DNA of 42,626 bases from the IMG/VR virus record IMGVR_UViG_3300018080_000052, positions 1-42,626 of that record. The stretch is one strand, 5' to 3'. The position numbers and the translations under genes were made by a program. Positions within the stretch are counted from its first letter, which is position 1. Each line of letters opens with the position of its first letter. The notes beneath the pieces are model-generated. The model ran no database searches and had not been told where the DNA came from. It saw only the letters and a list, made by a program, of their open reading frames with translations. This stretch comes from a virus. This document shows positions 1-42,626 of the stretch, in pieces.

Positions 1-123
1 ATAAAGCTGTTGTTCCTCCACTAGAAGTGTCTGTCACCAAAAATACTGTATATGAAAGTAAATATCTACCTGTCACAGGAGCAGTAAATGTGCTTGTACC
101 ATCAAAATCTGAGTTTTGATCAA
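1..123. repeat. Terminal direct repeat, left copy (assembly closure)
   Basis: These 123 bases are identical to the last 123 bases of the window (42504-42626). The copy lies inside a fiber gene whose reading frame continues perfectly across the junction, so the simplest reading is overlap of a circular or circularly permuted assembly, giving a 42,503-bp unique genome. A real short terminal repeat of the packaged DNA is less likely because it would cut an open gene. Confidence 0.95.
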
Positions 124-436
124 ACACCTCTGTGTCAAAAATTACTGTGAATGCAGTTCCGTCGCCCGTCTCTGAGGTATCTGTTACGCTATTATATGCG
201 CAAAACGCCGACTGCAAAGGCATTGTTATCTCTCCATTAGATGTGAGGACAAATAGATCATTAGAACCTAAAGCGTTACCTTGTGATATTTTAAACTTAT
301 CTGAGTCATCATCATCAACACCTACGCGATATTTATTAACTCCCCCAATTGCATACTGTACGTATGAATCACCACTACTTCCTGGATCAATAGTTAGATC
401 TTGAGTTTTATTGTTTATAGTATTTCTGCGAGCCAT
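1..436 (-). CDS. C1q-like fiber protein, N-terminal part (gene crosses the contig ends)
   Basis: The ATG at 436 follows a good ribosome-binding site (TTAGGAGATAAGT). The frame runs off base 1 and continues from 42503 down to the stop at 42268, giving 223 residues. The N-terminus (MARRNTINNK..LTIDPGSSGD) and the body match the two following genes at 446-1114 and 1122-1793. The middle has the C1q/TNF-like signature (VIFDTEVFD.NSDFDG..TFTAPVTGRYL). Such trimeric jelly-roll heads often cap phage fibers and may bind host surface ligands. The three genes form a tandem paralogous set with eight- or nine-base gaps, expected to be late genes. The fold is recognised by pattern; the ligand is unknown. 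Confidence 0.85.
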   Translation of the reverse strand, partial: MARRNTINNKTQDLTIDPGSSGDSYVQYAIGGVNKYRVGVDDDDSDKFKISQGNALGSNDLFVLTSNGEITMPLQSAFCAYNSVTDTSETGDGTAFTVIFDTEVFDQNSDFDGTSTFTAPVTGRYLLSYTVFLVTDTSSGGTTAL

Positions 437-445
437 ACTTATCTC

Positions 446-1114
446 CTAACTTATTAAAACACCGCTAAAATTTGTAGAAGTTGAATTTTCAGCTATCACA
501 TCATCAGTTTTCGAGTTATTTCCTGATAAAAAATATACTCTCGCGGTATCAGCAGCGTCCATGTCTGCTATAGCAGAGTGACTATATCCCATATAGCCAT
601 TTTCTCCGTCTAAATTTGTTACTTTATTTTTAGTTGGGCGCCATAATCCAAAGTGGGTTCTGTTTGAAGTAGCAAGATCACATCTTTCAACATCTCCACC
701 TGTTGCATCTATAAACATTGTATACGACCAACAAAATAAATATCGACCAGTTACAGGGGCTGTGAATATTCCTGTAGAATTGTCATAATCAGCATTTTGA
801 TCGAAGTCTTCTGTGTCAAAAGTAATGTAAGCTACGGTGTTGTCACCACTCACATTTAAATCATCTGAAGTAGTCCTAGCCTCAAAAGAGCTTGTTAGTG
901 GAAGAGTTCTTTCACCGGCAGATGTCATCACAAACGTATCATTTGATCCAAGAGCTGATCCCTGAGAGATCTTAAAAGTGTCTGATACGTCATCATCTAC
1001 ACCTATGGTAAATTCTGCCGTTCCATTAATACTAAACTGGAGTGTTGCGTCACCACTACCTGGATCAATTGTAAGATCTGTCATTTTTCTATTAACAGCA
1101 TTTATTGTTGCCAT
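446..1114 (-). CDS. C1q-like fiber-tip protein (paralog)
   Basis: A 222-residue virion protein with the same layout as its neighbours: a short N-terminal segment with LTIDPGSGD, a linker with GVDDDVSDTFKISQGSALGS, then a C1q-like beta-sandwich (FDTEDFDQNADYD, FTAPVTGRYLF) ending in a SGVLIS strand. The start follows AGGAGAATT. The closest relatives in the window are the genes at 1122-1793 and across the ends. Divergence among copies is greatest in the middle of the C1q-like domain, around the SNRT motif, as expected for receptor-binding variation. No enzyme motif is seen. Confidence 0.82.
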   Translation of the reverse strand: MATINAVNRKMTDLTIDPGSGDATLQFSINGTAEFTIGVDDDVSDTFKISQGSALGSNDTFVMTSAGERTLPLTSSFEARTTSDDLNVSGDNTVAYITFDTEDFDQNADYDNSTGIFTAPVTGRYLFCWSYTMFIDATGGDVERCDLATSNRTHFGLWRPTKNKVTNLDGENGYMGYSHSAIADMDAADTARVYFLSGNNSKTDDVIAENSTSTNFSGVLIS

Positions 1115-1121
1115 AATTCTC

Positions 1122-1793
1122 CTAACATATTAATACTCCATAAAATCCTGATCTAACATTTGACCCTCCCTCAAAGTCATCTGTTTTTGCTCCCCCAGCA
1201 TCTGTCACTGTTACGGTTGCGGTATCCGTAGCATCCATATCTGCTAATACGCCAAATGTATGTGATATCCAGTTGTTACCACCTATATAATTAGCAACTT
1301 GATTTTGTAGTGGACCAGCCGATCCCGTATAAGTTCTGTTTGACGTAACTATCTTTACTTCCATAGTGTCGCCGCCTCCAACAGGACAGTTGATAGTTCC
1401 CTTTGCAATCAGATAGTACTTCCCGGTAACTGGTGCGGTAAACGTTCCTGTTCCGGTATTAAAATCTGAATTATTATCAAATATGCTTGTATCCCAAATC
1501 ACGGTATATGCCGTGCCGTCACCCGTTACATTGGTTTTGTCAGAGCTGGTTTTTGCAGCAAAGCATGGTTGATCTTGAAGTCTTAAATGACCATTTGCAT
1601 CTATTATAAATGGATCGGAACTCGTTATTGCAGAACCAGTAGCAATGTTAAATGTGTCACCGCTCCCATCATCAATCCCTATCCTGAATTCTCCAGTAGT
1701 ATTTATATTATGTTGGAGCCATGAGTCACCTGAACTTCCAGGGTCTATGGTTAACGACCCACTTTTTTTGTTTATAGCATTATTTTGAGCCAT
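1122..1793 (-). CDS. C1q-like fiber-tip protein (paralog)
   Basis: A 223-residue paralog of the proteins on either side. The N-terminus is MAQNNAINKKSGSLTIDPGS. A C1q-like core follows from about residue 80, with a TVIWDTSIFDNNSDF strand and TGTFTAPVTGKYYL, and a conserved TSNRTY motif near residue 155. The start follows AGGAGAATAG. It lies eight bases after the long fiber gene 1802-4582, so the pair is probably co-expressed and may assemble together, with the long gene giving the shaft and the short ones the tips. That division of labour is inference. Confidence 0.82.
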   Translation of the reverse strand: MAQNNAINKKSGSLTIDPGSSGDSWLQHNINTTGEFRIGIDDGSGDTFNIATGSAITSSDPFIIDANGHLRLQDQPCFAAKTSSDKTNVTGDGTAYTVIWDTSIFDNNSDFNTGTGTFTAPVTGKYYLIAKGTINCPVGGGDTMEVKIVTSNRTYTGSAGPLQNQVANYIGGNNWISHTFGVLADMDATDTATVTVTDAGGAKTDDFEGGSNVRSGFYGVLIC

Positions 1794-1801
1794 CTATTCT
1801 C

Positions 1802-4582
1802 CTATGTAATTGATATGTTTCCCTTTGATGACAAAACAGTCCATGTTGTATCAGCTACAGTACACAATAGTTCAACTGCATCATAATCGTCTGTAGAATC
1901 AAGAGAGCCACCAACACCTACAGTAGTTGAAGTACTCTCATCCCATATAATACTTTCAGAGGCATTTTGTGCTATCTTCCAGCCACCTGCCCCTTTGCCA
2001 CAAACACGAACAACGGATCCCAATGCAGCTGTATCAGGAAGTGTAAGGGTTACTAGAGATGCATTATTTGCTATGTATCCATTGTCAACAGACATGCCCT
2101 GAGATGTTCCTGTTACTTCATTCCAGGTTATTCCTCCTCCACCACTCGAATTTATTGTTACAGTAGATCCGGACCCTGAGGTGGTTACATTTGTACCCCC
2201 AGCGATGGTTATGACGCCTGCGGCTGGGGTTGCTGATCCTGAATCAGTAGAAAAACTATCAGCTACGTTACCATCAACTGCAACCGTCACAGTTGAGCCT
2301 GATCCTGAAGTAGTGCAGTTATTTCCACCCGCAATGGTAAACGTACCTGCTGCTGGAGTTGCCGCAGATCCGTCTGTCGCAACGCTGGTAGCAACTGCAT
2401 CAAAATCTATATCTCTATCATCAACCGTCCATGTTCTAGTAGTGGCTGTTGTAATCCCTGAACACTGATATGCTAGCTTTTTGGTGTTATCTCCATCGTC
2501 AATAATTCTAAATGTATCGTCTGTGAATTCGGTAGAGACCGCACCAGTTGCTGTAATCGTAACGGTAGATCCTGAGGCTGAGGTAGTTATCCCTGTTCCT
2601 CCTGCCACGGTTAATACGCCTAAGCTCGGGGTTCCAGTTCCAGAATCAGTTGGGAAACTATCAGCAACATTGCCATCTACATCCAACGTTATGGTAGATC
2701 CTGCTCCAGCCGTAGTGAGGTTATTGCCACCAGCAAAGGTAAATACAGCAGATGCTGCCTGAGACGATCCACTATCGCCGTTAAATGTAAGATCATCTAT
2801 GGTTTCTAATGCAGACTGTACTGTTGTATCAGCTGCACTTAATATGTGATCAAAGTTTGTTGTATCAGTTAAAACAAGAGAAGCTGTTGTTGCAGTCACG
2901 CCTGAGAAGCTTGTTCTTGCTGTCTCTTTAGCAATAACAACCTGAACTATAGAAGTAGTTGATTCCTCAAATACAATGTATCCAAGCTGTGCCAATTCGA
3001 GCATAGCTAGTTCACCTGTTGCTGTTGGTATAGAATCATTAGCAATTGCTGTGTCAGCAGCTGCCAAGTTATTATACTCAGCGTCTCCCATAACAGAGAT
3101 ATATTTAGGCGTAGAAGAGTTAATATTGTCTTTAGAAACATAGAGCCTGTTGACTGTATATTTATTGTTACCTATGGCAGTAGGAGTTCCTGAGCTGTTC
3201 CATGTTCCATCGAATGTATCGCTACTTGCATAAAGCGCCCATTTGCCTGAACCATTTGTATAATATTGTTCCCACGTTTCTGCTACTCCACCACTATCTG
3301 GGATAGTAGTTTCGAGCCCATGATCTTCTAGTTCATCAACCCCTGATATCTCAATTTTTTGTGTACCATTTAGCGTAATATTTGCTCCACCCTGCTGGTC
3401 TGCGATAACAGAACCTATTGTATCGTGCGCCCATACAGATGTATTCCATGGGAATGTATAGGGATGATTTTCTTTAACTGTAAGTTGGTTGTTTGTTGGT
3501 GAAGTAGAATCCCTCAACACTTCAAACAAGACAATATTGTCTCTAAATAGAGCATCGTTATATGTTGTTGTTTTTTGTATGGTTCCAGTATCATCCATGT
3601 ATATATAATATGTGTTTCCAGCTGTCATACCTGTAACAGTTTGGCCACCTGCCCAAGATACAGGCTCTCCCTTAACATACCCGGTTCCAGCTTGTGAAAC
3701 CGTAAAAGACCCAAGAGTAGTATCATCAAAATACGGAGATCCTCCTGACCATGCCTCAAATCCTGACATAATAAGAAGACCAGTTCCTGCCTCAATATCT
3801 ATTTTTCCGGCACTATTAGTAACGGTTAAAGTGCCATCTGTAGCAGTAATATTACCAAGTACTGGGTCTAATCCACTTGATCCAATTGGTAATTGTCCAT
3901 CTGTGGCCACACCCAACGATGTAAGACTTCCTGATGCATTACCTAATTGAAGTGAATGATCCGTAGTTCCTGAAACATTTATAGTTACCGTAGATGCTGC
4001 TGCTGCGGTAGTTATGTTTGATCCACCAACAATATTCAAAACTCCGAGCGCTGGGGTAGCTGTACCGCTATCACCATCGAAAGACACGGCAACAGACCCC
4101 GAAGTGTTTAGATCTAAAGTATTTGCACCTGGAGTGAATGTTATAAATCCACTAGCAGATGTAAGTGATGCAAAGGCCGGCGCTGCGCCTGTGGCAGCTA
4201 TGACCAATTGACCGTCTGTACCTGCTCCGGTCCAAGAAAGAGCTGAACTTGTTCCAGCTCCGTAAGGTATTGTATTGGCTACCTGTGTGCCCAATTTAGC
4301 CTTAAGTGTGCTCGATGTTATAGCTCTTGTAGTGTCAGTACCGGCTATAGCTTCGGCATCTGTCGTGAGTTCTATTATGCCTTCTGTTGTTGTTGTTGCA
4401 GAATCTACCGTAATAGTTAAAAGATTTGATGCTGGAGTTCCAGTAACCGTAACAGGTGTAGTTCCTACAAAATCTATATTCGCTACTCCATCAGGTCCTA
4501 CTGCTCCTCCAACGTTTCCCGTAAGTGTTCCTACTACACCTCCTATAGATCCTGCGCTTATAAATTTTCCCATCTGTGACAT
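1802..4582 (-). CDS. Large repeat-rich tail fiber protein
   Basis: A 926-residue fiber rich in Gly, Ser, Thr and Ala. A module of roughly 40-60 residues is repeated with variation: DSGTATPxxGVLxIxGG followed by TNxTTSGSGSTVTI. Several copies cluster near residues 160-210 and 590-830, with a unique central region near 270-560. The C-terminus ends in a small beta domain (MSVDNGYIANNASLVTLTLP..) and not in a C1q head. The start follows AGGAGTACGC. The same repeat module occurs in the genes at 39165-40538, 40548-41948 and, more distantly, 5762-7840. It is a structural fiber; receptor and trimerisation are inferred. Confidence 0.85.
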   Translation of the reverse strand: MSQMGKFISAGSIGGVVGTLTGNVGGAVGPDGVANIDFVGTTPVTVTGTPASNLLTITVDSATTTTEGIIELTTDAEAIAGTDTTRAITSSTLKAKLGTQVANTIPYGAGTSSALSWTGAGTDGQLVIAATGAAPAFASLTSASGFITFTPGANTLDLNTSGSVAVSFDGDSGTATPALGVLNIVGGSNITTAAAASTVTINVSGTTDHSLQLGNASGSLTSLGVATDGQLPIGSSGLDPVLGNITATDGTLTVTNSAGKIDIEAGTGLLIMSGFEAWSGGSPYFDDTTLGSFTVSQAGTGYVKGEPVSWAGGQTVTGMTAGNTYYIYMDDTGTIQKTTTYNDALFRDNIVLFEVLRDSTSPTNNQLTVKENHPYTFPWNTSVWAHDTIGSVIADQQGGANITLNGTQKIEISGVDELEDHGLETTIPDSGGVAETWEQYYTNGSGKWALYASSDTFDGTWNSSGTPTAIGNNKYTVNRLYVSKDNINSSTPKYISVMGDAEYNNLAAADTAIANDSIPTATGELAMLELAQLGYIVFEESTTSIVQVVIAKETARTSFSGVTATTASLVLTDTTNFDHILSAADTTVQSALETIDDLTFNGDSGSSQAASAVFTFAGGNNLTTAGAGSTITLDVDGNVADSFPTDSGTGTPSLGVLTVAGGTGITTSASGSTVTITATGAVSTEFTDDTFRIIDDGDNTKKLAYQCSGITTATTRTWTVDDRDIDFDAVATSVATDGSAATPAAGTFTIAGGNNCTTSGSGSTVTVAVDGNVADSFSTDSGSATPAAGVITIAGGTNVTTSGSGSTVTINSSGGGGITWNEVTGTSQGMSVDNGYIANNASLVTLTLPDTAALGSVVRVCGKGAGGWKIAQNASESIIWDESTSTTVGVGGSLDSTDDYDAVELLCTVADTTWTVLSSKGNISIT

Positions 4583-4591
4583 TGCGTACTC

Positions 4592-4933
4592 CTATGTGTT
4601 TGCACCGTAGAAACTAGATACATATACAGAACCACTCGATGGAGATCCAACAGTCTTAACATAAACACGCGTTCCCTCTGCAATATAAAAACCGTGCTCT
4701 ATTGCTTTGTTCGCGGTAATATCCAAAAGTATGTATCCGTCACGTGGAAGTGGGAGATGATCATTAATACCATCAAATGAAAACATTAAGGTTGCGTCTG
4801 TTAGGTTCTGTACAAGTATTATACGTATCGGTTTATCGAATGCCGTACCAACACCCATATACGCAGCACCAATGGATCCTGACGCCAAGGATTTTAAGGT
4901 ATCAGGAACTAACCTGATGGCAAGTGAAGGCAT
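4592..4933 (-). CDS. Small virion-associated beta protein
   Basis: A 113-residue protein of alternating hydrophobic strands (IRIILVQNLTDATLMFSFDG, GYILLDITANK, GTRVYVKTVG, SGSVYVSSFYG). It is a paralog of the 107-residue protein at 5118-5441; both share the order strand, DG turn, L-P-G/D-G loop, G-T-x-VYV and a Y-x-SS/GYY end. This pattern is common among small structural genes near phage tail fibers. The start follows AAGGAGTAGTA. Function unknown; a fiber-base or decoration role is guesswork. Confidence 0.7.
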   Translation of the reverse strand: MPSLAIRLVPDTLKSLASGSIGAAYMGVGTAFDKPIRIILVQNLTDATLMFSFDGINDHLPLPRDGYILLDITANKAIEHGFYIAEGTRVYVKTVGSPSSGSVYVSSFYGANT

Positions 4934-4935
4934 TA

Positions 4936-5109
4936 CTACTCCTTCGTTTCTTTCGAATTAGGGGAAAGATCTACATCTATACCCGTTTCCTTTTTTATAA
5001 TTTCTTCAGCTATCTCTTCAATTTTATTGTCTTTTTTCATCTTAAATATGATGGTAGAACTTACTCCTATTGATACAGCTATTACCACCAAAGCTATACT
5101 CCAATACAT
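4936..5109 (-). CDS. Small single-span membrane protein
   Basis: A 57-residue ORF beginning MYWSIALVVIAVSIGVSSTI. It has one N-terminal transmembrane segment (about residues 4-22), then a basic KMKKDNK stretch and an acidic helix rich in Glu and Lys. The start has GGAAGAG just upstream, and the stop lies two bases before the next ATG, so it fits the operon tightly. It could be a lysis or membrane accessory protein, but nothing specific is recognised. Confidence 0.7.
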   Translation of the reverse strand: MYWSIALVVIAVSIGVSSTIIFKMKKDNKIEEIAEEIIKKETGIDVDLSPNSKETKE

Positions 5110-5117
5110 ACTCTTCC

Positions 5118-5441
5118 TTACGAATAGTAACCAACCAAATACACTAAACCTGTTCCACCTGCTAAACCTGAAACATATACTACAGTTCCTTTACGCAATA
5201 AAGTTCTATATCCACTAGGCACTGTGTTTTGTCCAAGATTTATTTGGAGAGTTTCTCCGTCCGGCAAGAAGTCATGATTAGTAGATCCATCGTAACTGAC
5301 AGTTACATCCCTGTCGCTATTATTAATAATGCGAATAATAGAACAAGAGTTTGGCAACCCCGCAGTGTTTATTGCTTGCAAGTTACCCGTGAATGTAGAT
5401 GAATCAATTGACGCTATTTCAATACTACTCAAATAATCCAT
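5118..5441 (-). CDS. Small virion-associated beta protein (paralog of 4592-4933)
   Basis: A 107-residue protein. The core reads IIRIINNSDRDVTVSYDGSTNHDFLPDGETLQ and then GTVVYVSGLAGGTGLVYLVGYYS, matching the paralog in strand order and in the DG and GT.VYV positions. It is well started, with AAGGAGGTATA before the ATG. Two copies flanking a small membrane protein suggest a local duplication. Role unknown. Confidence 0.7.
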   Translation of the reverse strand: MDYLSSIEIASIDSSTFTGNLQAINTAGLPNSCSIIRIINNSDRDVTVSYDGSTNHDFLPDGETLQINLGQNTVPSGYRTLLRKGTVVYVSGLAGGTGLVYLVGYYS

Positions 5442-5467
5442 TATACCTCCTTATGATGGTAATAATG

Positions 5468-5677
5468 TTAGTTACTCTCTTCTTCCTCTTTCTTTTTTTC
5501 TATTGCTCTATTGCTTTCTATGATATCCGCTGCCTTTTTTGACATATCAGACAAACCCTTTAGGCATTCGAGACAAGCATCAAAAGCTTCTCCATATTTA
5601 TGACCAATTGGCATCGTGAAGGTATACACCCTATCTTCTTTTGTAACTGTAAGTTGAATTGTTTGACTCTCTGTCAT
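5468..5677 (-). CDS. Conserved small phage protein
   Basis: A 69-residue protein. An N-terminal beta hairpin (TIQLTVTKEDRVYTFTMPIG) is followed by a helical segment (YGEAFDACLECLKGLSDMSKK) and a charged C-terminal tail rich in Glu and Lys. This layout is familiar from small genes beside fiber genes in other phages, but I know no function. The start follows AAAAAAGGGATGTA. Confidence 0.65.
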   Translation of the reverse strand: MTESQTIQLTVTKEDRVYTFTMPIGHKYGEAFDACLECLKGLSDMSKKAADIIESNRAIEKKKEEEESN

Positions 5678-5730
5678 TACATCCCTTTTTTAAAGATTAA
5701 TAATGTTATCAGTACTATCATAGCAATGAG

Positions 5731-5754
5731 AAAAGCCCCCTCATATAGAGGGGG
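5731..5754 (-). terminator. Rho-independent terminator after the fiber gene at 5762-7840
   Basis: A 7-bp GC-only arm pair (CCCCCTC/GAGGGGG, 5736-5754) with loop ATATA is followed, on the minus strand, by CTTTTCT. It sits seven bases past the stop of the upstream fiber gene, so it can separate that gene's transcript from the small genes below it or act as a partial terminator. Confidence 0.75.
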
Positions 5755-5761
5755 ATCAATT

Positions 5762-7840
5762 TTATGCAGCTATTATCCAGAATGTGATAATTATATCCCC
5801 ATTCAAAGCAGCTGCTCCGTTGTTCTTACATGTTACTTCAAAGGAACCAGCTTTGGGCTCAACTCTCTGTATTGTTAATTGCGCATCATTTGTTCCCTTT
5901 GTTGAAACAGAACATAAAATAGCAGAGTTAACCGTGCATACACTATTAGTTACGGTAAGCGTTACACTTGCAGCGCTTGCTGTTGTTTGACCTGTGAAGG
6001 TTCCAGCTCCAACATTTGCGTTAATCGTAATAGTTGTTGCAGCCTGACTATCAGTTGCAGGAACCATGTCAACAATACCAGCAGCCTCGATGGAGATACC
6101 TCCGGTTCCAGACTGAAGCGTTGTACTCGAGGTTGTGTTGGTCGACCCTAGGGTCAAATCCCTAGCTGCTGCACCGGTACAAATATTAACTGCTTGTGCG
6201 ACAGCATCATTACCAATATTTATAGCACCTGCACTTGAATTAAGCTCAAGAACACCATCAGCATCCAACAATAGAGTATCATCAGAATCAAGAGTAATAT
6301 CACCTGTTCCTGTAGATGCAAGTGCTATACCGCCAGTTCCCGCATTAAGTGCTAGTGCGGTAGCGCCAGTCACATTTCCCATAGTTATAGTATGCGCAAC
6401 AGCATTGGTTCCTATATTAAGAGCACCAGTTCCGCAATCTAATACAACACTAGTTGCTCCTGTGCCATTTCCTATAGTTATAGTACGTGCAGCGGATCCT
6501 GTTCCTATATTGATTGCTTGTGCATCTGCATCATTTCCAATTCCGATTGCACCTGCGCTTGAATTTAACTCTAATACTCCGCCGGAATCTATTGTAATAT
6601 CACCAGTTGCCGTAGCTGTTAATGATATTCCTCCTGTCCCAGAATTAAAGTCTAGTGTCGTTGCTCCAGTTGCATTTCCTATAGTCACGGTACGAGCAGC
6701 AGCCCCTGTTCCTATATTAATCGCTTGTGCATCAGCATCATTACCTACTGAGATTGCACCTCCAGATGAGTTAAGTTCTAGCACGCCAGCTGCATCTAGA
6801 GTAAGGCCATCAGTAGATGTACAAATAAGACCACCAGTTCCGCCCTGTACTGTTGTTGTCGATGTTGTGTTTGTTCCGCCTATAGTTGTAGCGTGTGCGT
6901 TAGCAGATGTACCAAAAGTAGCCCCACCTGTTCCGCAATTTACTGCTACAGAAGTTGCTCCTGTCGCATTTCCTATGGTAATACTTTTTGCAACTGTATC
7001 TGTACCAATAGTTATGCTTCCTGTGCCTGTATCAAGATCGAATGCTCCATTGGTTCCACCAATAGACATTCCACCTGTTCCATAATCAATATCAATTCCG
7101 CCAGCTGCATCTAAAGCTGATATGTTTATAGCGTCAGCAGAAGCTAAACCAGATGTAAGATCAATTCCTCCTACATCTGAGTGAATATAAATAGAATCAG
7201 CTGCTGTCCCTTGGTTAACACGAATCTCAATTGTCTCGCTTGTTCCTCCATCCGCATGCAAGTAAATATCTTGTCCAGCATTATCATCTGCTGTAATTGT
7301 GCACGTACCTGCGCTCATGGTAAGGCTGTCACCCGCTGTAATAGAACCAGTGACAGAAGGGCTAGCATCAAGATTGACTGTGACACTGTTGCCTGCCCCT
7401 GCGGTATTGATGTTTGTACCACCCGCAATATTTGTTGCCCCGAGTAATGGATTCGCAGTTCCCGAATCTGTAGGGAACGAGCTTGTCGTTGCACCTGAAA
7501 CTTCCATATTTATTGTGTTTGCACCATTTGTAACAACCAATGTTCCACCGGTGGATGTGATATTTGCCCAGGCTGGATCTAATCCAGTTGCACCAATTAA
7601 GACCTCTCCATCGTTTCCACCAGTTCCTTCAGCTGTCGTGATTTGCCACGAAGCTGTGTTCGCAGATACTGCTACAAGAATATATGCGTTTTCTGTGTTA
7701 GTATCGATCCACAAGGTCCCAAGCTCCGCTATATCACTCGTAGTTGGTATTCTATCAGCGATTATAGGAGCTGGAAATATATCTTCCAAAGGAGATGATA
7801 ATCCGTATCCCCTCTTTTGAAATTGTTTTCTTGTTGCCAT
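5762..7840 (-). CDS. Repeat-rich tail fiber/adhesin-like protein
   Basis: 692 residues from the ATG at 7840, chosen because AAGGAGAG lies four bases upstream; an in-frame upstream extension to 7882 has no such site. After an N-terminal head (about residues 1-110, with GTLWIDTNTENAYILV and NDGEVLIGATG) comes a long run of near-repeats of about 30-60 residues. The recurring units are GNDADAQAINIGTGAAARTV, TIGNATGATxLxxxxGTGGI and VLELNSSxGAIxIGND. The C-terminus is a compact beta domain (SVTLTVTNSVCTVNSAILCS..ITFWIIAA). The repeats suggest a beta-helical or triple-beta shaft. It opens a separate leftward unit with an RHH-type operator just upstream. Confidence 0.82.
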   Translation of the reverse strand: MATRKQFQKRGYGLSSPLEDIFPAPIIADRIPTTSDIAELGTLWIDTNTENAYILVAVSANTASWQITTAEGTGGNDGEVLIGATGLDPAWANITSTGGTLVVTNGANTINMEVSGATTSSFPTDSGTANPLLGATNIAGGTNINTAGAGNSVTVNLDASPSVTGSITAGDSLTMSAGTCTITADDNAGQDIYLHADGGTSETIEIRVNQGTAADSIYIHSDVGGIDLTSGLASADAINISALDAAGGIDIDYGTGGMSIGGTNGAFDLDTGTGSITIGTDTVAKSITIGNATGATSVAVNCGTGGATFGTSANAHATTIGGTNTTSTTTVQGGTGGLICTSTDGLTLDAAGVLELNSSGGAISVGNDADAQAINIGTGAAARTVTIGNATGATTLDFNSGTGGISLTATATGDITIDSGGVLELNSSAGAIGIGNDADAQAINIGTGSAARTITIGNGTGATSVVLDCGTGALNIGTNAVAHTITMGNVTGATALALNAGTGGIALASTGTGDITLDSDDTLLLDADGVLELNSSAGAINIGNDAVAQAVNICTGAAARDLTLGSTNTTSSTTLQSGTGGISIEAAGIVDMVPATDSQAATTITINANVGAGTFTGQTTASAASVTLTVTNSVCTVNSAILCSVSTKGTNDAQLTIQRVEPKAGSFEVTCKNNGAAALNGDIIITFWIIAA

Positions 7841-7921
7841 AAAACTCTCCTTATTGAGGTTATTCATTACTATCTTTTTCACTAAACCCTGTTTAATTCA
7901 TAAAAAAAACGGTTATTTTAG

Positions 7922-7948
7922 ATTTGTAATGAATTTTTCAATACAAAT
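7922..7948. promoter_or_regulatory. 27-bp near-palindrome, probable RHH operator
   Basis: Outer arms ATTTGTA and TACAAAT and inner arms TGAA and TTCA are symmetric about 7935, with only two off-centre position pairs unmatched. It lies between the divergent fiber gene (7840) and the RHH gene (7961), eight bases before the latter's AUG-proximal GGGAG. A possible leftward promoter overlaps it (TTGAAA, 15 bp, TAAAAT). Autoregulation by the neighbouring RHH protein is inferred. Confidence 0.6.
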
Positions 7949-7960
7949 AGAAAGGGAGAT

Positions 7961-8113
7961 ATGAGGACAAATAGACAGAGAATATCTATAGACTTGCCAA
8001 AACCAATCTATCAGCACCTAAAACGTGCTGTTAGAAAGAGGAATGTAACAATGACGCGCTTCATCACGAGAGTATTGGTATATGCGATGAAGCGCGATTT
8101 AGAATTGCGTTAA
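7961..8113 (+). CDS. Ribbon-helix-helix (Arc/CopG-type) regulator
   Basis: A 50-residue basic protein. The N-terminal strand RQRISIDLP is followed by helix PIYQHLKRAVRKRNV, a turn with TMTRF, and helix ITRVLVYAMKRDLE, the classic RHH layout in which the strand enters the major groove as a dimer. The start follows AAAGGGAGAT. The last four bases overlap the end of the convergent minus-strand gene 8110-10755. It sits alone on the plus strand within late genes, so it probably regulates the divergent fiber gene and itself. It is too short to have been obvious among long ORFs. Confidence 0.8.
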   Translation: MRTNRQRISIDLPKPIYQHLKRAVRKRNVTMTRFITRVLVYAMKRDLELR

Positions 8114-10755
8114 AGAGTGCCCTCAAGTTGGCCCGCATATTTATAAAGCCATCTTTTCCTGAGAGGCATTTTTTCTATGTCTTTTTTGGTTTTCTTAATT
8201 CGTGATTTTCTTCTGCGCTCTGCTCTTATATTTTCCCCCTCTTTAATAAGCGCTGCGACATCTGTTCTTCTTACCCCATCAATAAACTGCTCCATGAGAT
8301 CTCTTCGTTCTTCTGCTGTTCTATCTAAAACCTTTGACTCTAAACGATCAGGAAGTTTATATCCATTTTCTCTTACAATATCTTGTGCCGCTCTTGCCTT
8401 AACAAACTCTATATCATTTAACGTCATTTTAGAATTAATGATGCTCTGTAGTCCTTCTCTGGTATTTGCCAAACTAGGAATAGATCTTAAATATTGCAAA
8501 ATTTCTGTCTGGGTTATATTAGCTGTTCCCATAACATCTTTAATATTTCTAATAAAAGATGTGCTAAGCTTGTCGAATTCTTGAGCATCAGCAGTCATTA
8601 GTCCTGTAAAATCTGCGCTCATACCACCAAAAAGCCTTGTTCCTTCTTTCATTTTCTTTATAGCAGCATTATATGCAACGGGACCTAAAATCCCTTTTTC
8701 ACTAAGTGTAAGCATTCTAAGTAAATCTTTTTGTTCTTGCTTAATACCATTGTATCTCTTCATCGAAGACTTATAGTATGGCATCTCGTACTTCTTTGTC
8801 TCTTGATATGACTTGAGCTCTTCTGTCTCTTCAGCGCCTCTTATTTTTTCTAGTTTTTCTTTCTCTCCAAGATACTGATTTCTATATTTTAGAAGCTGGT
8901 CTGATATTTTATTAGTTTGTTCTCTTATTTGCTTCGGTGTAAGCCTTTTTTCTTTACCACGAGCAAGCCCCATTCCTTTTTTTAGATCATCGTTTATCTG
9001 TTTTTTTAGTGACTTTACCTTGTCTCCTAACATATCAAATGCCATTTTTTCTAACTGACCTGGGTCATCAGATATTCCTTGTGCTTGTAGTTCATCCATA
9101 AAGTCTGCTATATATTGTTCTTTTTCAAGAGCAATATCCTGAATTTTTGCTTTACCGCTCTTTACTCTTTCAATGGCAAGTTTTTGCTCTTGCTCTTCAA
9201 TTTTTTCTTGATCAGATTTCATTTCATCAACTTTTTTTGAAAATAAAATTTTTGCTAATTTATCTCTATTTTCTCTTCTATCTAATTCAGGAGCATCTTG
9301 CACAGACTCAAAGAAGTCTTGAAAATCATCTTCGCTTTTAATATTTCTAATTGCGTCCTTTATATTAAATGTTCTTTTCTTCCTTTGTTCTTGTATTTTA
9401 TCTAGAGAATCAGATACTGGCTTATCATGATCACTTGGAAACATAGATGTACCAGTAAGTAATTTAAACTCATCAGGATTTATTGGGCTGTAATCTTCTT
9501 TTAGATCCAAACCATTAACGAACATATCAGTTAATCTTTCACGTGCATCTCTTGTTTTCTCATCAACTCTTTGTTCTAAAAATCTAGGTATTAGTCCACT
9601 ATTATCAGCTATTATTTGATCTGCTGCTCTACGATCTAGCTGTTTTAAAGCGTTCATGACAAGCATATTCTCTGCAACGCGAATTCTGCCTTCTGGAGAT
9701 TGAAGCAAGTTAGGTATAGTTGATAGATACATATTTACTTCTCTATTTGTTATGCGAGCTGTGCCAAGTACATTCTTAATATTAGCTAAGAAGTCTATGC
9801 TTAACTTATCCATTTCTTGTTCATCAGCAGAAAGTAGTGCTGTCGGGCGAACACCTACCGCTTTTCCAAAAGAATTTAAAAGAGCATTCATGGTTGACTG
9901 AGTAACATTTTCATCCTGTGATAACCTTATTATTCTTTTTAATCTCGCATCATCAACTTCTGCTGCACCTGCTTGCTTGGTTATCTGATTATAATAAGGC
10001 CTGTTTTCTTTATTAATCTCTGTCTGTATTTTTCTTTGTCGTTTTTTCTCTGCAAGCTTCATGTTGCGTTCACGAATTTCATCTTTTAGCGTTAATTCTT
10101 TCCGCTTTAATTGATCTGCTTTTTTACTAAAAATAAGCTTTGTTAAAATTTCTTTTTGTTCTGGGTCTTCTATTTCGGCAACTTTATTAACCAAATTATC
10201 TATATCTTCAGATGTTTTAACTTTTTTTATTTCACTTACTATAGTCTTTGGTTTGACAGGCTGCTCTAATCTATCAAGCTTTTTTACTTCATCATGAACT
10301 TCTTTTTCTATAGCTATTTCATCTTGTTCTTTGTATCGATCAAATATCTCTTTGCGCTCTTCTTCTGTTGGTTCAGCGGCTTTTTTCCATTCCCTCAGAT
10401 TTTCTTCGTATGCCTCTTCTTTTCTTTTTTTGAATTCTTCCGGTGTTTCCTCATACTGTGTTCCATACATACGATCAAGTTCTTCTTGTCTTGCAAGCTT
10501 TGCTTCTTGTTTAGCTTTCCACAGTTCAAATCGATCCTCCATCTCTCGCTCTTTATATGCCCTTAATGTATTAAGGTCTTCTTCCCTCATTCTTTCTGCT
10601 TCTTCTTCTGGATCATAAAATCTACCAGGGTCTTTTATCTCAGGAAGAGAAAACGCTGTACCCCCAGGATCTGGTAAATCAGGCAATGTAGATTGACGCG
10701 GATCTATATAATCTTCGTCTGCGTAAGCACCTAAATATGGATTATACTTTGCCAT
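8110..10755 (-). CDS. Large coiled-coil internal virion-type protein with internal duplication
   Basis: 881 residues, strongly charged and helical. The N-terminal 45 residues are proline-rich, then a Glu/Arg/Lys-rich helix runs to about residue 165. A unit near residues 175-415 is repeated near 470-830. Matching landmarks are LTKLIFSKKADQLK with LAKILFSKKVDEMK, SADEQEMDKLSIDFLANIK with TADAQEFDKLSTSFIRNIK, and RERLTDMFVNGL with RRDLMEQFIDGV. Position (after the hub gene and before fibers) and composition fit an ejected internal protein. No peptidoglycan-cleaving motif is seen. The start follows AAGGAGTTCTA. Confidence 0.7.
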   Translation of the reverse strand: MAKYNPYLGAYADEDYIDPRQSTLPDLPDPGGTAFSLPEIKDPGRFYDPEEEAERMREEDLNTLRAYKEREMEDRFELWKAKQEAKLARQEELDRMYGTQYEETPEEFKKRKEEAYEENLREWKKAAEPTEEERKEIFDRYKEQDEIAIEKEVHDEVKKLDRLEQPVKPKTIVSEIKKVKTSEDIDNLVNKVAEIEDPEQKEILTKLIFSKKADQLKRKELTLKDEIRERNMKLAEKKRQRKIQTEINKENRPYYNQITKQAGAAEVDDARLKRIIRLSQDENVTQSTMNALLNSFGKAVGVRPTALLSADEQEMDKLSIDFLANIKNVLGTARITNREVNMYLSTIPNLLQSPEGRIRVAENMLVMNALKQLDRRAADQIIADNSGLIPRFLEQRVDEKTRDARERLTDMFVNGLDLKEDYSPINPDEFKLLTGTSMFPSDHDKPVSDSLDKIQEQRKKRTFNIKDAIRNIKSEDDFQDFFESVQDAPELDRRENRDKLAKILFSKKVDEMKSDQEKIEEQEQKLAIERVKSGKAKIQDIALEKEQYIADFMDELQAQGISDDPGQLEKMAFDMLGDKVKSLKKQINDDLKKGMGLARGKEKRLTPKQIREQTNKISDQLLKYRNQYLGEKEKLEKIRGAEETEELKSYQETKKYEMPYYKSSMKRYNGIKQEQKDLLRMLTLSEKGILGPVAYNAAIKKMKEGTRLFGGMSADFTGLMTADAQEFDKLSTSFIRNIKDVMGTANITQTEILQYLRSIPSLANTREGLQSIINSKMTLNDIEFVKARAAQDIVRENGYKLPDRLESKVLDRTAEERRDLMEQFIDGVRRTDVAALIKEGENIRAERRRKSRIKKTKKDIEKMPLRKRWLYKYAGQLEGTL

Positions 10756-10764
10756 TAGAACTCC

Positions 10765-11769
10765 TTAAAATGGTATCGTCGTTGATTGAGGTTGACCGTA
10801 CATAACCGGAGGTCTAAACCCAAGTAATCCAAGATATTCTTGACGTCTTTGCGATTGCTGTTGTTGTAATAGTTGAGCTCTTCTCAAGCCATAATCTTGC
10901 AGACCTCTTTGTTGTTGAAGTTGCATTCCAGCTCTTTGTAATCCAAGACCCGCTAATCCAAGCACACCTCTCTGCTCAAGACCTGCTTTATCAAGAGCAA
11001 TCCTTCCTAGGCCAAGTTCTCCTTGTTGTTGGAGTGCAGCCCTTTGCATTTGTAAACCTCCAAGCCCCAAGTCCCTCTGTAATCTCATTTGTTGTTCTCG
11101 TTGCCCCAATCCTGCACGTTCCATTGCAAGACGTCCTACACCAAGACCTCTTTCAGTTTCTAATCTCCCAAGCCCTAATTGCTGTTCCAATCCAAGTCTT
11201 CCTCTTTGCATAGAAAGTGCACCTCTCTGTAGACCTAGTTGTGCTCTTTGTAGTGCATATTGTGGTTCCATGCGTGCTCTCATTGCTGCAAGAGACTCTT
11301 GAAGTTGTGCTCCAGCAGCCCCAACTGTTTTTGCAAATCCAGATCCACGCATACCTCCCGTTGCTGCAAATCTTTCTGCAATGGTCGGTATAGTTTCTCT
11401 CTTAAACCTTCCCATTGCCTGTCTTTCTATCGGATCAAAGTTTAACTCAGGAAGCTTATCTTCTGGCGGCATTTCAGGAAGAGCCTGCGGTGTTAATTCT
11501 CCAATCCTTGGAAGATGGGGCATTTGAGTTTGTGCAACATCTCTAACTTGTGGCTGTGATATTCTGCCTAGCTTTGGTAATGGTCCAGTTTTAGGGAGCC
11601 GTTGAGGTATTTGTGGTATGTCAATAGAGCCTTGCGCTTCTGGAATATCAACAAATTTGCCTGGGCTCATAAGCCCTGATAATCCTGTCTCATATGCTCC
11701 TTCCATCATTCTTTGAATCTTCGGTGAATACCTTGGAGCTTTTGTGGTTATATGGGTAAACCCTCGCAT
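10765..11769 (-). CDS. Gln/Leu/Arg-repeat internal virion-type protein
   Basis: 334 residues. The N-terminal 110 residues are proline-rich with many I/L-P motifs. From about residue 160 to 315 there is an imperfect 11- or 22-residue repeat of the type LGLGRLxMERAGLxQRxxQ, with a regular Leu, Gly, Gln and Arg pattern that would form an amphipathic rod. A GGMRGSGFAKTVG motif lies near residue 140. It is followed nine bases later by the coiled-coil protein gene, so the two are probably co-expressed and may be ejected together. Specific function is unknown. Confidence 0.7.
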   Translation of the reverse strand: MRGFTHITTKAPRYSPKIQRMMEGAYETGLSGLMSPGKFVDIPEAQGSIDIPQIPQRLPKTGPLPKLGRISQPQVRDVAQTQMPHLPRIGELTPQALPEMPPEDKLPELNFDPIERQAMGRFKRETIPTIAERFAATGGMRGSGFAKTVGAAGAQLQESLAAMRARMEPQYALQRAQLGLQRGALSMQRGRLGLEQQLGLGRLETERGLGVGRLAMERAGLGQREQQMRLQRDLGLGGLQMQRAALQQQGELGLGRIALDKAGLEQRGVLGLAGLGLQRAGMQLQQQRGLQDYGLRRAQLLQQQQSQRRQEYLGLLGFRPPVMYGQPQSTTIPF

Positions 11770-11843
11770 TGTACTTCCTTTCTTATTTCATACCGGTTAT
11801 ATGTATTAATATAGTATGGTTCGAAACTTAAAGGAAAGAGTAT

Positions 11844-12329
11844 ATGGGGAATAAAACTGAATATGGTTCTTTTGTGCCTACCACGTACAATAACGCACAA
11901 AACAAAGAAACACGATTAGCTCTAAATCAAATTGCACTAAGCTGTAATTCAAAAACTAGCGGGCTATATGATACTGATGAATTTGTTACTGGTAACTTGT
12001 TTTTTCCTAATCCAACACTTGCTTCTACAACTGAAAGAGGAGTGTTGCGCCCTACCTATAGAAAAGTAATTAATTTTGGCGCATTGCCAAACGCTACAAC
12101 TAAAACAGTAGCCCATGGGTTAGATATACAAAGTTCGTGGACAGTTACAAGACTATATGGAGCAGCTACCTCTACAGGAGGTAGTTTTATACCAATACCT
12201 TATGCACACCCAACACCAGCTAATACTGTTACCCTGAGCGCAGATTCTACTGACATAAGAATAAATACAGGTATCAATAGATCTACATATACCAATACGT
12301 ATGTAGTTCTAGAATACATCAAGACATAA
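11844..12329 (+). CDS. Plus-strand structural-like protein inside the late region
   Basis: 161 residues. The N-terminal half is helical and polar (NNAQNKETRLALNQIALSCN); the C-terminal half is beta-rich, with a KVINFGALPNATTKTVAHGL motif that I associate with small phage virion proteins. It has its own ribosome-binding site (AAAGGAAAGAG) and an AT-rich upstream segment with TATAGT as a possible -10. It is divergent from 10765-11769 and abuts the stop of the tail hub gene tail-to-tail with no gap. A structural gene on the opposite strand from all its partners is unusual. Confidence 0.7.
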   Translation: MGNKTEYGSFVPTTYNNAQNKETRLALNQIALSCNSKTSGLYDTDEFVTGNLFFPNPTLASTTERGVLRPTYRKVINFGALPNATTKTVAHGLDIQSSWTVTRLYGAATSTGGSFIPIPYAHPTPANTVTLSADSTDIRINTGINRSTYTNTYVVLEYIKT

Positions 12330-14396
12330 TTAGAATTCGTGCGTCTTCATTGTATGTATTACCATTCCATTTAAAACAAAATTACTTAGTGATATATCTC
12401 TATCAGTCATTTGATCGTCAGTGAAGTATATTCTCATTTGAGTACACTCACCTTCAGTTTGAAAATATACTGCATGCCAAAATCTATCCTGAATAGCTTC
12501 AAGCGGTTGGTCGGAGTACGCAGTAGTAGGCAATATTCCAGTTCCCAGTATAGTACCTGTAGTTGTTCCTTCTGTAATCATAGAAAGAGTAGATGCCGAC
12601 GGATAAGAATCCACAGTTATTTCGCCTGTTGGTGTTCTGTCTACATAAAAATCTACCTTTGCCAAATATGTCTTGTCTCCTAGTTGTGTATAAAAATTAT
12701 ATTGCTTTGTAAGAATATCTATTCTACTTACAAGCGCACAGGTCCCAGCCCCAGAATATGTTCCTGTAACCGTCGGTGGCGAAACTAAAGTGAAGGAATT
12801 ATCATTAACTCTTACGATTTTATATATTTTGTCGTTTAACTCAGTAATCCCGGTTGCATCTTCAATTAAAACAAAGTCGTCTGTTTGTAGGTTATGATTT
12901 ATTACGGTTAAAGTAACCACACCTCCAGATTCTACAATGTTTGTAATAGTCAGTGATTTAGCGTTTCTATCAACTTCTGTATCAATCAGAAAAGTATACC
13001 CTTGCTGGTTCCCAGCAATAACCTGTTCTTGTGGACGCTCAAAATATCCAAATGCTGTAATTGTATCATCATTGAAAGCCCATGCTCTTGTTATATAATT
13101 AAATACTAAAACCCTATCGGGAAACTTGGCATTAGTAGTTGAATCAGGGATTGCCCAATAAACCATTTCAGCGTTATAATCACGAATACCGTATACGCGA
13201 CGGACGCCATCATTATCATTATTAAAGTCAAAGACTTCATCGGGAATTTTTTCATCTATTCTCTCTACGTTTGCCCCATTGCATGCATGTATTCCTGTGT
13301 TTCCAACACCTATCATTACCTTATCAAATGGAACAATAGAAAATGTAGATTCAGAACCAAGCTCTATGTTTATTTGTTGCCACTGAAAAGGCTGTACCTG
13401 GTTCCCTGTATATACTAACTCCCAAGTACTTCTTTCAAAAAAAACAATTAACCTGTCTCTCAATAATTTAGCGCTTATTATTTGTTCTTGTGTGTAACAA
13501 TCAATAAATCCGCCCTCTAAGTCCTGCCGAAAAGCATCTGTATCTAATGGGTTTCCTATTTGCGAGTATCTGCATCTATTGAAAAATGTAGCACCGGAAC
13601 CGCTTACTATCTCTTTTGTGTTTAAAAATAACAATCTCTCTTTAAACTGTACTACAATGCGAGCGCTTTCTATTGTATTTGATCCACTCAGAAAATTAGG
13701 ATTAATTGTTGTCCATGTGCTACCATTCCAATATTTTATCTGATCAGCTGCATTGTAGTTAACTACATACATCAAAGTTTGATCCGCTGTTACACCTCTA
13801 TAGTTTTCATAAGAATAAAACTGTGCATCACTTCCAGTCCACGTTGCAGTTCCAGCCCTATCCCAACCATCTGTTGAATCGTACAAATATGCAAATTGAG
13901 TATCGAACGATAAAGTATTTTCATCATTGATTTCGTCTTGCTCGTACAAAGCAAAACCCATGCATGGGGTAGATGGATAAAAATATACATCTTCACTGGC
14001 AACTGATCCATTTATAACATATGCACCGGTAGACGTGTTGTATGTCCGAACAGTTGAAGACCCACCGCTAACAATCATAGTGCTTGGTGTTCCTGTTGTT
14101 GTTACAGTAAAAATTTCATCATCGATAGAAAACTGTTGGCCTACAGAAAACTCTGCTCCAGGAACAGTTCCTGATATATTTCCAGATCCATCCGTTGTTC
14201 CTAGTTTAATTCTCAATCGAGATTTTAATGGCTCTGATTCATCTGTTGGTACACTGCCAAATCTCTTTCTGACTCTCCCTCTAAAAACATATGAATTATC
14301 TAATCTCGCAAATGCGTCATTTGGTATAAGAAAAGGTTGCAAATCATTTTCTAAACCTACATTAATAGGAGCAATGAGAAATCTGTCATATGCCAT
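12330..14396 (-). CDS. Tail hub/stabilisation-like protein
   Basis: 688 residues from the ATG at 14396, which shares one base with the upstream stop (TAATG) after GGAGGGG. The N-terminus (MAYDRFLIAPINVGLENDLQ) and YVFRGRVRKRFGS near residue 45 are typical of the large tail-hub or nozzle proteins that follow the adaptor in short-tailed phages. A beta-propeller-like middle region is inferred. Near residues 480-560 is a short insert (VVTLTVINHNLQTDDFVLI.. ITELNDKIYKIVRV) of the FCCH-like beta type, also found in 15351-15707 and 16179-17156. It probably caps the portal-adaptor channel. Confidence 0.72.
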   Translation of the reverse strand: MAYDRFLIAPINVGLENDLQPFLIPNDAFARLDNSYVFRGRVRKRFGSVPTDESEPLKSRLRIKLGTTDGSGNISGTVPGAEFSVGQQFSIDDEIFTVTTTGTPSTMIVSGGSSTVRTYNTSTGAYVINGSVASEDVYFYPSTPCMGFALYEQDEINDENTLSFDTQFAYLYDSTDGWDRAGTATWTGSDAQFYSYENYRGVTADQTLMYVVNYNAADQIKYWNGSTWTTINPNFLSGSNTIESARIVVQFKERLLFLNTKEIVSGSGATFFNRCRYSQIGNPLDTDAFRQDLEGGFIDCYTQEQIISAKLLRDRLIVFFERSTWELVYTGNQVQPFQWQQINIELGSESTFSIVPFDKVMIGVGNTGIHACNGANVERIDEKIPDEVFDFNNDNDGVRRVYGIRDYNAEMVYWAIPDSTTNAKFPDRVLVFNYITRAWAFNDDTITAFGYFERPQEQVIAGNQQGYTFLIDTEVDRNAKSLTITNIVESGGVVTLTVINHNLQTDDFVLIEDATGITELNDKIYKIVRVNDNSFTLVSPPTVTGTYSGAGTCALVSRIDILTKQYNFYTQLGDKTYLAKVDFYVDRTPTGEITVDSYPSASTLSMITEGTTTGTILGTGILPTTAYSDQPLEAIQDRFWHAVYFQTEGECTQMRIYFTDDQMTDRDISLSNFVLNGMVIHTMKTHEF

Positions 14397-15340
14397 TATG
14401 GTCCCCTCCAACCCCAACCACCTAATTGATTATCAGTTTGTTCAGTGTATATAGTTGCCGCTCTCTCTTTAGTTTGTTGTACAATAGTCCTTCTTAAAAC
14501 TAGAGTTTCTTGATGTTTAAATTCAGGCATTATAAGAGCTGCTCCCTCTATATCCGTTCTGTCTTCAAATATCTTCTTAGCCGCACCATATGCGATGTAT
14601 TGCCACCACTGTTCAAGATCAGGAGAAGATCCCGCAGCAAGCAATTCTGTTGCTCTTTTATATATCTGTACTTCAACCCTATAGACTTTATCTGGAACTG
14701 GTCTGATTACAAACTCATTGTTAAAATAAAGAGCTGCTTCCGGTTGCGCTGCTACGTATGGAACTGTTTCACTTTCTATTGTCTCACCAGATGCTGGTGC
14801 TGCCGAAAAGTTTAAAGTGAACGCACCAGTAAGATAGTTAATCGTTCCGGTACCATCGCCTGATAGACTACCTGCGCCATCATCACTAAGTCTTAACCCA
14901 TCATTATTTGCATCAATGGAAACAAATGTAACATGATTTTTTAAAATAGGTCTATTAGAAAGAGTTCCAGCAAATGCTGTAGTTGCTCCATCTCCGGTTG
15001 ACCCAACTGATCCTATAAAATTAACTTTTGGATATAGCTGATAAAAACCTTCTTGGTCTTGTACAAACCACGCCTGCTTACCCGCTATGTATATAGGTTT
15101 ATCAGTATTTATTTGAACGTTAGGATCTATTATAGATGTTCCATATGTATCAACATCTGGTTCAGTATAGAAAACAAAATTATCACGGAGTGTATGCAAC
15201 CTGAGATTTTCAGGCATATCATACTGCACAAATGTGTTTACATACTCATCCAAATCAACATCAGATAATTGTGTGGTTGACGGGCTTCTGGTTAGTCGCC
15301 TTACTTTCTTTCTTATTGCCGCAAGGGTTGAATCTGCCAT
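14396..15340 (-). CDS. Portal-tail adaptor-like protein
   Basis: 314 residues. The N-terminal helices (LAAIRKKVRRLTRSPSTTQL, DVDLDEYVNTFVQYDMP) match the start of head-tail adaptor or tail-tube A-type proteins of short-tailed phages. A beta insert with TGAFTLNFSAAPASGETIE lies near residues 165-190, and a helical C-terminus follows (WWQYIAYGAAKKIFEDRTD). It is translationally coupled to the hub gene by a TAATG overlap. The start follows AAAGGAATAGTA. The role is inferred from fold pattern and gene order. Confidence 0.72.
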   Translation of the reverse strand: MADSTLAAIRKKVRRLTRSPSTTQLSDVDLDEYVNTFVQYDMPENLRLHTLRDNFVFYTEPDVDTYGTSIIDPNVQINTDKPIYIAGKQAWFVQDQEGFYQLYPKVNFIGSVGSTGDGATTAFAGTLSNRPILKNHVTFVSIDANNDGLRLSDDGAGSLSGDGTGTINYLTGAFTLNFSAAPASGETIESETVPYVAAQPEAALYFNNEFVIRPVPDKVYRVEVQIYKRATELLAAGSSPDLEQWWQYIAYGAAKKIFEDRTDIEGAALIMPEFKHQETLVLRRTIVQQTKERAATIYTEQTDNQLGGWGWRGP

Positions 15341-15350
15341 TACTATTCCT

Positions 15351-15707
15351 TTAAGTTAAAACATTTTGAGTAGCACCACCCAAATTAGCGCTTATCTCTC
15401 CTACCGGTATAGCTTGAGCAGTTGCATTGACATACCATGGAACTGGTGATGGAACAGCAAATGTATCAAATTTTGTGGTATCAATGTTTATAGTAAATGT
15501 TTTTGCCCCGGTAACCGTTATTTCCCCTTTTAATTTGTCAGCCTGTGTCATTCCAAACTGACGTGGGACCACGAGGCGGACAATATCGCCATCCTCGTAG
15601 TCATGATCTGTTGTTGTTGTTACAGCAGCAGGATTTGCTTTAGTTATCGCAGATATATGTTTAGCCGCCCTTTCAAATGAAGGGTCAGAATTCACATAAA
15701 ATCTCAT
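15351..15707 (-). CDS. Small virion protein with FCCH-like beta domain
   Basis: 118 residues. The core HISAITKANPAAVTTTTDHDYEDGDIVRL..FGMTQADKLKGEITVTG is the beta unit often labelled as similar to the FCCH domain of ubiquitin-activating enzyme E1. In phages it is simply a small structural beta domain. It closely matches residues 180-275 of the upstream protein at 16179-17156, ending in a similar QAIPVGEISANLGG segment. It probably decorates the capsid or neck. It is separated from the preceding gene by two bases. Confidence 0.7.
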   Translation of the reverse strand: MRFYVNSDPSFERAAKHISAITKANPAAVTTTTDHDYEDGDIVRLVVPRQFGMTQADKLKGEITVTGAKTFTINIDTTKFDTFAVPSPVPWYVNATAQAIPVGEISANLGGATQNVLT

Positions 15708-15709
15708 TA

Positions 15710-16117
15710 CTACACTGCCTCTACTGTAACAATTTGGTCTGCATTATTTGGAAGGTCATCTATATCCATAAACTCCAAACTCTGAAAACCGAATCTATTT
15801 ACTTTCTGTCCTATTCTCATGGAAACTTTTCCGCTCTCATCTTGAGCGTGTTTGTGAACTGGATAGCTACCATTATTATTCAAGTGTTTCGCTACTCCTA
15901 AAGGTATTGTATATACCTCTCCGTCCACCATATCGTATCTTTCTACTGGATCTCCATGATACTTCTTGTAATTAAAGCTCATAGATCCACCAGGTACTTC
16001 GTAAAAACGAAAGATACCTTTTACAGGTTGTCTGTCCTTTTGTCTCTGATATTCCAAATTCTTCGTATTTTTCTTAACTGCATCAGTTGTCTTTGTTATT
16101 GGCTTCGCCGTTTTCAT
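15710..16117 (-). CDS. Conserved structural-region protein
   Basis: 135 residues, with a basic N-terminal 35 residues, then MSFNYKKYHGDPVERYDMVDGEVYTIPLG and HLNNNGSYPVHKH, ending in an acidic strand. It lies between the two FCCH-like virion genes in the capsid-to-tail segment, where other phages with this capsid type carry a gene of this kind. Function unknown. The start follows AAAAAAAGGAATAG. Confidence 0.65.
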   Translation of the reverse strand: MKTAKPITKTTDAVKKNTKNLEYQRQKDRQPVKGIFRFYEVPGGSMSFNYKKYHGDPVERYDMVDGEVYTIPLGVAKHLNNNGSYPVHKHAQDESGKVSMRIGQKVNRFGFQSLEFMDIDDLPNNADQIVTVEAV

Positions 16118-16135
16118 ACTATTCCTTTTTTTAGA

Positions 16136-16155
16136 GGGAGTGCCGAAGCACTCCC
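16136..16155 (-). other. UUCG-tetraloop hairpin downstream of the decoration gene
   Basis: On the minus strand, GGGAGTGC pairs with GCACTCCC around a UUCG loop. No U-tract follows, so this looks like an mRNA-stability or processing hairpin that protects the abundant upstream capsid/decoration message, not a full terminator. The same design occurs at 18429-18444. Confidence 0.75.
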
Positions 16156-16178
16156 AGTATCCACGAAAAGAAGAAAAA

Positions 16179-17156
16179 TTACTCGTTTGTTACAGCCCAT
16201 GATTTACCAGCTACCCAGTAAATTACATCGTTCAATGCGCCGGCAGGACTATCAGTACCTGCTGCTAGCACCATTCCAATATAACTTTGGTTTTCTGTAG
16301 CATCATCAAGAAGATTTTGGTATCCATCTTCTGCTGCTTCCCCAATAGGAACCACTTGAGCTGGTGTAAACCCACCTGCTGCCTCTGCGGTTGTTGGGAA
16401 TGCGAATGCTGTGAAACCACTAGAATCAATATCAACAGTAATTGTGTTGTTTGTTGTATTGACTGCTGTAATCGTACCGGTCAATCCGTCCATTTCTGTC
16501 ATATCGTAGATTGTAGGTACAGTGAAACGAACCTTCTGTCCTGCGGTGTAACCGTGAGTAACGGTTAGCGTTACAACAGCACTTGAAGCTTGTGTAATTG
16601 CAGAAATATATCTACGTCTTGGATAGAAAATAGGATCCCAGTTAATTGGCCTGAAGGAGCCTGTAGTACCTGCTCCAGCCAATTGAGCCATATGTGCAAG
16701 TGTGAAGCTTGTATTAGCTACAACACTTCCTATTGTAAAGTCGATTCCGCCTAATTGCTGTGCACCAGTAACATTAATCATTCTGACAATATCACCGTTT
16801 TGCAAAGTAGCTGTCGATGTAGCAGATACAACCGGAGTTGCAGCTGTCGATACAGCAGATACTGTGCTATTTAGTGCACCAACAGGATTAGCGGATGTAT
16901 CTACCAATGTAAATCCACCACTAGTCAGTGTAACTGGAGACATCGATTCATCGGCTGCTAACTTTTGGTACTCAATACCAGTGTCAGAATCCATTCCTCG
17001 TTGCCAGTAAAAAGCTACACCTGTACCAGCACCACCTGCTGCTGTAGTTGTGTAGTTATATACTTTCATCCAGTCTACATCAGACCTCAATTGGAGAACT
17101 TTTTGATTTCCATCAGCAGTAAAACGTCCTTGCTGAACTATTGTTTCGAAAGCCAT
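16179..17156 (-). CDS. Major virion (decoration or head) protein with FCCH-like domains
   Basis: 325 residues. The first part (FETIVQQGRFTADG..LQLRSDVDWMKVYNYT) is followed by an Ala/Thr/Val-rich region and two beta units. The unit near residues 180-250 is ISAITQASSAVVTLTVTHGY..KVRFTVPTIYDMTEMDGLTG. The C-terminus reads SYIGMVLAAGTDSPAGALND. It directly follows the capsid gene with an 11-base gap and a strong site (AAAGGAGATAACG), so it is probably abundant in virions. Decoration is the likeliest role; the exact one is uncertain. Confidence 0.7.
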   Translation of the reverse strand: MAFETIVQQGRFTADGNQKVLQLRSDVDWMKVYNYTTTAAGGAGTGVAFYWQRGMDSDTGIEYQKLAADESMSPVTLTSGGFTLVDTSANPVGALNSTVSAVSTAATPVVSATSTATLQNGDIVRMINVTGAQQLGGIDFTIGSVVANTSFTLAHMAQLAGAGTTGSFRPINWDPIFYPRRRYISAITQASSAVVTLTVTHGYTAGQKVRFTVPTIYDMTEMDGLTGTITAVNTTNNTITVDIDSSGFTAFAFPTTAEAAGGFTPAQVVPIGEAAEDGYQNLLDDATENQSYIGMVLAAGTDSPAGALNDVIYWVAGKSWAVTNE

Positions 17157-17167
17157 CGTTATCTCCT

Positions 17168-18115
17168 TTAAGATCTAGTTGCGCGAAGGTTAATAACCCA
17201 AAGATCGTTTGTGATCCTCGGAACCTCTGCGAACTTGTAACCAACAGAACTATTAAGAGCAAGTGGACCATCATGTATTGGAGGTCGATAAATAAATGTT
17301 GCACTATATTGGTCTTGCTCTACGCATGCATACGCTTCCATACCTACACAGAAGATGTTGTATACATCTGCGCCAAGGTTAGATGCGTTGTTAGACACAG
17401 AACCGATGGAAGATACCAAGAATCTCAAGTTACCTATCGATCCCCACTCGGAACGCAATGCATTCATAGGAGATGGGTACTGATTCTTGTGAATAAAACC
17501 AGCGGTTGCATCAAGATTACCGGTAAGCTGTGTCGAGCAGAGCGCAAAATAAGCGTCTCTAACTGGTGCTGTACCAAACTTATCTGCACCTTCTATGTTG
17601 TCCATAACTGTATATGCGTCGTTATTAAGAAGTGTTCTCACAACTTCATCAACATCGTTACGTGTGATTTCAGTTGGCGAATCTCCGTTCACGCCACCAG
17701 TACAGTTAATGAAACTTGCTGTTGCTGCAAGCATGTCTCTTGTTAGTTGATCCTCTGTTTGACGAAGAGAAACACCCAAACGCGCTACTGCTTCGTTTAG
17801 AACTGGATCTTGGTTTTGGAGAGTAACTTGTTCGTTAATCTGAACATATGTTCCGTAGAACGAAACTTTTGCGTCAATATCAACTGCTGTAAGTTGTTGT
17901 GCAGGAGGCGTAATACCTGTGTTGCCCAAAGGAACCATCGCAGTATCAAGAGCATTATAACGTCTCATACGTAAGGTTGTACCGCCATTTGCAGGCATTG
18001 TTTTTTTCATAGCAGGGATCTTGTGGATCATTGACGGTACTGGTACCGACAAAAGCTTGTATGAAAAGGACTGTTGCACTGGAGCAGGCAAAGTACTTGT
18101 TGTTGTTATTGCCAT
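17168..18115 (-). CDS. Major capsid protein, N4-gp56 type
   Basis: 315 residues from the ATG at 18115, preceded by AAGGAAATAGT; an in-frame extension to 18142 would need a TTG start. Recognisable features are the N-terminal helix/strand before RMRRYNALDTAMVPLG, then VSFYGTYVQINEQVTLQNQD, LTRDMLAATASFINC near residue 130, and the C-terminal AYACVEQDQYSATFIYRPPI..YKFAEVP..NLRATRS. These fit the HK97-fold capsid family named after phage N4 gp56. It follows the scaffold, tRNA-Glu and a terminator, and has a long structured leader, so it probably has its own high-level transcript. Confidence 0.9.
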   Translation of the reverse strand: MAITTTSTLPAPVQQSFSYKLLSVPVPSMIHKIPAMKKTMPANGGTTLRMRRYNALDTAMVPLGNTGITPPAQQLTAVDIDAKVSFYGTYVQINEQVTLQNQDPVLNEAVARLGVSLRQTEDQLTRDMLAATASFINCTGGVNGDSPTEITRNDVDEVVRTLLNNDAYTVMDNIEGADKFGTAPVRDAYFALCSTQLTGNLDATAGFIHKNQYPSPMNALRSEWGSIGNLRFLVSSIGSVSNNASNLGADVYNIFCVGMEAYACVEQDQYSATFIYRPPIHDGPLALNSSVGYKFAEVPRITNDLWVINLRATRS

Positions 18116-18259
18116 TACTATTTCCTTATTACTTAAAATCAATAAGAACTATCAACTTTAAGCTGGACGAGTGCTTGATTATACGTCCGCGAGGTGGCGA
18201 GTCTCAGTGTACGCCGACAGGGCAAGAGAGCGACTCTTGTATTAACGCTGATTCAATAT
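18116..18259 (-). promoter_or_regulatory. Structured leader and possible promoter of the capsid gene
   Basis: The capsid gene's 5' region contains a minus-strand TATAAT at 18183-18178 with no good -35 box. It also contains small inverted repeats, CAAGAG/CTCTTG and GGACG/CGTCC. Because a terminator-like hairpin lies just upstream, a promoter in this stretch is expected. The promoter call is weak; the structured leader is seen directly. Confidence 0.4.
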
Positions 18260-18308
18260 TACAAAAAATAAAAAAAGGAAAAAAGGGATCGTCGACAACT
18301 TGTCGACG
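18260..18308 (-). terminator. Terminator between tRNA-Glu and the capsid gene
   Basis: The perfect 7-bp arms CGTCGAC and GTCGACG around loop AAGTT (minus strand) are followed, after ATCCC, by two T-runs interrupted by CC. It would stop leftward transcripts coming from the scaffold and tRNA, isolating capsid transcription. Confidence 0.7.
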
Positions 18309-18323
18309 TTTTGTAGACAACTG

Positions 18324-18351
18324 ACCATATTTCCCATCCGGGAAAAATGGT
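18324..18351. other. 12-bp-arm hairpin overlapping the tRNA-Glu 3' end
   Basis: ACCATATTTCCC pairs with GGGAAAAATGGT around loop ATCC with a single A-A mismatch. The ATGGT arm includes the encoded CCA of tRNA-Glu on the minus strand, so the hairpin could compete with or guide 3' processing of the tRNA. The 12-mer ACCATATTTCCC recurs on the minus strand at 36885-36874 in a similar imperfect hairpin. Confidence 0.6.
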
Positions 18352-18422
18352 ATCCCTGACAGGAATTGAACCCATACCTCCGCATAGAAAGTGCGACGTC
18401 CTAACCACTAGACCACAGGGAC
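18348..18422 (-). tRNA. tRNA-Glu (anticodon UUC)
   Basis: The cloverleaf is complete. The acceptor arms GTCCCTG and CAGGGAT pair, the D arm is GTCT..GGAC with a GG loop, and the anticodon stem TCGCA/TGCGG encloses loop CTTTCTA. A four-base variable loop and a T arm with TTCAATT follow, then discriminator A and an encoded CCA. The anticodon is UUC. Position 37 is U, where a purine is normal. The gene sits between scaffold and capsid, bounded by a UUCG hairpin and a terminator. It may resist host tRNA cleavage or supply a codon need. Confidence 0.9.
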
Positions 18423-18428
18423 TCCATA

Positions 18429-18444
18429 GGGGGCCGAAGCCCCC
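18429..18444 (-). other. UUCG-tetraloop hairpin between scaffold gene and tRNA-Glu
   Basis: On the minus strand GGGGGC pairs with GCCCCC around UUCG. It lies 17 bases after the scaffold stop and six bases before the tRNA. It may block 3' exonucleases after tRNA processing cuts the transcript. No U-tract follows. Confidence 0.75.
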
Positions 18445-18461
18445 AAATATAGGAGCAATTG

Positions 18462-19199
18462 TTAGTATTTTCTTCTTGCTTCTTGCATCTCTTTAACTAA
18501 AGAATCTTTAAGCTCTTGTGTCAATCCATTTGCAAAAGCATTTGCTTTGGATAATGGACTATCGCCCTGTTGAGGAGACACACTGCTTAACGGTCTCGGC
18601 TTTTTAATATTTTCTTGAGCTTTTGCACGCTCTTTCTCATATTTATCTTCTTTATATATTCCCAGGCGCTTAATAGCTTTGTATGCAGCAGAATACTTAC
18701 TGTACGTATCGGGGTTGTACTGAATCGACGCCATGAGATCCGGATCCGTTTTGCTAAGTTCTGAAATATTTTCATCAGTTAATACCTTATCTAAATCTTT
18801 ATATGTAGCCTTTAGGCGCGCTTCTGCTGTCATGTGAGTTGCTTGCTTTTTGTATTCGCTCAACTCTTTTTCTAACTCTTTCTGTCTTTTTGCTATTTTC
18901 TTAAGATGTCTTATCTCTGCAAGTTCTTCATCTGATCCAAAACCCATATCTTCTTCTGGTTCTGGTTGTGTCGCCTCTCTCTGCCTTTCTTCCATCTGCC
19001 TTATCATTTTTAACGCTTCATCACGTTCTCTTTCGGCACGCTCTCTCGCTTCTCTCAGTTTTCTGAAATGCCCAGCTTGTTCAGTTTCCTGAGCGCTCGC
19101 TTGAGCCGTTTGATCAACTTCTTCTGGTGCCGAATTCCCTGGTTCATTAGGATTAATGTCTTGTCTTGGCTCGACATTTTCGTTTGTCGCTTCCAACAT
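18462..19199 (-). CDS. Scaffold-like assembly protein
   Basis: 245 residues. An acidic, disordered N-terminus (residues 1-45) is followed by a long charged coiled coil (about 45-135, ending in ELEKELSEYKKQ), then ATYKDLDKVLTDENISELSK, and a basic C-terminal helix (ELKDSLVKEMQEARRKY) of the kind that contacts capsid protein. The position between portal and capsid is the usual scaffold position. No protease motif. The start follows GAGAGGAAGT. Confidence 0.75.
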   Translation of the reverse strand: MLEATNENVEPRQDINPNEPGNSAPEEVDQTAQASAQETEQAGHFRKLREARERAERERDEALKMIRQMEERQREATQPEPEEDMGFGSDEELAEIRHLKKIAKRQKELEKELSEYKKQATHMTAEARLKATYKDLDKVLTDENISELSKTDPDLMASIQYNPDTYSKYSAAYKAIKRLGIYKEDKYEKERAKAQENIKKPRPLSSVSPQQGDSPLSKANAFANGLTQELKDSLVKEMQEARRKY

Positions 19200-19229
19200 A
19201 CTTCCTCTCTTTTCTTACTCATTACTATT

Positions 19230-19700
19230 TTAAATCTCTCCGTTTAATTCCATCGCACGTTTCTTAAGTGTTCCATCTTTATAATCCATGCAGAAACCCA
19301 ATAGTTGCTTCTGTTCTTTGGGTATTAATAACGCATTTTCTATAAGATAATCCACTGTGTTCCTATCTGGAACACTCCATAAGTATTCGATTGTATCTGA
19401 CATCCTCTTGTATACATATACATCCTGATCATCATTTGGGGTAGGGCATGCCTTTTTAGGAATAAAATTGTCTTTAAATACTCGCTTTCCTTTAAATATA
19501 GTTTCTTCTTTCTTTTGTACGTCGATATAAAAATCACCTTTATACAACTTTCTTCCACGCTCTGCGGCATCTACTAGTTCTTCAATGTACTTTGGTGTTT
19601 TCATTTGAGCATAATCCATCGGCGTCATACCATCTTTTTCATCCCATGTTTTTTCCATGTGATCTTTGATGATCTTGCCAGCCGTATATCGTTTCTCCAT
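19230..19700 (-). CDS. Conserved head-region protein of unknown function
   Basis: 156 residues, mixed alpha/beta and charged. Motifs include MTPMDYAQMKTPKYIEELVD, KGDFYIDVQKKEE, DQDVYVYKRMSDTIEYLWSVP and ALLIPKEQKQLLGFCMDYKDG. It lies directly before the scaffold gene in the transcript. I recognise the gene position but no domain. The start follows AAGGAGATGC. Upstream is a divergent promoter/operator region shared with 19791-20102. Confidence 0.6.
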   Translation of the reverse strand: MEKRYTAGKIIKDHMEKTWDEKDGMTPMDYAQMKTPKYIEELVDAAERGRKLYKGDFYIDVQKKEETIFKGKRVFKDNFIPKKACPTPNDDQDVYVYKRMSDTIEYLWSVPDRNTVDYLIENALLIPKEQKQLLGFCMDYKDGTLKKRAMELNGEI

Positions 19701-19728
19701 GCATCTCCTTACATGTATAGACGTTCAT

Positions 19729-19754
19729 TACTAATGTGTAATATACTATTAGTA
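19729..19754. promoter_or_regulatory. Inverted repeat in a divergent intergenic region
   Basis: TACTAAT and ATTAGTA, perfect 7-bp arms 12 bp apart, lie between divergent genes at 19700 and 19791. The spacing is about two helical turns between arm centres, as expected for a dimeric regulator. No regulator is identified for it. Confidence 0.45.
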
Positions 19755-19790
19755 GGAGTATGATGTAATAGTAAATGGAAAGGGTTAATT

Positions 19791-20102
19791 ATGAGGAGAG
19801 TGTTCTTAATAGCATTGCTTATGTCAATGTCTGTGCCCACTATTTCAATCTCACGCCCTAAATTGAAATTACGACGCAAAAAAAGAGCTCGTATTTCCAA
19901 AATAGACCGTAGATTGAAACAAGAGCGTTTCGATAATATAGAACTTGACGAGATGGAGAATAGAGAACGTCAAGAAACAGATAATGTGGCTCGATGCCTA
20001 GACGCTACCAAATCGGTGGTAGCAATAGCTGCAAGCATCACAGGGCTAGGTATAACTATAGCTACATTCGTTATAGGATTAGTAAACCAATTAAATGATT
20101 AG
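19791..20102 (+). CDS. Small exported/membrane protein
   Basis: 103 residues. The N-terminal hydrophobic signal (RRVFLIALLMSMSVPTISIS) is followed by a very basic stretch (KLKLRRKKRARISKIDRR) and a charged helix. A C-terminal membrane segment covers about residues 72-97 (VVAIAASITGLGITIATFVI). The start follows GGAAAGGGTTAATT. With two membrane elements and a basic linker it could be a holin or superinfection-exclusion protein; neither is shown. It stands alone on the plus strand with a hairpin after its stop. Confidence 0.65.
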   Translation: MRRVFLIALLMSMSVPTISISRPKLKLRRKKRARISKIDRRLKQERFDNIELDEMENRERQETDNVARCLDATKSVVAIAASITGLGITIATFVIGLVNQLND

Positions 20103-20106
20103 AAAT

Positions 20107-20124
20107 GGGGGCAATTAAGCCCCC
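20107..20124. terminator. GC-rich hairpin after 19791-20102
   Basis: GGGGGC pairs with GCCCCC around AATTAA, four bases after the stop codon. The following sequence TACTTG is not a true U-tract, so termination may be partial. It lies between convergent genes and could act in either direction. Confidence 0.55.
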
Positions 20125-20182
20125 TACTTGACTGAAAAAATATACTAATCGTTTAAATTAATATATTTATTCAAAGAAAATC

Positions 20183-20527
20183 TTATAAGTCACTCAAAGA
20201 GACAAACATAGGATTAGATGGCTCTTCATCACCTTTAATAAGTTCATCTACTTTTGCGCCTAAATACTCAGAAGCTTTGTCAGCAGCTACCTTTGTAGCC
20301 GCATCAACTGCTATATTCTTCCCCCAACCCATCAGACTATACAGTGCGCTCGTAGATAAATATTTTTCCATAAATCCAGGCTCTTTTGGAGCATTTTCTT
20401 TTTCTTTTTTCCTCTGTTCCTTCCATCGTTGTTTATGTCTCTCTTGATGTTCACGTCTTTGTTGTTGGTTCATTGAAAAACAAGGAAAAGATATACAAAT
20501 TAGAGTTAAAAGCATTAATTTTTTCAT
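20183..20527 (-). CDS. Small exported basic protein
   Basis: 114 residues from the ATG at 20527; a longer in-frame form to 20569 would run through a hairpin and lacks a better site. The signal peptide is MKKLMLLTLICISFPCFS followed by M. Next comes a Gln/Arg/Lys/Glu-rich region (QQQRREHQERHKQRWKEQRK) and a more hydrophobic helical part (STSALYSLMGWGKNIAVDAA), ending acidic. The Met just after the likely cleavage site is shared with two other exported proteins here. No family recognised. Confidence 0.65.
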   Translation of the reverse strand: MKKLMLLTLICISFPCFSMNQQQRREHQERHKQRWKEQRKKEKENAPKEPGFMEKYLSTSALYSLMGWGKNIAVDAATKVAADKASEYLGAKVDELIKGDEEPSNPMFVSLSDL

Positions 20528-20548
20528 AATTCCGTCCTTTATGGTATA

Positions 20549-20569
20549 GTGGGGACACATGGTCCCCAC
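20549..20569. other. 8-bp-arm hairpin between two exported-protein genes
   Basis: GTGGGGAC pairs with GTCCCCAC around a five-base loop. It separates the leftward genes 20593-20787 and 20183-20527 and could tune their ratio or stabilise the upstream message. No U-tract follows on either strand. Confidence 0.6.
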
Positions 20570-20592
20570 AGCAGTCCCTTATCAACAGGAGT

Positions 20593-20787
20593 TTATTTGC
20601 CTGAGTTTTTCCAAGCATCCCAAAGAGCTTTTATAACTTTTGCAGCTATTCCTTGTGTGTGCTTTTTCTTTGCAGCATTATATATTTTCTTGCAAGCTTC
20701 TTTGTCTTTCCAACGTGGATTATTCATAGCTTGTACTGAAGCTGCACCACTAAGTAACATTATGGATAAAATTAAACGTTTAAACAT
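20593..20787 (-). CDS. Tiny exported protein
   Basis: 64 residues. The signal peptide (MFKRLILSIMLLSGAASVQA) is followed by Met and then a 43-residue basic mature part with a Trp, a single Cys and a helical AAKVIKALWDAWKNSGK end, which is amphipathic and could contact membranes. The strong start is TTAGGAGGACGAT. It is the first gene of the leftward arm of the divergent promoter at 20844-20914. Possible lysis or exclusion factor; function unknown. Confidence 0.65.
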   Translation of the reverse strand: MFKRLILSIMLLSGAASVQAMNNPRWKDKEACKKIYNAAKKKHTQGIAAKVIKALWDAWKNSGK

Positions 20788-20843
20788 ATCGTCCTCCTAA
20801 GGGATAATACAGTTAATAAAATAAACACTTACTCACTGATTAC

Positions 20844-20914
20844 ATGTTAACAGCATTATTTTATTTTGTCAAACCTTTGACATGTTTGACGCTTTTGACG
20901 TCCTATGGTACCAT
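20844..20914. promoter_or_regulatory. Divergent promoters around a 16-bp TTGACA palindrome
   Basis: TGTCAAACCTTTGACA (20867-20882) has 7-bp arms. Its left arm read leftward is a TTGACA -35 with 17 bp to TAACAT (20849-20844), driving 20593-20787. Rightward, TTTGAC recurs three times with nine-base steps (20876, 20885, 20894). The second gives TTGACG with 17 bp to TACCAT (20909-20914) before the HTH gene. The same palindrome type is found at 36971-36986, so a shared repressor or activator is likely. Confidence 0.65.
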
Positions 20915-20938
20915 AAGAGTGGTAAAAGAAAGGAATTA

Positions 20939-21253
20939 ATGAAAAAAGTTGAAGATTATATGACTGTTGCAGAAGCAGCAGAGTATTTGGGGGTAAAGAA
21001 GAACACTGTTCGAGGATGGTGTAGAAGAGGCAAACTTCCTTGTCATATTAACCCGGTAAATGGTTTTAGGTTGTTTGATATTAAAGATTTAAGAAAATTA
21101 CTAACATTAATCGAAAGGCGAAGAGATGGCAAAAGAGTACTTCCTAAAAGGAATTTTAATAGGCTTGACGTTAAACGTTGCGACAATGCTTCCTATGAAG
21201 AATTTATTAACCCAGACAAAGATAACTCTGAAGGGAGCATTGAGCCAAAGTGA
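20939..21253 (+). CDS. Excisionase/MerR-like DNA-binding protein
   Basis: 104 residues from the ATG at 20939 with AAAGGA upstream; the longer frame from 20882 overlaps the promoter. Residues 8-60 are a winged HTH: YMTVAEAAEYLGVKKNTVRG, then WCRRGKLPCHINPVNGFRLF and DIKDLRKLL. This matches the excisionase/BldC-like HTH group, which binds tandem direct repeats. The C-terminal 40 residues are basic then acidic. The triple TTTGAC repeat immediately upstream is an obvious candidate binding site, implying autoregulation. Confidence 0.8.
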   Translation: MKKVEDYMTVAEAAEYLGVKKNTVRGWCRRGKLPCHINPVNGFRLFDIKDLRKLLTLIERRRDGKRVLPKRNFNRLDVKRCDNASYEEFINPDKDNSEGSIEPK

Positions 21254-21677
21254 TCAATTTTTAGATCCAAAAATGATGTATACGCTTGATGAGCATAGAT
21301 TAGGTGTTACTGTATTAATAATGCAATTAACAAACCTTATAAGTGAATGTTGTGCTTTATTTCACAACACAAAAGAGAAAAAGTATGGCTCTATGTTAAA
21401 GGTGTTAATTGTAATGCGTATGGGGCTCGTTAAATTAAAGAAAATATTGAGCGAAGAGCATAAAGGCGCGTTTTCTTTTGCATTAAAGATAAATAAGCTA
21501 CGCAACCAATTTATCAAAGACGGACATATGAAAGAGCTATTAGATGGCATACAGGAACTAGAAAACACACTAAAAGGTGATGTATTGAGACTCTTTAGGG
21601 AAATTAGGGATTTAGTTGAATCTTATTCTATTCCATCTAAAGGTGATTGTTTGATTGCTTTTAGTAAGTATTTTTAA
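21240..21677 (+). CDS. Helical protein of unknown function, coupled to the HTH gene
   Basis: The start is uncertain. The frame is open from 21126, but that region lies inside the HTH gene. GAAGGGAGCA precedes a TTG at 21240, which would overlap the HTH stop, and an ATG follows at 21273. From 21240 the product is 145 residues, largely helical, with LGVTVLIMQLTNLISECCAL, a central basic region and ELLDGIQELENTLKGDVLRL. No domain recognised. It ends before a strong hairpin. It may work with the HTH protein. Confidence 0.6.
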   Translation: MSQSDQFLDPKMMYTLDEHRLGVTVLIMQLTNLISECCALFHNTKEKKYGSMLKVLIVMRMGLVKLKKILSEEHKGAFSFALKINKLRNQFIKDGHMKELLDGIQELENTLKGDVLRLFREIRDLVESYSIPSKGDCLIAFSKYF

Positions 21678-21683
21678 TTAAAG

Positions 21684-21715
21684 CTCCGCAGGCAAACCCG
21701 GGAAACCCTGCGGAG
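21684..21715. terminator. 9-bp-arm hairpin between convergent genes
   Basis: CTCCGCAGG pairs with CCTGCGGAG around a 14-base loop that itself contains CCCGGG. It lies between the plus-strand gene ending at 21677 and the minus-strand gene ending at 21749. T-rich flanks are modest (CTTTAATT leftward), so it is a probable bidirectional terminator or stability element. Confidence 0.6.
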
Positions 21716-21748
21716 ACATAAACAAAAGGATAAACAAGAAATAAGAAA

Positions 21749-21946
21749 TTAGCCCTTATTCTTTTTTTTCTTCTTTTTCTTTTTAGAGAGGCCAGCCTCG
21801 TTAAGCGCTATTGCTACCGCTTGTTTACGATTTTTGACCTTTTTTTTACTTTTCCCAATATTGAGTTCACCCTCTTTGAACTCTTCCATTACTTTCTTAA
21901 CTTTATTTCGTTTTTGTTTCTTACTCTTTGGACATTTCTTGGCCAT
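21749..21946 (-). CDS. Lysine-rich DUF6496-type small protein
   Basis: 65 residues, about one third lysine. The core KVMEEFKEGELNIGKSKKK followed by NRKQAVAIALNEAG is the pattern I know from the DUF6496 family in phages and bacteria. The C-terminus ends in a run of nine lysines broken by Asn. The lysines suggest nucleic-acid binding, perhaps DNA condensation. The start follows AGAGGAAATTAA. Confidence 0.75.
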   Translation of the reverse strand: MAKKCPKSKKQKRNKVKKVMEEFKEGELNIGKSKKKVKNRKQAVAIALNEAGLSKKKKKKKKNKG

Positions 21947-22015
21947 TTAATTTCCTCTATACCCGGCCGAGACAGTATATATCAAGAAAGACTCTACTGT
22001 CCCGACCTAAGATTG

Positions 22016-22159
22016 TTACCTGACACGCGTAGTTTGTTCAAACTGAAGCTGCTTTTTCACCTTACTGTTTTTCGTTTTAGGCCGCATGTTAGGGGGTTTA
22101 CCTAATATATCATACGCTATTTTAGTAGCGTCAGACTTGAATCTTGGCATGACAGGCAT
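22016..22159 (-). CDS. Small basic protein
   Basis: 47 residues starting MPVMPRFKSDATKIAYDILG, then a basic segment (RPKTKNSKVKKQLQFEQTTR). TAGGAACAATT precedes the ATG at 22159; an internal ATG at 22150 is possible. It fits tightly between two leftward genes. No family recognised. Confidence 0.55.
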   Translation of the reverse strand: MPVMPRFKSDATKIAYDILGKPPNMRPKTKNSKVKKQLQFEQTTRVR

Positions 22160-22167
22160 AATTGTTC

Positions 22168-22413
22168 CTAGAACTTTTCAGAGTTTATTGGCTTTTTGCC
22201 TTTCATATCGCTCTTAACTTGACGGTCGATTCCAGATATTCTGTCATCTAACCCTTCAGGCATATTATAACCAGATGTTGGCCATGGTCTCATTACCATT
22301 GTCTGAGGCATATTTGCTACACCTCTATCTCGTGGCAACATGCCAGCATCATTTTTCTCTTGCGCCATCTTTGCAGAACGCCCAGAATAGGCACCATCAT
22401 AATACTTTGCCAT
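22168..22413 (-). CDS. Conserved small phage protein (KYYDGAY type)
   Basis: 81 residues. The order of motifs (AKYYDGAYSG, MAQEKNDAGM, NMPQTMVMRPWP, YNMPEGLDDRISGIDRQVKSD) resembles small proteins I have seen in other phages near head genes, but I know no function. The start follows AAGGAGATAGTA. It is preceded by a repeat and hairpin cluster. Confidence 0.65.
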   Translation of the reverse strand: MAKYYDGAYSGRSAKMAQEKNDAGMLPRDRGVANMPQTMVMRPWPTSGYNMPEGLDDRISGIDRQVKSDMKGKKPINSEKF

Positions 22414-22431
22414 TACTATCTCCTTGGAAAC

Positions 22432-22556
22432 TGCCGTTAACGTGCCGTTATTATGCCGTTAACTGACAAGGTTACAAACCTCTAACCGCAGAGGCTTTAA
22501 TTTCTTACATGGCCGGCTGTTGCGGGCCGGCCATGCTACGTGGGTTATGTCCCACG
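22432..22556. repeat. Three hairpins and a triple octamer repeat
   Basis: TGCCGTTA occurs three times (22432, 22443, 22454). Three hairpins follow: CCTCT/AGAGG (22479-22494), ATGGCCGGC/GCCGGCCAT (22509-22534) and CGTGGG/CCCACG (22539-22556). They lie between leftward genes 22560-22838 and 22168-22413. No coding frame is supported. An RNA-processing or attenuation region is likely; the repeats could bind a protein. Confidence 0.6.
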
Positions 22557-22559
22557 CCG

Positions 22560-22838
22560 TTATCTTCTAAATATCCAGTTAAAGGTAGATTGCATTTTCG
22601 TGCAACCCCACTCTAAAACTGGTGTTAAATTCATTTCAATTTGCGGAGTAAGCCAATATGTAAGCACCCCTCCTACAACTGTACCAACAGCCAATCCTGT
22701 TTTCCCCGGATGCTTGATTGCTGTATTCATGATACATTCAGTAACTCTATTATTTACAAGTTTATCTTCTATTTTATCTAAAACACACGCATTAATAGGC
22801 GCTGCTGTAATAAATAAGGCTAACATCAGTTTCTTCAT
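22560..22838 (-). CDS. Small exported membrane protein after the portal gene
   Basis: 92 residues. The signal peptide (MKKLMLALFITAAPINA) precedes a cysteine. A second hydrophobic segment lies around residues 48-64 (GLAVGTVVGGVLTYWLT), and the C-terminus is basic (FNWIFRR). Three Cys are present. The ATG overlaps the portal stop (ATGA), indicating translational coupling. Cys after the signal could be lipidated, although the lipobox is poor. Function unknown. Confidence 0.65.
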   Translation of the reverse strand: MKKLMLALFITAAPINACVLDKIEDKLVNNRVTECIMNTAIKHPGKTGLAVGTVVGGVLTYWLTPQIEMNLTPVLEWGCTKMQSTFNWIFRR

Positions 22839-24994
22839 AGAAATCCTCTTATACTGGGCTCTGCTGCTTTTACAGGCGTTTTATCTAGTTGCGCCTGTAC
22901 CGGTTTAGCACCAGTAGCCATTCCTGTTTTACCAATATCTGTCTTCGATTCGAGAGCCGCCATCTGCGTAGCTGTTTTCTGCTCAGTCTTTTTCTCTATC
23001 GCACCAGACGGTTCCGCTAGCTGCTTATTTTGTTGCAGCATCTGGGATAAAGCAACCAACTTCTGCATTTCCTCTAGATCCAGGTTCTCGATCTCTTTCA
23101 ATGTCTTAACCAATGACAAGTAACCTTCATACTTATCTTTCTCAGCTTCGTATATTCGTTCTACTGCCATTGATTCATTTTCTGCTACACGGCTAGCACG
23201 CTCTAAGCCAAGCCCACGGTCTGCAATTGCTCTTGCTTCTGCCAATTCTGCTCGAGCTGCTTGCTCTTGCATGGTAGCTTGTCGTTCCTCTTCAGCGGCC
23301 TTCTGTGCAGCTTCATTTTGAGCTCTAACGGCCTCAACAAGATCTTTCTTGTTCTGCATTGTAGTAGCTTCAAGAAGTACCTCATCAGGTACGTTAACAC
23401 CAACTTCACGCATTTGCAAGAGCTGCGCAAACTGCATTTGTCGTTGTGTTGTTGTGTTAAGACCTTCTTCAACTGCCGCGTCGTATCTACCAAACGCCTT
23501 ATTATAAAATTGGTCAGCTGGCTCTTCTTCTATAATTCTTTTTACCTTCCCTGGAGTGAAATTATTTTGTATTACTTTGATCATCAATTTGCCAAGCAAT
23601 TTCTGTGATTGGTCTAAACGATCAAATAAAGACTGTAACGTTGTGAGTCCTGCGCCTTGCCTTAACATGGCGAGTACCCCAGCTTTATCGTCTACAGCAG
23701 ATCCCAATAACTCTTCATTCACACCAGATATTTCTTGTACCTCCTTCGCTAAGATCTCAGATAACTGAATCATCGAAGGAGGTATCTGGGGGGGGATAAT
23801 TTGTTCTACATCAGCCATCATGGCCTCTTGCTTTAGAGCTAGCCCACGACCTTGCCCACTAAGAAATACATCTTTCGGATCTACCAATGCATTTTCTTTA
23901 TACTTCCATCCAGAGTTTATTTGGCTTTCTAGTATATCTAATTCTATTACTTTTCTCCTATTGTACAAATACTGGGCATCTCGCAACCCTCTTACAACGC
24001 CTTGTACACGCCAAGGAAAATAAGGCATCTGCGGAACATAGTAACCCATAACTGGCACGAAAGGAAATTCATCGATTCCAATCGGATTAGGTCCATCATA
24101 AAAAACTTTCCCCTGTACCACGATCGCAACACGAACTGTTGGGACTTCATGTGAAGAAACTGTTATTTCAGGATAGTATCTTAAAAACTCCGCAAGGTCA
24201 TCGTCTTTGCCATTCCACTCAAATGTTTCTCCTGTATTTGCATCAATCAATATCGTTTGATTTCGGTAATCTCTGTAATAAAATTCATCGTACGTGAGAA
24301 GGTTTTTCATGCCATAGTTATAGTTTTCTGGCATGAACTGAAACTTATTATCTCTTGTGCTTTGAGCAGAAAGTTCTAATATCTCGTTCTTGTGATCAGG
24401 GAGTAACGATATGCATTCTTTCTTGGTTAAAAATGACCTCTTCCATAAGCCATTACAATCAGAGAGATCTGCGTTTCTAAAGAATGGATCTATTAAAAAA
24501 CTGTTGTAGCTACAATTATTTACTTTAATGTTTCCTGAAACTGGGTCTGATCTATAATCAACCCATATTTGCATTAGATTCATGCCCGTTATGAGAGCGC
24601 CTTCAAAAGCATCAGATATAGTTTCAAGTATTCCCTCTTGTTCAGTGCACCACATCATTATCTTAGAGAACTGGTTTGCAGTCTCCTCATCTGCATTATC
24701 AACTGGGCTAACTATGGTAGATTTACGAGTACGTCTTTGGTGTCCAGTTATCATGTTAACAACACGTCTTATGCGGTTAAAACTGAACAGACGTCGACGA
24801 TTTAAAGGAATATTGCCATATAGATCATTCCATAAAGTTTGGTCTCCTGCGTGGAATCTCGTGTCGGTATCAGCCTCGGCCCAAAAAGACTGGTTTACAG
24901 ATATTGCCTCAGAATAAAACGATTCCATTCTGGACAAAATACCTCGATCGTCTTCACTAAGGTATTGTGGGCCTATCTGAGGAAATAATGCCAT
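22835..24994 (-). CDS. Portal protein, P22-like
   Basis: 719 residues, close to the usual 700-725 of P22-type portals. The N-terminal half has the typical signature: helix with FYSEAISVNQSFWAEADTDT, RFHAGDQTLWNDLYGN, LFSFNRIRRVVNMITGHQRR, then EETANQFSKIMMWCTEQEG. A wing/stem region and SGVNEELLGS near residue 430 follow. The C-terminal 200 residues are an Ala/Glu/Gln-rich coiled coil like the barrel of long P22-like portals. It forms the DNA channel at one capsid vertex. The leader can fold over its ribosome-binding site. Confidence 0.88.
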   Translation of the reverse strand: MALFPQIGPQYLSEDDRGILSRMESFYSEAISVNQSFWAEADTDTRFHAGDQTLWNDLYGNIPLNRRRLFSFNRIRRVVNMITGHQRRTRKSTIVSPVDNADEETANQFSKIMMWCTEQEGILETISDAFEGALITGMNLMQIWVDYRSDPVSGNIKVNNCSYNSFLIDPFFRNADLSDCNGLWKRSFLTKKECISLLPDHKNEILELSAQSTRDNKFQFMPENYNYGMKNLLTYDEFYYRDYRNQTILIDANTGETFEWNGKDDDLAEFLRYYPEITVSSHEVPTVRVAIVVQGKVFYDGPNPIGIDEFPFVPVMGYYVPQMPYFPWRVQGVVRGLRDAQYLYNRRKVIELDILESQINSGWKYKENALVDPKDVFLSGQGRGLALKQEAMMADVEQIIPPQIPPSMIQLSEILAKEVQEISGVNEELLGSAVDDKAGVLAMLRQGAGLTTLQSLFDRLDQSQKLLGKLMIKVIQNNFTPGKVKRIIEEEPADQFYNKAFGRYDAAVEEGLNTTTQRQMQFAQLLQMREVGVNVPDEVLLEATTMQNKKDLVEAVRAQNEAAQKAAEEERQATMQEQAARAELAEARAIADRGLGLERASRVAENESMAVERIYEAEKDKYEGYLSLVKTLKEIENLDLEEMQKLVALSQMLQQNKQLAEPSGAIEKKTEQKTATQMAALESKTDIGKTGMATGAKPVQAQLDKTPVKAAEPSIRGFL

Positions 24995-25078
24995 AACTAC
25001 TACCCTTAATTTTTTTATAAAACATCATTACTGTCATCAGTCTATGATGCTGAACTGTCCAAAACAAGGGTAGTAGTT
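24995..25078 (-). promoter_or_regulatory. Inverted repeat sequestering the portal ribosome-binding site
   Basis: AACTACTACCCTT in the leader (25078-25066, minus strand) is perfectly complementary to AAGGGTAGTAGTT (25007-24995), which carries the AAGGG ribosome-binding site and ends next to the ATG. The 58 bases between hold a small CATCA/TGATG hairpin. Pairing would hide the start region, so portal translation could be gated by a protein, an RNA or ribosome movement. Confidence 0.7.
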
Positions 25079-25087
25079 GTCGATATG

Positions 25088-25615
25088 TTATTTTTTAAAT
25101 ATTTCTGCGTAGTCTTCTTCTTTATCTGATAATTTCCAGAATCTCTCGTTATCCAATCTTAATTGTTCCCATTTTTTTTCAATGAGATTATCGATCATCT
25201 TTGGACACCACACAGTATTTTTTTCTTTTTGCACTCCATAAATTCTTTCTGCCTCTCTACATTTGGCACACCGGTTTGTAATACTGAATTTTTCTACTTT
25301 TCCTTCAACTAGTGTTCTACACCCAGGGCATGCTCCCCAGTAGTAACAGTTGCCTTCAACTTTACCTTTCTTCATAATGATCCAGGTATTCCATACAAAT
25401 GGCATTCGTTGCAGCTTAAACTCTAGCGTTGATGGAGTACACTTCGCACACGAACGACAACCGTTATTTTTCTTCATTGTATATTTTGTTTTTCTACAGA
25501 TTCTCTTACAGATAGGACATGCAGCTTCATAGTAGTGGTGATGTTTTTGATAACCAAGATATTTTACAGCGATCCATCCATTTTCAACAAAAGGACACTT
25601 TCTTTTATCTTTCAT
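25088..25615 (-). CDS. Tandem zinc-ribbon protein
   Basis: 175 residues made of two similar units. Unit 1 (about residues 8-59): CPFVENGWIAVKY..YYEAACPICKR..GCRSCAKC. Unit 2 (about 71-119): MPFVWNTWIIMKK..YYWGACPGCRT..RCAKC. Each has two CxxC pairs able to bind zinc. A helical charged C-terminus follows. The same ribbon style occurs in 26975-27871. Position downstream of the tRNA-like/hairpin array makes RNA or tRNA binding a fair hypothesis, but no enzyme motif is seen. The start follows AAGGAAGAGGG. Confidence 0.65.
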   Translation of the reverse strand: MKDKRKCPFVENGWIAVKYLGYQKHHHYYEAACPICKRICRKTKYTMKKNNGCRSCAKCTPSTLEFKLQRMPFVWNTWIIMKKGKVEGNCYYWGACPGCRTLVEGKVEKFSITNRCAKCREAERIYGVQKEKNTVWCPKMIDNLIEKKWEQLRLDNERFWKLSDKEEDYAEIFKK

Positions 25616-25803
25616 TCCCTCTTCCTTGCTACATTATTGCCTTGAGTAGCAGCCACATAGTCGAGAACACGATTGTTTGCTCGCGCCAACAACATCTCTG
25701 CTGTTGTTACATACCAGTGGTTTTATATAAGCTTTTACCTTTTATCTTTAAACTTTAATACTTTTTGAGCTTTAACGTTTGAACTTTGAACTTTTAACTG
25801 TAT
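25616..25803 (-). other. Long non-coding leader with AT-rich short repeats
   Basis: No gene is supported here. Reading leftward, short direct repeats of the AGTTCAAAG type come first (about 25755-25800), then an inverted pair AACAACA/TGTTGTT with a seven-base loop (about 25687-25707), then the zinc-ribbon gene. A related AGTTCAAAGCTCAAAGG occurs at about 26540-26556 before gene 26003-26536. It probably forms the 5' leader joining the hairpin array to the zinc-ribbon message. Confidence 0.5.
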
Positions 25804-25856
25804 ACCATTCCCAAAATGGTTGCCTTTGCAGGGCATTGCGGATTAACAGTCCGCAA
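25804..25856 (-). ncRNA. Array of three abutting anticodon-arm-like hairpins
   Basis: On the minus strand three hairpins lie end to end with no spacer bases. The first (25856-25836) has a 7-bp stem TTGCGGA/TCCGCAA and loop CTGTTAA, identical to the bacterial tRNA-Asn(GUU) loop. The second (25835-25821) has stem TGCC/GGCA and loop CTGCAAA, matching tRNA-Cys(GCA). The third (25820-25804) has stem ACCAT/ATGGT and loop TTTGGGA, matching tRNA-Pro(UGG). Each loop has seven bases, U33, a purine at 37 and A38. None has its own T or D arm. They follow a tRNA-like structure directly. A decoy role for anticodon nucleases or tRNA-binding proteins is inferred. Confidence 0.6.
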
Positions 25857-25925
25857 CTGATACAGGACTCGAACCTGTGACTTCAAGCGTAATGGCTTGT
25901 GCTCTACCAGCTGAGCTAATCAGTT
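25854..25925 (-). tRNA. tRNA-like cloverleaf with aberrant six-base anticodon loop
   Basis: The acceptor arms AACTGAT and ATCAGTT pair in all seven positions. The D arm GCTC/GAGC with AGCTGGTA and the T arm ACAGG/CCTGT with TTCGAGT are textbook. The anticodon stem CAAGC/GCTTG closes on CATTAC, one base short and lacking U33, so no anticodon can be assigned with confidence. The variable loop is five bases. Discriminator G is followed by CGG, so CCA is not encoded, and the 3' end shares bases with the next hairpin. It may be a decayed tRNA or a tRNA mimic. Confidence 0.7.
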
Positions 25926-26002
25926 CGTTTCAAACATTTATCTCTTTTCGCTAAACAAGGCAAATATTTCAATCCGTGACATTTTGTCACGACCTGCTAT
26001 TA

Positions 26003-26536
26003 TTAAATTTTTACAGTAGAATTCTTCATAGATAGCTGACCATCAAGCGTCGATAATGTCTCTACTATTTTTTCCACTTCCTGGGAGACTTCTTTCTCAT
26101 CAATGTTAATTATCAAGTCCATCGCAGAGGCGTTAACATCTGATCCAGAAATAGTAATATTGTTTCTAACTGCCTGAGCTCTTGCTGATTGCACCTTACT
26201 GTATATGGACTCTAAGAAGTATTTACGTGGCTTGGCAATTTCTCGTCTCCAAATTAACCATTCGGATATAGTCTTTGTTTCACCACAGACAGTTACCTGA
26301 GTAGAATCATTAGCTTTTGATATTCTCTGTTTTATATCTATTATATTATTTTCTAAATCTTTGATAGCTTGGCGCTCTTTCGATATAAAATCACGTGATC
26401 CACCAGACTTTTCATGTGGATCTCTCAAGTGATTTTGTCGCCACAAATATCCATTAATGAATTCTCTTTTCTTTTCTATGCGCTTTAATATTGTTTTTAT
26501 TTCCTGTAACGCTTCTGTAATTGTCATATCATTCAT
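26003..26536 (-). CDS. Coiled-coil phage protein of unknown function
   Basis: 177 residues. The N-terminal helical region (ITEALQEIKTILKRIEKKRE, residues 5-30) is followed by RDFISKERQAIKDLENNIID and QRISKANDSTQVTVCGETKT, then ISEWLIWRREIAKP, helical again to the end. It resembles small phage-encoded coiled-coil proteins, but no family is assigned. The start follows AAAGGATAAAA. An imperfect GTGAC/GTCAC hairpin lies about 12 bases past its stop, before the tRNA-like gene. Confidence 0.6.
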   Translation of the reverse strand: MNDMTITEALQEIKTILKRIEKKREFINGYLWRQNHLRDPHEKSGGSRDFISKERQAIKDLENNIIDIKQRISKANDSTQVTVCGETKTISEWLIWRREIAKPRKYFLESIYSKVQSARAQAVRNNITISGSDVNASAMDLIINIDEKEVSQEVEKIVETLSTLDGQLSMKNSTVKI

Positions 26537-26568
26537 TTTTATCCTTTGAGCTTTGAACTATAATATCA

Positions 26569-26967
26569 TCAATTTACTGTGTCGTCACCTTCTGATAACC
26601 ATTCACAATATTCTTCCTCTGTAACAGAATCTTTTCCTTCAAATTCATCCATAAAAACACTTTTACTTATAACATCATCGTTTTGCTTTACAGCAAAATA
26701 TATTCTCTTACAGTTACGATATGTTGACTTATGGTATGACTTCATCTCAGAAAATATAAAGTCCTCAAAGTCTTGTATGTATTTAAAGAAGACACAGTGA
26801 GATACCATAACAGCAAAGAATGTTTTCTCATCAAGCTCTAATATGTCGCCTTGAGTGACATGAAGTCTATTTTTCTCATCTACCCGTTTTCCTATAGTAT
26901 ACGCAATAGTTGCTCCAAACATCTCGAACATACGATGTATCATATCACTTTTTTCTTCGCTTTCCAT
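26569..26967 (-). CDS. Hypothetical helical protein
   Basis: 132 residues, acidic, with aromatic-rich helices (MFEMFGATIAYTIGKRV, FFAVMVSHCVFFKYIQDFED) and an acidic C-terminus (EFEGKDSVTEEEYCEWLSEG). No domain recognised. It follows the zinc-ribbon protein gene by seven bases, in a leftward operon started by the RHH gene at 28026. The start follows TTAGGAGTTGT. Confidence 0.55.
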   Translation of the reverse strand: MESEEKSDMIHRMFEMFGATIAYTIGKRVDEKNRLHVTQGDILELDEKTFFAVMVSHCVFFKYIQDFEDFIFSEMKSYHKSTYRNCKRIYFAVKQNDDVISKSVFMDEFEGKDSVTEEEYCEWLSEGDDTVN

Positions 26968-26974
26968 ACAACTC

Positions 26975-27871
26975 CTAATTATATTGTGTGACCAACTTTA
27001 TATCTGTTCCAAACACACTCTGGAAAGAAAGTATTACCTCTCCAAAATTATTCTCTAGTGTTGCTACCATGATAGCATTATTTTTCTTGTCTAATGTAAT
27101 TGTAACGTTATGATTATCATCAAACTCACTTTTTATACAACAAAAATTAAACACGCTTTGAAGAAGATTATTTCTTTCAGCTAGATCTTTCAAGAACATC
27201 ATATATAAAGTTCCCATTGGAAGTTTAGCGCGCTTATTATTTGAAAGATTTGCTATTGAAACACTTTGCTCATCAATAGTCCTCTGCATTACTTGTCCCA
27301 TATCAATAATATGGTGAACAGAGGGATATTTACGAACTACCTCAAGTGTCTCATAAATGCGCTTTGCTTTGTCCATATCAAAAGCTTTATGCTGAAACAT
27401 TACCTCATATTTACCTTCTTCATTCCAATAACCACAACTACAGAATCCATCTTCGTCTAGCACCATGTACAGGTGATCAGCCTGCCTTTCTGTTATAGGC
27501 AACCCTTTAAATAAAGATAAAGCTTCTTCTGAGATAACATCTTTCACAGCAATACTCCTTGGTTTCGTGTAGTGCTTACAAACCTTACATCTACGATACA
27601 ATATTATGGTTTTAATTTTCGAATTAATGATAGCTCTTTTGAATACACGTTTTTTACCACATGTCCTACATTCAGCTTCAAATGCATATTCGTTATCGAC
27701 TATTCCCCAAAATCTCTTGATAGTGAAATCTTCTAATTCTCTACCAAGAACACAACCTATATGGTCTTTGTATTTATCAGAGTTTTTATCGAGCGCTAGA
27801 GCTTTAGCTGTTCTTTCATGGTCTTTTCTTTGTTCCAATGTCCTTGTTCTTTTCTTTTTCTTGTTTTTCAT
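26975..27871 (-). CDS. Zinc-ribbon protein of unknown function
   Basis: 298 residues. A Lys/Arg-rich N-terminus (KNKKKKRTRTLEQRKDHERT) leads to a zinc-ribbon near residues 66-100 (FEAECRTCGKKRVFKRAI.. RRCKVCKHY) like those in 25088-25615. A second Cys pair lies near residue 138 (GFCSCGYWNEEGKYEVMFQH). The C-terminal 100 residues are mixed alpha/beta (KLPMGTLYMMFLKDLAERNN, VTITLDKKNNAIMVATLENN). The ATG overlaps the RHH stop, indicating coupling. A nucleic-acid-binding role is plausible. Confidence 0.6.
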   Translation of the reverse strand: MKNKKKKRTRTLEQRKDHERTAKALALDKNSDKYKDHIGCVLGRELEDFTIKRFWGIVDNEYAFEAECRTCGKKRVFKRAIINSKIKTIILYRRCKVCKHYTKPRSIAVKDVISEEALSLFKGLPITERQADHLYMVLDEDGFCSCGYWNEEGKYEVMFQHKAFDMDKAKRIYETLEVVRKYPSVHHIIDMGQVMQRTIDEQSVSIANLSNNKRAKLPMGTLYMMFLKDLAERNNLLQSVFNFCCIKSEFDDNHNVTITLDKKNNAIMVATLENNFGEVILSFQSVFGTDIKLVTQYN

Positions 27872-28026
27872 TCGCCAAATTCCTTTCGATAAGCGAGCTT
27901 TATTGCTTGGCTAATTATAGCCGATCGCGTTGTTTTTTCTCCCTTCAATAGAGAATATGCATACAACTTCTTCAAGTTTTTATCTATTTCTTCACTAATA
28001 TAAAACGTTACCTTCTTTTTCTCCAT
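27868..28026 (-). CDS. Ribbon-helix-helix regulator
   Basis: 52 residues. Strand KKKVTFYISEE is followed by helix IDKNLKKLYAYSLLKGE, a turn with KTTRSA, and helix IISQAIKLAYRKEF. This is the CopG/Arc pattern. The stop overlaps the next ATG (ATGA). It is the first gene of a leftward operon whose promoter is marked by a perfect 12-bp palindrome (CTTTACGTAAAG, 28035-28046) nine bases before its ATG, so self-repression is likely. The ribosome-binding site is GGGAATTTT or weaker. Confidence 0.8.
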   Translation of the reverse strand: MEKKKVTFYISEEIDKNLKKLYAYSLLKGEKTTRSAIISQAIKLAYRKEFGE

Positions 28027-28034
28027 AAAATTCC

Positions 28035-28088
28035 CTTTACGTAAAGCAGTTATTATGGTATATTATACATATATAACAAACATGTCAA
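28035..28088. promoter_or_regulatory. Divergent promoters with a perfect 12-bp palindrome
   Basis: Leftward: TTGACA (28088-28083) with 15 bp to TATAAT (28067-28062), or 17 bp to TAATAT. Rightward: TTTACG (28036-28041) with 17 bp to TATATT (28059-28064). The palindrome CTTTACGTAAAG covers the rightward -35 and lies downstream of the leftward start, so one RHH dimer pair could control both directions. Confidence 0.7.
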
Positions 28089-28101
28089 TGAAAGGACAAA
28101 G

Positions 28102-28404
28102 ATGACAGAGAAAGAAAGAATTGAAATGATGATTGAGGGTATACTTCTAGATCTTAAAGCTACAGCGTTGGCTCTCAATGGCGCTCATCCAGATGATTTA
28201 CCAGAAGATTTTGACTTTGAGAAGTTTGAAGGTAACAGAGAAGCTCAAAAAATATTCGTAGGTAAAGTTGCAGCTGCACAGTTTATATTAGATCCTCATA
28301 GAGATTATATAGATAAACATTTCCCAAGATTTACTGATGCAATTGATAAAATAGAGGGTCTTATGTTTGCTGTTGATAGACAAATGAAGACACAAGGAAT
28401 ATGA
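28102..28404 (+). CDS. Small acidic helical protein, first of a coupled cassette
   Basis: 100 residues, helical and acidic (MMIEGILLDLKATALALNGA, DDLPEDFDFEKFEGNREAQK), with a basic patch near the C-terminus (AVDRQMKTQGI). No family recognised. AAAGGA lies seven bases upstream. The stop overlaps the next ATG, starting a run of four genes joined by ATGA overlaps. The other three are exported or membrane proteins, so this may be a cytoplasmic controller of that set. Confidence 0.65.
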   Translation: MTEKERIEMMIEGILLDLKATALALNGAHPDDLPEDFDFEKFEGNREAQKIFVGKVAAAQFILDPHRDYIDKHFPRFTDAIDKIEGLMFAVDRQMKTQGI

Positions 28405-28589
28405 AAAGAGTATTAATTATACTACTGTACTTTGTCCCAGTCGCATCTTTTTGTATGAAGAGGTGCGACTCAACATGGTTGGATGAAAGATACAGGAAAG
28501 TAAGAAAACAAATCAAAGAAAAAGAAAAAAGCAACGAGACAAAATACGAGATCGTAAATTCTCGTAAAAAATATAAGGACAAAAAATGA
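28401..28589 (+). CDS. Small exported basic protein
   Basis: 62 residues. The signal peptide MKRVLIILLYFVPVASFC is followed by Met and a very basic, charged region (DERYRKVRKQIKEKEKSNE). If Cys18 were lipidated it could act as an outer-membrane spanin partner of the coiled-coil membrane protein two genes downstream, but the lipobox (VASFC) is imperfect. ATGA overlaps on both sides. Confidence 0.65.
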   Translation: MKRVLIILLYFVPVASFCMKRCDSTWLDERYRKVRKQIKEKEKSNETKYEIVNSRKKYKDKK

Positions 28590-28681
28590 CAATATATGAC
28601 ATTGTATCGCTGTTTCTATGTACCCTTACCGCAATGACTGCTGGTTTTATATTTGCTCGCTATACCGGGAAAAAGAAATGA
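28586..28681 (+). CDS. 31-residue membrane protein
   Basis: MTIYDIVSLFLCTLTAMTAG continues as a single membrane span (about residues 5-24) to a basic tail (RYTGKKK). Both ends overlap neighbours by ATGA, which strongly supports it as a real gene despite its size. The size and topology fit a small holin-like or regulatory membrane peptide. Two other 31-residue single-span ORFs lie at 31700-31795 and 33674-33769. Confidence 0.7.
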   Translation: MTIYDIVSLFLCTLTAMTAGFIFARYTGKKK

Positions 28682-28953
28682 TATTATGGGGCACTTGGTC
28701 TGGAATAATAGGCAACATTATTGGACTTATAATAGCAGCTTTTATTATTCGTTATTTCACAAGAAATTGGGCAAAAGATGTGTATGATGCTGTGAAAAAA
28801 TTGTTCGATGTGTATACAGATGAAGTATTCAATCAACGTAAAAGATTGAGAAAGCTGAGATCAAAGGTAGAAGATCAAGAGGAGATGATAAAAATCTTAG
28901 AAGAGAAAATAGAAGACCTTGAAAATAAGAAAACCCCCCAGGAAAAACGCTAA
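28678..28953 (+). CDS. Membrane-anchored coiled-coil protein (inner-spanin-like)
   Basis: 91 residues from the ATG at 28678, which overlaps the preceding stop; a frame opening at 28618 would lie inside the previous gene. One N-terminal membrane span (WSGIIGNIIGLIIAAFIIRY, about residues 7-26) is followed by a coiled coil (RKRLRKLRSKVEDQEEMIKI, then EEKIEDLENK). This is the usual inner-membrane spanin plan, or a small anchored regulator. It ends inside the opposing terminator. Confidence 0.65.
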   Translation: MILWGTWSGIIGNIIGLIIAAFIIRYFTRNWAKDVYDAVKKLFDVYTDEVFNQRKRLRKLRSKVEDQEEMIKILEEKIEDLENKKTPQEKR

Positions 28954-28963
28954 AACCCGGGGG
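28926..28963 (-). terminator. Terminator of the leftward ligase/nucleotidyltransferase unit
   Basis: Reading leftward, CCCCCGGG can pair with CCTGGGGG around a T-rich loop, followed by TTTTCTTATTTTC. It lies about 60 bases past the stop at 29020 and overlaps the last codons of the opposing gene. It separates the 29-36.8 kb leftward genes from the RHH operon below. Confidence 0.7.
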
Positions 28964-29019
28964 AAAAGGAGTCCCGCTATGAATCGAAGCAGGAATTGTA
29001 GCATAATGAAGCAATTGTG

Positions 29020-30516
29020 CTATCTCATATATTTTACCAGATCATTGTACATTTCGTCAGCCAACTTAAAGTCTGTTGGCACTGTTTTCATAAAAGCTTC
29101 TTTGTCTTTATTTCGAACACATTCACGGGAAATGGAAGCAGAAATAGAAGATATGTCTTTAAAATCGTGATCCTCGTCTCGTCCTATTAATACTACTGAT
29201 ATTTCATCGAAATTATAAAAACCATGGTTTCCATTCACTCCATTGTATTCTTTTATCATGCTCCCAATAGTATCGGCCCTATCAGAACCAAATGCAGCTG
29301 CTAAGTCTCTGTATCCAGCCTGATAGAGCTGAACTAAAATAGGCAATAGGCTATGCGTAGCTTCAAATATATTTTCTTTATGCTCACTAAACATCTCACG
29401 AACATACTTGAGTTTAATTTCAGGCGGTAGCGGATTCTTTTTATTGTCATGAGACCTAGATACAAAAATTTTAATATCACTCTCTCCGGCCATTTTTGTT
29501 AGCGTATCAACTAATCTTCGGTGACCCTTGGTAGGGGGATTAAATCTTCCGTATGTAATAGCCACTCTCTTGTTATCATTAGGCCTTCTTTGATTGAGAA
29601 AGTTTATGTGCGAGAATTCGTCACGATTAACAAGTTTTATTGTTTCATCTCCTGGTAAAACAACAACAACCCCTTCATGGGCTGTTGGCTCTAGTCTATC
29701 TCCAACGCGCCGATAGGTTTTTATAGGTGTATTAAAGTTAACATTCTCTAGAAACTGATTCTTTAGTTTCATAATAAACTTATACAAATCTATTATCGGC
29801 TCAAGATAATCCAATGGTACACCTCTAGTTACTCTCAATCTAAGATACCTGTACCTATCTTTTGCTACACGAGTTTTTAATTCTTTTTCTTTATCCATTA
29901 TTTTCTTATTGGCATGCCTCGTGTATAGACCAGCACTTATCTTATCTATATCCCCTCTAAGCACCATATAATTAACATATGCTTTAAATGACGCTGCATA
30001 ATACTTTTCTTCTATTATTTTTTGGATAGTAGAGAATCTATCAATCATGTGAGGATCAGTTTTTTCTATGTATTCTCTTAACTCTGAAACGTTTTCTGTC
30101 ATATCAGAATTTATATTGCCAACCAATTTATGGTCAATAACATTGATTCCTGGACCACCCAGTTTGTCCGTATCAATCTCGTATGTGGGCTTGTCTGGCT
30201 TATCGTATTTTGTATGGTACACAATACCTATTTTAGAGTTTTTAAAGTCTTCTGCGATGGTACTACCAAGTGGTACCGCATACGTTAGGGTGTTAGCCTG
30301 AAAGACATAGTGATCTATCCCATCTATCTTTTCTATGTTCATGTCTTTGTTGTTGTTGTCGTTTATATAAAGAATATCTGAGTCCATAGTATCAGATGTT
30401 GAGTCTTTAAGCGCTTCAAAAGCAGACGCTAGCTTTATCTTAAGCTGTGGTGATAATGATTGGTCTGCTTTTATGGCATCAACCGATTTGTATCTTTTAT
30501 TTTTGGTATCTACCAT
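29020..30516 (-). CDS. Ligase-like C-terminal half fused to an NMN-adenylyltransferase-like domain
   Basis: 498 residues. The first 300 residues hold a probable ligase-like remainder, with HEGVVVVLPGDETIKLVN near residues 273-292 resembling nucleotidyltransferase motifs IV and V. The C-terminal 180 residues are a nucleotidyltransferase: YGRFNPPTKGHRRLVD (about 318-333) carries the TxGH nucleotide site, and ISSISASISREC (about 455-466) matches the second signature. The KxDG motif I needed for adenylation is in the separate upstream ORF 30497-30760. Roles could be RNA/tRNA repair and NAD synthesis. AAGGA lies six bases before the ATG. Confidence 0.72.
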   Translation of the reverse strand: MVDTKNKRYKSVDAIKADQSLSPQLKIKLASAFEALKDSTSDTMDSDILYINDNNNKDMNIEKIDGIDHYVFQANTLTYAVPLGSTIAEDFKNSKIGIVYHTKYDKPDKPTYEIDTDKLGGPGINVIDHKLVGNINSDMTENVSELREYIEKTDPHMIDRFSTIQKIIEEKYYAASFKAYVNYMVLRGDIDKISAGLYTRHANKKIMDKEKELKTRVAKDRYRYLRLRVTRGVPLDYLEPIIDLYKFIMKLKNQFLENVNFNTPIKTYRRVGDRLEPTAHEGVVVVLPGDETIKLVNRDEFSHINFLNQRRPNDNKRVAITYGRFNPPTKGHRRLVDTLTKMAGESDIKIFVSRSHDNKKNPLPPEIKLKYVREMFSEHKENIFEATHSLLPILVQLYQAGYRDLAAAFGSDRADTIGSMIKEYNGVNGNHGFYNFDEISVVLIGRDEDHDFKDISSISASISRECVRNKDKEAFMKTVPTDFKLADEMYNDLVKYMR

Positions 30517-30760
30517 ACAAAGTCCTTGGCTCTATAAAAAACTTTCCATCTTCCTCATCTATCCCAGTTCTAATACCAGGTGATCCGTCCCACTTTAACG
30601 TGGATAAATATCTCAGCGGTGTAACTTTGCTAACTATACTTGCAGCGGCACTCAATGTTGCCGCTGCGAAGAAATTTGCTAGCTTATTTACGCCTTCATT
30701 TCCTTGATCAATGATAAGATCTTCAGCGTGTTTTATACGGGACTTGTTTTTCTTTGCCAT
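30497..30760 (-). CDS. Ligase-like N-terminal fragment with KxDG motif
   Basis: 87 residues. HAEDLIIDQGNEGVNKLANF is followed by YLSTLKWDGSPGIRTGIDEE, then DGKFFIEPRT. K56-W-D-G59 is the motif I lysine region of covalent nucleotidyltransferases (DNA/RNA ligases). The ORF stops 20 bases into the next gene, whose frame is +1 relative to it. The two halves would make one protein if joined, as I recall for phage proteins that carry both parts. The downstream ORF has its own ribosome-binding site, so a true split is favoured over frameshifting. Confidence 0.7.
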   Translation of the reverse strand: MAKKNKSRIKHAEDLIIDQGNEGVNKLANFFAAATLSAAASIVSKVTPLRYLSTLKWDGSPGIRTGIDEEDGKFFIEPRTLYGRYQK

Positions 30761-31187
30761 TAAATCTCCCAGCTTCTAGAATTGGTAAATTAGCTTCCGT
30801 TGGTACATATATAACATCGCTCGTGCTTTCCTGTAAGCCGTGTATCCAGAGATACCTCAAATATGCTTCGTTCCCCTGCAGGGATTCCCCAATAATCTTG
30901 TTCGCTTTCGCTACTCCACGGGCCCGTTCTATCTCTGCTTGGGCCAGGTGCTTTGCTGATTCGTACTTCGCTTCCGCTTCCTTAATAGCTATCTGTCTAT
31001 TCCATTCTGCTTGTTTTAGCTCTGCTTTCCCCGCTAACCCTCGTCGCCAAACCTGGTACTGTGGCTTCCACCAGTACGATGAAATGCTGTATATTATTGC
31101 GAATACGATAAGCCCAGCAATAACTTTCCCTACTTTCCAGCCAATTTTTATTAAAAACTTTGTTTCTTCGTCCATCTCCATACTCAT
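30723..31187 (-). CDS. SPFH/band-7-like membrane protein
   Basis: 154 residues. One membrane span near residues 20-40 (VGKVIAGLIVFAIIYSISSY) leads to a long helix (LKQAEWNRQIAIKEAEAKYE, then AKHLAQAEIERARGVAKANK) and a C-terminal motif DVIYVPTEANLPILEAGR. This helix-plus-VPTEA ending is typical of phage proteins related to the C-terminal part of the stomatin/prohibitin group. It may scaffold membrane complexes. It overlaps its downstream neighbour by 38 bases. The start follows AAAGGATAAAAA. Confidence 0.65.
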   Translation of the reverse strand: MSMEMDEETKFLIKIGWKVGKVIAGLIVFAIIYSISSYWWKPQYQVWRRGLAGKAELKQAEWNRQIAIKEAEAKYESAKHLAQAEIERARGVAKANKIIGESLQGNEAYLRYLWIHGLQESTSDVIYVPTEANLPILEAGRFNGKEKQVPYKTR

Positions 31188-31363
31188 TTTTTATCCTTTC
31201 TGTTTGGGTTTAACATCTCAAGAGCTTCACGCATTAATTCTTCACTGCCTCTGATCAAATAAAAAGGATCATGATCAGAGTTATCTATAGCTATCCATGC
31301 AACCGGAAACTTTTTATCTTTATTTTCCCTCGGAGGCCTGTATATTAAATCTTGCTCATTCAT
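31184..31363 (-). CDS. Hypothetical 59-residue protein
   Basis: Starts MNEQDLIYRPPRENKDKKFP and continues VAWIAIDNSDHDPFYLIRGS, ending in a helix. AGGAGG precedes the ATG with ideal spacing, and its stop overlaps the next ATG (ATGA). Both support it as a real gene. No family recognised. Confidence 0.65.
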   Translation of the reverse strand: MNEQDLIYRPPRENKDKKFPVAWIAIDNSDHDPFYLIRGSEELMREALEMLNPNRKDKK

Positions 31364-31373
31364 TTTTTTCCTC

Positions 31374-31685
31374 CTAATAGTTAAATGCCCACGAAGATGA
31401 TTTTAATTCTAACTCAAATACCTCGTTAATAAGTGGTAAGTATTTATCTTGAAATGCTGTTATTGGAGTTATAAGGTGTACATAGTTGGAGGTAAAACGT
31501 AGAGTTATAACGCCTCCTTCGATTGTAGCTCCCAAAGTCTTTTTAAAAATAGATGATATATATCTACTAAACTCAAACCCTTCAACACTAACAGTCGCTC
31601 TCTTGTCTTCTTCTAACTCTTCAATCATGGAAACTAATTTTTCCCATTTTTCAACGTTTTCTTCGTTTTTTTTATATATATCCAT
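31374..31685 (-). CDS. Hypothetical small protein
   Basis: 103 residues from the ATG at 31685, preferred because AAAGGA is eight bases upstream; a GTG at 31703 would extend it by six residues. The N-terminal helix is charged (NEENVEKWEKLVSMIEELEE). A beta-rich region follows (GGVITLRFTSNYVHLITPIT) and the C-terminus is ELKSSSWAFNY. No domain recognised. Confidence 0.6.
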   Translation of the reverse strand: MDIYKKNEENVEKWEKLVSMIEELEEDKRATVSVEGFEFSRYISSIFKKTLGATIEGGVITLRFTSNYVHLITPITAFQDKYLPLINEVFELELKSSSWAFNY

Positions 31686-31699
31686 GCGTCTTTTTCCTT

Positions 31700-31795
31700 T
31701 CACTTAACAAGAAAAAATAAATACATCGTAAACCAGTTCATAGCTAACCATATTATTGTCCCCGCTGTTATGTACGCAACTTGTTCTTCATCCAA
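31700..31795 (-). CDS. 31-residue membrane protein (TTG start)
   Basis: A TTG at 31795 preceded by GAGGAG opens a frame encoding DEEQVAYITAGTIIWLAMNW and MYLFFLVK, a single hydrophobic segment with an acidic N-terminus. It overlaps the end of the zinc-ribbon ORF by eight bases. Size and topology match the 31-residue proteins at 28586-28681 and 33674-33769. The non-ATG start lowers confidence. Confidence 0.5.
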   Translation of the reverse strand: MDEEQVAYITAGTIIWLAMNWFTMYLFFLVK

Positions 31796-31973
31796 GAGCG
31801 CTTCTCCTCTTTATATACTTTTGCACATAGGACTTATATTTTGTTTTCTTATCACAATTTAAACACCTATAATGTATTTCCATAGTCAAAACCTTATCAG
31901 TCTCCTCAACAGGAACGCTCTTTTGAAATACAACCTCAACTTTATTGCAATATTCACATTTATACTTTTCCAT
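31788..31973 (-). CDS. Small zinc-ribbon protein after the terminase
   Basis: 61 residues: KYKCEYCNKVEVVFQKSVPV then EIHYRCLNCDKKTKYKS. Two CxxC pairs fit one zinc ribbon. The ATG at 31973 shares a base with the terminase stop (TGATG), so it is translationally coupled. It may be an accessory to the packaging motor or a late regulator. Confidence 0.7.
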   Translation of the reverse strand: MEKYKCEYCNKVEVVFQKSVPVEETDKVLTMEIHYRCLNCDKKTKYKSYVQKYIKRRSALG

Positions 31974-33334
31974 CAAAGAATATTTCTCCTCTTGTCTTCA
32001 AAGAAGCCTGGTAAATGCTCAGTCCCATATATAGCCTCTTGATAGTTTCTCTGTATGTCTTGAGAAGATAGCCCGTCTCTTGTCTTGGGCAAACAAACAC
32101 AGAGATATCTCATGGCATCTGCCATGTGACTAAACTCATTGTGTAACGGCTTTGGTTTATATACCCTCTTCTTAGCATCATATTCTTGTCTATAGTTTTC
32201 TAAAGCTCTAATAAGTGAAACACAATTCTGATCATCTATCCAGACTTTTGGAAGCGTAGATCTTACAGCTTCGATTCCGTCCTCTACAGTGAGCTTATCA
32301 GCAACATCAAACGTGACACCTAACTGTCTAGCCTTCTCCCATCGTGTTATTCCTATACTAAGATCCCGTACACGTATGTCATGAGGAGCGAAATGTCTAC
32401 CATACGTGTACGGCTTTTGTCGGAGTATCGTTATATAATGCTCGAGACCCTCTTTAGAGTTCTCATAGCAGTCAATAATTCTTATAACCTGTCCAATTTT
32501 TTGCCAAAAGATAATACATGTGCTGTCTCTCACGCCTAAATCCCAGGCTGTATTCACACGGTGACTTGGTTCCCATGGCACAGAACTTATTTGTCCATTT
32601 AAACGCATTCTGTCCAAGTATTTGGTGTAATATGCGCCCTCTACACCAGCTTCAAAGGAACAATAATATTCTTGCTGTATTAGGTCATCGCTCATGAGAC
32701 CTTCTTGTCTTTCCTTTTCTATTTCTGCAAGTGGTATGTGGTTGGTGTCTTCTACGCTGAGTCTACATGACCACCAGTCTGGAGATTCTTTGGCTACGTT
32801 GTATAGTTCCCACATATGATTTTTGCCACGAGGTGTAGAGATAAATAAAGCCCATCCGTCATTGGCTAACAGGATGGGCCGAAGGAACTGGTAAGCTAGT
32901 GGGGTTTGCAAGGCATACTCGGAAAAAACAACACCTCGGGGGTTTGTACCCACTAGCGAGTCAATATTATCAGACCCAACCAACTGTATCAAACTATTGT
33001 TGGTTAGGGTTATTTTCATTTCCTGTCCGTTTTTCCCTTTAATTAGGGACGGAGGAATGTAATCGAGGAACTTCTCACCTGTATTGGTAATAGCGTCCCA
33101 TATAACTTTTTTGGCCTGACTATAGGTCGGAAATACGTAATAGTAAACGCCTATCGTCTTCAGTGCTTGCCGTAACATTAAGTTGAAGGCAGTTATGTCC
33201 TTCCCTGCTCTCCTCGGCATCACACACAGGACTCTCCTGTACCCCTTGTTTTCGATCGCGTCGAACAGGGGCAGCTGATATCCCCTTGGAACGAACTTGT
33301 CCAAATACAAGCGGTCCTCTATGTCTAACTTCAT
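31973..33334 (-). CDS. Terminase large subunit
   Basis: 453 residues from the ATG at 33334; a GTG two codons earlier is possible. The ATPase has Walker A (MPRRAGKD, residues 39-46), Walker B (GVVFSEY, 134-140) and a coupling motif (ISTPRG, 165-170). The RNase H-like nuclease starts with WDLGVRDST (264-272, Asp265), and HNEFSHMADAMRY lies near the end. Walker B reads F-S-E-Y where D-E is commoner. It packages the genome through the portal. The small subunit is at 34770-35309, with membrane-protein genes between, an uncommon separation. Confidence 0.92.
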   Translation of the reverse strand: MKLDIEDRLYLDKFVPRGYQLPLFDAIENKGYRRVLCVMPRRAGKDITAFNLMLRQALKTIGVYYYVFPTYSQAKKVIWDAITNTGEKFLDYIPPSLIKGKNGQEMKITLTNNSLIQLVGSDNIDSLVGTNPRGVVFSEYALQTPLAYQFLRPILLANDGWALFISTPRGKNHMWELYNVAKESPDWWSCRLSVEDTNHIPLAEIEKERQEGLMSDDLIQQEYYCSFEAGVEGAYYTKYLDRMRLNGQISSVPWEPSHRVNTAWDLGVRDSTCIIFWQKIGQVIRIIDCYENSKEGLEHYITILRQKPYTYGRHFAPHDIRVRDLSIGITRWEKARQLGVTFDVADKLTVEDGIEAVRSTLPKVWIDDQNCVSLIRALENYRQEYDAKKRVYKPKPLHNEFSHMADAMRYLCVCLPKTRDGLSSQDIQRNYQEAIYGTEHLPGFFEDKRRNIL

Positions 33335-33485
33335 ACTCACTCTCTAGCTTCTTCACTACTCTATAAATCTCTTCTCTTTTCTTAGATTGTGTATGTATAT
33401 GGCCACGTATAAGAATTAACACAAAGCCTGCTACAATACCTAACAAAAAGGTAATCGCCATATCCATTCCATCAAATCTGTTCAT
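33120..33485 (-). CDS. Single-span membrane protein overlapping the terminase start
   Basis: 121 residues from the ATG at 33485 (AAAGGA nine bases upstream). One span (AITFLLGIVAGFVLILIRG, about residues 9-27) is followed by a charged helix (QSKKREEIYRVVKKLESEYE). The last 70 residues lie in a different frame inside the terminase gene and have low-complexity composition, so the functional part may be residues 1-50. It overlaps the lipoprotein ORF upstream. The spanin-like arrangement is tentative. Confidence 0.55.
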   Translation of the reverse strand: MNRFDGMDMAITFLLGIVAGFVLILIRGHIHTQSKKREEIYRVVKKLESEYEVRHRGPLVFGQVRSKGISAAPVRRDRKQGVQESPVCDAEESREGHNCLQLNVTASTEDDRRLLLRISDL

Positions 33486-33684
33486 AATCTTGTTTCCTTT
33501 TATTTTTTTTCTTATATTTCTTTTTCTTCTTCTTTTTAACCGGGTACCACAAAAAGCTGGTATTGCCATTTAGTCCGATAATAGGCAGCATCATGTACTC
33601 ATAATCATCTTCACTATCACATCCTGCAAGGATAAGTAGCGCCAGCAACATGAATACAACTCTTATATTCATATTATTTTTCAT
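33472..33684 (-). CDS. Lipoprotein with lysine-rich tail (outer-spanin candidate)
   Basis: 70 residues. The signal MNIRVVFMLLALLILAGC has a good lipobox (LAGC), followed by DSEDDYEY, and a tail with KKKKKKKYKKKNKRK. Lipid anchoring to an outer membrane is likely. It follows a coiled-coil membrane protein (33797-34195) in the transcript, which fits a two-component spanin pair. The lysine tail is odd for that role. The ATG at 33684 overlaps the previous stop region; an ATG four codons later is possible. Confidence 0.65.
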   Translation of the reverse strand: MKNNMNIRVVFMLLALLILAGCDSEDDYEYMMLPIIGLNGNTSFLWYPVKKKKKKKYKKKNKRKQDYEQI

Positions 33685-33769
33685 TATGCCATCTATATAG
33701 CGTTAAAATTAGATTGGTTAAACATATAATCACACCAATCAAAGCTATTATACAAAGAGGTACGTTCAT
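33674..33769 (-). CDS. 31-residue membrane protein
   Basis: MNVPLCIIALIGVIICLTNL continues ILTLYRWHNEK: one membrane span then a short polar end. GGGAG lies nine bases before the ATG. The end overlaps the lipoprotein start in another frame. It could be a tiny holin-like or regulatory peptide in the lysis cluster. Confidence 0.6.
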   Translation of the reverse strand: MNVPLCIIALIGVIICLTNLILTLYRWHNEK

Positions 33770-33796
33770 AATCTTAGTCTCCCGGCTCAAATTTTT

Positions 33797-34195
33797 TTAA
33801 CTTTCCTTCTTAGATTTCTTCTTAACGTCTATACAACTTTGCTGAAGCCCCTTTATTTGTGACTCATGAGTCTTGCCTGATCTTATTAGAACTTCTATCT
33901 GATCTTTGAGAACTACGAGCTCTTTGTCCTTAATTGTTTGCATGTCATTTTTTAGGTCTTCCCTGCTTCTTTTAGCTGTCGTAAGCCTTACTTCAATTCT
34001 ATTAATATCTTTCGTTATATCGGATATTTGTGTGCTCATTTTTGATATATCACAACTGCTAGTAGATTTGTAAGCACCCAATGATTTTCTCGTATTATCA
34101 ATGTCTGCTTGATTAGCAAAATACATGTATACGTTCATAACTATAGACGCGAGAATCAGTGAAACCACAATAAACATCATAAAGTTAATTGACAT
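33797..34195 (-). CDS. Membrane-anchored coiled-coil protein (inner-spanin candidate)
   Basis: 132 residues. The N-terminal span (FMMFIVVSLILASIVMNVYM, about residues 5-24) is followed by a long coiled coil (DISKMSTQISDITKDINRIE, then RSREDLKNDMQTIKDKELVV) with Cys near residues 48 and 121. This matches inner-membrane spanins, which act with an outer-membrane lipoprotein to fuse membranes at lysis; such a lipoprotein lies 110 bases downstream. The ATG touches the preceding stop. Confidence 0.7.
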   Translation of the reverse strand: MSINFMMFIVVSLILASIVMNVYMYFANQADIDNTRKSLGAYKSTSSCDISKMSTQISDITKDINRIEVRLTTAKRSREDLKNDMQTIKDKELVVLKDQIEVLIRSGKTHESQIKGLQQSCIDVKKKSKKES

Positions 34196-34488
34196 TACAT
34201 TCCTTCCTGAATTTTTCTTTGTTTTTTAGCCCATTCAAGGCATTTCTCAATGTGCTCCTTAAAATTATTTTTATCTTCAATTGTATCGAGTGATACGCCT
34301 GGAACACGGGCAAGTTTATAGCCCTCAAGTATAGCATCTCCATTGGAGTTCCAAGCCTCGTCTCTTATTTCTCTTACCTTCTCATATGTTTCTTCTCCTT
34401 CGAATGGTTTATTTAGGATTTTTAACATTCTTTCAAAACAATCTATTTCATCTTCTACAGTTGGTGTAAACCAAACTTTATGGTGCAT
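34195..34488 (-). CDS. Hypothetical protein
   Basis: 97 residues from the ATG at 34488, preceded by AGGA at seven bases; an upstream in-frame extension to 34512 lies inside the previous gene. Motifs: HHKVWFTPTVEDEIDCFERM, KPFEGEETYEKVREIRDEAW, HIEKCLEWAKKQRK. Helical and acidic. It resembles small helical phage proteins of unknown role near terminase genes. Confidence 0.6.
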   Translation of the reverse strand: MHHKVWFTPTVEDEIDCFERMLKILNKPFEGEETYEKVREIRDEAWNSNGDAILEGYKLARVPGVSLDTIEDKNNFKEHIEKCLEWAKKQRKIQEGM

Positions 34489-34810
34489 CGAACATTCCTG
34501 GGTATATAACAATATTTTCTATTTCTGGCTCATAGCGCCTCATTCTTAATCCTTCTGAAGCTAAATTAATATCAATACAGTTGCCACAATGAGACATAGT
34601 AACAGCTGGACCTTTAATAAGACAATTGTACGCCTCATCTATATCTATAGGGGTGATGTTAGTTTCAGAACACAGCTCCCATGCTGCACCATTCCACACA
34701 TGTGTTGTTCCGGTATGCTTGTCATGCCAAAGTTCACCTATCCTTGAATCAACTAAGTCATGAGAATACTCATTTTTTGTTGTCTGTAGTGGTATCGCTG
34801 TTTTTATCAT
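34478..34810 (-). CDS. Small protein with tail-associated beta motif
   Basis: 110 residues from the ATG at 34810; an ATG at 34828 is equally open and neither has a strong site. The segment IGELWHDKHTGTTHVWNGAA resembles the short W-x-D...W-N-G motif near the N-termini of the fiber proteins here (for example IGTIWHSREDNTLWTLVDKD). A Cys pair (HCGNC) follows. It may be a small virion or fiber-associated protein, although it sits far from the fiber genes. Confidence 0.55.
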   Translation of the reverse strand: MIKTAIPLQTTKNEYSHDLVDSRIGELWHDKHTGTTHVWNGAAWELCSETNITPIDIDEAYNCLIKGPAVTMSHCGNCIDINLASEGLRMRRYEPEIENIVIYPGMFDAP

Positions 34811-35309
34811 TTTTCTCTGGTACCTCATTAGTTTTTGGAAACTCTTTTAAGTATATCACTTGAGGAGCATCACTCTTGTTCTCGTTTTTATTCTTCAAGT
34901 CTGCGTGGTATTTGTTGCACCCATCCCACTCCTTACTGTATAAGTGTTGTGAGTGTAATAATGGATGTGGGTTGTTTGTTCTATCTATCATCATCTGTTC
35001 TCGTCGTATCGATAGTATATTTCTACACTGTTCGTAGCAATGTCGCAAGTATGGATTTTTATCGCACCACTTGCTGAATGTTTGGTGATTCACGCCCTTC
35101 ATTATATAGAAATGTCTTATGTTTACCACTTCTTCATGTTCAAAAACAAACTGGAGCATCTCGTCTCCAAATTTCTCTAACATTGCCTTTGTCATATGTC
35201 CCTGAGGGCTCATGTGAAACTCCATAGCCTCTTTACTAAAGGGAGTTTGCACTTTTCTTTTCCTTCTTGTTGGTTGTACGGTATCTGTAGTAGGGGATTT
35301 GTCACTCAT
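34770..35309 (-). CDS. Terminase small subunit-like protein
   Basis: 179 residues from the ATG at 35309, chosen for AAAGGAGAG six bases upstream. A basic N-terminus (RRKRKVQTPFSKEAMEFHM) precedes an HTH near residues 70-105 (NIRHFYIMKGVNHQTFSKWC), then a helical oligomerisation part and a hydrophilic tail. HTH plus helical core plus position upstream of the large subunit fit a DNA-recognising small terminase. The call depends on context. Confidence 0.65.
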   Translation of the reverse strand: MSDKSPTTDTVQPTRRKRKVQTPFSKEAMEFHMSPQGHMTKAMLEKFGDEMLQFVFEHEEVVNIRHFYIMKGVNHQTFSKWCDKNPYLRHCYEQCRNILSIRREQMMIDRTNNPHPLLHSQHLYSKEWDGCNKYHADLKNKNENKSDAPQVIYLKEFPKTNEVPEKNDKNSDTTTDNKK

Positions 35310-35703
35310 CTTTATCTCTCCTTTTGATAGTGATTTCTGTTCTTGGCTCATTACTATATTTTTTTGTGAGCTTGCTTGAATATATTATGCGATCGTTCTT
35401 GTACACTATACCAATCATAGCGTTATCAACAAAGTTAAAGAGAGATAGGAGTGTGGGTAACGTTTGGTGGTGTGTTGGTTTCTTATTGGATGTAGGTGTT
35501 TTCATGTGACTGTCTATGTAAAATGTTATCTCAACTTCTATTGGTTCTTTGATTAGTGGGGCCTCATCTCGTAAATTTCTTAATCGTTGCTCGAAGCAAA
35601 AGCGTTGATGTTTATAGTCATCCCAGATTCTTGGGTTATCTGCATTTTCAACTCGGAGCACGGAAATGGGATCACCAGGAATATTATACGTTAGGATTTG
35701 CAT
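35302..35703 (-). CDS. RusA-like Holliday-junction resolvase, divergent
   Basis: 133 residues. The beta start (ILTYNIPGDPISVLRVENAD) and the later NFVDNAMIGIVYKNDRIIYS, then EPRTEITIKRR, follow the RusA pattern. Asp93 and Asp104 align with conserved acids, but the usual P-D-x-D pair is read here as LPTLLSL, so two catalytic acids seem replaced. It may be inactive or use other residues. The gene follows the replication protein and overlaps the small terminase start by eight bases. The start follows AGAGGAGAAAAT. Confidence 0.65.
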   Translation of the reverse strand: MQILTYNIPGDPISVLRVENADNPRIWDDYKHQRFCFEQRLRNLRDEAPLIKEPIEVEITFYIDSHMKTPTSNKKPTHHQTLPTLLSLFNFVDNAMIGIVYKNDRIIYSSKLTKKYSNEPRTEITIKRRDKDE

Positions 35704-35738
35704 ATTTTCTCCTCTGGTTACCGCTCCTCATAATCACT

Positions 35739-36782
35739 CTACCATTTTATATCAGCACGCTCTAACCATTTCTCAGCTTCTGGAGTTAGTTTGTTGATAG
35801 TTTTACGTTCTATAAACCTCTGTTTTTCATCATCAGGGTCTATATCTCGCTCTTTGTGTTTGTATACTGCATACATTCCCTCGTTTGGCCTTGGTTTCCT
35901 TTCTGCATGCATTGGAGAAAGTGTTGTTGTTATTAACATTTTATCATCCTTCTTTATCTCAGGGGACTTCATTAGACGGTTATATATGGCATAACCCATT
36001 GGCCAATCATTAGCTGCTGATATCTGATTAGCTATCTTACAGAACCATAAAAACGGGTTACGGACGTTAGAACTACAAAGCTCAAGCTGTTGGTTAGCAT
36101 GAGCAATAGCTCGTGGATCATACTTCGTTAACTCGACGATCCCTCGTCTTGTCAGCTTCATCCTTCGTATTTTGGCAATTTCATTAAAAATCTCATCTTT
36201 CATCTTCAGACTCTCTCTTAAAGTTCTAAATCTCTTCTTTTTTTTGACATCAACATTTTCTTTTTGGAAGTAATGTATGTTGTTTCTAAGTAAATATTTT
36301 TTCTCTCTTTCTAATGGTCTGTAATATTCTGATAGACATGTTTTAGGAAAAATAGAGAGGAGTAGTGACACAGGGAGAATGATAGATCTTTTGAAGAAGC
36401 CCACTAGATCCTCTTTTACGGATGTATTCTTGAAGAAGTCGCTGAGTCTGTAAACACAGGTGTGTCTATGTCTATATACTTTAGCAAGTAAACCATCTGC
36501 CTCTAATATTTTGGTAGCCTCTATGAATGATTTTATACTAATACCAGCTATTTTTGCTAACTCTTCTTGAGACATATATATTATACCATAGCGATGGGAA
36601 ACCCATAATAGTGCGTCTAATGCCTGACGTGTTGCATCACTGTACGTTGACAGATATCGAGAAGGTCGACAACGAAGCTTTTTATTGATTAATTTATATG
36701 AAAGTTTTTTGTTTTTTATTTGACAAAGGTTAGATGTTGTTGGTATACTTTTAATATGTTTGAAAAGATTTTTATTTAACAT
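35739..36782 (-). CDS. Replication-initiator-like winged-helix protein
   Basis: 347 residues. Near residues 52-112 is a winged HTH (QALDALLWVSHRYGIIYMSQ, ELAKIAGISIKSFIEATKIL, DGLLAKVYRHRHTCVYRLSD). A helical region near 205-265 (RRGIVELTKYDPRAIAHANQ, NVRNPFLWFCKIANQ) resembles plasmid- and phage-type replication proteins. It is the first gene of the main leftward transcript, next to the largest intergenic region, which could hold the origin. The start follows CCCAGGAGGATTCAC. No helicase or polymerase motif. Confidence 0.65.
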   Translation of the reverse strand: MLNKNLFKHIKSIPTTSNLCQIKNKKLSYKLINKKLRCRPSRYLSTYSDATRQALDALLWVSHRYGIIYMSQEELAKIAGISIKSFIEATKILEADGLLAKVYRHRHTCVYRLSDFFKNTSVKEDLVGFFKRSIILPVSLLLSIFPKTCLSEYYRPLEREKKYLLRNNIHYFQKENVDVKKKKRFRTLRESLKMKDEIFNEIAKIRRMKLTRRGIVELTKYDPRAIAHANQQLELCSSNVRNPFLWFCKIANQISAANDWPMGYAIYNRLMKSPEIKKDDKMLITTTLSPMHAERKPRPNEGMYAVYKHKERDIDPDDEKQRFIERKTINKLTPEAEKWLERADIKW

Positions 36783-37056
36783 AGTGAATCCTCCTGGGTT
36801 AACGATCTAGTACATGGTGTTGTTGTTTTGGGGTATTTAAATATGTTAATAAAATTGACCATTTTGTCCTTTCGGGAAATATGGTTGAGGGGAAGGGACC
36901 CCTGTGTGTTAATAAGGTACTCAATATATTCTTATAATACCGGGTCCTCTTTTTTTTGCAAGATTTATTTTGTCAAAAGCTTGACATCTGTAAAACCCCG
37001 TGCTATACTAATAATAGAAGTAAAGATGTATAAACGATGTAACCAAGGAGTGATCC
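36783..37056. promoter_or_regulatory. Main divergent control region
   Basis: This 274-base gap holds no gene. From left to right it contains an imperfect hairpin with ACCAT/ATGGT arms (36858-36885), a leftward promoter (TTGCAA 36961-36956, 16 bp, TATTAT 36939-36934), the palindrome TGTCAAAAGCTTGACA (36971-36986) and a rightward promoter (TTGACA 36981-36986, 17 bp, TATACT 37004-37009). A run of eight T at 36950-36957 and flanking AT-rich sequence make it a candidate origin. Confidence 0.7.
36971..37009 (+). promoter_or_regulatory. Near-consensus sigma-70 early promoter with operator
   Basis: TTGACA, exactly 17 bp, TATACT. The -35 box is the right arm of a 16-bp palindrome, so a bound dimer would block RNA polymerase. 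It drives the operon 37057-39103. This is the strongest promoter seen in the window. Confidence 0.85.
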
Positions 37057-37455
37057 ATGAAATATCAATTAGAGCTATCAGCTCTATTATATAAAAGACA
37101 AACCACACAAAATAGATTAAACGAACTTAGGCGTGAAATTTGCAATGTAGAAGAGCAGATTTTAACCAGAGAATACCAAATTAAGCTTTATCTTGAAAAG
37201 GAGATAGAGAGGGCAGATTTGGCTACCTCTAAGACCAGGTTCTCTAATGCAGAGAAGCGTAAGCTAGAACTTGAGCGATATAGGCAAGAAGACAAGCCAC
37301 TTAGGGACCTTAAAGAAGCCAAAGCTCTTAAAGCAGAAGAGATAAACAATCTTGAGTGCCAAGATAAAATAGAGCGTATACAAGAGAGATATTTGTTTAA
37401 AGAAATAGAATTATATATTATCAATCAACAGTCAGGAGTTTTATATGACAAATGA
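37057..37455 (+). CDS. Coiled-coil early protein
   Basis: 132 residues, almost wholly helical and charged (QTTQNRLNELRREICNVEEQ, KRKLELERYRQEDKPLRDLK). First gene of the rightward operon, with AAGGAGTGATCC before the ATG. No domain recognised; it may be a DNA-metabolism accessory or a host-takeover factor. It overlaps the next gene by 11 bases. Confidence 0.65.
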   Translation: MKYQLELSALLYKRQTTQNRLNELRREICNVEEQILTREYQIKLYLEKEIERADLATSKTRFSNAEKRKLELERYRQEDKPLRDLKEAKALKAEEINNLECQDKIERIQERYLFKEIELYIINQQSGVLYDK

Positions 37456-37822
37456 GGAAAGATATCAGGAAGATGCCCAGCACTATCAAGATTTACTTGA
37501 TTGCTTAATACAAGATTTATTTGATTATGTTAGGAGCGTTATGGAGCATTCTGGTGTAATTGTAAAAGACGAAGATACAGGTGATCTAAATCTGGTGATG
37601 TCTAACTCTAATAAATTAGATGAAGGACATTGGTCACACTTAATGTGTACGATAGGCGCAGTTAGGCATATGCTAGATGGGGTTGAAGATCACATAAAAG
37701 AAGAATTCCCAAACTCATATAAAAACTTGAAAATATTACGAAAAATAGATGACTGGGTAACTAAAGAAATGAAGAAGGATAAAGATGATAACAGAGATAG
37801 AAATACATCCAGTAACTCCTAA
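37445..37822 (+). CDS. Acidic early protein of unknown function
   Basis: 125 residues. Helices QEDAQHYQDLLDCLIQDLFD and HWSHLMCTIGAVRHMLDGVE flank a short variable stretch (DEDTGDLNLVMSNSNK); the C-terminus is Lys/Asp-rich. It overlaps the SpoVG-like gene by 38 bases. Start follows CAGGAGTTTTAT. Function unknown. Confidence 0.6.
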   Translation: MTNEERYQEDAQHYQDLLDCLIQDLFDYVRSVMEHSGVIVKDEDTGDLNLVMSNSNKLDEGHWSHLMCTIGAVRHMLDGVEDHIKEEFPNSYKNLKILRKIDDWVTKEMKKDKDDNRDRNTSSNS

Positions 37823-38045
37823 AAAAGGACTTGTAGGTTTTGCTAGCTTTATTTATAACGATGAGTTGTTTATCGGGTCGGTAGCTATATATACGCGAAT
37901 AGGTGGTGGATACCGACTAGCATACCCAACAAAGTCTGGCATACATACATGCAGACCCCTCAATAAAGAAATAGGTAATGCTATAGAGAAAGCCGTTACA
38001 GATAAATACACACAACTTCTTTCTGATGAAATATACGGAGAATAA
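37785..38045 (+). CDS. SpoVG-family nucleic-acid-binding protein
   Basis: 86 residues, matching the SpoVG core length. EIEIHPVTPKKGLVGFASFI is followed by YNDELFIGSVAIYTRIGGGY, then LAYPTKSGIHTCRPLNKEIG, and AIEKAVTDKYTQL. SpoVG proteins bind DNA and RNA and regulate genes. Homologues in phages and plasmids are often beside ssDNA-annealing genes, as here. The start AAGGATAAAGATG lies within the preceding gene. A role in early regulation or recombination is likely. Confidence 0.8.
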   Translation: MITEIEIHPVTPKKGLVGFASFIYNDELFIGSVAIYTRIGGGYRLAYPTKSGIHTCRPLNKEIGNAIEKAVTDKYTQLLSDEIYGE

Positions 38046-38046
38046 A

Positions 38047-38340
38047 ATGTTAGACTTCCTTTTTGGTAAACCGAAAGAAGACAAGGGGTTACTAATTGTC
38101 TTAGAAACCGTAAAAATATTGCTGCTCAATACATCAAAACAATTGGACAAAAAAAAACAAGGAGAAATATCCATGAAAGAACTAGAAGCTTCTGTCGAAC
38201 CTTTCATGTTAGTAATAAAGAACAAAACGCTACAGTCCCTTCTTAGCTCATCAAGTGACCCGATGCGTAAACAGGTGTCAATATTGTTTAAAAAAATGTC
38301 AGACGATTATGAAGAGATATTGAAAGGAAAAAATGAATGA
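38047..38340 (+). CDS. Small helical early protein
   Basis: 97 residues from the ATG at 38047 (GGAG six bases upstream). LDFLFGKPKEDKGLLIVLET is followed by a helical region (EASVEPFMLVIKNKTLQSLL) and a charged end (KKMSDDYEEILKGKNE). It sits between SpoVG-like and ERF genes and overlaps the latter by eight bases. It could be a recombination accessory; unproven. Confidence 0.6.
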   Translation: MLDFLFGKPKEDKGLLIVLETVKILLLNTSKQLDKKKQGEISMKELEASVEPFMLVIKNKTLQSLLSSSSDPMRKQVSILFKKMSDDYEEILKGKNE

Positions 38341-39103
38341 TCAAAATATAGTAGTAATACTAGAGGCAATCAAGAAATTGGCTGTTGAGGTGTCATTACT
38401 AAGAAAAAATCAGGTAAAAAAAACAACGATCCCACTACAATTATCTTCAGAAAAAGTAGATGAGCTATACGGTGCTCTTGCAAAAGCGCAGGGAGAATTT
38501 ACTGTTGCTCAAAAAGACAAAGATGGTGTGTCATTTAAGTCTGGCGGCGTCGTAAAATACGCTGACCTTGCAGGGGTATTTGCTGCCGCACGTGCCGCAC
38601 TAAGTAAGCACGAACTAGCAGTTATACAAGCAATAAACGTTGATGAAGACGGAGATTATTATTTACACTCCACACTTACACATTCGTCAGGACAATGGAT
38701 TAGATCAGTTGTTAGGCTTGTTCCATCTAGAAATGATATTCATGGGTTAGCAAGCACTATTACATATATGAGACGATATACATTCTCAGCCCTCGTAGGT
38801 GTTGTTGTTGAAGATGAAGATGATGATGGCGCTGAAGCAATGAAAGAACAAAAAAAAAACTATGAAGAAGGTGTAGAAGTAAACCACAACATGAAGAATA
38901 AACGCAAGCCAAACTATACTACAGTCACTTCAGAACAGCTCGATGAACTAAAATATGAAATCGGAGATTTTAAAGATATAGCTCAAGGAATAATGGAGAC
39001 ATATGATATAGCGGCATTGGCTCTATTACCGAAGGATGCGTTTAGGAGTGTTATCAGACAAGTGAGAAATATAGTACAAATTAGAACTACAAAAAAAGAA
39101 TAA
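38333..39103 (+). CDS. erf: ERF-family single-strand DNA annealing protein
   Basis: 256 residues. The ERF signature runs through residues 35-165: VDELYGALAKAQGEFTVAQK, VVKYADLAGVFAAARAALSK, HELAVIQAINVDEDG, LTHSSGQWIRSVVRLVP and ASTITYMRRYTFSALVGVVV, then an acidic DEDDDGAEAM. The C-terminal 80 residues are helical. ERF recombinases anneal single strands and can circularise phage DNA, in keeping with a permuted or circularising genome. The operon ends here at a strong hairpin. Confidence 0.88.
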   Translation: MNDQNIVVILEAIKKLAVEVSLLRKNQVKKTTIPLQLSSEKVDELYGALAKAQGEFTVAQKDKDGVSFKSGGVVKYADLAGVFAAARAALSKHELAVIQAINVDEDGDYYLHSTLTHSSGQWIRSVVRLVPSRNDIHGLASTITYMRRYTFSALVGVVVEDEDDDGAEAMKEQKKNYEEGVEVNHNMKNKRKPNYTTVTSEQLDELKYEIGDFKDIAQGIMETYDIAALALLPKDAFRSVIRQVRNIVQIRTTKKE

Positions 39104-39108
39104 AGCTC

Positions 39109-39164
39109 CGGTTTTATGGTTAGAACCGTTGCACTGCTTGACGTGGGCCCAGATGGGCCCACGT
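39109..39164. terminator. Bidirectional terminator between early operon and fiber gene
   Basis: Two hairpins. One is a short CGGTT/AACCG pair (39109-39128). The other is a perfect 10-bp stem ACGTGGGCCC/GGGCCCACGT around AGAT (39141-39164), followed rightward by TTATGTTT. The second touches the stop codon of the convergent fiber gene at 39165, so it ends both transcripts. Confidence 0.8.
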
Positions 39165-40538
39165 TTATGTTTGCGCTAGCATATAACCAGAAAACCATGT
39201 TCTAATATCGCTTGCAGATATGAAGCCCCCAATTGATACAGTTGAATCCATATCCATATGAACAGCACAGATCTCTCCCGGATTCATAGCAACAACTGCC
39301 ATACCTTGAATAGAAACAGCTGATCCAGCTTTAATCGCACTTATTTTTTGATATGAAAATCTAATTGATTGAAGAATTGTAGCTCCAACACCTACTACCC
39401 TAAAACTTAAAAATATATTGTTTGTGAATTTAAGATTCGAAATATAAATATTCGTCATGAAAAAATATAATCCTTTTAATGGGGCAACAAATCCAACAAC
39501 TGTGGGGTCAAATCGATTTCCCTTATTCCAAAGCGTTGTGCGGAATGGAATATATGTGGATGATGAGTTAGGTATATTGAAATCTAAATATGCCTTAAAG
39601 TTATAAATATTTGGAAGCCCTCTTGAATTGTTTGTTACAGTAACACTGTTTGCAGCATTTGTTATATCTATATCTGGTCCACCAGTGAGTGTCGACCAAG
39701 CAGGAGAACCAGCGGTTGCGCCTATTAACAATTCTCCATCATCGCCCTTCGATGCAGAAAACACTCCCGCAGCACTACTTTGCACCACTCCTTCTCCAGG
39801 GTTATCAACATTCACTGTAACAATATTTCCGGAGCCTGATGTGTTTATATTTAGTCCGCCATCTATTTTTAATATATTATTAGCCGGAGACGCAGTTCCG
39901 GAATCTGTAACAACAGAATCAATATAATCTCCTGTAAGCGCAGCTGTAATTGTATTTCCCGATGCGGAGGTCTCTAAATCTGTACCTCCAAAAACACTTA
40001 AACTCCCAAATGCTGGCGATGCATTTCCAAGATCAGTAATATATGTAGATACTGTTGCATCTTCTAAAACATTCACTGTAATGGTATTACCACTCCCAGT
40101 AATATTAATATTTGTTCCGCCTAGTACGTTAAGCTCTCCTGAACTAGGTACAGCTGTTCCAGAATCAGTTTTACATGAATCTACAACAGTGTCCGTATCT
40201 ACTTCTATTGATAATGTATTAGTTGATCCAACCGTGGTAATGTTGGTCCCACCAACCACATTGATATTTCTGTTACTATCGTATTCAACTGTAATTCCGG
40301 TGTCTGGAGTAAAAGACCTAATCCCGGTAGTTCCTAGTTTTTGCCACGTTGCAACATTCTCATCTCTTTCAACCAATACCCATACAATTTTAGAAACATC
40401 GTTCAACCATCTATCGCCAACATCATATCCATGATAATCGTCTTCGGTTGGATTTCTTTCATAACTAACAAAATTATATGGAGTTATGGGCTCAGCGCCT
40501 ACATATGAAAAAATATTAATCCCAGATAGTTCTTTCAT
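39165..40538 (-). CDS. Tail fiber with repeat shaft and divergent head
   Basis: 457 residues. An N-terminal anchor (SGINIFSYVGAEPITPYNFV; later VGDRWLNDVSKIVWVLVERD) is followed by four to five repeats of the GGTNINITGSGNTITVNV / DSGTAxPxxGxLxxxGG type, then GVFSASKGDDGELLIGATAG and a C-terminal C1q-like domain (VVGFVAPLKGLYFFMTNIYI..SVSIQGMAVVAMNPGEICA). It is paralogous to 40548-41948, nine bases upstream. It is the last gene of the leftward program before the terminator. Likely receptor-binding fiber. Confidence 0.83.
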   Translation of the reverse strand: MKELSGINIFSYVGAEPITPYNFVSYERNPTEDDYHGYDVGDRWLNDVSKIVWVLVERDENVATWQKLGTTGIRSFTPDTGITVEYDSNRNINVVGGTNITTVGSTNTLSIEVDTDTVVDSCKTDSGTAVPSSGELNVLGGTNINITGSGNTITVNVLEDATVSTYITDLGNASPAFGSLSVFGGTDLETSASGNTITAALTGDYIDSVVTDSGTASPANNILKIDGGLNINTSGSGNIVTVNVDNPGEGVVQSSAAGVFSASKGDDGELLIGATAGSPAWSTLTGGPDIDITNAANSVTVTNNSRGLPNIYNFKAYLDFNIPNSSSTYIPFRTTLWNKGNRFDPTVVGFVAPLKGLYFFMTNIYISNLKFTNNIFLSFRVVGVGATILQSIRFSYQKISAIKAGSAVSIQGMAVVAMNPGEICAVHMDMDSTVSIGGFISASDIRTWFSGYMLAQT

Positions 40539-40547
40539 AAACAGTCC

Positions 40548-41948
40548 TTATATATCAGCAAGAAAGAATCCGCTAAACCAAGTTACAATCCACGGACCAC
40601 TAACATCTGTAATACCCACATCTTTTGGACCCCCGTTTACAGTAACAACTAACTCTGCTGTGTCTGCCACATCCATCCGTGTCATCGTAGAGCATAAAAA
40701 TGTGTATGCATTTGAATTATAAGCTATTGCCGATGGATTAATTATATTTTGAAAATTAGATTCTGGATACGTTGCGCTAGTAACCAAAATGCTTGTCGAT
40801 GCACCACTTCTTCCCAATGTGGTATCTGAGCAATAAATTTCTGCTGTAAAATAATATATTCCCTTAAGAGGAGCTACAAATTTTCCGGTACCTGTATTAA
40901 AGTCTGATCCAACATCAAATTCAACTTGATCAAAAGGTATCTGGTATGATGTACCATCACCTGTTACATTGCTTTGAGATGCAGATAAGGTCGCTTTAAA
41001 ATTTGAAAGAGTAGTTGCTCCACCTGAAGTAGTAGATATGGTAACACTATTTGCAGCATTTACAATGCTAATTCCTGACCCAGCTGTCAGCGTCGACCAG
41101 GCAGGAGAACCTGCTGTTGAGCCTATTAGCATTTCTCCATCATTACCCTTCGATGCAGAAAACACCCCTGCTCCGCTGCTTTGTACTACGCCTTCTCCAG
41201 GGTCATCAATATTTACTGTAGCAGTATCTCCGGATCCTGATGTGTTTGCATTTAAGCCACCCAAAATTTGTATTACGCCAGCTGCCGGTGTTACTGATCC
41301 TGAATCTGTATCTAGGGACAATGCAGCAGTAGATGCAATTGTTACAACATTTCCTACACCTGAAGTTAGTATGCCGCCACCTCCAACTATATTTAATTCT
41401 CCTGAACTTGGTGTTGCGGTTCCTGAATCTGTAGGAAATGAAGATGCAAGTGTACTTGCTGTAATAGTAACTGTATTCCCAGATCCTGATGTTGCGATGT
41501 TTGTTCCGCCCAATATATTTAGCTCTCCGGAACTCGGAGTTGCATTTCCAGAATCTGTTATATATAAATTTGCTATAGTGTCAGGATCAACATTGATGGT
41601 CAATGTATTTAATGTTCCAACAGTTTCTATGTTGGTTCCCCCAACAACATTAATATTATTTAAAACGTCAGCTACTACATCAATGCCAGAATCAGGAGTT
41701 ATTTTTTCTAATCCCAATCCTGCACCAAGTAATTGCCATGTCGCAACTGCTCCGTCTTTATCAACAAGCGTCCATAAAGTGTTGTCTTCTCTGCTATGCC
41801 AAATAGTTCCAATATTATAATTACTATAATCATCATCTGTTGGGGATCTATTAGCAGAAAAAAATAATGTCGGCGATATTGGCTCTACGCCCACATAGGC
41901 TAACGGATTAAGACCGCTTAACCTAGAATCTATCTTCCTATTAGCCAT
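40548..41948 (-). CDS. Tail fiber with repeat shaft and C1q-like head
   Basis: 466 residues. The N-terminal anchor (LSGLNPLAYVGVEPISPTLF; IGTIWHSREDNTLWTLVDKD) leads to about five repeats (DSGTATPSSGELNIVGG, TNIATSGSGNTVTI), the spacer GVFSASKGNDGEMLIGSTAG and a C1q-like head (SYQIPFDQVEFDVGSDFNTG, KFVAPLKGIYYFTAEIY). Anchor and spacer are nearly identical to those of 39165-40538 whereas heads differ, a sign of recombination or selection at the receptor-binding end. The start follows AGAGGGTAGTA. Confidence 0.85.
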   Translation of the reverse strand: MANRKIDSRLSGLNPLAYVGVEPISPTLFFSANRSPTDDDYSNYNIGTIWHSREDNTLWTLVDKDGAVATWQLLGAGLGLEKITPDSGIDVVADVLNNINVVGGTNIETVGTLNTLTINVDPDTIANLYITDSGNATPSSGELNILGGTNIATSGSGNTVTITASTLASSFPTDSGTATPSSGELNIVGGGGILTSGVGNVVTIASTAALSLDTDSGSVTPAAGVIQILGGLNANTSGSGDTATVNIDDPGEGVVQSSGAGVFSASKGNDGEMLIGSTAGSPAWSTLTAGSGISIVNAANSVTISTTSGGATTLSNFKATLSASQSNVTGDGTSYQIPFDQVEFDVGSDFNTGTGKFVAPLKGIYYFTAEIYCSDTTLGRSGASTSILVTSATYPESNFQNIINPSAIAYNSNAYTFLCSTMTRMDVADTAELVVTVNGGPKDVGITDVSGPWIVTWFSGFFLADI

Positions 41949-41962
41949 TACTACCCTCTTTT

Positions 41963-42256
41963 TTAAATTCCTGTATCTTCTCTCTCTTTCTTATCTTTAT
42001 AATCTTCCTGTTCAAAAACAAGCTGCGCAAAACTGTCTTTATCTGTTGGTATTGATTCTATACCGCGAGAACAAAGTTTTGGTTCCCATTCTGCTTTAAG
42101 CCTTTTAAAACATTGCTTGTATTTGTGGTCTATTATGTAAAATAATCTTCTTTTCATATCCTCATCAAATATGTCTGAATTTATTTCATTCTTTATAACT
42201 TTTTTTTGCGTATCTGAAAGTTCAAACAATTCTGTGTCATCTACTTTTATCTTCAT
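41963..42256 (-). CDS. Conserved small phage protein near fibers
   Basis: 97 residues from the ATG at 42256 (GAAAGGAAAGTA upstream). The pattern DDTELFELSDTQKKVIKNEI, DIFDEDMKRRLFYIIDHKYK, CFKRLKAEWEPKLCSRGIES, IPTDKDSFAQLVFEQEDYKD is well conserved in marine and environmental phages in my experience, usually beside fiber genes, and has no known function. Possibly a chaperone or virion component. Confidence 0.7.
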   Translation of the reverse strand: MKIKVDDTELFELSDTQKKVIKNEINSDIFDEDMKRRLFYIIDHKYKQCFKRLKAEWEPKLCSRGIESIPTDKDSFAQLVFEQEDYKDKKEREDTGI

Positions 42257-42267
42257 TACTTTCCTTT

Positions 42268-42626
42268 CTAGGCTACTAAACACCCACAAAATCTCGTGTA
42301 TGGAGATCCTGTACCATATATATCATCTACTTTACTATCGTTATATGCCGCTATAGTTACGGTTGCTGTATCAGAAGCATCCATATCACAAATTATTTCT
42401 TGAGAGAATGATAACGCTGCGTTTGGGCCATAGTATCCTGTTACTCGCTGTCTGGTTGGGGCATTATTGCCAAAATATGTTCTATTTGAGGTAACTAATT
42501 TAGATAAAGCTGTTGTTCCTCCACTAGAAGTGTCTGTCACCAAAAATACTGTATATGAAAGTAAATATCTACCTGTCACAGGAGCAGTAAATGTGCTTGT
42601 ACCATCAAAATCTGAGTTTTGATCAA
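42268..42626 (-). CDS. C1q-like fiber protein, C-terminal part (continues at the left end)
   Basis: This holds the C-terminal half of the gene that starts at 436 and wraps; bases 42504-42626 duplicate 1-123. The visible sequence continues from TAPVTGRYLLSYTVFLV through KLVTSNRTYFGNNAPTRQRV to ATVTIAAYNDSKVDDIYG and the stop. The TSNRTYFG motif matches the two tandem paralogs. The gene lies 11 bases before 41963-42256. Confidence 0.85.
   Translation of the reverse strand, partial: DQNSDFDGTSTFTAPVTGRYLLSYTVFLVTDTSSGGTTALSKLVTSNRTYFGNNAPTRQRVTGYYGPNAALSFSQEIICDMDASDTATVTIAAYNDSKVDDIYGTGSPYTRFCGCLVA
42504..42626. repeat. Terminal direct repeat, right copy
   Basis: Identical to bases 1-123. It marks closure of the genome; the duplicated bases should be counted once. 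Confidence 0.95.

Follow-up and report, generated by a model that had tools for sequence, protein, structure and literature searches.

The three anticodon-arm-like hairpins that follow a tRNA-like cloverleaf on the minus strand of the 42,626-nucleotide viral sequence analysed here (the window) are the variable hub of a larger RNA of about 330 nt, encoded at 25637–25963 (minus strand), and not an isolated array. An earlier note, made from the sequence alone, had read these hairpins as serial mimics of anticodon arms; that reading is supported in a more general form, since the array belongs, as a single domain, to a more extensive conserved RNA that is linked to the gene of a protein family, PHROG 1491. 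We consider it highly probable that this is a conserved structured RNA carrying genuine anticodon-arm mimics. It represents a phage RNA family of approximately 300–400 bases that is of wide occurrence and previously undescribed; no paper describing it was found in the openly licensed literature, to which the search was confined (subscription journals lay outside it).

The cloverleaf and the arms of the array are as follows.
25855–25925, minus strand: tRNA-like body (AACTGAT...ATCAGTT) with a 7-bp acceptor, a D arm, a T arm, a defective 6-nt anticodon loop and no CCA
25884–25899, minus strand: the body's own anticodon arm, CAAGC-CATTAC-GCTTG
25838–25854, minus strand: Asn(GUU) anticodon arm, GCGGA-CTGTTAA-TCCGC
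25821–25835, minus strand: Cys(GCA) anticodon arm, TGCC-CTGCAAA-GGCA
25804–25820, minus strand: Pro(UGG) anticodon arm, ACCAT-TTTGGGA-ATGGT

Direct reading confirms that the three hairpins at 25804–25854 (minus strand) carry the anticodon loops of tRNA-Asn(GUU), tRNA-Cys(GCA) and tRNA-Pro(UGG), with U33 and a purine at position 37, and that they are not whole tRNAs, having no D or T arm of their own. The array directly adjoins the body, as the earlier note had it, the absence of spacer bases being broken by an AA between the Asn and Cys arms; all three stems pair, with the correction that the Cys stem has 4 bp. The caveat that the third stem resembles other hairpins of the genome does not hold, as ACCAT-N7-ATGGT occurs once in the window, with 0.02 occurrences expected. 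The body is called as a tRNA by both ARAGORN and Rfam (RF00005, 57.3 bits, 25854–25925). Its anticodon loop is the 6-nt CATTAC, a 7-nt loop with U33 being absent, and because of this loop and the missing CCA the body is unlikely to decode; in relatives, the corresponding loop reads CTTAAAC, CTTAACC, CTGATAA or CTTGTAA. The 17-nt Asn arm does not differ in a single base from that of ordinary tRNA-Asn in IMG/VR; at least 119 contigs contain the 17-mer, nearly all of them in ordinary tRNA contexts. Among relatives of the RNA, the same loops stand on other stems: CTGTTAA on ATGGC/GCCAT in loci L128 and L182, CTGCAAA on CACC/GGTG in L244, and TTTGGGA on TTGCA/TGCAA in L190.

Outside the array, the RNA consists of the following elements.
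25956–25963, minus strand: 5' strand TTGCCTTG of the terminal closing helix P1, with 8 of 8 positions paired to CAAGGCAA at 25637–25644 in the unconstrained minimum free energy (MFE) fold
25941–25951, minus strand: conserved 5' motif GCGAAAAGAGA (family form RGCGAANNGRGA), of the pattern GCGAA..GAGA
25929–25938, minus strand: 5' strand of the stalk, AATGTTTGAA, pairing with TTCAAACGTT in the linker at 25774–25783
25796–25803, minus strand: ATACAGTT, which can pair with the 5' acceptor strand of the body in place of the adjoining partner and so closes the hub
25728–25795, minus strand: linker of AAAGTTN-like repeats, with a similar linker in relatives, T5, KIL1 and Abraxas
25635–25727, minus strand: 3' domain, comprising P3 (CCAC/GTGG), P4, two hairpins and a tail with the 3' strand of P1 (25637–25644)

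The unconstrained fold of 25630–25966 has a free energy of -96.8 kcal/mol and a z-score of -3.91, with none of 100 shuffled sequences folding as well, and it contains P1, the stalk, the hub with all arms and the 3' domain; the Pro arm is drawn in it as a 7-bp stem with a 3-nt loop. The 5' acceptor strand of the body has two possible partners, the adjoining ATCAGTT and ATACAGTT past the third arm, the latter pairing enclosing all the arms in one hub. An RNAduplex search for P1 mispaired a minority of the members, among them the window, whose P1 is seen in the full fold. Counterparts of P1 in relatives covary (TTACCTTG/CAAGGTAA, GAAGCCTTCG/CGGAGGCTTC, AAAATCTCCAT/ATGGAGATTTT and others), and the 5' motif reads RGCGAA in most members. 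A TTTGAA/TTCAAA pairing of the stalk, as read by eye, is present in most close relatives and is so nearly invariant that it yields little covariation. Sequence conservation among relatives is far higher on both flanks of the arms than in the arms themselves. In a scan with Rfam 15, only the tRNA reached threshold within the element, and the frame and the 3' domain matched no curated family. A Bacteroidetes-type promoter that had been considered in front of the tRNA-like body was dropped, the block in question being the 5' strand of P1/P2 together with the conserved RNA motif.

The gene that accompanies the RNA lies upstream of it.
26003–26536, minus strand: companion gene encoding a 177-aa protein of PHROG 1491, all-helical by AlphaFold2

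The label 'tail fiber protein' attached to PHROG 1491 is probably wrong, because the AlphaFold2 model is compact and all-helical and the gene accompanies the RNA rather than tail genes. A search of the PDB with the sequence profile of the family gave nothing significant, and the best Foldseek match of the model is 3kdq, a protein of unknown function (E = 1.6e-3). The window's copy of the RNA lies near the portal gene; elsewhere the locus is found beside replication, tRNA or unrelated genes. Several neighbouring genes were noted in passing. In the window, the flanking proteins encoded at 25088–25615 and 26975–27871 (minus strand) contain CxxC pairs suggestive of zinc ribbons and match no Pfam family; in L258, the RNA is closely followed by a gene for a TROVE/Ro60-like protein (4572–6245, plus strand); and RNA-repair-type genes, of the RlaP family and for a polynucleotide kinase/phosphatase, are found near the RNA in an Armatimonadetes MAG contig (L292, 7562–8284, plus strand) and in a Cronobacter phage (L304, 3384–3881, plus strand).

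Relatives of the RNA were first found via the portal gene and DNA patterns. The portal gene was abandoned as an anchor for homologs, since 30 of 37 virus records, mostly portal relatives, lacked the RNA; the right anchor is PHROG 1491. A covariance model of the 3' domain, designated R1, which scores the domain of the window at 73.2 bits, was searched around PHROG 1491 homologs in IMG/VR and two MAG contigs. Matches with E < 1e-4 were obtained in 63 of 73 sources, in most cases no more than a few hundred bases 3' of the PHROG 1491 gene; L250 and L285 have the RNA ahead of the gene. In the alignment of these 63 sequences, 96.2% of the cells are paired and 22 of 23 pairs vary at both positions. 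Covariation scores 1.023, compared with 0.236 ± 0.012 for shuffled alignments and at most 0.12 for slid structures, the underlying alignment leaning towards the model's own structure. The composition of the hub differs among the relatives that were found first: L128 and L182 combine a body with a Leu(UAA)-type loop, an Asn arm and a TATTGGA arm, L132 has an Ile(GAU)-type body, a large hairpin and a Tyr(GUA) arm, L122 a Thr(UGU)-type body and a TATGGGA arm, and L190 a Leu-type body and a Pro arm.

The arms were counted in 62 unique inserts, an insert being the stretch between the 5' motif and the linker, and an arm was called canonical if its loop fits Y32-U33-N3-R37-(A/C)38, T-loops excluded. 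The inserts contain 43 canonical anticodon arms, spread over 33 of the 62 members, compared with 1.5 ± 1.2 (maximum 5) in dinucleotide shuffles, and the 3' domains of the same 62 RNAs contain none. Hairpins with a 5-bp stem and a 7-nt loop number 115, a figure that includes T arms, compared with 19.6 ± 4.3 in dinucleotide shuffles, and other loop sizes are enriched at most 2.7-fold; a reverse-complement control for the loops gave little, the consensus being nearly symmetrical. With cultured phages added, there are 47 arms in 37 members, 32 of the 47 lacking both a D arm and a T arm in their surroundings. Most arms thus stand alone, and they carry many different anticodons: Ser(UGA) seven times, Asn, Leu, Lys, Ser(GCU), Thr, Ile, Phe, Pro, Cys, Arg, Met, Tyr, His, Glu, Val, Trp and Gln, one ACU, and the stop-codon anticodons CUA (L241), UUA (L268) and UCA (L289). 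About half of the members have no strictly canonical arm, and imperfect arms, with A, G or C at position 33 or with 6-nt loops, exist. Stems that do not covary and loops that drift freely in related phages had been named beforehand as evidence against the arms; what is seen is that identical loops stand on unrelated stems, the stems being replaced wholesale while the loops stay exact, as with TATTGGA on TACCA/TGGTA, on TTGCT/AGCAA and, in T5, on TAATC/GATTA. Some inserts are whole or permuted tRNAs, and a few are complete tRNAs with CCA. In L238, L247, L267 and L291 the arm slot holds circularly permuted tRNA-like pieces, with the T arm and 3' acceptor preceding the 5' acceptor and D arm. In L184 (14435–14515) and L211 (730–830), PHROG 1491 and a tRNA-Asp gene are separated by an unusual tRNA-like sequence whose anticodon region is extended into a very long hairpin.

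Sensitive searches with the proteins of phages KIL1 and Salmonella 7-11 detected PHROG 1491 homologs in about 700 phage records, including T5, vequintaviruses and Vibrio, Lactococcus and Acinetobacter phages. In the cultured-phage records examined, a stretch of about 320–660 nt without annotation typically comes after the PHROG 1491 gene. R1 scores none of the four cultured-phage loci on which it was run, and the membership of T5 and other cultured phages rests on gene order and on features read by hand; as an automatic search for P3 chose wrong partners in most of these phages, the P3 pairs quoted are readings by eye. In T5, the gap after T5.085 shows, by hand reading, the terminal helix GCTAGTAAATCG/CGGTTTACTAGT, the AAAG linker, P3 (CCTAG/CTAGG) and two arms, TAATC-TATTGGA-GATTA and TCAGA-CATTTAA-TCTGA. 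The putative T5 RNA, of about 370 nt, would lie at about 43.10–43.50 kb of AY543070, and its sequence is shared by 447 phage records. Of 16 cultured phages, only 4 have a strictly canonical arm. Across seven T5-like phages, the last arm is variable in 11 of its 19 columns, compared with 58 of 384 elsewhere, a number to which end gaps contribute. Its loop is CATTTAA in T5 and Gostya9, CTTTTAA, that of Lys(UUU), in SPC35 and SP15, CTCTTAA, that of Lys(CUU), in UTK0009 and Klebsiella 150049, and another sequence in rokbiter, and one pair of its stem switches from A-U to C-G in step with the loop change.

YrlA bacterial Y RNAs possess a terminal stem formed by their 5' and 3' ends and a GCGAAG-like motif. 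The RNA described here resembles them in its terminal stem, its GCGAAG-like motif and its tRNA-mimicking domain, which in YrlA has been proposed as a competitive inhibitor of an anticodon nuclease (PMC7790460); it differs in having several free anticodon arms with changing anticodons and an extra covarying 3' domain. Membership in the Y RNAs is unsupported: the Rfam YrlA model (RF02553) matches the RNA neither in the window nor in any of 12 loci that were scanned, its sub-threshold matches lying at other positions, and a Ro60/Rsr (TROVE) gene is present in 1 of 50 records searched, a set that does not include the window's record. The T4 band C/D RNAs (species 1 and 2) and T5 RNAX are stable phage RNAs of unknown function located beside tRNA genes, but they share no common frame by eye and have another gene order, T5 RNAX lying about 2 kb from the T5 RNA described here. 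T4 rnaC (L313, 1909–2047, minus strand), which has at its end a T arm enclosed by an acceptor-like stem, GAAACG/CGTTTC, may be a distant parallel. A possible further parallel is the PAK_P3 sRNA2, an abundant late phage sRNA with a T-loop stretch (PMC4933390), which is located between two tRNA genes. Phage tRNAs that act against PARIS, PrrC and retron-Eco7 also counter tRNA-targeting defence through anticodon-arm identity (PMC12409363, PMC11555353); these are whole tRNAs that replace the cleaved ones, whereas free arms cannot decode.

We propose, with a probability of roughly one half, that a structured phage RNA, encoded as an independent unit and bearing its arms in this array as an exchangeable domain, acts on host anticodon nucleases as a decoy or as a competitive inhibitor. 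An invariant frame (P1/P2 helix, 5' motif, linker and 3' domain) would display one to four anticodon arms or tRNA-like bodies on the hub; the arms, imitating those of host or phage tRNAs, would bind enzymes that attack or handle tRNAs, most likely the anticodon nucleases of phage defence, so that real tRNAs survive, and would be replaced when the threatened tRNA changes. Expression as a discrete RNA, binding of protein, inhibition of nucleases and involvement of the PHROG 1491 protein are parts of the model that we infer. The exchange of arms on a fixed frame is the expected product of an arms race, and the decoy role fits both the rapid turnover of the arms and the anticodons that they carry (Lys, Asn, Thr, Ser, Tyr, Cys). 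The PARIS nuclease AriB cleaves Lys(UUU), Thr(UGU) and Asn(GUU) tRNAs, PrrC cleaves tRNA-Lys, and viral tRNAs have been suggested by the same authors to inhibit AriB also by competition (PMC12409363); retron-Eco7 and PrrC170 are defeated by phage tRNAs (PMC11555353). Against the decoy role stand the stop-codon anticodons and ACU, which are not typical host tRNA targets, the imperfect arms and the members without a canonical arm, and the complete tRNA-like bodies of many members, which may serve otherwise.

The same arm data, with their diverse identities and stop-codon anticodons, would also be expected if the arms titrated other binders of anticodon arms, such as aminoacyl-tRNA synthetases, tRNA-modifying enzymes or ribosome and translation factors, and thereby reprogrammed host translation; ribosome blocking has been proposed for a PAK_P3 sRNA that shares 11 nt with T-loops (PMC4933390). 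By itself, however, titration does not explain the rapid exchange of one arm on the frozen T5-like frame, and we regard it as rather unlikely. If tRNA genes instead inserted repeatedly into a loop of an RNA that functions through its frame, for example as a ribonucleoprotein with the PHROG 1491 protein, the arms would be functionless remnants; the complete and permuted tRNA bodies in the same slot (L238, L247, L267, L291) are compatible with this, yet remnants should decay, whereas stem pairing, U33 and R37 persist in the free arms far more often than expected at random, and changes of the T5-like arm are matched by compensation in a stem pair, which makes this explanation unlikely.

A phage Y RNA of the YrlA/Rsr type, a tRNA mimic that recruits a Ro60-like protein and an exonuclease and whose arms are substrate mimics, would account for the terminal helix with its GCGAAG-type motif, the tRNA-like domain and the TROVE/Ro60 gene of L258, and Rsr-YrlA operons respond to damaged tRNAs (PMC7790460). 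We nevertheless find it quite improbable, as the RNA has no Rfam YrlA match in any scanned member (two sub-threshold matches of 22 bits, with a cut-off of 69, lie elsewhere) and the single TROVE gene has no counterpart in T5. It is more improbable still that the RNA is a carrier for functional tRNAs or a structural or packaging RNA: some inserts are complete tRNAs and the window copy is near the portal gene, but the window body has neither CCA nor a 7-nt loop, the majority of the arms are free, and the locus of other phages has different neighbours. Chance hairpins next to a decayed tRNA, which the local fold at the array (z = -1.76 only) might suggest, are rejected with near certainty by the 43 arms observed where 1.5 are expected, the covariation and the loops common to distant phages.

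Returning to the decoy role, a broader and more tentative proposal is that the PHROG 1491 protein and the arm-bearing RNA form a widespread phage ribonucleoprotein, in T5 and hundreds of relatives, whose arms soak up or inhibit host anticodon nucleases, the identity of the arms tracking host defences. The finding fills what is annotated as a gap in T5 and hundreds of other sequenced phages with a structured RNA gene, and it gives a partner to PHROG 1491, a protein family that is likely misannotated. If the arms are decoys, the RNA would constitute an RNA-based counter-defence against tRNA-cleaving immunity, with a target that can be read from the anticodon.
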